From: Sulfuricurvum sp.
GTDB lineage: Bacteria > Campylobacterota > Campylobacteria > Campylobacterales > Sulfurimonadaceae
Length of the DNA: 42,431 nucleotides
Direction of reading: 5' to 3'
Assembly (NCBI RefSeq): GCF_028712165.1
Contig: NZ_JAQTQR010000015.1
Span: 1-42,431, forward strand
Notes under the pieces: generated by a model
Seen by the model: only the letters and a program-made list of their open reading frames with translations
Told to the model about the DNA's origin: nothing
The model's database searches: none
Part shown: positions 1 to 42,431 of the stretch, in pieces
Numbering within the stretch: the stretch's first letter is position 1
Layout: each line of letters starts with the position of its first letter
Translations under genes and position numbers: made by a program

Positions 1-1
1 T

Positions 2-23
2 AAATCCCTAAATATAGGGATTT
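2..23. repeat. 9-bp inverted repeat next to the att site
   Basis: AAATCCCTA (2-10) and TAGGGATTT (15-23) are perfect inverted copies around the 4-nt loop AATA, followed by a short T run. It could be a weak rho-independent terminator for a gene entering from the left, such as an integrase next to its attachment site. That is inference, because the gene lies outside the window. Confidence 0.45.
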
Positions 24-70
24 TGAAAGGATTTGAAAAGATTTAAGAAAGTATGAAAAATGCTAAAAAA

Positions 71-127
71 CAGACTTAGGATCTGGTGCCGCAAGGTGTG
101 AAGGTTCAAGTCCTTTCATCCGCACCA
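71..127 (+). other. 3' fragment of tRNA-Leu(UAG), probable attR of an integrated element
   Basis: The segment reads as the 3' part of a tRNA-Leu: anticodon loop CTTAGGA (anticodon UAG), a variable arm, the T-arm with GTTCAAGTC, the 3' acceptor strand CATCCGC and an encoded ACCA tail. No 5' half is present. The partner strand GCGGATG and a D-arm are absent from 1-70, which is A-rich and unlike tRNA, and homology stops abruptly in the anticodon stem at 71. Tyrosine-recombinase elements that enter tRNA 3' ends restore the gene at one end and leave such a 3' copy at the other. With this orientation the element would lie to the left and the host chromosome to the right. An old decayed tRNA copy is the alternative. 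Confidence 0.8.
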
Positions 128-189
128 TCACTTTTTAATTGCCTATTTTAGACACTTCTTAAACAAATTCCTTCTATAACTGTATCTAT

Positions 190-1410
190 TTATCCCATTG
201 CTTCATCAAACTGATTTACCTTTTCCATTGTTTCCGAAATGATCGGTTCCAACCTTGTATAATCAATTTTATATTTTGACAAGAAAGACTCAATTCCCTC
301 ATTATCTGCCATCTCAACTGCCCTGACCGTCGTAAGTAATTCCCCGTAAAAACCATCTCCTTCAAACAAAGCCCGCTCAATTTCTGGAGCTACATTAAGC
401 CGTTTGAGGATATCCCTATGGGGAACATGAAAGAGTAGATGTATTAATGAAAGCATTCCTACAAAATAAGCGGTGGCCGTCTGTTGTTTAGTAGGAGACG
501 ATGTCATCAACGACAAGAGCTTGGTCATCAGTTCTGTACGGTTTACAACCATAAGCAGTAGCGGTATTGTATTTTCATCCGATTCCTGTGCCTCTGAAAA
601 CATCAAGAGCATTATCCAATGCGAGAGCGGTTCCCGTCCCATAAGGGTCAAGACATGGCGGATAGATGAGACGGGATTACGCAGAGAGAAAACCGCTGAA
701 TTGATGAAACGGATCAACTTGAGACTGACCATGTGGTTGAGTTCAAACGCTTTTACCAATTCATCGATGGAAACATCTTGCTGAAGCATATTCCACAAAT
801 TAATAACAGACTCTTGATCAATAGAAAACGAAGGATTTTCAAGCACTCTGGGCTTGGATATAAAATATCCCTGAAAATAACTAAACCCTTTTGCCACGCA
901 CTCTGCGTGGATAGCATGAGATTCAATTTTCGATCCGATTACGATCAATCCCTGCTTTTGAAGTTTTTCGACATCATCACGCTTGATTCGCCCGCTTCGG
1001 GGAATATCAATTTTAAGAAACTCTAAATAAGGGAAAATAGGGGTAAATTTCTCAAGATTTTCCGGAGTATATGCAAAATCGTTCAAAGCAAACCGATATC
1101 CTTGCGTACAGAGCTTTTCCAGATGTTCACGAAGAGGATCATCAATTACGATGTCTTCCATCAAAGCATAAACAATCCTCTCTTTAGGGAGCAGATCGAG
1201 CAGTTCATGGAAGACGAATCGGTAATCGGCACGGATAAATCCTATCCGTTTTCCCAATATCCGGTCAACTCCGAATGAACTCTGGATATCATTAATCAAT
1301 GTTGCGGTTGCCTGCGGTGTATTATTTTGTCCTGAATAAAACAGATCATACGCAAAAAGTGCCCCTCTCTCATTCACAATAGGTTGACGGCCGATATAGC
1401 TATTGCCCAT
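190..1410 (-). CDS. EAL-like/HDOD signalling protein (YuxH/CdgJ type)
   Basis: This 406-residue protein opens with an EAL-like fold (about 1-195; starts IGRQPIV, as YuxH proteins do) in which the EAL signature is replaced by YDLFY, so phosphodiesterase activity is unlikely. It continues into an HDOD domain (about 200-385; contains the stretch LKLIRFINSAVF). Proteins of this architecture usually act as regulatory scaffolds in motility, chemotaxis or c-di-GMP networks. It is the last of three minus-strand genes, and its ATG overlaps the stop of the GGDEF/EAL gene by one base (TAATG), with AAGGAT just upstream as ribosome binding site. Translational coupling suggests it works with that protein. 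The output partner is unknown. Confidence 0.88.
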   Translation of the reverse strand: MGNSYIGRQPIVNERGALFAYDLFYSGQNNTPQATATLINDIQSSFGVDRILGKRIGFIRADYRFVFHELLDLLPKERIVYALMEDIVIDDPLREHLEKLCTQGYRFALNDFAYTPENLEKFTPIFPYLEFLKIDIPRSGRIKRDDVEKLQKQGLIVIGSKIESHAIHAECVAKGFSYFQGYFISKPRVLENPSFSIDQESVINLWNMLQQDVSIDELVKAFELNHMVSLKLIRFINSAVFSLRNPVSSIRHVLTLMGREPLSHWIMLLMFSEAQESDENTIPLLLMVVNRTELMTKLLSLMTSSPTKQQTATAYFVGMLSLIHLLFHVPHRDILKRLNVAPEIERALFEGDGFYGELLTTVRAVEMADNEGIESFLSKYKIDYTRLEPIISETMEKVNQFDEAMG

Positions 1411-3878
1411 TATCCTTGCTTCCCTTCAACTAATACAGCAGACGGTTCGTAAAAATAGTATCCTTGTGATGCATCGATACCCATCTCTTTGACTCGTTCA
1501 AATATCTCTTCATTGGCAACAAATTCAGCAACTACATCAATCCCCATTTCATGCGCAAAATCACAAATATGTTTCACGAAAATTTGGGCATTCCGATCGT
1601 GCGGCAGATTTTTGATCAATGACCCATCAATTTTTAGCGTGTCAATGTTCAGTTTGAGTAAATGGTCAAAATTTGAATACCCAGAACCGAAATCATCGAT
1701 AGCAAAATGACATCCGATCGCTTTAAAACGATCCACAAACGCACTCACAGAAGCGTAGCTTTCGATTCCTTCACTTTCCAATATTTCAAAAATCATCAAT
1801 TGACCGACTCCGTTATCACAAATGACTCGTTCTAGATAATCGGCTAAGTCAGGATTAACAAGATCTTGGGTCGAGAGGTTCAGACTCACACGCAGTTTAG
1901 ACGTTTTAAAAACTTCCACAACTTGCTCAATCATAATTTTTGTCAACTCGGGATAGAGCTTTGTTTTTTTGGCAATCTCTAAAAACAAGTAAGGGGAGAT
2001 GACACTACCGTCTGTGTCAATCAGACGCATAAGTGCTTCATATTTGATAATCTCACCGCTTTGATTATCGACAATCGGCTGAAAGTAGGGAACAATACGC
2101 GCTTCCTCAATTGCCTCTTTTATCCGCTTATACCAAGCAATATTATTCTCTTGCTCATGTTTCGATTCGGAAGAAAAAATTTCCAAACTGTGCCGCTGCC
2201 GTTTTGCCAGTTTCAATGCCGCAGTAGCATGTTCTAAAACTCTATCGCTCAACCGAGCAACTCCTACGGTAATTGTGAGGACAATCTCAATCCCTTCTAT
2301 AACAAACGATTCTTTTTGTGTCGAGATAATCAGCTCTTCCAAAAAGGTTATAAATAAACTTAGCTCACTGCAATGGGAGGCGACCAAGGCATACTCATCA
2401 CTTCCCATTTTATAAATAGCGATATTTTTCTGTGAGGCCATTTTAAGGCGAAGCCAGTGCCCGTATCCACTTAAAATAGCATCTCCGATAGCGACACCGT
2501 ACACTTCGTTAATATCACCAAAGCGGTCAATATTAATAATTGCAAGTGCGCAGACATCCTCTCCTCGCAACGCTTCAACCAGGGTAAATCGGTTAGGCAA
2601 ATCCGTAATTTGATCGGTTGTGAGATGATACCTGAGCTGTTCACGCTGACCAAATGAATGTATTGCAAATCCGATATCTCCGGCCAATTCCTCAAGCATG
2701 CTGATCTCTTTAGGTTCAAACCCCTCTGAGCGTTTCGCATAGAGTGTCATTACCCCTAACGGCGAAGAATCCATAGCGCTGACCAAAGGGAGTGAAATGA
2801 CGGAACCGTATCTCCCTTTTTCTGCAATAAATCGCCATGCCCCCCATGAATTTTCATGTTCCAAATGCTCTATAACGACCGTTGCATTCTCTCTGATCGC
2901 CCGAATACTCGGATCTCCTTCATCAATTTTCATACCTTCGAACGTAATGGTCATTTTTGGATACAAATATCCCGTCAAATCGTCCGAATACGCTTTAAGA
3001 ACCAGAGTATCCTTCTCTTTTAATGCAATCTGACATAGTTCATATCCCGGATGCTCTGCCAAACGTCGGCATGAGTCATCTAATAACTCATCGATATTTT
3101 TAGCAGTAATCAATAATTGGTTAATATCGGCTACCGTTCGAAGTATTCCATCGAGATACCGCGATTCGTTCAGGGCATCTTGAAGATGATTTTGCTGAAT
3201 TTGCATTGAATGAAATGAATCGTACAATGTCTGATCAAGGATGGAGAGTTCTTCAATCAAATATTTTTCCTGAGCTCCGTCTTGATTTTGTGCACGCCGT
3301 GTTATCCGCTCAAGCGGTGCAATAACGAGCCAACGAACACCGCTTAACACACTGAGCGCGACTGTTCCCAAAATGAGGAAGAGGATTGTTCCATACAGCA
3401 TTGCCATATGATTGAGTCGTTCAAAAATGAACCCTCTGTCTAAATCGATCAGTAAAACGGCCGTCTTTTTTTGTGTTCCCGAAAAATAGTCCAATTCGCT
3501 TGAATAATGAAGCTGCCCATCTTCAACCAACTCTTTCGAAATAGCAGACAATGGAATATACCCCTCATCGATCAATTTTCCGGTTAGTGAACGTGAAGAA
3601 GAGACTGCGATACTCTCACCATCCATTGACAATGAGAGTATGCCGAATGCGCCATCGATCGCACATGCTTGATCCAGTAGGGTTTGGATATTTTCCAAGC
3701 GATTTTGCTGGAGCGATTTTTGGATATCTTCTTCCAGACGAAAAATATTTTGATTGATGTTTTCAGAGAGATACTTTAGTGTTCCGATCCGTTCAACATA
3801 ATAAAAGCTGCCGGATAAAGCTCCGATAATGAGAAAAAAACCGATCAGACTTAAAAAAGCAAACCGTTGTATTTTCAT
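1410..3878 (-). CDS. membrane GAF-GGDEF-EAL cyclic-di-GMP protein
   Basis: The protein has 822 residues: a transmembrane helix (about 8-28), an extracytoplasmic region, a second helix (about 160-187), a short juxtamembrane linker, a GAF-like domain (about 250-408), a GGDEF domain (about 420-565) and an EAL domain (about 580-815). The cyclase signature is GSDEY (492-496) rather than GGDEF, so cyclase activity is doubtful. The phosphodiesterase features are intact: EAL at 614-616, DDFGSGYS from 728, K749, E785 and the QGYYF segment near 805. A c-di-GMP phosphodiesterase with a regulatory GGDEF domain is the best reading. It overlaps the upstream substrate-binding gene by ATGA, suggesting that ligand sensing by that protein feeds into this one. 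Confidence 0.9.
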   Translation of the reverse strand: MKIQRFAFLSLIGFFLIIGALSGSFYYVERIGTLKYLSENINQNIFRLEEDIQKSLQQNRLENIQTLLDQACAIDGAFGILSLSMDGESIAVSSSRSLTGKLIDEGYIPLSAISKELVEDGQLHYSSELDYFSGTQKKTAVLLIDLDRGFIFERLNHMAMLYGTILFLILGTVALSVLSGVRWLVIAPLERITRRAQNQDGAQEKYLIEELSILDQTLYDSFHSMQIQQNHLQDALNESRYLDGILRTVADINQLLITAKNIDELLDDSCRRLAEHPGYELCQIALKEKDTLVLKAYSDDLTGYLYPKMTITFEGMKIDEGDPSIRAIRENATVVIEHLEHENSWGAWRFIAEKGRYGSVISLPLVSAMDSSPLGVMTLYAKRSEGFEPKEISMLEELAGDIGFAIHSFGQREQLRYHLTTDQITDLPNRFTLVEALRGEDVCALAIINIDRFGDINEVYGVAIGDAILSGYGHWLRLKMASQKNIAIYKMGSDEYALVASHCSELSLFITFLEELIISTQKESFVIEGIEIVLTITVGVARLSDRVLEHATAALKLAKRQRHSLEIFSSESKHEQENNIAWYKRIKEAIEEARIVPYFQPIVDNQSGEIIKYEALMRLIDTDGSVISPYLFLEIAKKTKLYPELTKIMIEQVVEVFKTSKLRVSLNLSTQDLVNPDLADYLERVICDNGVGQLMIFEILESEGIESYASVSAFVDRFKAIGCHFAIDDFGSGYSNFDHLLKLNIDTLKIDGSLIKNLPHDRNAQIFVKHICDFAHEMGIDVVAEFVANEEIFERVKEMGIDASQGYYFYEPSAVLVEGKQG

Positions 3879-4777
3879 GGCAATAACCTATCAGTTTTCA
3901 CGTGCTGCGCATTCAAATGAGCAATAATTTCTTTAGGTGCTTTTCTATATATCCACTCTATCTGATGCGTGCTAACCATGAACTCTTCGTAACTCTGTCC
4001 TTCCAAATATCCTTTAATCGTCTCATAATACTCCCTCGGATTACTATTGAGATGCTCTACTGCCAATCCAAAAAGCTCATGAAGGTGGGCAAATTCTTTT
4101 TCTCGTCCCAGCACTACCCGCTCGTCTGCAAAAAGAGCATCAATAACAAAAAAACTATCCATAGTCCGAGTAGATGCAATGGGTTGAAACCCTTTTTTTA
4201 GCAATTCTGAGAGATACGGTTCATATGAGATGATAAGCATAGGTCTCTTGCCAACTTCTATCGTAGTAATGTTTTTCTGAGAAACATCCATTTTATGAAA
4301 CTTACTGCTATCCAAACTGTACTCAGCAATAAATGCTTTAAAAAAATCATCCTGCAGCGATCCCTGTTCCATATAAACCTCGACTCTCTCTTTAGAGAAG
4401 CGTATCTCATCTATAGAGCAATTGGAAACAATCGCATCCGCACCAAAAGAACGATCGATAAGAAAAACCGGTTTAATCGTATTTGCATGTTTGAAATGAA
4501 GTAATTCATATTGTGTTGCAGTAAAACCTTGTGTAAATCCCCGTTCATACAAACGGGCATTATCGGTCAAATCAACCAGCCACATAAAACGAAAAGGTGT
4601 TTTTTCCAACCACCCTTTTTCCTGAGCATAAATAAACGGGGTAAATCCGATCCAGGGGTTGGTTGATATCTGAATTTTTGAAGACTCGGCTGAGTGGCTC
4701 ATATAATAATATAATCCTGCGACGGCACTCATCAACAGAAGCAATACAAAACCTAATACTCGAGTTGTTTTCACCAT
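3875..4777 (-). CDS. membrane-anchored periplasmic substrate-binding protein (NMT1/SsuA-like)
   Basis: The protein has 300 residues. An N-terminal hydrophobic helix (about 8-27) is followed by a type-2 periplasmic-binding fold that begins IQISTNPWIGFTPFIYAQEKG, the usual opening of NMT1/THI5/taurine-type ABC binding proteins. No permease or ATPase gene is nearby. Instead it is the first gene of a tightly overlapping unit with the GAF-GGDEF-EAL and EAL-like/HDOD genes. I infer a ligand sensor for c-di-GMP signalling rather than a transporter subunit. The ligand cannot be read from the sequence. The N-terminal helix looks like an uncleaved anchor because no clear lipobox or cleavage motif is visible. 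Confidence 0.82.
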   Translation of the reverse strand: MVKTTRVLGFVLLLLMSAVAGLYYYMSHSAESSKIQISTNPWIGFTPFIYAQEKGWLEKTPFRFMWLVDLTDNARLYERGFTQGFTATQYELLHFKHANTIKPVFLIDRSFGADAIVSNCSIDEIRFSKERVEVYMEQGSLQDDFFKAFIAEYSLDSSKFHKMDVSQKNITTIEVGKRPMLIISYEPYLSELLKKGFQPIASTRTMDSFFVIDALFADERVVLGREKEFAHLHELFGLAVEHLNSNPREYYETIKGYLEGQSYEEFMVSTHQIEWIYRKAPKEIIAHLNAQHVKTDRLLP

Positions 4778-4894
4778 TTACTCTTTTCGACATCAACATA
4801 AGTAAATAATAATACACTATTTCTTTATAAAACTTCTAAAGCATTTTCTCTTCTCGTACAACAAAGAAAAAATTACGTTTCATCCCCTTAATGC

Positions 4895-4900
4895 TACAAT
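4895..4900 (+). promoter_or_regulatory. probable -10 box of the M23 peptidase gene
   Basis: TACAAT preceded by TGC makes an extended -10 element 28 nt before the ATG. The 151-bp gap 4778-4928 separates divergent genes and otherwise holds only AT-rich sequence. GGAG at 4921-4924 is the ribosome binding site. Confidence 0.5.
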
Positions 4901-4928
4901 TGCATTTATCTAGTATTATCGGAGTCTT

Positions 4929-5744
4929 ATGCGTCTTTTGATCAGTTTGTTTATTGGGTTTATAACTCTATGGGGGATGGAGGGGTATAACGGTAAGAGT
5001 ATCATAATTACCCTCCCTTCTCCCGCAGGAGTCGTCTCCATGAATGATCTAAACATCAGCGTCTTATCCCATCCTCTCGATCCGTCCAAAGGGATAGTCA
5101 TTCTCCCTATAGATTATTACACCCCGAGCGGTGAGGTTAACCTTACTTGGATTTCTCCTGGAAAAATAACTCCCCTCACGCTAAACGTTCAAAGTGTCCC
5201 TTACCCTACCGAAACACTCAGTGTTGATCCCGCACAAGTATCTCCGCCGCCGGAGGCATTAGAGAGAATTGCCCGTGAACGCGCAGAAGCAATGGCAATT
5301 TACGAGCATTTTACTCCAATACGCTATTGGAACAAACCTTTTATAAAACCGATCGATTCGATTATTACCAGTGAATACGGCTCCGCACGTACCTACAACG
5401 GAAGCCTTAAAAGCTATCACGGCGGAGTCGATTTTAGAGCCAAAACCCCTATTCCTATCCTCGCCTCTAATGATGGAATTGTTGTTCTGACTGAAGAACG
5501 CTATTACTCCGGCGGGACAATTATTATCGATCATGGTGAGGGGTTATATACCTGTTACTTTCACCTCAGCCGATTTGATGTCAATGTGGGGGATTATGTC
5601 AAACAAGGACAGCCTATCGCTCTAAGCGGTGCGTCTGGCCGTATTACAGGACCTCATCTGCATTTTGGGATAATGGTGCACGGTATCCAAGCCGATCCGC
5701 TGGATTTATTGGCGCAAATCAATACTTTGTTTTTAGGAAATTAG
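4929..5744 (+). CDS. M23 family metallopeptidase (LytM domain), exported
   Basis: A signal-peptide-like start (1-16) is followed by a beta-rich N-terminal region (about 20-100) and a C-terminal LytM domain (about 135-268). Zinc ligands expected for M23 are visible: H164 and D168 in HGGVD, then H212 and H243-x-H245 in GPHLHF. The family cuts peptidoglycan cross-bridges or stem peptides. In Helicobacter and Campylobacter, M23 enzymes shape the helical cell (Csd/Pgp proteins). At 271 residues it is shorter than Csd3. The gene is monocistronic, and its TAG overlaps the stop codon of the opposing 31-residue gene. Confidence 0.9.
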   Translation: MRLLISLFIGFITLWGMEGYNGKSIIITLPSPAGVVSMNDLNISVLSHPLDPSKGIVILPIDYYTPSGEVNLTWISPGKITPLTLNVQSVPYPTETLSVDPAQVSPPPEALERIARERAEAMAIYEHFTPIRYWNKPFIKPIDSIITSEYGSARTYNGSLKSYHGGVDFRAKTPIPILASNDGIVVLTEERYYSGGTIIIDHGEGLYTCYFHLSRFDVNVGDYVKQGQPIALSGASGRITGPHLHFGIMVHGIQADPLDLLAQINTLFLGN

Positions 5745-5836
5745 TCTTTTTTCATTGCGGCCCATACAAAGCCGCCTAAACCGACACCGACAACGAGCAC
5801 TAAAAACACGATTTGAACCCAGTCCATTCCGGTCAT
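5741..5836 (-). CDS. 31-residue single-span membrane protein coupled to rlmN
   Basis: An ORF starting [10 protein letters not shown] and ending WAAMKKD encodes one hydrophobic helix (about 8-27) rich in V, L and G with a lysine-containing tail. Its ATG shares ATGA with the rlmN stop, the same coupling used between other gene pairs in this window, and its stop overlaps that of the convergent M23 gene. It fills the whole gap between those two genes. I do not recognise a family. The size and layout resemble small membrane proteins that tune an enzyme or oxidase, but no function can be assigned. Confidence 0.65.
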
Positions 5837-6906
5837 ACTAATTCCTTCAATTCTTTTTCTTTGAGCTGTCCGCACGCGGCGCTGATATCCAGACCTTTGG
5901 AATCACGGATGGTACAAAGCACTCCATGTTTGATCAGATACTCTTGAAATGCCACCATATCCGCACGGGTCGGACGCTGATAATCAGATCCCTCATACGG
6001 GTTAAAAAAGATCAGATTCACTTTTGCTTTGATTCCATGCAACAGTTTGACCAGTTTTTTTGCTGACCCCAGATCGTCGTTTTTATTTTTGATAACCAGA
6101 TACTCAAACATCACCCGCTTGCGCGTATCGATCGGAAATCGCTTCACTGCTTCGATGATAGAAGCAATATTATACGCTTTATTCATCGGAATCAGCTCGC
6201 TGCGAAGCTCATCATCAACCGCATGAAGAGAAATAGCGATATGAACACCCAAATCCATCTGCCCCAGCTTGTCAATCTTGGTACTCAAACCGCTTGTAGA
6301 AACGGTTTGTCGTTTTCCAGAAATCGACAGTCCCTCTTCGTCTTTGAGAATCGTAATGGCTTTCGCCAGATTATCAAGGTTGTCGAGCGGCTCGCCCATC
6401 CCCATATAAACGATATTGAGACGGCGATGTGCGGCAAGGTTGTTATCCATTTTAACCGCCAATACTTGTGCCACAATTTCGCCTGCAGTGAGGTCTCGGG
6501 TAAATCCGCCTTTCGCCGTCAAACAAAACGAGCATCCGACTTTGCACCCCACCTGTGTCGATACACACACGGTAAAGCGGGCTTCATGTTCGATATTTCC
6601 CTCATCGTCGATACTCTCATCTTTCATCTTGAGCCATACCGTTTCAACGGTTTTGCCATCACTGAGTTCAAAGAGGTATTTGATTGTCCCATCGGTCGAG
6701 CACTCTTTACGGGCAATTTTCAGCGGCATGATCTCATACGTTTTACTCAGTTCTTCACGCATCGCTTTAGGAAGATTTTGCATGGTCTCAAAGCTCGTCG
6801 CATACTGATGATAAATCCATCCCCAAATCTGCTTGGCACGAAACGAGGGTTTCACCATCTGCGAGAGTTCCGCTTTGCTGTAATCAAGAATGCATTTTTT
6901 ATCCAT
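5833..6906 (-). CDS. rlmN: 23S rRNA A2503 / tRNA A37 C2-methyltransferase RlmN
   Basis: A radical-SAM methyltransferase that makes 2-methyladenosine at A2503 of 23S rRNA and at A37 of some tRNAs. The 357-residue length is typical. The radical-SAM cysteines are C121, C125 and C128 (GCKVGCSFC), C114 lies just before them, and C345 in the C-terminal SAACGQL is the methyl-carrying cysteine. The start overlaps the phosphorylase gene by 8 bp and the stop overlaps the 31-residue gene, so the three are probably co-transcribed. Confidence 0.97.
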
Positions 6907-7438
6907 GCACCATCCCTTTGGCTTTTAGATGATCGCTTAAAAGCACTTTTGCAAATCCGTGATTGGCGATAAAGTCACGATGGGCATTTGCATCGCAATA
7001 ATTTGTAACACAAAAAACACCCCCAGCCGGTATACCGAATACTTGTGCCACACGCATTACACTGAAAAATTCCATGTTTTCAAGTCCCATACCGAGTGCT
7101 CTCATTTTCACCATAGCATTTTCACTCGTAGTAATGTAATTCGAGGAGTTGACAATAACATCTTTGATATTTTCCGTTTGTGCCGATACGACATTATCGA
7201 TCGGTGTATAGGCACTTTTATCCAAAAATCCTAACTCGATGTTAGCCGCTGTTTTTGACTCGATAATCTCATGGATTTTGTATTCGCCGTAGCTTCCGGC
7301 ACTCCCGACAAAGAGGATAAATTCGGGTTTCTGAACCAAACAATGGCGGGTCAGATTGATCGCACTATCAATCAATCCGACCCCTATCGGAGTCGCAAAA
7401 TCAAACGTTTCGTTATTGCCGGCACAGAGAATCATCAC
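6899..7438 (-). CDS. purine-nucleoside phosphorylase / MTA-SAH nucleosidase family protein
   Basis: The 179-residue protein has the nucleoside phosphorylase fold of the DeoD/Pfs superfamily: an early [12 protein letters not shown] segment (the GxAG phosphate/ribose loop), a [10 protein letters not shown] segment corresponding to the ExME ribose-contact motif, and [13 protein letters not shown] near the end, where the catalytic Asp usually lies (TNYCD). It is shorter than standard MTAN (about 230), which is usual for this epsilonproteobacterial form as I recall it. The substrate is uncertain. The start lies inside the 3' end of mcrC (26-bp overlap), implying that the defence block was fitted directly against this gene. 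Confidence 0.8.
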
Positions 7439-8657
7439 ACACCTTATTGTTTAGTAAATCGAAGAATACTACTTTTAGATTTAGACCTTGATTTGATTCG
7501 CAAGTTGATTGGTTGAAATAATGAAAATGGTTTTCACTCATTTCATTCTTTTTAGGATAGATCAAATACATATCTTTGCATTGCTCGTATTTTGTACCGT
7601 ATGCGTAAAGCTGATACATATCACTTTGACTTACTCCATTGTTTGTTTTTTCTTCGTCTAAAACTTTCCATTTGGTATCGGCAATAATCATTTTCTCGTC
7701 GTGATGAATCACAATATCAGGTTTGAGTCTGAATTTACCAACACCGTTTTCGTATGCCAAATGGTGTGTTTTATCTTGAGTGGTGATACGGTCAAACTGT
7801 TTACGCAAATATGCTGCTACATAGCTTTCAAATAACAAATTCATATCAAATAAAAGGGCAAAGGAGAGATCATTTCCTTTGTAAGCGCTAAAGCTGTTAT
7901 TTTCTAAAAATATTTTGCACCAAATCAGAACCTGTTCATAATCTTTCATCTGCCGATTGAGTTTGACTTTTGAGAAATCGGTTTTAAAATCAACCGAAGG
8001 GGTAATGGCGTCAAAAACGAATAAAAATTCTCGAATTCGTTGCTGATTACGATTAGAGGAAGATTGCTTATAGAGATAGTGTAACGTCGTTTTTATCAAT
8101 CGATTTTCGACGCGATCACTGCTAAACTCTTCATATTCAACAAAAAATCGCTCTTTATGGACAAAATTTTGTTTAATATGCTCTCCCATTTTGAGCTTAC
8201 CTTTGAGAAAGGGGAGATTCTCTTCACGTGAAATGTAATCATTTTTAATCCCCCTCTGAACAAGTTTAGAAATTTCATCCAAAAACATCGCAATGAAAAT
8301 TTCAAATAATGGCATTTTTGCACTCTGTAAATGAGCTGAGTTAAAACTCCGAAAAGGGGAGTTTTTGAGTGTTCGAAGCATTTTAAATAGAATCTCTTTT
8401 GCTTGTTTCGGATCATCATTTTGTGCGATTTTCGGGAGGATTTCGATGGTTGTGCCATCTTTGGTTTGGATTACACCGACGAAGTTTTGAGCCTGTAAAA
8501 CTTTTCCAAACCCTTTTTTAGTCGTGAGTTTGAGATATTCGGCGGTTGATTCGTTCTCTAAAACGAATCTTTCAATCGCTTCAAAATTTTGAGGCGTTAT
8601 GTAGTGAGGTCTTTGTACATCTTTGCACTGTAAAAAGTCGTACTCTTTGATAATCAT
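7413..8657 (-). CDS. mcrC: McrC-type nuclease subunit of a McrBC restriction system
   Basis: A 414-residue protein with the McrC layout: an N-terminal beta-rich McrB-contacting region (about 1-80) with GFGKVLQAQNFVGVI, a helical middle and a C-terminal PD-(D/E)xK nuclease. The nuclease residues are P313-D314, D327-T328-K329 and Q349 in MYQLYAYG. The protein is recruited by the McrB ring and cuts DNA bearing modified cytosine, or other modified or invading DNA in divergent types. Its ATG overlaps the mcrB stop by ATGA. All motifs are intact, so the gene should be active. Its 3' end runs 26 bp into the next gene. Confidence 0.93.
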   Translation of the reverse strand: MIIKEYDFLQCKDVQRPHYITPQNFEAIERFVLENESTAEYLKLTTKKGFGKVLQAQNFVGVIQTKDGTTIEILPKIAQNDDPKQAKEILFKMLRTLKNSPFRSFNSAHLQSAKMPLFEIFIAMFLDEISKLVQRGIKNDYISREENLPFLKGKLKMGEHIKQNFVHKERFFVEYEEFSSDRVENRLIKTTLHYLYKQSSSNRNQQRIREFLFVFDAITPSVDFKTDFSKVKLNRQMKDYEQVLIWCKIFLENNSFSAYKGNDLSFALLFDMNLLFESYVAAYLRKQFDRITTQDKTHHLAYENGVGKFRLKPDIVIHHDEKMIIADTKWKVLDEEKTNNGVSQSDMYQLYAYGTKYEQCKDMYLIYPKKNEMSENHFHYFNQSTCESNQGLNLKVVFFDLLNNKVCDDSLCRQ

Positions 8658-10651
8658 GCTTGGAGTTTGGTGTAATCAAAACTATCTTTGATTTTGTAGA
8701 TGAATTTTTCTTCTTCGAGATATTCATCAGGTTTGTAATCGAAAATATCCGATTTCACTTCGATTTTATCGATAAACCCATCACCTAACACCATGCGGAT
8801 TTTTTCCCAATCGTCGTAAAAATATTCTTGTAAGAGAGGGAAAATTTTGTTACGCATCACATCGTCCAAATCTTCTTTGGTGTTAATGTCGATGAAATAA
8901 GCGTGACCTATCGTGTGATCCCGATCATAGAGATATTCGACACGCTGATTGATTTTTGAGAGGAGTTTTTTCAAATAAACCCCCTCAATAACTTTGTCAT
9001 TTAATATTTCTAAATCCGGCATCATCTCTTCGAAATGAAATCGTCGACGTAATGCCGTATCCATCAAAGCGATACTACGGTCAGCAGTGTTCATCGTCCC
9101 GATGATGTATAGATTTTGAGGAACGCCAAATTCTTCATTGCTGTAAGGAAGTTTAAGTTTGATCGCTTCATCGGCTCCTATTCGCTTGCTTGGCTCGATT
9201 AGAGTGATAAGTTCTCCGAAGATTTTAGAGATATTACCACGATTGATTTCATCGATGATAAGAATATAGTTTCGCTTTTCTTGATCATGATCTATCTTAT
9301 CGAACAAATTATTTTCGTTGATGATTTCTTTCCAGTCAATATGACCATTAGAAGAACGTCCCAATATAACAGATGAAGATGCGCTCATACTTTGAAATAT
9401 ATAGTCTTCTTCAAGAATATAGTATTCATCAGTTTCTATTGTTTTAACTTTAGAAAGAATTTCATTCTTAAGCTTTTTTGCTGAAAATGTATTTGACTCA
9501 CTTTTTCGAATCTTCGAACCTTTAAGTACTCGAAATACGTTATCACTTTCCTTGATCATTTCAGCTTGTATGTTCAACATCGGGGCATTAAGTTTATATT
9601 TTTTGGGTTCTTGAGGTGCTTTTGTAATCGTTAGATTGTTTTTTGCTTTTTCTGTAAGTTTCTTAAAAATTCCATCTTTGACAGCATAGAGCATCTCTTC
9701 GCCATCTTCATTCCCTTCTTCTCCAATAGGTATGGCTCTAATCCCTTCGACAAACTCCTCATATCCGTAGCTTTGATGGAATGTGATAAATTCAATCTGC
9801 CCTAATTTTCGGTATTCCTCGAATTTGACTTTTGCCTCTTTTCTATCTACTGGAACCGTACCGTCGATAATCGCTAACGCTTTAGTGATTGTGTTATAGG
9901 TTTTTCCAGTACCTGGAGGGCCATATAGGATTTGATTCAGAAGTGTGTTCTTTGACAAAGATCGTTTCTCTAAAGGAATAGATAAATTACAATGGCTCTG
10001 AATATATTGGTGAATCGCTTCAAATAAAGTTATTCTTCCATCTTCTCTTCCTAAAGTTTCATTCCCTCTCCAGCCTTCAAATAAAAACTTGTATAAATTT
10101 TCTTTTGTGATAGCCTCGTATGTTTCTTTTTCGGTGTTAAATACAACTTTATAATTTCCATTCTCACGTTTGACTAAATTAATATTCGTCCCTCTTTGTG
10201 TTTCGAGAGGTAATTTATCACCATTTTCTTCTATAGCACGATCTAAACATGAACATATCAAATCAAATTTTTCTTTATTTGTCATAGATTGCCCTTCTAA
10301 AATATTGAAAACGTATTGATACAATTGTTGATTATTATTCAAAACATAATTAACAGTAGATCTTTTTAGTCCATGAGCTACAAGGTTTTCAAATTGTAGT
10401 AAATTTGCTTTTTCTTCATCAATTTTTGAAATCAAGTCCAGTCTAATCGTTTCATCGTTAATTTCACTAATTTGCATAATATACTCAATGCGAAAAACAC
10501 CCTTTGAGATATATATTAGAACTTTTTGACCTATTTTAGGACTTCCGATACTTTTTCTACTCCAATCATAATATCCCTGATGTTCTATTGTCGGTCTAAC
10601 ATCACCCCATTCACCCTTAGGATTATGGGTTATTACAGCTATCTCATCCAT
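8654..10651 (-). CDS. mcrB: McrB-type AAA+ GTPase with EVE-like N-terminus and internal DUF4357-like domain
   Basis: A 665-residue motor subunit. Residues about 1-120 resemble an EVE/PUA-fold reader of modified bases (WGDVRPTIEHQGYYDW, then KIGQKVLIYISKG). Residues 125-225 are unassigned. The AAA+ module has Walker A GPPGTGKT at 244-251, Walker B ILIIDEINRGN from 463 and the McrB signature MNTADRS at 520-526, followed by LRRRF. Between Walker A and B, residues about 358-442 match DUF4357: FRVLKGSK near the start, then DYIFQSMSASSSVILGR and NGHIDWK. The coding sequence is noticeably AT-rich at 9300-9600 and 10150-10650, consistent with horizontal acquisition. It lies 23 bp downstream of hepT and overlaps mcrC. 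Confidence 0.92.
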   Translation of the reverse strand: MDEIAVITHNPKGEWGDVRPTIEHQGYYDWSRKSIGSPKIGQKVLIYISKGVFRIEYIMQISEINDETIRLDLISKIDEEKANLLQFENLVAHGLKRSTVNYVLNNNQQLYQYVFNILEGQSMTNKEKFDLICSCLDRAIEENGDKLPLETQRGTNINLVKRENGNYKVVFNTEKETYEAITKENLYKFLFEGWRGNETLGREDGRITLFEAIHQYIQSHCNLSIPLEKRSLSKNTLLNQILYGPPGTGKTYNTITKALAIIDGTVPVDRKEAKVKFEEYRKLGQIEFITFHQSYGYEEFVEGIRAIPIGEEGNEDGEEMLYAVKDGIFKKLTEKAKNNLTITKAPQEPKKYKLNAPMLNIQAEMIKESDNVFRVLKGSKIRKSESNTFSAKKLKNEILSKVKTIETDEYYILEEDYIFQSMSASSSVILGRSSNGHIDWKEIINENNLFDKIDHDQEKRNYILIIDEINRGNISKIFGELITLIEPSKRIGADEAIKLKLPYSNEEFGVPQNLYIIGTMNTADRSIALMDTALRRRFHFEEMMPDLEILNDKVIEGVYLKKLLSKINQRVEYLYDRDHTIGHAYFIDINTKEDLDDVMRNKIFPLLQEYFYDDWEKIRMVLGDGFIDKIEVKSDIFDYKPDEYLEEEKFIYKIKDSFDYTKLQA

Positions 10652-10674
10652 GAACTTTGCCTTTTACGGATCTT

Positions 10675-11052
10675 TTACTTCACTTCATCCAATATCATCA
10701 TCGTCACACTTAATAAACCATCAATCTCATTCGCACAAATCTCAAAAATCGTTTCGGCATCTAGATCAAAATAGTGATGCGACAAAATATCTCTAACCCC
10801 TTTGACCTGTTTCCACGGAATTTGGGGATATTGCTCCAAAAGCTGAAAATCGGTGAGTTTATCAACGTTTTTAAAACCCTCCCCGATAGCGATCAGGCGC
10901 ATCGAAATACTGTCGAGTTTTTCAAGACCCCGTTCGTCTTTGAGAAAATCATCGCTGATTTGGATAGTTTGAAATCGTTGTTGGATTAATTTTAACGAAG
11001 TGATAATATCTTCGAGAGTAGAACGCAGTATCAAAAGCCGATCATTGTGCAT
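10675..11052 (-). CDS. hepT: HepT-like HEPN toxin (DUF86)
   Basis: This 125-residue all-helical HEPN protein carries the RNase motif RX4HXY as R87-DILS-H92-H-Y94. In characterised MntA/HepT pairs the toxin is an RNase and the motif tyrosine is AMPylated by the antitoxin. Y94 would be that residue. The gene overlaps mntA by 11 bp, the usual antitoxin-first order. It lies immediately upstream of mcrB on the same strand, so the toxin-antitoxin pair and the restriction genes may share a transcript. Confidence 0.92.
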   Translation of the reverse strand: MHNDRLLILRSTLEDIITSLKLIQQRFQTIQISDDFLKDERGLEKLDSISMRLIAIGEGFKNVDKLTDFQLLEQYPQIPWKQVKGVRDILSHHYFDLDAETIFEICANEIDGLLSVTMMILDEVK

Positions 11053-11344
11053 AGATCACATCTCTTTTGATCATCTCCAAAAAGAGAGGCTTCATATGTT
11101 TGTGTTCACGGACGATGTCCACTTTTTTGTGCAAATCATTTTCGATTTGTTCTTTGATCGCGACCATATCAAATAATGAGGGCTTCATTTTGACAAAAAT
11201 ATCGATATCGCTGTTCTCTTTGGCTTCGTCACGTGCGTAACTTCCAAACAGTCCGATTTGTTCGACATCGTATTTCGTTTTGAACTCTTGAAAATGTTGA
11301 AAAAGGTAGTCTAAAATATCTGATTTTTTAATATTCGTTGTCAT
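11042..11344 (-). CDS. mntA: MntA-like minimal nucleotidyltransferase antitoxin
   Basis: A 100-residue nucleotidyltransferase with GSX10DXD (G34-S35, D46, D48) and a third acidic residue D76 in KKVDIV. MntA antitoxins neutralise HepT by transferring AMP to its HEPN motif tyrosine. I place the start at 11344 rather than 11365 because AAGGAGG sits 6 nt in front of that ATG, inside the longer reading frame. An extended -10 lies about 38 bp upstream, so this is the first gene of the defence block. Confidence 0.92.
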   Translation of the reverse strand: MTTNIKKSDILDYLFQHFQEFKTKYDVEQIGLFGSYARDEAKENSDIDIFVKMKPSLFDMVAIKEQIENDLHKKVDIVREHKHMKPLFLEMIKRDVIYAQ

Positions 11345-11381
11345 AATATCCTCCTTTTTTCTCATAGCTTTTATAGGGTCA

Positions 11382-11387
11382 ATTATA
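11382..11387 (-). promoter_or_regulatory. extended -10 promoter of the mntA-hepT-mcrBC block
   Basis: On the minus strand TGCTATAAT gives a consensus extended -10, located in the 57-bp gap between the hisF stop and mntA. No good -35 is visible, which is normal for extended -10 and epsilonproteobacterial promoters. MntA-type systems often autoregulate, but no clear palindrome overlaps the box. Confidence 0.6.
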
Positions 11388-11401
11388 GCACATTGAAAAT
11401 C

Positions 11402-12166
11402 TTAGAGCCGTACCGGAATCCCATTAGCCGACAGGTAGCGTTTTAGATCCATGATATCAATCTCTTTGTAGTGGAAGATACTCGCAGCCAATGCCGCATC
11501 GGCACCGTGTTCGAATGCCTCTTTGATGTGTTCCATCGTCCCTGCCCCGCCGCTGGCGATTACGGGTACATTCACCGCGCGGCTGATTTGCTCGGTGATC
11601 GAGAGATCAAATCCTGCTTTGGTTCCATCAGCGTCCATCGATGTGAGAAGAATTTCTCCCGCTCCGCGATCCACGACCTCTTTTGCCCATTCAAGGGCAT
11701 TGATCCCGGTATCGACACGTCCGCCGTTGAGATAGACGTTATACTGATCGCCCGTCTTTTTAACATCAATAGCAACGACAATGCATTGAGATCCAAACCG
11801 TTTTGCCCCTTCGTTGATAAATTCAGGGCGTTTGATCGCTGCTGAGTTAACGCTTACTTTATCGCAGCCCACCGCAAGGAGTTTGTAAATATCATCGAGT
11901 ACTCGGATTCCTCCGCCGACAGTGAGGGGGATAAACACTTCTTTTGCTACCTGTTCAACAATATGAACGATCGTATCCCGTTCTTCATGGGATGCGGTTA
12001 TATCCAAAAAAGTAATCTCATCGGCACCCTCTTCATTGTAGCGTTTTGCCACTTCAACGGGGTCTCCCGCATCTTTAAGTCCAACGAAGTTAACACCCTT
12101 TACAACTCGTCCGTCTTTAACATCCAAACAGGGGATTATCCGTTTTGCAAAATAGTTATTGTCCAT
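11402..12166 (-). CDS. hisF: imidazole glycerol phosphate synthase cyclase subunit HisF
   Basis: The 254-residue TIM barrel matches HisF in length. It has [14 protein letters not shown] at the N-terminus with the catalytic Asp, VGGGIRV for a phosphate site, the second acidic residue in VVAIDVKK, and SGGAGTMEH for the other phosphate loop. With HisH it converts PRFAR plus ammonia to IGP and AICAR in histidine synthesis. No other his gene is adjacent. The promoter-like TATACT lies 29 nt before the ATG and AAGG serves as ribosome binding site. Confidence 0.97.
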
Positions 12167-12194
12167 TTAAAACCTTGCATATAATCATTGCGAA

Positions 12195-12200
12195 AGTATA
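12195..12200 (-). promoter_or_regulatory. probable -10 box of hisF
   Basis: TATACT on the minus strand, about 29 nt upstream of the hisF ATG in the divergent hisF/rsmA spacer. Assigned only by sequence likeness. Confidence 0.4.
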
Positions 12201-12309
12201 TCCCCCATTACCAAAAGTAACGATAAAGGAAATAAGTTGTCTAACTTCATTCAAAAAGCTGATAAACGTTTTGTTTTGTGGTTTAATTGGGGATTAACAC
12301 TTTATCAGG

Positions 12310-12315
12310 TACAAT
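12310..12315 (+). promoter_or_regulatory. probable -10 box of rsmA, seven bases before the ATG
   Basis: TACAAT ends 7 nt before the rsmA ATG, with TTGGGG 17 bp further upstream as a possible -35. Transcription would start at or next to the A of the ATG, giving a leaderless or nearly leaderless message. The only purine-rich element (CAGG) is too close to the ATG to be a good ribosome binding site. Confidence 0.4.
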
Positions 12316-12322
12316 CAGGCTA

Positions 12323-13102
12323 ATGCAAAAAGACCGTGCCGCAATTGCCAAAAAGAAATTTGGACAGAACTTTTTAAAAGATGAAGCTGTTTTAGCACAA
12401 ATCATCCAATCGATGCCCGATACGCCCAATCGTATCGCTGAAATCGGGCCTGGATTAGGTGATTTAACTAAGTATTTAGTTGATGTCAAAAGTGTTACCG
12501 CTTTTGAGGTCGATACCGACTTGTGCAAGCATTTGAAGCACCAATTTGCCGATGCTATCGCTACCAACGCTCTTACTCTCCAATGTGGAGATGTATTGGA
12601 GCATTGGAAGAGTGAGCTTTTGGATGAACCGTACGATTTAGTGGCCAATTTGCCTTACTATATCGCGACAAATATCATCCTCAAAGCCCTCGCCGATCCG
12701 GCGTGCCGAAACTTGCTTGTCATGATACAGCGTGAAGTGGCGGAGAAATTCTCTGCCGCACCCGGAGAGAGAGCTTTTGGAGCGCTCAGCGTGATTACGC
12801 AGAGTGTGGCTGAGGCGGAGATCGTGCTACACGTCCCCCCAACCGCATTCGATCCCGCTCCCAAAGTCGATTCGTGCGTACTGCTCATTTCTAAACGCGC
12901 GAATCGTAATGATGAAGGGTTTGAAGAATTTTTACGAACGGCCTTTACACAGCCTCGTAAAACCCTCCACAAAAATCTCTCCTCACGCTATGATGGCGAT
13001 CTTCTCATTCAGTCCTTTTTAGAGCTTGAATTGGAACGTTCCATCCGACCTCATCAGCTTGACACCTCTGACTTTCACCGGCTCTACGCCCTTATAAAAT
13101 AA
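12323..13102 (+). CDS. rsmA: 16S rRNA dimethyltransferase RsmA (KsgA)
   Basis: A 259-residue methyltransferase that dimethylates A1518 and A1519 of 16S rRNA. Diagnostic segments are KKFGQNFLKD at the start, the SAM-binding IAEIGPGLGDLTKYL, and the catalytic NLPYYIATNI. I start at the ATG at 12323. A TTG 36 bp earlier in frame would add 12 residues with no family counterpart. The gene is followed by rnj after 80 bp, the same neighbour pair I recall from related genomes. Confidence 0.95.
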   Translation: MQKDRAAIAKKKFGQNFLKDEAVLAQIIQSMPDTPNRIAEIGPGLGDLTKYLVDVKSVTAFEVDTDLCKHLKHQFADAIATNALTLQCGDVLEHWKSELLDEPYDLVANLPYYIATNIILKALADPACRNLLVMIQREVAEKFSAAPGERAFGALSVITQSVAEAEIVLHVPPTAFDPAPKVDSCVLLISKRANRNDEGFEEFLRTAFTQPRKTLHKNLSSRYDGDLLIQSFLELELERSIRPHQLDTSDFHRLYALIK

Positions 13103-13182
13103 TCTTTTCAGGGCACGTTAGAGCATCTAAACATACTAAAAAATATATTGCGCTTTTTTAAAAGCGTCCATAAGGAAAATTT

Positions 13183-15369
13183 ATGTCCGATGAACAAACA
13201 ACTGAACCGCAAGCACAGCCTCAGGGAGAATCCGGCCAACGCCGAAACAACCGAAGACCGTTTCGCAGCCGAAATAACAACCGCCCGGAAGGTGCTGAAG
13301 GCAATGTAAGTACCGAGCCGCGTCAAGACAATCGACCTCCGCGTACCGATAACAGACCTCCGCGTCAGGACAACCGTCCTCCGCGTACCGATGCAAGAGA
13401 TAACAGAGGCGAAGGCCAAAGTACCGAACCGCGTCAAGACAATCGACCGCCACGTACTGATAATCGCCCTCTGCGCCAAGATAACCGTCCACCGCGTACT
13501 GATAATCGCCCTCCGCGTACCGACCGTCCAGAGGGGAGTGAAGGCAATGCTGCCGATGCTGAGCCAAACCGCGGCGGACGTGACCGCGGTCGCGGCGGAC
13601 GTCGCGGAGCACCTAGCGCACCGATTGACAGCAACTTACGCGATTTCGTAATCAAAAACCAAGAGGCACACAAAAATCGCCTTAATCCTCATTTCAAACT
13701 CAATCTTGAGAATAACGAGAAAATCCGCATTACCCCATTAGGCGGTCTAGGCGAGATTGGTGGAAATATCACCGTTATTGAAACCGAAAATGAAGCGATC
13801 GTCATCGATATCGGGATGAGCTTCCCGGATGAAGAGATGCACGGCGTTGATATCCTTGTTCCGGATTTCAGCTACTTGAGAGAAATTCGCAAAAAAATCG
13901 TTGCCGTTATCATTACGCACGCCCATGAAGACCACATCGGCGGTGTCCCGTACCTCTTCAAAGAGATGCAATTCCCGATATACGGAACACCACTTCCTTT
14001 GGCTATGATCGGTAACAAATTCGACGAGCACCATATGCGTGATTTCCGCCGTTATTTCAATCCGATCGTTAAACGCCAAGTCTATCGTATCGGAAATGAT
14101 TTTGATATCGAATGGATGCATATGACCCACTCGATTATCGACTCATCATCATTGGCGATTACAACCAAAGCGGGAACCATTATCCACACAGGTGACTTCA
14201 AAATCGACTTCACCCCGGTTGATGGCTACACTGCCGATATTCACCGTCTCGCCCACTACGGTGAAAAAGGGGTATTGTGTCTGTTAAGTGACTCAACCAA
14301 CTCATACAACAAAGAGTGGACACCAAGTGAACTCACTGTTGCTCCGGGATTTGACCGTATTTTCTCAAAAGCAGAAGGTCGTATCATCATGTCGACATTC
14401 AGCTCAAACATTCACCGTGTTTACCAAGCGATCCAATACGGGCTCAAATACAACCGTAAAGTATGTGTAATCGGACGTTCAATGGAGCGCAATCTTGAAG
14501 TGTGTATGCAATACGATTACATCAAACTTCCTAAAAACATCTTCATCGATGCCGAAGAAGCAAACCGTATGAGCGATAAAGATGTCTTGATTGTCACCAC
14601 AGGAAGCCAAGGAGAGCCAAGCTCAGCCCTATTCCGTATGGCAATCGGCGAACACCGTCATATCAAGATCAAACCGACCGATATGATCGTCCTCTCCGCC
14701 CGTGCGATTCCGGGAAATGAAGGTTCTATTTCAGGGATGCTCAATTATCTCCAACGTGCCGGTGCCCGTGTCGCCAATGACCGCGACATTCACGTATCGG
14801 GACATGCGAGTCTGGAAGAGCAAAAATTGATGCTTCGCCTTACTAACCCGAAATTCTTTCTCCCGATCCACGGCGAATATAACCACATTATGAGACACCG
14901 TGAAACAGCCATCAGCTGCGGAGTGCCTGAGCGCAATATTCTTCTGATGAGTGATGGTGACTGTATTGAAGTCAATACCAAAATGATGCGTAAAACCAAA
15001 ACTGTCAAAACGGGTAAAACCTATATCGATAACCAAAACAACCACCAGATCGAAGACGATATCGTTATCGATCGCCAAAAAATGGCATCTGAGGGGATGG
15101 TTATGCTGGTTGCGCAAGTCAGTGCCTCTGAATCACGACTCCTCTCTAAACCATTGGTTACTAGCTTCGGTATCGTAGCTGACCGTCATGACAAAGCGTT
15201 TGCCCAAGAAATGGAAGATGTATTAGAACACTTCTTGATCAACCTCAAACCGGGGCTCATCGAGAACCCTAAAGCGTTGGAAAATGATCTACGTCAAGTA
15301 GTGCGTAAGCATATCTACCGTAAAATGAAAAAATACCCGCTTATCGTTCCTCACGTATTTATTATGTAA
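13183..15369 (+). CDS. rnj: ribonuclease J with long basic repeat-bearing N-terminal extension
   Basis: The 728-residue protein begins with about 147 residues of low-complexity sequence rich in R, N, D, P and Q. A metallo-beta-lactamase/beta-CASP RNase J core follows (from about 165): LGGLGEIGGN, the zinc motif H246-x-H248-x-D250-H251 (THAHEDH), HTGDFK, and SGHAS later on. The enzyme performs endo- and 5'-3' exonucleolytic mRNA decay and rRNA maturation, and replaces RNase E in this phylum. In Helicobacter the comparable extension contributes to oligomerisation and to RhpA helicase partnership. AAGGA 8 nt upstream is the ribosome binding site, and a strong terminator follows. Confidence 0.96.
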   Translation: MSDEQTTEPQAQPQGESGQRRNNRRPFRSRNNNRPEGAEGNVSTEPRQDNRPPRTDNRPPRQDNRPPRTDARDNRGEGQSTEPRQDNRPPRTDNRPLRQDNRPPRTDNRPPRTDRPEGSEGNAADAEPNRGGRDRGRGGRRGAPSAPIDSNLRDFVIKNQEAHKNRLNPHFKLNLENNEKIRITPLGGLGEIGGNITVIETENEAIVIDIGMSFPDEEMHGVDILVPDFSYLREIRKKIVAVIITHAHEDHIGGVPYLFKEMQFPIYGTPLPLAMIGNKFDEHHMRDFRRYFNPIVKRQVYRIGNDFDIEWMHMTHSIIDSSSLAITTKAGTIIHTGDFKIDFTPVDGYTADIHRLAHYGEKGVLCLLSDSTNSYNKEWTPSELTVAPGFDRIFSKAEGRIIMSTFSSNIHRVYQAIQYGLKYNRKVCVIGRSMERNLEVCMQYDYIKLPKNIFIDAEEANRMSDKDVLIVTTGSQGEPSSALFRMAIGEHRHIKIKPTDMIVLSARAIPGNEGSISGMLNYLQRAGARVANDRDIHVSGHASLEEQKLMLRLTNPKFFLPIHGEYNHIMRHRETAISCGVPERNILLMSDGDCIEVNTKMMRKTKTVKTGKTYIDNQNNHQIEDDIVIDRQKMASEGMVMLVAQVSASESRLLSKPLVTSFGIVADRHDKAFAQEMEDVLEHFLINLKPGLIENPKALENDLRQVVRKHIYRKMKKYPLIVPHVFIM
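13316..13528 (+). repeat. in-frame R-Q/T-D-N-R-P-P repeats in rnj
   Basis: About ten tandem heptad-like units of the form RPPR(Q/T)DN are encoded, split by a short ARDNRGEGQSTE spacer into two similar blocks (13316-13395 and 13427-13528). The DNA repeats are imperfect (cgtcaagacaatcgacc / cgtaccgataacagacc type), which fits slippage or recombination-driven copy-number change followed by drift. The block is coding, basic and probably disordered. Confidence 0.85.
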
Positions 15370-15391
15370 GGTGTGCTTTGCGCACCTTTCT
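15368..15391 (+). terminator. rho-independent terminator after rnj
   Basis: AAGGTGTGC, loop TTT, GCGCACCTT (one G-T pair) form a 9-bp stem that overlaps the stop codon and is followed by TCTC and, a few bases on, another T run. Confidence 0.75.
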
Positions 15392-15457
15392 CTCCGTTTT
15401 TAAACTCATCTTCGCTATACTCTTTTAAAATGTCACCCTATTAAATAGGAATAATAA

Positions 15458-16324
15458 ATGTCAATTACAAAAATCAATACTAAAGAAAATATCTTCGGTG
15501 ACAATATCGCATTTGTAGAAGAATGGGATTTTTCACAAGCAAATACATCAGAAGAAAATCGTATTTTAGCTATCACACAGGTAGCATCAATTTGTTATCA
15601 GTCCCCAAAAGCGTTAGGCAGCGAAACCCTATACAATCGCCTGATGGCTGAGTCTATGGGGCTCCCTTCAAGTTCATTCGAGTTCGTACCTGTATTACTA
15701 GATTTCAAAAATCCAACGCATATGGAACTTCTCCAAAAAGAGTACAGCAATGTAAAGAAATTTGGAGAACTGGTGGAAGATGGCAAATACCTTCTGACGA
15801 ACTATCGTGCCATCGTATATGATTTTGAAAATGACAAAGACGGCTACAGCTTTGATATACGACAAATTTACAATACTCTGGACGAGGCAGAAATAATCCG
15901 TAAAAACTTTCATGTCTTTCTCTACAAAGTCGATTTGCCGACTCGCTCTCAGATGGTTCGCCACCGTATCAACTGGCAAGAGCTTTCACGACGATATGTA
16001 TCCGGTAAACGGGTTCCATTCGATTTTTATATCAGCGAGAAAATGATTCCGATTACGACAGGTGATTATGATACGCAAAAAATCATAGATCTATGTGTAG
16101 AGCACTATATGAATGCGATTGATGCCGGTGTCAAACCACAAGAAGCACGAAGGATCATCCCTCAAGCTGCCTATTCTCAAATCTGGGGAGCATTTATGCC
16201 AACTCAGCTTGCAAACTATTTCAAATTACGTCTTGATGAACATGCGCAATGGGAAATTAGAAAAACAGCGGAAGCAATGAAAGAATTAATCCAAAAACCA
16301 CTTAAACAGGAAGATACATTATGA
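15458..16324 (+). CDS. thyX: flavin-dependent thymidylate synthase ThyX
   Basis: A 288-residue FAD-dependent enzyme that methylates dUMP to dTMP using methylene-tetrahydrofolate and NADPH. The signature region is R168-H169-R170-INWQEL-S177-RRY. The usual ThyX pattern is RHR, seven residues, then S. Here only six intervene and the normally conserved Ser/Asn positions are N/W/Q, so the loop is one residue short. The downstream RRIIPQAAYSQIWGAF segment, which matches the family's RxxLP region, is intact. The protein is longer than bacterial ThyX of about 220-250 residues. It overlaps the lipoprotein gene by ATGA. Confidence 0.9.
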   Translation: MSITKINTKENIFGDNIAFVEEWDFSQANTSEENRILAITQVASICYQSPKALGSETLYNRLMAESMGLPSSSFEFVPVLLDFKNPTHMELLQKEYSNVKKFGELVEDGKYLLTNYRAIVYDFENDKDGYSFDIRQIYNTLDEAEIIRKNFHVFLYKVDLPTRSQMVRHRINWQELSRRYVSGKRVPFDFYISEKMIPITTGDYDTQKIIDLCVEHYMNAIDAGVKPQEARRIIPQAAYSQIWGAFMPTQLANYFKLRLDEHAQWEIRKTAEAMKELIQKPLKQEDTL

Positions 16325-16563
16325 AAAAAGCTCTTTTATTCGGCATGACTGCCGCTATCGTATTGCTCGGCGGATGCGCTGAAAAACAAATTGCCGTGAA
16401 TGGACTTATTTGTCCGACAGGAACAAGCCAAGATCGTATGAAAGCCGATTTTGAAGAGTGCCGTTATTATGATCTCAAAGCCGCTGGTGAAGCATCTAAA
16501 GCTCCAATAACTGTTGAATGTAAAACGTGTTTAGAGAAAAAAGGGTATAAAATCGAGCAATAA
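16321..16563 (+). CDS. small lipoprotein, unknown function
   Basis: The 80-residue protein has a lipoprotein signal peptide: MKKALLF start, hydrophobic core, and lipobox LLGGC with C19 as the lipidated cysteine. The mature part is about 62 residues and holds four further cysteines, including a CKTC pair near the C-terminus that could form a disulfide or bind metal. It is translationally coupled to thyX (ATGA), but a lipoprotein is unlikely to share its function. I recognise no family. Confidence 0.75.
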   Translation: MKKALLFGMTAAIVLLGGCAEKQIAVNGLICPTGTSQDRMKADFEECRYYDLKAAGEASKAPITVECKTCLEKKGYKIEQ

Positions 16564-16590
16564 ATCGTTCTTTGAACGGTTTGTCTTTTT
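16563..16590 (+). terminator. terminator after the thyX-lipoprotein pair
   Basis: AATCGTTC, loop TTT, GAACGGTT (one T-G pair), followed by TGTCTTTTTT. Confidence 0.7.
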
Positions 16591-16611
16591 TAAAAGCAGA
16601 GGGATTATTAC

Positions 16612-16647
16612 CTGAAAGATGGAAGGTTTCAGGGATAAATCCCTGAA
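16612..16647. repeat. two overlapping, mutually exclusive hairpins 3' of rplT
   Basis: CCTGAAA (from 16612) can pair with TTTCAGG (16627-16633), while TTCAGGGAT (16628-16636) can pair with ATCCCTGAA (16639-16647). The central TTCAGG belongs to both stems, so only one forms at a time. It lies just downstream of the rplT stop and may end that transcript, but there is no clear U tract. Confidence 0.5.
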
Positions 16648-16658
16648 GTGTTTAGAAT

Positions 16659-17012
16659 TTAGAGTGCTGCTTTGGCTTGAGTGGTGAGGGCAGTAAATGC
16701 CGCTGCATCGTTCATAGCCATGTCAGCAAGGATTTTGCGATCAAGTTCGATGTTGGCACGTTTAAGGCCGTTCATGAATACTGAATAGCTCATCCCGTTT
16801 AGGCGACATGCCGCATTGATACGGACAATCCACAATTTACGGAATTCACGTTTTTTCTGTTTACGATCACGAAACGCATATACGAGTGAGCGCTCGAGTT
16901 GCTCTTTCGCTTTACGGAAATGTTTGTGGCGTGCACTGTAGAAACCACGTGCGAGTTTCAATACTTTTTTATGACGTCTGCGTCTTACGACACCAGTTTT
17001 TACTCTTGGCAT
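16659..17012 (-). CDS. rplT: 50S ribosomal protein L20
   Basis: A 117-residue basic protein with the full L20 pattern: [19 protein letters not shown] start, [10 protein letters not shown] and [11 protein letters not shown]. It binds 23S rRNA early in 50S assembly and in other bacteria represses its own operon. It is last in thrS-infC-rpmI-rplT, the classical order. GAAAGGAAAAAAATG gives the ribosome binding site. Confidence 0.98.
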
Positions 17013-17059
17013 TTTTTTCCTTTCTTGACCCGGTTCATTTCAATTTTAATGACGGGGTG

Positions 17060-17091
17060 CCGCTTTGCGGACTTGCCCAGCGTTATGCTGG
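17060..17091 (-). promoter_or_regulatory. paired hairpins in the rpmI-rplT spacer, possible L20 target
   Basis: CCGC-TTT-GCGG (17060-17070) and CCAGC-GTTAT-GCTGG (17077-17091) are two short adjacent stems in the 93-bp gap before rplT. L20 represses its operon in E. coli and Bacillus by binding folded mRNA in this neighbourhood, so a regulatory role is possible. The match here is only positional. Confidence 0.35.
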
Positions 17092-17105
17092 AGGGTTAAT
17101 AGGTT

Positions 17106-17300
17106 TTAGCCTACGATCATTTTTTTGATGCTTTTAACATCAACAGCTGCAACCACTTTTGGTGCATTTTGCCCACGACGAGTTCCTGCATCTTGTTTAG
17201 TCAAAATATGACTACGGAATGCAGAACCACGTTTAACAGTGCCGTTTTTCTTTACTTTGAAGCGTTTAACCGCCCCTTTAACTGATTTCATTTTTGGCAT
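17106..17300 (-). CDS. rpmI: 50S ribosomal protein L35
   Basis: A 64-residue basic protein of typical length: [15 protein letters not shown] start, [12 protein letters not shown] middle. It is a component of the large subunit, located between infC and rplT as in most bacteria. GAAAGGATC precedes the ATG. Confidence 0.97.
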
Positions 17301-17386
17301 CGGCTTGATCCTTTCGCAAAAATTCTCTAAACGAGACGCGGATTATACCATAAAAAAGCTTTTTCTTGATTGATATCTAAAGGAGG

Positions 17387-17408
17387 TTCTCATGCATTTG
17401 CATGAGAA
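17387..17408. repeat. 10-bp perfect inverted repeat between infC and rpmI
   Basis: TTCTCATGCA, two T residues, TGCATGAGAA. The hairpin lies in the 128-bp infC-rpmI gap, close to the infC stop. It may stabilise or end the infC transcript or form part of an L20 leader. The same spot reads AAAGGAGG plus ATG on the plus strand, which I treat as coincidence. Confidence 0.6.
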
Positions 17409-17428
17409 AGGAGAAAATAGGTAATACC

Positions 17429-17956
17429 TTATTTTTTATCGTCTTTTTTCGGATGGATCATCATATTACAATAACGCCCTTCCATTGCCGGAGCTTTATA
17501 CATCGTTCCGATATCTTCAACCATAGGCCAAACTCGTTGTAATACCGCTACAGCGGATTCAGGATGCGCCATTTCACGACCGCGTAAGAATACACGAAAG
17601 TGAACGTGCTTGCCCTCTTCTAGGAACTCACGTGCATGTTTTACTTTATAGCTGACATCATTATCCGCAATTTTAACCGAAAGTTTGATCTCTTTGACCT
17701 CTACCTTCGTTTGCTTTTTACGTGCCTCTTTTTTCTTTTTCTCTTCTTGGTAATGAAACTTACCGTAGTCCATGATTTTTGCGACAGGGGGTTTCGCATC
17801 CGGAGAGATGAGAACTAAATCCAGTCCCAGTTCGTTTGCTTTGTTCATCGCCTCATTGATTGAGATGATACCTAATGCTTCACCGCCGTCAACAACGCAG
17901 CGTACTTCAGGGACCCTGATCTCTTCGTTCATCAGGACTCGGTCTTGTTTTTTAAT
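17429..17956 (-). CDS. infC: translation initiation factor IF-3, non-AUG start
   Basis: The protein is IF-3 (about 175 residues): [10 protein letters not shown], then [31 protein letters not shown], the family signature. No ATG lies at the expected start. The thrS stop and the infC start read TTTTGATTAAAAAA, so candidates are ATT (17954-17956, overlapping the thrS TGA by one base) or TTG (17957-17959). ATT-AAA matches the well-known E. coli infC start, where IF-3 discriminates against its own AUU codon to autoregulate. GAGG lies 10 nt upstream. An internal ATG nine codons in is possible but would remove conserved N-terminal residues. Confidence 0.93.
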
Positions 17957-19764
17957 CAAAAATGTACCTCATTAATTTTTTGTTTAACCATTGCCAAGAA
18001 ATCTTCTTCGCTCAGATTATATTGTTCACGTTTGCGTCGATCACGCACCGCAATACTTTTGTTAGTAACCTCTTCATCACCTAAAACGATGATCATAGGC
18101 ACACGTCCTTTTTCCGCTGTACGGATACGTTTGTTGAGACTTTCATTTTTATCGAAAATCTCAAAATCAGCACCCAAATCGATCAATTTATCGGCCAATT
18201 CACGTGCGTACGCTTCGTGTGCAGGGGCGATCGGAACGATCGCAACCTGCGTCGGAGCGATAAACATCGGGAATTCCCCAGCGTAATGCTCCGTCAATAT
18301 ACCAACAAAACGCTCAAACGAACCTAAAATTGCTCGGTGAATCATAACCGGCTGGATTTTAGCGTTCTCTTCACCGTTGTATTCAAGTTCGAAACGTGCC
18401 GGTAAATTGAAATCAAGCTGGATCGTACCGCATTGCCATTCACGCCCGATAGCATCGGTAATTTTGATATCGATTTTAGGGCCGTAGAATGCTCCGCCCC
18501 CCTCGTCGATCTCGTACGAAAGATTATTTTTATCCATTGCTGTTTTCAGAGCATTAGTCGAAATTTCCCATACTGCGTCATCACCGACCGCTTTTTCAGG
18601 CTTGGTCGAAATCATCATTTTATAATTGAACTCAAACGTCTTCATGATTTTATCGACGAAATCAACAACTTCAATGATCTGCTGCTCAATCTGATCGGTC
18701 GTACAGAAAATGTGAGCATCGTCTTGGGTAAATTCACGGACACGGAATAAACCATGAAGCGCCCCCGTCATCTCATGACGGTGAACCACGCCATACTCAA
18801 AATATTTGAGCGGAAGGTCACGGTATGAATGCAAGTCATGTTCATACACTTTGATGTGACCGACACAGTTCATCGGCTTAACCCCGAATTCGAGTTCATC
18901 GATATTGGTGAAATACATGTTTTCACCGTAGTTTTGATAATGACCTGAAACTTTCCACAAATCACTTCGGAGCATTTCGGGACCGCGAACCGGCTCATAT
19001 CCTCGTTTACGATGTGCTTTAAAAAGGAGTTGCTCCAAACGTGAACGCATACGTGCACCGGCCGGAAGCCAGATTGGGAAACCTGCTCCAACCTCTTCAC
19101 GGAAAGTGAAGAGTTTCATCTCGGCACCGATTTTACGATGATCACGTTTTTCCGCTTCCGCCATTTGATCAAGATATGCTTTGAGCGATTCTTTATCGGC
19201 AAATGCAATACCGTAGATGCGGGTTAGCATTTCGTTTTTACTGTCACCGCCGAGATAGGCACCGGAGATTTTGGTCAATTTAAAATGACGAATCAAACCA
19301 ACACTCGGTAAATGCGGTCCACGGCAGAGGTCTTCAAACTCACCTTGCTTATAGATCGTGACCGTATCGCTCGGAATACGGTCCATAACCGCTTGTTTCA
19401 AATGATCATTCGCAAATTTTGCTCGTGCTTCGTCTTTGGTAATTTCATAACGTTCGATCTTCTCTTTGCCTTTGGCAATCTCGAGCATTTTTTTCTCAAT
19501 CGTTTTGAGATCTTCTTCATTGAGCGTTTCATTAACTTTAAAATCGTAATAAAAGCCCTCTTTTACCGTCGGTCCGACAAAAAATTTAGCATCAGTATAA
19601 AGTGCCTTGATCGCTTCAGCCATCAAGTGAGCACAGGAATGTCGAATTACTTCGAGAGACTCGGGGGAGTTGTCATAAACAATCTCTTGACCCGTAATTC
19701 CAAGTGCCCCAGCAGTTTGTAAATCGATTATCTGATCGTCATGTTTGATCGCAATAATATCCAT
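17956..19764 (-). CDS. thrS: threonyl-tRNA synthetase
   Basis: A class II synthetase of 602 residues, about 40 shorter than E. coli ThrRS because the N-terminal TGS region is reduced to roughly 40 residues. Present are the editing-domain [11 protein letters not shown] and CRGPHLP, the catalytic zinc region with [12 protein letters not shown], the class II motif 2 [21 protein letters not shown] and the C-terminal anticodon-binding domain (VAIVPIAP). It is the first gene of thrS-infC-rpmI-rplT, and GAGG precedes the ATG. Confidence 0.98.
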
Positions 19765-19870
19765 TGGGGTGCCTCGTATGAGAAAATATCGCGGATTATA
19801 CGGGATTGTTGATTGGTTTACGATTAAAAAATAAAAGTGGTACTATTTTTGAGGAAAATAATGAGAAAAA

Positions 19871-19946
19871 TGGTGGTCCCAACAGGACTCGAACCTGTGA
19901 CCACTACCTTGTCGAGGTAGTGCTCTACCAACTGAGCTATAAGACC
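19871..19946 (-). tRNA. tRNA-Val(GAC)
   Basis: A complete 76-nt cloverleaf on the minus strand: acceptor GGTCTTA pairs with TGGGACC (two G-T pairs), the D-arm contains AGCTCAGTTGGTAGAGC, the anticodon loop CTCGACA gives GAC, the T-arm GGTTCGAGTCC is standard, discriminator A and an encoded CCA follow. Confidence 0.97.
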
Positions 19947-19998
19947 ATCACAATTAATGCAAGAGCGAAATTATAGCCGTGCAGAAGTTAAAAGTCAC

Positions 19999-20442
19999 TT
20001 AACTTTTACACATCTGTGGGCGAAAGTTCAAAATCATCAACGCAATAACGGCGATATCGATCATTACATCGGCAAAATTAAAGACGGCGAAATTAAATCC
20101 GCAATGCCAATAAACGTAATCCACCACTCCACCATGGATAAAACGATCCGCCACATTGGAGAGTCCAGCACCCACCATAATACCTACAGGAATGAGATAA
20201 CACGTTTTTTTTAGCCAAAGTGTATAGCCGATTACTCCCGATAACAATGCAAGCTGAATCCATTTCAACGCTTCGTCTAAAAAAGCGAACATTGAAAAAG
20301 CGACCCCTTTGTTAAACACTAATATCAGGTCAATACATTGGGTATTGAGTCGAAACCCGCCTAGAAAAATTGATTTAATCGCTTGATCGATGAGCAAAAC
20401 ACTGCTCATCACCAACAATAAAACAACAATCGACCTAACCAT
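19999..20442 (-). CDS. lspA: lipoprotein signal peptidase (signal peptidase II)
   Basis: A 147-residue inner-membrane aspartyl protease with four transmembrane helices that removes signal peptides from prolipoproteins. Catalytic aspartates are D99 in [16 protein letters not shown] and D125 in FNFADVMID, both in their conserved contexts. The start overlaps glmM by 8 bp, so the two form an operon, a pairing I recall from related genomes. Confidence 0.97.
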
Positions 20443-21775
20443 TCAATGCCTTTTCAAAAAAGCTTACCATCTCATCCATCGCTTTTTCCATTACTTTCGC
20501 ATCTTTTCCTTCGAGTAAAATACGAAGTTTATTCTCCGTACCGGAATAGCGGATAAGGTGGCGCATATGTGAGGCTTCGATTTCTGCAAGTTTTTCATCC
20601 AGCCCTTTAATTTGTTCAAGCGGTTTTTTAGTTTTGACTTTGATATTCACCAATTTTTGGGGATACAATTTAAACGGTCGAAGGATTTTACTCGCTTTTT
20701 CACCTGAAGTAATCATCAACGATAATACCTGTAATGCACTCACCAATCCATCGCCGGTTTTAGCAAAATCATGCAAAATAATATGTCCGCTTTGCTCACC
20801 GCCGAAGTTAATACCGTATTCACGCATCATTTCAAGTACATATTTATCTCCGACACTAGAGCGGTAGAGTTTAAGTCCGTTGGCATTTAACATATCTTCT
20901 AGCGCCTGATTACTCATTACGGTTGCAACGATTCCATCGCCCTTAAGTGCTCCGTTTCGTTGCAAAAACAAACTTAATGCACCCAAAATCTGATCACCGT
21001 CGACCTCATCCCCTTTCTCATCGATTACGATTAGCCGGTCGGCATCGCCATCCAGAGCCAAACCGATATCAGCCCGATATTGCTTGACCGCACTACGGAG
21101 GTCTTTGGTATGCATCGCACCGCACCCTTCGTTAATATTAAATCCATTAGGTTTATCATGAAGAACGATTACTTCAGCACCCAACTCTTCCAATACGGTA
21201 GGTCCTACGCGGTATCCTGCACCATTGGCAGCATCTAAAACAATGCGCAATCCGTGAAGAGTCAAATCACTTGAAAATGAATTTTTTAGATGTACGATAT
21301 AGCGTCCGATAACATCATCAATCCGCTTTGCTGCACCCAGTTGCTTTCCGGTCACTTGTGCTTCATGTACAGCTGCCGTATCGTTAGCAATTGCTTCGAT
21401 CTGTGCTTCAACCTCTTCGGAAAGTTTGTTACCGTGAGAATCAAAAAATTTGATCCCGTTATCTTCGAAAGGATTATGGCTCGCAGAAATCATGATCCCG
21501 GCATCACAGCGCATATTTTTGGTCAAAAATGCAATTGCCGGTGTCGGCATAGGTCCGATTTGTATCACATCATACCCTACAGCCGTTAATCCGCTGACGA
21601 TAGCATTCTCAATCATATAGCCGCTTCTACGAGTATCTTTCCCGACCAGAATTTTTTTGGTTCCTGAGTGATCTCGGAAATAAACTCCTGCTGCCATTGC
21701 TACACGCATTGCCAATCCGGCACTTAAAAATGAGCCGGCTTCCCCCCGTACTCCATCCGTTCCAAACAATTTCAT
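20435..21775 (-). CDS. glmM: phosphoglucosamine mutase
   Basis: A 446-residue alpha-D-phosphohexomutase that makes glucosamine-1-phosphate for peptidoglycan and LPS. Present are [12 protein letters not shown] at the N-terminus, the phosphoserine loop MISASHNP with S99, the metal-binding ALDGDADRL, the sugar-binding GGEQSGHI and the phosphate-binding [12 protein letters not shown]. It is divergent from rpsT. Confidence 0.98.
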
Positions 21776-21848
21776 TCCGTTTTCTCCCTAAAATAATCGT
21801 AATTCTATTACACTCTATAAAATTTAACTTAATTTTAATTATCTTTAA

Positions 21849-21862
21849 GGTAGTATTCTACC
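21849..21862. repeat. small inverted repeat in the glmM/rpsT spacer
   Basis: GGTAG-TATT-CTACC lies 30 bp before the rpsT ATG in the 116-bp divergent spacer. It overlaps a -10-like TAGTAT, so it could be an operator or a short leader hairpin of rpsT. The rest of the spacer is AT-rich with no other visible signal. Confidence 0.35.
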
Positions 21863-21891
21863 CTAAAAAAAATTCGACAAGGATAAATGCC

Positions 21892-22158
21892 ATGGCAAAC
21901 CATAAGTCAGCATTGAAACGTATCCGTCAGACGGAAAAGCGTACTGAACGCAACCGATTCTATCGCACACGTATTAAAAACATTGTTAAAGCAGTTCGTA
22001 CTGCAGTAGATGCAGGAAACAAAGAAGAAGCGAAAGCTGCTCTTGTCATTGCTAACGCAAACTTACACAAATATGTTAGCAAAGGTGTCTTGAAAAAAGA
22101 GACTGCTGCTCGTAAAGTAAGTCGTCTTCACCTCGCTGTTAACGCAATCGCAGCCTAA
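21892..22158 (+). CDS. rpsT: 30S ribosomal protein S20
   Basis: An 88-residue basic helical protein with the S20 pattern: [13 protein letters not shown] start, [10 protein letters not shown], and [18 protein letters not shown] near the end. The start is the ATG in ccATGgcaaac, with AAGGA 7 nt upstream. An earlier in-frame extension lacks S20 homology, and the ATG five bases before is out of frame. It is followed by prfA, the usual neighbour in this phylum. Confidence 0.98.
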
Positions 22159-22163
22159 GCCTG

Positions 22164-22186
22164 ACCCCTCTGGGGTAGCTTTTCTC
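22164..22186 (+). terminator. terminator-like hairpin between rpsT and prfA
   Basis: ACCCC, loop TCT, GGGGT, followed by AGCTTTTCTC. The stem is short but GC-only at its core. It may let S20 be made in excess over RF1. Confidence 0.6.
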
Positions 22187-22226
22187 TTCTAAATTTTCTC
22201 AAAACGCCTCTTTTAGGACCACGCTT

Positions 22227-23294
22227 ATGTTATCCGACAAACTCACCCCTTTTATCAACCGTTACAACGAATTGACCGAACTTCTAAGTTCACCCGATAT
22301 TGGTAATGACATCAAAAGGATGACAGATCTTTCCAAAGAACAATCTGCTATTCAAGCCATTGTAACCAAGGCAACCGAGTACAAAAAACTCCTTGATGAT
22401 ATCGAAGAAAACAAATCGCTTGCGTTTGATGCTGAACTCGGTGAACTTGCGAAAGAAGAACTTCGCAGTCTTGAACCGATGGTTGCACCGCTCGAAGAAG
22501 AGATCAAAAAACTCCTTATTCCTGCCGATCCGAACGATAAACGCAATATTTATATTGAATTGCGTGCAGGAACCGGAGGAGATGAAGCGGCTATTTTTGT
22601 CGGAGATTTGTTTAACGCCTATGTCCGCTATGCGGATGTTAAAGGATGGAAAATTGAGTTGATGAGCTCCAGCCCCTCTGATGCGGGCGGATATAAAGAG
22701 ATTATTGCCCTAATCAAAGGTGAGCAGGTTTACTCACGACTCAAATACGAAGCGGGAACCCACCGAGTACAGCGTGTTCCTGCTACTGAGTCGCAAGGGC
22801 GTGTTCATACCTCGGCCATTACCGTTGCCGTTATGCCGGAAGTCGATGATGTTGAGATCAATATCAATGAAAGTGATCTCAAAATTGACGTTATGCGCTC
22901 AAGCGGATGCGGAGGGCAAAGTGTCAATACCACCGACTCCGCAGTTCGTATTACCCATATCCCAAGCGGTATCGTTGTCAATAACCAAGATGAGAAATCA
23001 CAGCATAAGAATAAAGACAAAGCGATGAAAATTCTCAAAGCCCGCCTGTATGAGATGCAGATTCAAGAAGCAAAAGAAAAAGAGATGAATGAGCGTAAAG
23101 AACAAGTGGGAACGGGGGATCGCTCAGGTCGTATCCGAACCTACAACTACCCGCAAAACCGTATCTCGGATCACCGAATCACCCTTACCCTCTACCGTCT
23201 CGATGAGATTATGCAGGGGGGATTGATGGATGATATTATTGAGCCGTTGATCGCCGATGCTCAGGCACAGATTATGGAAAGAGCGGGATTATAA
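22227..23294 (+). CDS. prfA: peptide chain release factor 1
   Basis: A 355-residue class I release factor that reads UAA and UAG. The catalytic GGQ is at 229-231 ([10 protein letters not shown]), and the tripeptide anticodon is P185-A186-T187 (RVPATESQG), which marks RF1 rather than RF2 (SPF). The 3' end overlaps the convergent dapF by 6 bp. Confidence 0.98.
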
Positions 23295-24038
23295 TCGCCA
23301 AAGGGTCTCAAATGTCCCTTTGACTTCCCCTTTAAATGTTATCGTCCCCTCATCAAGTCCAAGATATAGCGTCTCTCCACTTTTAGGATACACACGCGCA
23401 TTATCCGAGACCATACCCTCAATAGAAGCACGATAGAAACACGCCGCCATACCTGTTCCACACGCTAATGTCTCATCTTCTACACCACGTTCATAGGTAC
23501 GAACACGAATCGAGCCATTGCTCTCTACATGGGCAATATTGACATTTGCATTGTATTTATGTCGAAGCTCTCTCGCCATCGCTATATCAAAATGATCCAT
23601 TCTGGCATCAAATGTTACGAGATGAGGAACACCCGTATCGAGAAGCCACCACGTCATCTCATACTCTGTGATAGCATCATTGATAACGAGCGGCGGAGTC
23701 AAATCGCTTTGAACCATATCTCCCTCAACGGCGGCTTTTATCACACCTGCACCCGTCAAGAACTCCATATTCTCGCCTGCCAATCCGAAACGGTATGCAT
23801 AATGGGCGCATGCACGGCTTCCGTTTCCGCACATCGAGGCAGTGGAACCGTCGGCGTTATAAAATTCCCATTCAAAATCATGCTGTTCATGCGGAAGAAT
23901 GATAATTAACCCATCTGCTCCGATACCGTTTTGACGGTCACAGAGAGTTCGGGCAAGTCCGGAGCGATCTGCTCCATGAAAAGCATGAAAGATAACAAAA
24001 TCATTACCGCTCGCACAGTATTTGGCAATTTGTAGCAT
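23289..24038 (-). CDS. dapF: diaminopimelate epimerase
   Basis: A 249-residue PLP-independent epimerase converting LL-DAP to meso-DAP for lysine and peptidoglycan. The two active-site cysteines are C70 (MCGNGSRA) and C193 (LACGTGMAA). The protein is somewhat shorter than the E. coli enzyme (274) but has both halves. It is followed by coaE upstream in the same orientation with a 31-bp gap. Confidence 0.97.
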
Positions 24039-24069
24039 GGTAATCCTTTGGGATTAATAATTAATGCAA

Positions 24070-24675
24070 TTATACCTTAGGAGCGGGATAGAGTGCTTTA
24101 ATCGTTTCAACAAAATGTTCACACTCTTTCTGAAGGTGTTTTAAATTAGAGGAATTATCGATCACCCATGTGGCACGGGCTTTTTTCTCCTCTATGTCCA
24201 TTTGACTTTCAATACGATTCAAGGATTCTTCTTCAGAAAGACTATCACGTTTCATAAAGCGCTCCAGTTGAAGTGTTTTTGGAGCATAAACAACAATGGA
24301 GTTTTGTATCGGATAGGATGATGTTTCGAAAAAAAGAGGGATTTCCACCAAATACGGATAACCAAGACGATCTTGTTTTTCACTTTCTTCTTCGATCTTG
24401 GCACGAATTTTCGGATGTAAAAAGGATTCAAGCTCTTTTTTTACTGCAGAGTTTGAAAATACTATTTTCCCTAGTGCAGGGCGATCAACTTTACCATTTT
24501 TTACAAAATTTGTACCAAATCGTTCAATAACCCATGCACTGTTCTCATCCAAAATTTGATGACTAATCGAATCTGCATTAATTCCACGGATTCCATTTAA
24601 CTTCAATAATGAAGCAACAGTACTTTTCCCAGTAGCGATCCCTCCGGTTAATGCGATAGCGTACTTAAAAGCCAT
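24070..24675 (-). CDS. coaE: dephospho-CoA kinase
   Basis: A 201-residue P-loop kinase for the last step of coenzyme A synthesis. The nucleotide loop ALTGGIATGKSTVA is at the N-terminus, followed by NADSISHQIL and the HPKIR and VEIPLFFE segments of the family. The ATG abuts the stop of the SpeE-like gene (1-bp overlap), and dapF follows, so speE-like-coaE-dapF appears to be one operon. Confidence 0.96.
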   Translation of the reverse strand: MAFKYAIALTGGIATGKSTVASLLKLNGIRGINADSISHQILDENSAWVIERFGTNFVKNGKVDRPALGKIVFSNSAVKKELESFLHPKIRAKIEEESEKQDRLGYPYLVEIPLFFETSSYPIQNSIVVYAPKTLQLERFMKRDSLSEEESLNRIESQMDIEEKKARATWVIDNSSNLKHLQKECEHFVETIKALYPAPKV

Positions 24676-25229
24676 TAGTTACGGATGATTCCCAAATAGT
24701 TTTTGCGAACATATTGCGGCATTGCAAACGCTGCAACATGAATATCACAATTATAGTATTGATGCCCTTCGAGCAGATCACTGCGTTGTAAAATCAAATC
24801 CGCCGTCGGATGGTACTCTTTTGAACAAAGCAAGAGCGTAGAACCGTCTTCGAGGTGATACGGCATAATGATTTTAAAATAATTCCCTAAAATCTGCATT
24901 AGTTTTGTGTTCGCACTCACATCATCCAAATCGGGATGTTTTAAAACCATCAGCGCATCATCTTTTAAAATACGGTTTACGTGGGCATATACGGCACTGT
25001 CATTGCTAATGACATCTAACATAACGACATCGAGACTTTTATCTGCTACGTTTCGTAACGACTCGAGTGCATTACTGCTATCAACAACTGCTAAATGAAT
25101 ATCGCGATAACGGCCAAGCTCATCTTTGAACAAATCACTATTCTCCGTTGCTAACAAAACGGAAGAAGGATTTTTATGCGTACACATAGGGACGTGTACC
25201 ATCATTTCGGGATAAATAAATGTTTTCAT
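24675..25229 (-). CDS. shortened spermidine synthase-like protein (SpeE family)
   Basis: A 184-residue protein that starts at YPEMMVHVPMCTHKNPSSVLL, the point where full SpeE proteins enter the Rossmann methyltransferase-like domain. It ends with YYNCDIHVAAFAMPQYV, the classic SpeE C-terminal segment (YYN, H, A-F-x-x-P). The N-terminal beta-strand domain (about 60-70 residues) is missing, and the SAM-binding glycine loop (usually GGGDGG) is replaced by ATENSD. Aminopropyl transfer is therefore doubtful, although epsilonproteobacterial SpeE is known to be divergent. It is the first gene of the coaE-dapF operon. Confidence 0.75.
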   Translation of the reverse strand: MKTFIYPEMMVHVPMCTHKNPSSVLLATENSDLFKDELGRYRDIHLAVVDSSNALESLRNVADKSLDVVMLDVISNDSAVYAHVNRILKDDALMVLKHPDLDDVSANTKLMQILGNYFKIIMPYHLEDGSTLLLCSKEYHPTADLILQRSDLLEGHQYYNCDIHVAAFAMPQYVRKNYLGIIRN

Positions 25230-25345
25230 GAGTTGCGTTATCTCTTCTTTACGGAATTTTTGAGCGATTGTAACACGCTGAGATTAAAAGGGTTTGAATA
25301 TTCCAGCTATCTTTTAACATTAAAGCTTCTGGTATTCCGTTTTGA

Positions 25346-25351
25346 TATAAT
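25346..25351 (+). promoter_or_regulatory. -10 box of the 67-residue membrane protein gene
   Basis: A consensus TATAAT lies 36 bp before the ATG, in the 158-bp divergent gap 25230-25387 that otherwise holds no recognisable feature. CGGAG precedes the ATG. Confidence 0.6.
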
Positions 25352-25387
25352 TTTACCAAAATTAATCCTATATATCACGGAGTTATA

Positions 25388-25591
25388 ATGTGTGCTGAAA
25401 AAATTCAACGCTTTTTGATGGCAATCGTCTTAACCGCGGCCATGCTTCTTTTTGCGAATAATCAAATGTTGTACGCAATGATTATACAAACTCTTGTAAT
25501 TGTGATGGTTGTCGTGTGGGCACTCTTTGATTTTTGTCCATCATTATGGGTATTTAAAAAAGTTTTCGGAAAATGTCCCCAAAAAGATTAA
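25388..25591 (+). CDS. small DUF2892-like membrane protein
   Basis: The 67-residue protein has two close hydrophobic spans (about 8-24 and 28-48) and a cysteine-containing basic tail (FDFCPSLWVFKKVFGKCP). Spacing and the NNQMLYAMIIQTL region resemble the YgaP-type transmembrane domain (DUF2892) found alone or fused to rhodanese in sulfur-metabolising bacteria. Function is unknown. It is monocistronic with its own promoter and is followed by purM. Confidence 0.7.
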   Translation: MCAEKIQRFLMAIVLTAAMLLFANNQMLYAMIIQTLVIVMVVVWALFDFCPSLWVFKKVFGKCPQKD

Positions 25592-25622
25592 TTCCCTAAA
25601 TTTCCCCTAACCACTCTTTCGT

Positions 25623-25628
25623 TATAAT
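25623..25628 (+). promoter_or_regulatory. -10 box of purM
   Basis: TATAAT, 29 bp before the purM ATG, with AAGGTGAGG as ribosome binding site. Confidence 0.55.
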
Positions 25629-25656
25629 CTCCTCACTATTTAAGGTGAGGAATCCC

Positions 25657-26652
25657 ATGAGCCAAATCAGCTATAAAGATGCCGGTGTCGATATTGATGC
25701 GGGTAACAGTTTTGTCGAAAATATCAAACCTCTTGTCAAATCAACGGCAATCCCCGGTGTTCTCGGCGGAATAGGATCTTTCGCAGGGGCATTTGAGCTT
25801 CCTACGGGCTACCGCGAACCGGTTATGCTTGCCGCAACAGACGGTGTAGGTACTAAGCTTAAACTTGCTATCGACTCAGGTATTCACAACACAGTCGGTA
25901 TCGATTTGGTCGCAATGTGCGTGAACGACCTTATCTGTAACTTTGGAACTCCCTCTTTCTTTCTTGATTACTATGCAACCGGCAAGCTTGATGTTGCCGC
26001 TGCAACAGCAGTAGTAAGCGGAATCGCAGAAGGATGCCGTCAGGCTGAATGTGCCCTCATCGGCGGTGAAACGGCAGAAATGCCGGGAATGTATCACTCC
26101 GATGATTACGATTTGGCAGGATTCGCCGTCGGTATCGGTGAAAAAAGCGAACTTGACCGCAGTAATAAAGTAGCTGCAGGTGATATTCTGATCGCGCTTC
26201 CGAGTTCAGGGCTCCACTCTAACGGGTTCTCTTTGGCACGTAAAGTGTTATTTGAAAAAATAGGGATGAAGTTTGAAGATGATTTCGAAGGAAAACCTCT
26301 GATTGAAACGCTTTTAACTCCGACACGTATCTATGTTAAAACCTTTAAAGCACTCAAAGATAAAATCCAAGCATTAGCACACATCACCGGCGGCGGAATC
26401 GTCGAAAACTTCCCTCGCGTTTTACCGGAAGGTTTGCGTGCTGTAATCACCGAATCTTCTATCCGTGTATTACCGATTTTTGAGCTCATCGGACAACACG
26501 TCGAACGCTCAGAAATGTTCCGTGCATTTAATATGGGGGTCGGAATGATCCTCGTAGTTAAAGAAGCGGATGTTGAGGATGTTCTTGCATCTACGGACGG
26601 CTATATTATCGGTCACCTCGAAGAAGGCAAGCGTGAAGCCGTACTTGTTTAA
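25657..26652 (+). CDS. purM: phosphoribosylformylglycinamidine cyclo-ligase (AIR synthetase)
   Basis: A 331-residue enzyme of the PurM/PurL/ThiL/SelD superfamily that closes the imidazole ring in purine synthesis. Present are [12 protein letters not shown], the [10 protein letters not shown] nucleotide loop, [12 protein letters not shown], and [17 protein letters not shown] use the ATG at 25657, because the in-frame GTG 12 bp earlier is part of the ribosome binding site. Confidence 0.97.
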
Positions 26653-26667
26653 ATAAACGCTCTCTCC

Positions 26668-26692
26668 ACTCATCTTGCGCTTTAAGATGAGT
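26668..26692 (+). terminator. hairpin after purM
   Basis: ACTCATCTT, 7-nt loop, AAGATGAGT: a perfect 9-bp stem 16 bp after the purM stop. No long U tract follows, so termination is likely but weak. The remainder of the 140-bp gap to the next gene is AT-rich. Confidence 0.5.
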
Positions 26693-26792
26693 CCCCATTT
26701 CTTCATTAAAACCAAGCTGTTCTTTTTCTATTAACATTTCTTTTGTGTTTATATATTATTATTCTATTACTATATGTTAAAAGGACTTTTAT

Positions 26793-27254
26793 ATGAAGGC
26801 TAAAACCATTGCCATCGCTGCAATAGCAGTCGCTGTAGGGATACAGTTTATTCCGTATGGCAAAGATCATACCAATCCTCCCGTTATGAGTGAACCACAA
26901 TGGGATTCTCCGAGAACGCAAGAGCTTTTTAACCGCGCTTGTGCCGCCTGCCACTCCAATGAAACAAAATACCCTTGGTACAGCAATGTAGCCCCTGTAT
27001 CATGGCTCCTAGCTCGTGATGTGGATGAAGGCCGTGAACATTTCAATGTCTCAATGTGGGGAATTCAAAAGAAAAATGAAGGCAAAGATGCCGCAAAAGA
27101 GGTACGCGAAGGTGATATGCCGCCATGGTTTTTCCTACCTACGCACCCTGAAGCCAGACTCAGCAGTACAGAGAAACAAGAGCTAATCAGCGGTTTGGAA
27201 AAAACATTCGGGAAAGAGGAAAAAGAAGGTAGTGAAGAGGGAGAAGAGAAGTAA
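26793..27254 (+). CDS. periplasmic haem-binding protein (Haem_bd, c-type)
   Basis: A 153-residue protein with an N-terminal signal or anchor helix (1-20), then a single c-type haem site C50-AA-C53-H54 inside [18 protein letters not shown]. The trailing [16 protein letters not shown] is the hallmark of the Haem_bd family. The tail is highly acidic ([14 protein letters not shown]). It is probably a periplasmic electron carrier or haem sensor. It is convergent with ccoG, a cbb3-oxidase maturation gene, although they are not co-transcribed. Confidence 0.88.
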
Positions 27255-27276
27255 TCATATCTTCTCCCTCTAAAAC

Positions 27277-27305
27277 AGGAGAGGATTAATCCCCTCCTTA
27301 ATTTT
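27277..27305 (+). terminator. terminator between the haem protein gene and ccoG
   Basis: AGGAGAGG, loop ATTAAT, CCCCTCCT (one A-C mismatch), followed by TAATTTTT. It overlaps the 3' end of ccoG. Confidence 0.6.
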
Positions 27306-28752
27306 TCTCTGCCTCTTCCACCAAATCTTCACGAGGGAAGGTAAAGGTCGATTGTCGTGTGACAACAACTTTATCTTTTGCATCCGTTGCATACGCACGT
27401 ATGGTAATCGGTATAACCGTATCTTTACGATCATCTTTTACTAACATCTCATCGGTATAAAGCACAACTACTTTTTTCTTAACAATACCCGGTTTCACTT
27501 TGAACGGTTTTTCAGGTTCACCGATTTTGATTTTACCTTCCATTCCCTCAGGTGCAATAACATCAAAATAATAATCATGATCTTCATTTAGAGTATTTTG
27601 AACCAAGAATGTGTATGCATTATCAACACGAACTTTCCCATCGTCTGTTTTATTGATTGAATACAAACGGTTTTCTTTGTTGATATTAAGGAGCATATAC
27701 TCTTTCTTACTTCCCATCATCCCCAAAATAACACTGACAATAATTAAGATTGCCATATATCCTATAATTTTCGGGCGGAAATAATGGGTTTTCCCTTTCA
27801 TAAAGAGCGTCTCTTTTTCACTTGACCATTCAACAAGACTCGGTTTTCCGAGTTTACCCATTACTTCAGTACACGCATCAACACATTCCAAACAGTTGAT
27901 ACACTCAAGTTGAAGCCCTTTACGAATATCGATATGGGTCGGACAAACCGTCACACAACTCTCACAGGTAGTACACTCTGCATTAGTATTTACGGCAAGA
28001 AGATCTTTTTGTTTCGTGAATATTTTTTCTTTATTCTCGTCATAAATGTCACCACCGCGATTTGGATTATAAATAGCCATTACCGTATCTTCATCATACA
28101 ATACCGATTGAATACGAGAATAAGGACATACATAGACACAGAAATTCTCTTGTAAGAAAATAACGTCATAGACCAAAAAGGCCACGATTCCAAGAATCGA
28201 CCCTATGAGTACCGTATGATCCATCGGATTTTGGATATATGCCAAGAAATCTTCCGGAGGAACAAAGTACCACATTAAATCCGCTGCCGCAATAAACGCC
28301 AACCCTGTCCATAACAAAATACCGACTAAGCGTTTAATTTTATTCTCAAATTTAGAGTAATCCGGCTCTTGCTGTTTGTTTTTGATCCGTTTTCGAAGAC
28401 CTAAGAGTTTTGTTTCAATAAGATCACGGTAAACGACACGGAAAATAGTCTGTGGACACATCCATCCGCAAAATACCCGTCCGCCCAAAACAGTAATACC
28501 AAAAATACCGATAAAGAGGATCATCAGCAAAAACGGCATCAGATAAAGTTCTTGCATATCAAACTGAATAAACATCAAATGGAGTTTGAGTTTATCAAAG
28601 CTCAGCAAAAAGAGATGATTACCTCCCACTCTTATCCAAGGAACTACCAAGGCAAAAATCGTAATCAGTCCGTAAAACCAATAACGTCTAATTCGCCACG
28701 GTGTCCACCCTGACAGATACTCTTTTCCTTTCGGACTTACTACTTCACTCAT
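27298..28752 (-). CDS. ccoG: cbb3 oxidase accessory ferredoxin-type protein CcoG (RdxA/FixG)
   Basis: A 484-residue membrane protein with about five transmembrane helices in the first 335 residues, the cysteine pairs CGWMCPQ (near 95-100) and CVYVCPY (near 205-210), and two 4Fe-4S motifs: C260-C263-C266-C270 and C284-C287-C290-C294. A C-terminal Ig-like FixG domain follows. In other bacteria CcoG reduces copper for cbb3 oxidase assembly. No ccoNOQP genes are in view. The start overlaps the recombinase-like gene upstream by ATGA. Confidence 0.97.
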   Translation of the reverse strand: MSEVVSPKGKEYLSGWTPWRIRRYWFYGLITIFALVVPWIRVGGNHLFLLSFDKLKLHLMFIQFDMQELYLMPFLLMILFIGIFGITVLGGRVFCGWMCPQTIFRVVYRDLIETKLLGLRKRIKNKQQEPDYSKFENKIKRLVGILLWTGLAFIAAADLMWYFVPPEDFLAYIQNPMDHTVLIGSILGIVAFLVYDVIFLQENFCVYVCPYSRIQSVLYDEDTVMAIYNPNRGGDIYDENKEKIFTKQKDLLAVNTNAECTTCESCVTVCPTHIDIRKGLQLECINCLECVDACTEVMGKLGKPSLVEWSSEKETLFMKGKTHYFRPKIIGYMAILIIVSVILGMMGSKKEYMLLNINKENRLYSINKTDDGKVRVDNAYTFLVQNTLNEDHDYYFDVIAPEGMEGKIKIGEPEKPFKVKPGIVKKKVVVLYTDEMLVKDDRKDTVIPITIRAYATDAKDKVVVTRQSTFTFPREDLVEEAEKN

Positions 28753-29414
28753 AACACTGTTTCCTTCGAATTAATTTCAATATTCGGGCATCGAATCGTA
28801 CCGATAACCATTGCTTCCGCATCAACATCATCTCCGATGCCAATTACACCGCTTACAACCTCTTTAAGTTCACGTGATTCAATATAGTCTTTCAGTGAGC
28901 TTCGGCTCACTCCTAACACCCGTGCAATCTCGCTCACACTTTTTCGTTTCTTCAATAAATCGATAATCTGTTCTAAATACATATCGAATTTTGATGACGA
29001 TTTAGATCCTTTTGGTCTTCCGATCCCTTTTTTGGACTCATCCTGAAGGACCTGACGTAATTGATCAATAAGACCTAAAACGACCATTGTATCACTTTTG
29101 CGGTCGATTACCACACCCGGTTTGACAAAATGTATGGTATTGTCATTTTTAAGAAGACAGCTAAACATTTGAACCAAATCCTCGATATAGCTGCTTAATG
29201 TCCATGTATCGTAAATGATTAATGTATCTCCATTGAGCGAACGAAAAAATCGAACTACTTCATGCCGATCGGCTATCCGTTTATTCTGAGAAGTTTGATC
29301 CACTAACTCTTCCTGGATCACAATCTCTTTTTGATCGGCATAACCGTTAATCAATTTAAGCTGCTCATAAACACCATCGAAATCTTTATCGGGACGGATA
29401 TAACTGACGGTCAT
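28749..29414 (-). CDS. serine-recombinase-like DNA-binding protein without catalytic residues
   Basis: The protein has 221 residues: a resolvase/invertase-like fold (about 1-125), the linker GRPKGSK (132-138), a Hin-type helix-turn-helix (about 158-180; SVSEIARVLGVSRSSLKDYI) and a 40-residue tail. The resolvase opening YxRVS, which carries the nucleophilic serine, reads YIRPD (5-9), and the DRLxR arginines are replaced by DTWTLSSYIEDL (from 69). It therefore should not recombine DNA. It is translationally coupled to ccoG by ATGA, and a 12-bp perfect inverted repeat sits 30 bp upstream of its start. A transcription regulator derived from a recombinase is the most economical reading. Confidence 0.82.
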   Translation of the reverse strand: MTVSYIRPDKDFDGVYEQLKLINGYADQKEIVIQEELVDQTSQNKRIADRHEVVRFFRSLNGDTLIIYDTWTLSSYIEDLVQMFSCLLKNDNTIHFVKPGVVIDRKSDTMVVLGLIDQLRQVLQDESKKGIGRPKGSKSSSKFDMYLEQIIDLLKKRKSVSEIARVLGVSRSSLKDYIESRELKEVVSGVIGIGDDVDAEAMVIGTIRCPNIEINSKETVL

Positions 29415-29443
29415 TGTATGCTTAAATCCTTTGCAATGTTTAA

Positions 29444-29477
29444 TTTCATCGTCATTTTACCAACTATGACGATGAAA
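29444..29477 (-). promoter_or_regulatory. 12-bp perfect inverted repeat upstream of the recombinase-like gene
   Basis: TTTCATCGTCAT (29444-29455), 10-bp spacer, ATGACGATGAAA (29466-29477). A further CGTCAT occurs at 29501-29506 at the murB end. The two halves are about two helical turns apart centre to centre, which suits a dimeric DNA-binding protein, probably the adjacent recombinase-like regulator acting on its own operon. Read as RNA it would also fold as a hairpin, so attenuation is the alternative. Confidence 0.7.
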
Positions 29478-29502
29478 GTCAATACAAAAGATTATTTTTT
29501 CG

Positions 29503-30288
29503 TCATTTTTTAGTATCGATAATAACAACTTCGCATTGAAGATCAATATTGAACTGTGCTTTTACACGCTTTTTGGCTTCTTCTATAAGACTCAAAGCAT
29601 CTGCATAGGTTCCTCCGCCGGTATTGACGAGAAAATTAGCATGTACGTCACTAAAAGCCATTGCCCCGACGCGCTTTCCTTTTAATCCGACCGCTTCAAT
29701 AAGCCGTCCCGCATAATCATTCGGAGGATTTTTAAAACAGCTTCCCGCACTCGGGTCACTCGGCTGATTCGAACGCATCTGTGCAAACATATCGTACTGA
29801 TCAACCGAATACCCTTTTTGCGCTTCGAATATGGCTTCGAAAACCACTTCATTTATTGATGTTTTACGATAGCCGTATTCAATCTCATCTTTTTGTTTCC
29901 AACCGCTTTGCGTACGAATGGCGATAAGATGGTTAAAAATTTCGTATTCTTTCAGCCCTGCATTCATTTTGAGCATTCCGCCAAGAGTTCCGGGGAGTTT
30001 CGAGAGATATTCGAAGTGGGCAATATTATGTTTTTTGCAAAACGAAACTACACGTCCACCTGGAGTCGCAGCACCTACATGAAGCCCGTCTTCTTCAAGG
30101 TGGATAAAATCATAATCTTTGGAGAGGATCATCAATGGCGGCGGTGTAGGGGAAACGAGAATATTATTGGCAGCACCTACGATCAAATGCCCTTCGGGGA
30201 CAATATCATTTTCGATTAATGCTACCTCGACAGCGGGGCCGATTCGAATGGAACTAAACTTGGAGAAATCAATAGTTTTGGTGTTCAT
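29503..30288 (-). CDS. murB: UDP-N-acetylenolpyruvoylglucosamine reductase
   Basis: A 261-residue flavoenzyme that reduces UNAG-enolpyruvate to UDP-MurNAc. Segments include the FAD-binding FSSIRIGP and GAANNILV, the LSKLPGTLGGMLKMNAG substrate loop, AGSCFKNP with the catalytic Ser/Cys position, and GGGTYADALSLIEEAK at the C-terminus. It overlaps fliQ by ATGA, and fliQ-murB adjacency is shared with Campylobacter. Confidence 0.97.
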   Translation of the reverse strand: MNTKTIDFSKFSSIRIGPAVEVALIENDIVPEGHLIVGAANNILVSPTPPPLMILSKDYDFIHLEEDGLHVGAATPGGRVVSFCKKHNIAHFEYLSKLPGTLGGMLKMNAGLKEYEIFNHLIAIRTQSGWKQKDEIEYGYRKTSINEVVFEAIFEAQKGYSVDQYDMFAQMRSNQPSDPSAGSCFKNPPNDYAGRLIEAVGLKGKRVGAMAFSDVHANFLVNTGGGTYADALSLIEEAKKRVKAQFNIDLQCEVVIIDTKK

Positions 30289-30554
30289 TGTGTAAAGGTT
30301 GGGATCATATTAAACATACGGATAGTGAAATCCTGCATTTCATTCATCATCCACGGCATCGTTAGAATAATAACGATAACAATACCGATTACTTTGGGAA
30401 TAAAACTCAGCGTCATCTCATTGATCTGGGTCGTTGCTTGAAAAATACTCACGGCTAATCCCAAGAACATCCCGACAAGCAGCGCCGGGAGCGCCAAAAT
30501 CAACGCAATTTTAAATGTCTCGATACCAAGACCGATCAAATCTTCTTGCAGCAT
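30285..30554 (-). CDS. fliQ: flagellar export protein FliQ
   Basis: An 89-residue, two-helix component of the flagellar type III export gate (FliPQR). It contains ALPALLVGMFLGLAVSIFQATTQINEMTLSFIPK, the family hallmark. AAGGAAATCAAG lies before the ATG. No other flagellar export gene is adjacent, as in related genomes. Confidence 0.97.
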   Translation of the reverse strand: MLQEDLIGLGIETFKIALILALPALLVGMFLGLAVSIFQATTQINEMTLSFIPKVIGIVIVIILTMPWMMNEMQDFTIRMFNMIPTFTQ

Positions 30555-30725
30555 CTTGATTTCCTTACGTCGTCGGAACTCGTCCCGACAAGCCGATGGC
30601 TGGGCACGCCCTTCGCCTCTGGTTCCGAACCTATCAACGTGAGGTTTCTCACGTTGATGACAGTTCTCATGCTAACGCTAAGTTCTCCTAGGCGGAGAGC
30701 CCGCGTGCAGTACACCGCACTCATT
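30555..30725 (-). other. GC-rich, highly structured segment between mqnD and fliQ
   Basis: This 171-bp gap stands out from its AT-rich surroundings. It contains a long-range 7-bp stem TCGGAAC (30573-30579) / GTTCCGA (30622-30628) enclosing small stems (AGCC-GAT-GGCT and GGG-CACG-CCC). It also contains a perfect 11-bp hairpin ATCAACGTGAG / CTCACGTTGAT (30633-30658, loop GTTT), and GCGG-AGAGC-CCGC (30692-30704). An alternative stem GTCGGGA/TTCCGAC on the minus strand competes with the long-range one. It could be a cis-acting RNA leader of fliQ-murB, a small RNA, or a repeat-type mobile palindrome. A 62-codon reading frame through it looks accidental. Confidence 0.6.
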
Positions 30726-31589
30726 TTAACTATTCCTCAATTCAGTATATTCAAGAGGAATCATAAAGTCTTTTGGATTAATTTGAGCATCAAAAAAGCC
30801 ATGTTTGTATCCCAACTCAAACAAAAGCTCAATTGCTTTGTATTGAGTTTCATTCAAAGTAATCGATTCATCGTTCGCATACAACTCTAAATATTTTTCC
30901 AATGTCGGTGCATCGATACGGACCAAAGAACGTTCCATCAGCATTTTAGAGAGATTCGTTTTATGATCTCTCGCAATCTGTACCGCTTTGGTCAAAAGGT
31001 TTTCATACATAATGGCAGAAGTAAGCGGCAATGAGCGGCGGATCGCCATTCCACCGAGGGGAAGAGGAAGCTCGCCGCCGGAGAGTTCACACCATACATC
31101 CCAAAGTTCCCGCTCAACCTCAAGTGATTCGTCATATCCTAAGATGGATTCATGGATCAGTACACCCGCATCAACACTGCCGTCCAAAACCGCTTGTTCA
31201 ATCTCTAAAAAATTCATATAGACTATTTTGGCATCCGGATAGGCTATACGAAACAGCAATGCATTCGTGGTGTATTTACCGCTGAGTGCAACTTTGAACC
31301 GTTTTTTTAACACCGTATCTTTTTTTCGAATCAATTTAGGACCGTACCCTTGTCCGAAACTGACTGCCGTTCGCAACAACGCATAATCGTTTCGGATATG
31401 GGGGTAAAGTCCAAAACTTATTGCACTGATATCGTATGTTCCGTTAAGCGCTTCGACATTAAGTGTTTCAATATCCAATGCAATATTTTCAAACTGGATA
31501 TTGTTCTCTCCTACCCAACCAAACTTGATTGCATAATACATAAATATGTCATCTGCATCGGGAGAGTGGGCTATCACCATTTTTTTCAC
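30726..31589 (-). CDS. mqnD: 1,4-dihydroxy-6-naphthoate synthase (futalosine pathway)
   Basis: A 287-residue periplasmic-binding-fold enzyme that turns cyclic dehypoxanthinyl futalosine into 1,4-dihydroxy-6-naphthoate for menaquinone. MqnD-like features are the N-terminal HSPDADDIFMYYAI, LDIETLNVEALNGTYDISAISF, YALLRTAVSFGQGYGP, and ELPLPLGGMAIRR. Related Campylobacter and Helicobacter also use this route. It is divergent from recA. Confidence 0.93.
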   Translation of the reverse strand: MKKMVIAHSPDADDIFMYYAIKFGWVGENNIQFENIALDIETLNVEALNGTYDISAISFGLYPHIRNDYALLRTAVSFGQGYGPKLIRKKDTVLKKRFKVALSGKYTTNALLFRIAYPDAKIVYMNFLEIEQAVLDGSVDAGVLIHESILGYDESLEVERELWDVWCELSGGELPLPLGGMAIRRSLPLTSAIMYENLLTKAVQIARDHKTNLSKMLMERSLVRIDAPTLEKYLELYANDESITLNETQYKAIELLFELGYKHGFFDAQINPKDFMIPLEYTELRNS

Positions 31590-31674
31590 TGAAAATCCTG
31601 TTCACATATCTGTATCAATTAAATTTTAACCAAATAACGCTAAAATATCTCTATTCCAGAATGTGAATTATTAA

Positions 31675-31726
31675 TATTTCATTTTGTCATATTTTTAGAA
31701 TATATTTCAATTTGTCATATTATGAC
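31675..31726. promoter_or_regulatory. 18-bp direct repeats and palindrome upstream of recA
   Basis: TATTTCATTTTGTCATAT (31675-31692) recurs as TATTTCAATTTGTCATAT (31703-31720), one mismatch, 28 bp apart. The second copy runs into the perfect palindrome GTCATA-T-TATGAC (31714-31726). The 174-bp mqnD/recA spacer otherwise is AT-rich. The arrangement looks like tandem operator sites near the recA promoter. LexA is generally absent from this phylum, so the binder is unknown. Confidence 0.6.
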
Positions 31727-31763
31727 GCAATTTTAAAACACTTTAGTCTCAGGAGAGCACCAC

Positions 31764-34353
<2,590 letters not shown>

Positions 34354-34366
34354 ATCAGGGAGACTC

Positions 34367-34981
34367 ATGAAACGATCACTTTATCTGTCTCTCATACTCC
34401 TTGCCCCGTTGATAGCGCGTGACAATCCTTTTTTTGCCACGTATGAATCAAAAAAAGAGAAAATAACCTCTAATTGCCCCGATAACAAACCTCAGCTAGA
34501 GAGTATCAATTATTCACTTCCTGATCAAGCACGTATTCTAAAAGAAGTCACCTTCACGATTCAAAATCTTGACGGTAGTATTGAAACTCGCAAAATTGAG
34601 GTTGACCAAAGTATTGACTGGCATAAGTCTCTTACCGTTTCTCAAACTAAAAATGCCTCTTATCCTCATTCCACTCTAGATAATGCTGGATCTGCCGACT
34701 TTGGATTTATCCGATTTGATTCAAAAGGGAAACGACTTTCCATTAAAACTTCTGATACATTGATAAGACATTTTGTGTTAAGTAATCCAAATCGTATTGT
34801 TCTCGATTTTAAAAATACTTCTATTTTTAAGATAACAAAAAAAGAGCTGGGAGCTTCGCCGTATCTCAATGTTACGGTAGGCAATCATGGTAAATTTATA
34901 CGTGCGACAATAACCTTAGATGGCCGTTACAGTTATACCCTGAACAAAACAGGTGAATTCATTAGTATTATATGTAAATAA
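34367..34981 (+). CDS. exported AMIN-domain protein
   Basis: A 204-residue protein with a cleavable signal peptide (about 1-18) and a C-terminal AMIN-like domain (about 108-200) built of beta-strand repeats, including RLSIKTSDTLIRHFVLSNPNRIVLDFKNT. AMIN domains bind peptidoglycan or target proteins to the septum or secretion machines. I start at the ATG at 34367, preceded by CAGGGAG. A longer frame from 34274 overlaps the previous gene out of frame. It is last in the recA operon and its context suggests a role in cell-envelope division. Confidence 0.8.
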   Translation: MKRSLYLSLILLAPLIARDNPFFATYESKKEKITSNCPDNKPQLESINYSLPDQARILKEVTFTIQNLDGSIETRKIEVDQSIDWHKSLTVSQTKNASYPHSTLDNAGSADFGFIRFDSKGKRLSIKTSDTLIRHFVLSNPNRIVLDFKNTSIFKITKKELGASPYLNVTVGNHGKFIRATITLDGRYSYTLNKTGEFISIICK

Positions 34982-35005
34982 AAAGAAGAAAATTAAAGAA
35001 AGAGG

Positions 35006-35027
35006 TTTCTCTCCAAGTGGAGAGAAA
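35006..35027. terminator. hairpin between the AMIN gene and tpx
   Basis: TTTCTCTCC, loop AAGT, GGAGAGAAA: a perfect 9-bp stem in the gap between two convergent genes, so it may serve both strands. The flanking U tracts are poor. Confidence 0.5.
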
Positions 35028-35033
35028 GAGGAA

Positions 35034-35537
35034 TTATTTTACGGCAGCCAATGCAGCTTCGTAGTTTGGTTCTTCTGTGATTTCAGGAACGATCTCTTTG
35101 TAAGTTACGATACCTTCTTCATTTACTGCGAAGATTGCACGACATGTAACACCGGCAAGTACTGAACCGCCAAGTAATACACCGTACGCGTTTGCGAAAT
35201 CTTTGTTACGGAAATCTGAACATACTGTCAATTTGTCAATTCCTTCTGCTTGGCAAAAACGCCCTGCTGCGAATGGCAAGTCCAAAGATACGATAGTTGC
35301 TTTAACACCTTCAAGTGAAGCCGCTTTTGCATTGAAGTTACGTGTTTCAGTAGCACATACACCTGTGTCAAGTGATGGGACAACGATGATAAGCTGTTTA
35401 ACGCCTTGCGCTCCACCAACTACTACATCACCCAAACCTGCTGAATTAACAACGGTTACTTCAGGTGCTTTATCTCCAACATTTACTTCATTTCCGAGAA
35501 GTTCTACGTCTGTACCTTTGAATTTAGTAGTTGCCAT
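35034..35537 (-). CDS. tpx: thiol peroxidase (Tpx, atypical 2-Cys peroxiredoxin)
   Basis: A 167-residue peroxiredoxin with the Tpx motif PSLDTGVC, peroxidatic C61, and resolving C95 in AGRFCQAEG. It reduces lipid and other hydroperoxides using thioredoxin, in the periplasm or cytoplasm depending on species. No signal peptide is visible here. It is monocistronic, with GGAG before the ATG. Confidence 0.97.
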   Translation of the reverse strand: MATTKFKGTDVELLGNEVNVGDKAPEVTVVNSAGLGDVVVGGAQGVKQLIIVVPSLDTGVCATETRNFNAKAASLEGVKATIVSLDLPFAAGRFCQAEGIDKLTVCSDFRNKDFANAYGVLLGGSVLAGVTCRAIFAVNEEGIVTYKEIVPEITEEPNYEAALAAVK

Positions 35538-35638
35538 GTTGGCTCCTTGTTTTTATTTTTTATTGATATGAAGAAGTATATTTTAAATCGGATAATTTAA
35601 CTCTGAATTATGTAACAGATGTTTGCGTTTAAGCTATT

Positions 35639-36628
35639 TCACAGTTTACAACGGGGGTTGATCGCTACCACATGGTAATCGCACTGTTCTCCAAGTTTAT
35701 ACGCTTCAAGTGCTGCTCGCCCTATCATTGCGGCATTGTCTGAACAATACTTTAGTTCTGAAAGGAGCAAATCCGCTTTATAGGGAATGAGTATTTTAGT
35801 AACACTTTCACGTAAATAAAGATTTGCGCTTGCACCGCCGACAATGGCAAAACGGCGTGGAGGATGCGATTTAAAATACTTTTTGAGTTTTTGGATCAAA
35901 TGCTCTGTTGCCGTGTGTTGAAAAGCTGCCGCTATATCTGGATAGGATGATGCATCGTTTGCTTCGATTGCGAGGCGTACCTGATTTTTTAGTCCTGAAT
36001 AGCTAAATGCAATCAAAGGTGACTGCCATAAAGGAACCGTAAAAGTGACTCGGCTTGCATCACCCTCAGCGGCTAGTTTCTCAATTAACGGTCCGCCCGG
36101 ATAACCTAAGTTCATCATTTTCGACACTTTATCAAAACTCTCACCATAACTGTCATCCATTGTCGTAGCAACCGTTTGCATTTCGTCATAGGACTTCACT
36201 TCGATCAACTGGGTATGTCCACCTGAAACCAGCAAAACCGTTAATGGCAAAAGTGCTTCCTGCTCAATAAATAAGGAATAGATATGCCCCTTTAGATGGT
36301 TGATAGGGATAATAGGGATAGAAAGTGCAATACTGAGTGCCTTGGCCATCACAACGCCCTCTATAAGTGTTACACCCAGTCCAGGTTCATTAGTCACCGC
36401 TATGGCTTTAAGCTGCGTAAACCATTGTGAGCACTCTTCTAATATCTTCGGTAGTGCTTCGGCATGTAAACGACTGGCAAGCTCGGGGACAACACCGCCG
36501 TATACTGAATGTTCTAATTCTTGAGATATCTTTTTATGATAAACAAGTTTTTTTGTCGCAATTTCTGTAATAGCAATCGAACTGTCATCGCAACTGCTTT
36601 CGATACTTAGGATCATTGGAATATCCAC
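35639..36628 (-). CDS. tsaD: tRNA N6-threonylcarbamoyladenosine transferase TsaD
   Basis: A 329-residue ASKHA-fold protein that, with TsaB and TsaE, puts t6A on tRNA A37. Present are [24 protein letters not shown], the metal ligands H111 and H115 in [32 protein letters not shown] and [12 protein letters not shown]. It is last of a four-gene overlapping operon (cdsA-dxr-hydrolase-tsaD), overlapping the hydrolase gene by 16 bp. Confidence 0.98.
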
Positions 36629-37143
36629 TCTTTAACCCACGGCCATTCGCCGAATCCGGAAGCCGTATTAATGTGTCCTCCGTCATGAATCACTTTCATA
36701 TCGATACCAAGAATTTTTTGAAGCGACAGTGCTTCATCCGGAGTCATATACGGATCATTGTCAGAACTAACGAGAAGTACTTCATCCGCGAATAAATTCT
36801 TAGGAGCCTCTAGAGGAAAAAAAGTTTTAAGAGTATCAATCTTACAGTTTAAGCTGGGAGGTGCTACAAGCAAAAGTCGTTTAACAGAGCTGATTTCCCC
36901 TTCATTACACAAATGAAACCAAAGGATATTCGCAAGAGAGTGGCAAATTACTATGTCCGGCTGAAAATCGTTCAACAGGGCTTTGACCTGTTTCATCCAT
37001 CGATTCTTGCTTGGAAAGTGAGGATTATCTAAAAGAGGGAAGCTGACTGTACCGTATTTTTTGGCGATTTCGCCTGCTAACCAAGCCTGCCAATGGGGAT
37101 CATCACTCCCGCCCCAACCGTGCAGCATCAACACTTTTAACAT
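36613..37143 (-). CDS. RBBP9/YdeN-family serine hydrolase
   Basis: The 176-residue alpha/beta hydrolase has the catalytic triad S69 (CHSLAN), D130 (SSDNDPY) and H157 (DGGHIN), and the family opening [23 protein letters not shown]9 family proteins are small serine hydrolases with mostly unknown substrates. The gene overlaps dxr by 7 bp and tsaD by 16 bp, so it is made with isoprenoid and tRNA-modification enzymes, but I infer no shared pathway. Confidence 0.9.
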
Positions 37144-38213
37144 GTTAATCCCCGAACATAACGGCGTACTTCCTCATCCATCGCAAAAATTTCTTCGATC
37201 GATTTAGGAATTTGAGTAAAATGTTCGTACGCACTCAAAATCATGGCAGAGATATCGATAAAACGGCTTTCTCCGCGGACAAAACGCTCGATTGCCGCTT
37301 CATTCGCCGCGTTGACGATTACACCACGTGCAGGGTTTCGGAGTAAATCTTCTTTGATTGCCCATATCGGATAACGCTCTTTTTCAATCGGACGAAATTC
37401 GAGAGCTCCGATTTTGGTTAGATCGATTCGCTCAACAATTGGAGTATCTACTTTTCCCATCAATGCATACGCGATAGGAAGACGCATGTCCGCATGAGCA
37501 AAATGGGCTGTCGTCGAACCGTCTGTATAATCGATCATCGCATGGATTAGGGATTTCGTCTCAATGAGTGCATCATATTCTCCTTCTCCAAAAAGCCAAC
37601 GGGCTTCGAGCAGTTCAAACAGTTTATTCACCATTGATGCACTGTCAATGGTTATTTTTTGCCCCATTGACCAGTTTGGGTGCTTTAGCGCATCCTGCAG
37701 CGTTGCAGTTGACAATTTCTCCAACGGCCAATCCCGAAAGGCACCTCCGCTGGCAGTAATGACCATCCGTTCAACCTTCCGTTCACCTTGGTTCAAATAC
37801 CACAATCCGAAATGTTCACTGTCAATCGGAATGATACGTGACGTATCGACAAACGAACCGCCAACTACAAGAGACTCTTTATTCGCCAACGCGATTTTTT
37901 TGCCGCATTCCAATGCTTTTAATGTAGGCTTAAACCCTACGAAACCGACCAATGCATTTATGACATGATTCGATCCGGATTCTTCGATCGCGTTCAAAAT
38001 TGCCGATTCACCCGCATAAACATTCGTATGATGGACTAAAGGACGGTCTTCGTCACGCATGACGACGACACGTTTAGGATTATGGCGTTTGATTTGTTCA
38101 TTTAAAAGAGTAATGTTGCGTCCGGCGACGAGGGTATCGACGGATAGATGAAATTGTTCTGCAATATTAAGAGCATTGACCCCGATCGATCCGGTGGAGC
38201 CTAATAGAATCAA
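37137..38213 (-). CDS. dxr: 1-deoxy-D-xylulose 5-phosphate reductoisomerase
   Basis: A 358-residue NADPH enzyme giving MEP, the committed step of the non-mevalonate isoprenoid pathway. Present are the nucleotide loop LLGSTGSIG at the start, ALVGFVGFKPTL, ANKESLVVGG, ITASGGAFRD, and the substrate/metal segment IDSASMVNKLFELLEARWLF. It overlaps cdsA by 4 bp. Confidence 0.98.
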   Translation of the reverse strand: MILLGSTGSIGVNALNIAEQFHLSVDTLVAGRNITLLNEQIKRHNPKRVVVMRDEDRPLVHHTNVYAGESAILNAIEESGSNHVINALVGFVGFKPTLKALECGKKIALANKESLVVGGSFVDTSRIIPIDSEHFGLWYLNQGERKVERMVITASGGAFRDWPLEKLSTATLQDALKHPNWSMGQKITIDSASMVNKLFELLEARWLFGEGEYDALIETKSLIHAMIDYTDGSTTAHFAHADMRLPIAYALMGKVDTPIVERIDLTKIGALEFRPIEKERYPIWAIKEDLLRNPARGVIVNAANEAAIERFVRGESRFIDISAMILSAYEHFTQIPKSIEEIFAMDEEVRRYVRGLTC

Positions 38214-38968
38214 ACAAGTCCCCGTAACAAGACCAGCATGACAATGGAGGCGAAAAGATAGCCGTCAATTCGATCAAGTACGCCGCCATGCCCCGGCAAG
38301 ATACTGCCGCTGTCTTTTACCCCGGCTCTGCGCTTGAGATAGCTCTCGAACAAATCTCCGAAAACGGCACTGATAGCCGCCATCATAGAAATAATAATAG
38401 CTTGGGGCATATCGACAATTGTAATACCGATAAAGAATCCTGCAGCTGTGGCAACGGCGATACCGCCATATACCCCTTCGCGCGTTTTACTCGGACTAGA
38501 AATACTAAACGGTGTTTTACCGATACTGCGTCCGACAACATACGCACCAACATCCGCAGATGCAACAACCACAAGAAGCCATAACAATGAGGTTATCCCG
38601 TATTCTTGGTACATACTGAGAGTAAAAAGCATCCCTGCGCTCGGATAAACAAACGGAAAGAAATTTTTCCACGGAATATTCTGGGTGTAGGCAACCGCTG
38701 CAGCAAAAATAAGTCCGGCGATGATAAACAGATCCTCACCGTAGGGATATAGTGCGGCTGCAAGCCAAAGAATCGCCGCATACGCATAAAGCGAATTATT
38801 GTTGATTCCGAACAAACGTGTCGCTTCGTGAAACGCGAGGAGATAGATAACACCCAGCACTGTCCAGATAAGCCAAAAATTGTTAATCAATCCGACAACA
38901 AAGACGCCGGTGACTAAGAAGATCGCAGTTACAATGCGTTCTTGAGTTGAGTTTTTCGCAGTTTGCAT
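38210..38968 (-). CDS. cdsA: phosphatidate cytidylyltransferase
   Basis: A 252-residue inner-membrane protein with about seven transmembrane helices that makes CDP-diacylglycerol for phospholipid synthesis. The diagnostic C-terminal segment is GDLFESYLKRRAGVKDSGSI, continuing LPGHGGVLDRIDG, preceded by DVGAYVVGRSIGKTP. It is the first gene of the operon with dxr; cdsA-dxr adjacency is widespread. Confidence 0.97.
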   Translation of the reverse strand: MQTAKNSTQERIVTAIFLVTGVFVVGLINNFWLIWTVLGVIYLLAFHEATRLFGINNNSLYAYAAILWLAAALYPYGEDLFIIAGLIFAAAVAYTQNIPWKNFFPFVYPSAGMLFTLSMYQEYGITSLLWLLVVVASADVGAYVVGRSIGKTPFSISSPSKTREGVYGGIAVATAAGFFIGITIVDMPQAIIISMMAAISAVFGDLFESYLKRRAGVKDSGSILPGHGGVLDRIDGYLFASIVMLVLLRGLV

Positions 38969-39051
38969 AGTTTGATTAACCTAATGGTTTTAAAATTTCG
39001 CGATTATAACATTTATTTAATTGCAATAAGTGCGGATCATACTCTAAAATC

Positions 39052-39360
39052 TTAAACTTTGATATCTAAAAGGTGGAGAGGTTTTTGCATCTTTGGTTCC
39101 TCGTCTAGTTCTTCCTGATGCGAAGGACGTCTCTCCTCTTGTTCTGCCTGTTCCTTTGTGTGTTCCCGGTCAGGATCGACACCTTGTGTCTCTTCAGCAG
39201 GGCGTACCTCTTCGATCTCTTTTTTTTGCTCTTGAGCGGCCGTTGCTGCGGCCAAGGTCTGCAATTCAAAACGGTTCATAATTGCATTTTTATCGCTTGC
39301 TACGCTCGCCATTTGCTGATTGACATAGATAGCGCCGCCGATGGGACCGATATCTGCCAT
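39052..39360 (-). CDS. acidic hypothetical protein, 102 residues
   Basis: A soluble protein beginning MADIGPIGGAIYVNQQMAS with a Q/A-rich segment (about 32-50) and a long, highly charged E/R/Q tract (46-92) that is probably disordered or coiled-coil. The N-terminal stretch resembles small proteins I associate with flagellar loci in this phylum, but that recollection is weak. No enzymatic motif is visible. It lies 10 bp upstream-adjacent in the NFACT gene's orientation, so it may be co-transcribed with it. Confidence 0.6.
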   Translation of the reverse strand: MADIGPIGGAIYVNQQMASVASDKNAIMNRFELQTLAAATAAQEQKKEIEEVRPAEETQGVDPDREHTKEQAEQEERRPSHQEELDEEPKMQKPLHLLDIKV

Positions 39361-39370
39361 GAAATTCCCC

Positions 39371-40696
39371 TTATCCTTTCTCCACGCTCAGTGTCTTATA
39401 GTCCGTATAAAGAACATTGGCACCTTCTTGGATTTTAACTTCTCTTCTGGGGGTATAATCGACCAAATAGCGTCCTTTTTCAAATACCGAAAAATCAACA
39501 CATAATTTTGCCGCTGCTTCAAGCAGTCGTTCAGGAAGCTGCTGCTTGTCAGTTGAGATAATGACGTGTGCGGAGGGGCGGTCTTTTAGATGCATCCAAA
39601 TATCACGCGCTTTTGCGTTGCGCAGCAGTTCAATATTCCCTTTTTCACTTTTTCCTAAAGAGACTTTTACCCCTTCAATCCAAAATTCGGCAATCGAATC
39701 GGAGGTTTTTAGTTTTGTCCCCCCTGTTTTACTCGGAAACAATAAAGCGATCTCTTCCGGTGTCGAGGCCTCCATTACCGTCTGAATAAAGAGTTCATGA
39801 TGACGGATTTTGGCTTCGAGATTACTCCTCTCTTGATGCAATCCGATCGCTTTTTGCTTTGACTTTTTGGATCGTTTGAAAAAACTCTCGGCACATCCGG
39901 AAGCACTGTGGCATCCCAAAGGAAGCTCCAGGTGAATCGCTGTCCCGTCAAAATCATTTATCAGAGCTGTTTTTTCATACGGTTTTATCACATCCAAATT
40001 GGCCAACACTAAATGCCCTGAATGCTGAGCCTTTTCAGCTTCCTCCATTAATACCGATTCGCTTTCAAGTCCATCCAAATGCTTTTGCAATGTTGAGAGT
40101 CGCTTCTTTAAAAGGGCTATTTTCTCAAGCTTTAACCGATCGAGTTTGTCACTGCTGCGACGGCGAAACTCTTCAACCAAAAATTCGCGTACATCTTCCA
40201 ACGGATAATATTGGGGCTCATACGGCGGTTTAGGCATTTCAGCCAAAACCTGTCCAACCCGTACACACCGCGTCGAAACCTCTTTATCAATATGGCGTAA
40301 TGCCTCCAATACGACATCATCTTTGTCTAAAATAATGACATTGGTATTTTTTCCGGTAAATTCAAACTGCAAAATCGTGGTTTCCGATTTATATGAACCG
40401 CTTGTATTGACTGTGATCCGGATGATCTTGTCACGATTGTGCAACGTTATTGACTGAATAGTTGAACGGTTAAACCGTTTAGCCAATAATACGTCAAAGG
40501 GAGCCTGATAGACTTTCCCTCGATTAGCCGGTTCACCGATACTAATCGTCGAGTTACCCCTTTGCATATCAAAATTCCAACTGTTATCCCGATCAAAAAT
40601 GAGCCGGATTCCCGTATCGTCATACCGATATGCTGCGACGATATGGTTATAGCGTACCATATACTCCGCAATCTGCTCTAAATAAGAAAATCTCAT
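39371..40696 (-). CDS. NFACT-family ribosome quality control protein (RqcH-like)
   Basis: A 441-residue protein with an NFACT-N domain (about 1-185), a coiled-coil middle (about 185-305) and a C-terminal NFACT-R/DUF814 domain (about 330-435; [17 protein letters not shown], then [21 protein letters not shown]). RqcH adds alanine tails to nascent chains on stalled 60S/50S subunits. Epsilonproteobacterial members are also annotated as fibronectin-binding. It is about 130 residues shorter than Bacillus RqcH, mainly in the middle region. Confidence 0.9.
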
Positions 40697-40763
40697 ATTT
40701 TACCTTCGCTTTAGAAAAAGAAAACTACAATCATGCCATCACACAGAGAACGGATATATATAC

Positions 40764-42341
40764 ATGAATCTTTTCAATACAATCAAAGCCAAATTTATCG
40801 TTAATCTGGTGGCAGCCGTAGGTGCCATCCTTATTAGTGTCATTGTAGCATACTTCATTGCTACGAGTTCGATTAAAACCATTATGACCAACGATCTCAA
40901 TTCAGTTGCCGATGCTTTGGAAAAAAATGTCAACTTTATTGCCAAAATCGAGCCAAAAGCCTACGAAGATGAAGCGTTTAAAAATGACATCAAAAGCATA
41001 AAAATCGGGAAAAGCGGTTATGTCTATTTTATTAATTCTGAAGGTGTCATGACCATTCATCCTAAACCCGAAGACGAAGGGAAAAATAAAGCGGGACACG
41101 ATTATATCGATCACATCCGTGCCGACAAAGCCGGCGGTGTTTATGAGTACGTTTCCGCAACAACCGGACAAAGCAAAATAGCGGCGTATCGCTATATTCC
41201 GGTATGGGATATGTGGGTTATTCCGGGAATCAATAAAGCCGACTATTTTGATGAGCTCAAAGCAAGTTTTTTCAAATGGTTTTTACTGTTGGGCAGTATA
41301 CTAACCGGTTTATTGGTTGCGATTAACTATTTCTCCGGAACCAGTATCCTCCGTCCAATCGAGGAGCTCGATCATGTCTCTTCCGATTTGGCACACGGTA
41401 ACGGAGATTTAACTAAACGGCTCCCAATCCTCAATATTAAAGATGAAATCGGAATCGCGAGTCATTATTTAAATCAATTTATCGTAAAAATACAAAGCAC
41501 CATCAACGATACCAAACGGATCACCTCATCAGCAGTTACTTCTACAGAAATGCTCAATGATGCTGCGACTAAGCTTTCTGCCCAATCGGAAAAAACCAAT
41601 ACCATTGCCCAAAACACCAACTCTACCGCTGCAGAAATCGGAGTAACACTGGAACAAAGTGTCAGTATGGCAAAAAGTACCCTCGAAAACAGCCAATCGA
41701 CCGAAAAAGAGCTGGGATATGTACGTGAAATAGCCAATGCGATTACCCGTGAAATTCATAAGACTACCGAGATGAGCAATGATCTTTCCGAACGTTTTGC
41801 ACAACTTTCCAGTGATGCCGCCAGCGTCAGCGGAGTTCTCAGTATCATTTCCGATATTGCCGATCAAACCAACCTCCTGGCACTCAATGCCGCGATCGAA
41901 GCGGCACGTGCCGGTGAACACGGACGCGGATTTGCTGTCGTAGCCGATGAAGTGCGAAAACTCGCTGAGAGAACCCAAAAAAGTTTGACGGAGATCAACT
42001 CTACCATCTCGATCGTCATCCAATCGATTTCAGATTCTTCCGACATGATGAACTCAAACAGCGAAAATATCGAACGTCTCGCTGAGCGAAGCGAAGAGAT
42101 CGATGTAAAAATAAATTCGGCCTCTAATGCGTTGCGATCTAATGTCGATTCAAGCCAGAAAAGTGTTCAGGAAGCTGAAGCCATGGCACGTAAAATCAGC
42201 GAAATCATCAGCAAAGTTTCTGAAATGTCCAATCTCTCTGAAAACAACCAAGCGGAGATCAAACAAATCTCAAGAATTGCCGGTGAGCTTTACAATGCTG
42301 CCGCCAGTCTTAATACGCAGCTTGGGCAGTTTAAGTCCTAA
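40764..42341 (+). CDS. methyl-accepting chemotaxis protein with single Cache sensor
   Basis: A 525-residue receptor: TM1 (about 10-33), a periplasmic sCache_2-like domain (about 40-160; [45 protein letters not shown]), TM2 (about 170-190), a HAMP region (about 192-245) and a cytoplasmic signalling hairpin whose tip is [21 protein letters not shown]. sCache receptors of this type often bind small carboxylic acids. No CheR/CheB docking pentapeptide is visible at the C-terminus. It is divergent from the NFACT gene. Confidence 0.95.
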
Positions 42342-42342
42342 G

Positions 42343-42431
42343 CGTTGGCTACTTCTAGGGCAGTTAGCGCGGAGTGCATGAAGCACCTCCGGCTTTAGAG
42401 AGAGAAACTGAAATCACTTATGCCATCCAGC
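42343..42431. other. intergenic tail with an imperfect hairpin
   Basis: The 90 bases after the receptor stop contain CGGAG-TGC ... GCA-C-CTCCG (near 42373-42394), a hairpin with one bulge that may act as a terminator. The words CTAGG, TTAGCG and GCATGA appear here and in the same order on the minus strand of the 30555-30725 segment. This raises the possibility of a diverged dispersed repeat, but the alignment is short. Confidence 0.3.

Follow-up and report, generated by a model that had tools for sequence, protein, structure and literature searches.

The locus examined here raises the question of what a gene resembling a serine recombinase does immediately upstream of ccoG in Sulfuricurvum sp., a member of a sulfur-oxidising genus. 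The gene lies within a window comprising the whole stretch of DNA that was analysed, 42,431 nucleotides in length. A first-pass annotation read it as a catalytically dead, domesticated recombinase, coupled by an ATGA overlap to ccoG and turned into a regulator of cytochrome oxidase maturation. The overlap is as described, with the TGA stop codon of the regulator gene and the ATG start codon of ccoG falling within positions 28749-28752, and the identity of ccoG is secure (Fer4_18: 1.6e-50; FixG_C: 3e-14). Alignments with active enzymes also bear out the reading of the YxRVS nucleophile motif as YIRPD, at a position where serine is not conserved in the 95 orthologs, and the loss of the DRLxR residues, with DTWTLSS found where active enzymes carry ELxRLGR, while the GRPKG arm and the helix-turn-helix (HTH) are indeed retained. 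Measured against the criteria of a resolvase fold with a C-terminal HTH, a catalytic serine within YxRxS and the DRLxR active-site residues, the protein meets the first and fails the other two. The description as catalytically dead holds for the serine and the DRLxR set, but two active-site arginines are still present by alignment, namely R7, the equivalent of gamma-delta R8 (arginine in 84/95 and lysine in 10/95 orthologs), and R50, the equivalent of gamma-delta R45 (arginine in 95/95).

Table 1. Features of the regulator-ccoG locus, with positions counted from the first nucleotide of the window.
Feature	Position	Strand	Remark
Regulator ORF, proposed transcription factor	28749..29414	-	221-aa catalytically dead serine-recombinase-fold protein
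YIRPD, residues 5-9	29388..29402	-	Occupies the site of the YxRVS nucleophile motif, without its serine
GRPKG extended arm, residues 132-136	29007..29021	-	G, R, P and last G invariant
Helix-turn-helix domain, residues ~144-180	28875..28985	-	From Pfam, ortholog alignment and AlphaFold model
Invariant C86 codon	29157..29159	-	95/95 orthologs
Invariant C209 codon	28788..28790	-	95/95 orthologs; usually part of a CP, within a C-terminal tail whose other residues vary
ccoG, cbb3 oxidase assembly factor / cupric reductase	27298..28752	-	Overlaps regulator by ATGA
Proposed operator, 39-bp convergent TGACG box pair	29467..29505	.	Distal box overlaps murB 3' end
Box A, TGACGAAAAAA	29495..29505	-	
Box B, TGACGATGAAA	29467..29477	+	Between -35 and -10 elements
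Box C, TGACGATGAAA	29444..29454	-	Abuts -10 element
Predicted sigma-70-type promoter of regulator-ccoG operon, TTGACT-17-TAAAAT	29454..29482	-	10/12 consensus matches

The fold of the regulator is secure because the AlphaFold model (mean pLDDT 82.7) matches the Tn3, gamma-delta and Sin resolvases in the PDB with a probability of 1.00, and a PDB search with a profile of 60 orthologs agrees in retrieving the Sin, gamma-delta and Tn3 resolvases. The Pfam matches of the whole protein (Resolvase: 6.2e-4; HTH_7: 7.8e-4) are real but below the cut-offs. "Hin-like", as the HTH had been called, proved a loose label, as the top NCBIfam match is to the Master DNA invertase Mpi family (NF009949; residues 1-184; e-value: 3e-11), itself far below threshold with a score of 43 bits where 272 are required, and the regulator lacks the catalytic serine. 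With the sequence alone as query, PDB matches to a CAP-repeat protein were obtained that involve the HTH only, and these were rejected. The dN/dS ratio against four close Sulfuricurvum copies is 0.03-0.06, an approximate value given that dS is near saturation, and on this comparative evidence the gene is under strong purifying selection and is therefore not a decaying pseudogene. Sixteen residues are invariant across 60 diverse orthologs, including C86, C209, R50 and the GRP.G arm.

Matches to the regulator are present in 140 of the 299 Campylobacterales genomes searched, and strong orthologs in 120, counted after 20 weak matches, mostly belonging to the f9 group, had been set aside. ccoG exceeds its cut-off in 256/299 genomes and is thus commoner than the regulator, indicating that it can do without this partner. 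Conservation of the pair, which had been proposed as a check on the reading, was confirmed within the Campylobacterales, where 90/95 orthologs are followed immediately by an intact ccoG in the same orientation. Among the five exceptions, three are genes cut by contig ends (L048, L055 and L061), one has a frameshifted ccoG (L058) and in one an SQR-like flavoprotein gene replaces ccoG (L053). Two members found later, beyond the 95 (L224 and L225), also adjoin ccoG. In one further genome (G128; L226:2555-4650) the regulator gene is broken by stops and represents a pseudogene, with ccoG intact downstream. A gene for a haem-binding domain protein (PF14376; 3.8e-38) is found at 26793-27254 on the forward strand of the window, convergent with ccoG.

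In a tree for which three other recombinase-like sequences served as outgroup, the ccoG-linked regulators and the f17 copies form one clade (100/99), separate from the f9 clade, which fits a single domestication of the family. The distant f9 matches were rejected as family members, as they form a separate clade, lack C86 and C209, are not linked to ccoG and carry other boxes. The f17 copies are located away from ccoG and still have boxes at their own promoters, with 39-mers (the convergent box pair of Table 1) also present in this lineage, and the boxes therefore go with the regulator rather than with ccoG. A separate clade of recombinase-like proteins (L108, L110-L121 and L125; homolog near position 8000), in which the catalytic serine is mostly replaced, precedes rplI-hslV-hslU in several genomes among those examined, has repeated AACATTTTGTATAA boxes at its own promoters and is perhaps a second domesticated regulator. 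Elsewhere in the window, two genes resembling McrC and McrB restriction components (7413-10651, reverse strand) and, upstream of these, a 125-aa HEPN/DUF86-like ORF (10675-11052) were recognised by eye only.

The promoters of the family share a box with the consensus TGACGAwwAAA, usually as a convergent pair measuring 39 bp end to end, while tandem boxes 20-21 bp apart are found in f4, f6 and some f7 members. The -35 and -10 elements of the predicted regulator-ccoG promoter recur in orthologs, and only 0.02 occurrences of the 39-bp pair would be expected in the window by chance. Across 97 clade promoters TGACG/CGTCA boxes number 220, compared with six across 19 outside-group promoters, a descriptive count since the two sets differ in relatedness. 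The strict 39-mer is present in 46/120 genomes with a strong ortholog against 0/179 without (Fisher p = 1e-21, which is only a guide as related genomes are not independent), and a reversed-pattern control was found in 0/299 genomes. Many of the 74/120 strong-ortholog genomes that lack the strict 39-mer have degenerate or tandem boxes, while at a few of the regulator's own promoters no box is seen. When the tandem pattern was searched across the order, it was found almost only at the regulator's own promoters (f4, f6 and some f7), and no extra regulon was revealed. An exact 12-bp palindrome, TTTCATCGTCAT-N10-ATGACGATGAAA, was considered as a general operator and rejected, as it is perfect in the window alone and has close forms in a few relatives; the shared operator forms are the 39-mer and the tandem boxes. 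The family thus meets two criteria for an autoregulatory transcription factor, in that a conserved operator is found at its own promoter, and this operator co-occurs with the regulator gene and recurs at other genes.

In Sulfuricurvum, a second 39-mer is usually located 75-80 bp upstream of a gene for a 65-aa membrane protein, followed by an M48 peptidase gene, and in other Sulfurimonadaceae genera a 39-mer precedes the same membrane-protein gene (62-69 aa) by ~70-80 bp. Proteins of this 62-69-aa family (e.g. L157:3989-4186 and L191:5088-5357) contain the motif EPTLxxIxDYDTLKG and have no Pfam match. In f17 the last gene of the cydAB operon, which starts with a 39-mer (L191), encodes a similar protein, and the family may thus belong with cytochrome bd. 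The small membrane-protein gene is retained, with no box upstream, in three relatives that have no regulator, while G276 and G159 lack the full box pair before this gene despite having the regulator, so that the relation between regulator and box is not absolute. In f7, the 39-mer is found upstream of DUF4492-cydA-cydB (L189 and L190) and of NifX-like-DUF4492-cydA-cydB (L188), and cydAB is preceded by a 39-mer in two families. Putative targets in single lineages are a rhodanese gene (L182 and L183), an SQR-like flavoprotein gene (L184; top PDB match: sulfide-quinone reductase 3hyv; 5e-31), SLAC1/TehA-DUF302 (L187) and DUF6858 (L185). Several targets are confined to one genus or family, and some are based on one or two genomes. 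Independent operon links tie the same functions to the regulator itself: the SQR-like flavoprotein in the regulator-(SQR-like) operon of L053 is 66% identical to the L184 target, the TehA of the regulator-ccoG-TehA operon of L224 is 45% identical to the L187 target, and in f17 the regulator adjoins TehA-DUF302, with genes for the copper chaperones PCuAC and SCO1 nearby. The ccoN/ccoNOQP promoter was rejected as a conserved target, with 4/20 readable Sulfuricurvum promoters having one box near -260, a lone TGACG elsewhere in two of the 20 and none in the rest.

The initial proposal, that a recombinase was domesticated and now has a regulatory role at ccoG, is therefore supported by the family-wide loss of the serine, the order-wide linkage to ccoG and an operator at the gene's own promoter which tracks the gene over 299 genomes. 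Its view of the regulon was too narrow, as the predicted targets extend past cbb3 maturation to cydAB, SQR-like, rhodanese, SLAC1/TehA and small membrane-protein genes. The earlier reading is right in kind; what it had missed were the cysteines, the operator and the broader set of target genes.

We propose that one capture of a small serine recombinase in the Campylobacterales lineage was followed by the loss of catalysis and conversion into a transcription factor. The regulator would bind TGACGAwwAAA half-sites in the manner known from the sites of resolvases and Hin, its HTH recognising TGACG through the major groove and its GRPKG arm occupying the minor groove of the A-rich part. This assignment is an inference from the half-site layout, with specific TGACG outside and the A-tract inside, and has its basis in the structures of resolvases and Hin. 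The operator would consist of two half-sites spanning 39 bp end to end, or of tandem boxes 20-21 bp apart. Resolvase sites are 25-34 bp in length, and the dimer must therefore be placed differently on the longer operator. Box B is placed inside the predicted promoter, separating its -35 element from its -10 element, and box C lies against the latter, an arrangement which suggests repression, and the regulator most likely represses its own operon, including ccoG. The same operator is found in different families before oxidase and sulfide genes (the membrane-protein, cydAB, SQR-like, rhodanese and TehA/SLAC1 genes), and the regulator may thus coordinate sulfide handling with the terminal oxidases.

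The likely sensor is the C86/C209 pair, where cross-linking through a disulfide or polysulfide, or metal binding, could free the regulator from DNA. In the AlphaFold model the residues on both sides of C209 are disordered, while residues 208-210 do not fall below pLDDT 50; this is a weak hint that they dock, and a C86-C209 contact has not been shown. The f17 copies lack both cysteines yet keep their boxes, the outlier L224 has C86 and lacks C209, and L226 is a pseudogene, so the cysteines are dispensable for some functions. Gating of the regulator by its cysteines is, on balance, somewhat probable. Reactive sulfur or thiol redox is our first-choice signal and copper the second, with sensing itself inferred; reactive sulfur in particular remains possible rather than probable.

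The fold, the loss of catalytic residues, the linkage, the cysteines, the boxes and the co-occurrence of box and gene have been established from sequence. That the protein is a DNA-binding regulator of ccoG and the box-bearing genes is very probable, with DNA binding and the effect on transcription inferred in the absence of binding, expression or redox data. The explanation as a whole, in which a domesticated recombinase became a cysteine-gated transcription factor that controls its own gene along with terminal-oxidase and sulfide genes, is reasonably probable, with binding, repression and sensing inferred.

As CcoG is a cupric reductase required for the cbb3 oxidase (PMC7558416), Cu(I) is the main rival signal. 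The same DNA-binding repressor could bind Cu(I) through its cysteines, with copper starvation derepressing ccoG and the copper-free bd oxidase, and the role of CcoG, the f17 homologs near the PCuAC and SCO1 genes and the presence of cydAB among the targets are all in keeping with this. We nevertheless consider it unlikely, since copper leaves the SQR-like and rhodanese targets unexplained, the f17 copies beside the copper genes are those that lack both conserved cysteines, and conserved targeting does not extend to the ccoN promoter. The boxes might instead be bound by another co-distributed regulator, with the dead recombinase only stabilising or bending DNA, or acting post-translationally on CcoG. 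Binding has not been shown and TGACG boxes alone do not identify their protein, but the boxes are located at the regulator's own promoter and accompany it in f17, away from ccoG, the 39-mer is absent in 179/179 genomes without a strong ortholog, and the TGACG and A-tract layout suits the HTH and GRPKG arm; this alternative is quite improbable.

An active recombinase using a substitute nucleophile to invert or resolve DNA at paired boxes could draw on the two remaining active-site arginine equivalents (R7 and R50). It is hardly credible where no conserved serine occupies the nucleophile position, the DRLxR set is lost and the 39-mers are single sites before different genes rather than paired around a segment. 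A passive, functionless relic held by its place in the ccoG operon might account for the L226 pseudogene and for relatives missing the gene, and is strongly disfavoured, to the point of being scarcely tenable, by the selection on the sequence (the low dN/dS and the invariant residues across diverse orthologs) and by conserved operators at unlinked genes.

The regulator would clearly exemplify the conversion of a serine recombinase into a chromosomal transcription factor, one which genome annotation would call a recombinase and overlook. It looks like a controller of oxygen-reducing enzymes in sulfur-oxidising bacteria, and its concrete operator, short target list and two mutable cysteines make the oxygen/sulfide balance directly testable. 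A literature search limited to open-licence papers found no paper on the pairing of ccoG with a resolvase and no precedent for a serine recombinase turned regulator of such kind.

Dead recombinases acting as repressors are already known from MrpR, the SP-beta prophage master repressor, which is a recombinase without catalysis turned DNA-binding repressor (PMC10516654), while no paper on a serine-recombinase version was found in the open-licence literature. MrpR resembles the regulator in its lost catalysis and its role as a DNA-binding repressor, and differs in its tyrosine-recombinase fold and phage regulon; it is not known from that source (PMC10516654) to have a cysteine pair. Functional parallels are found in SqrR, BigR and YgaV, repressors that leave the DNA once two of their cysteines have been linked by sulfide or persulfide; the family is linked to sqr and rhodanese genes, and YgaV controls cytochrome bd and has one of its cysteines in a C-terminal CP (PMC9774250). 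The regulator similarly has a pair of conserved cysteines, of which one lies in a C-terminal CP as in YgaV, and links to bd, sqr-type and rhodanese genes, but it fails the criterion of a homologous fold, its serine-recombinase fold being unrelated. The fold of SqrR, BigR and YgaV is of the ArsR type. Any likeness is hypothetical and functional only, with the cysteine chemistry inferred. We tentatively suggest a thiol-gated transcription factor family built on a dead serine recombinase, which would sense sulfide-derived species, co-regulate cbb3 maturation, cytochrome bd and sulfide oxidation in sulfur-oxidising Campylobacterales and be convergent with SqrR. The Tn3/gamma-delta resolvase (TnpR), Sin and Hin share with the regulator the fold, the domain order, a GRPKG-like arm and the HTH, and their half-sites, with outer specific bases and an inner A-tract, are like its boxes; resolvases repress their own genes too. 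In contrast to these enzymes, the regulator has lost the catalytic serine and DRLxR, has two invariant cysteines and has its operators, a longer 39-bp pair, at chromosomal metabolic genes.
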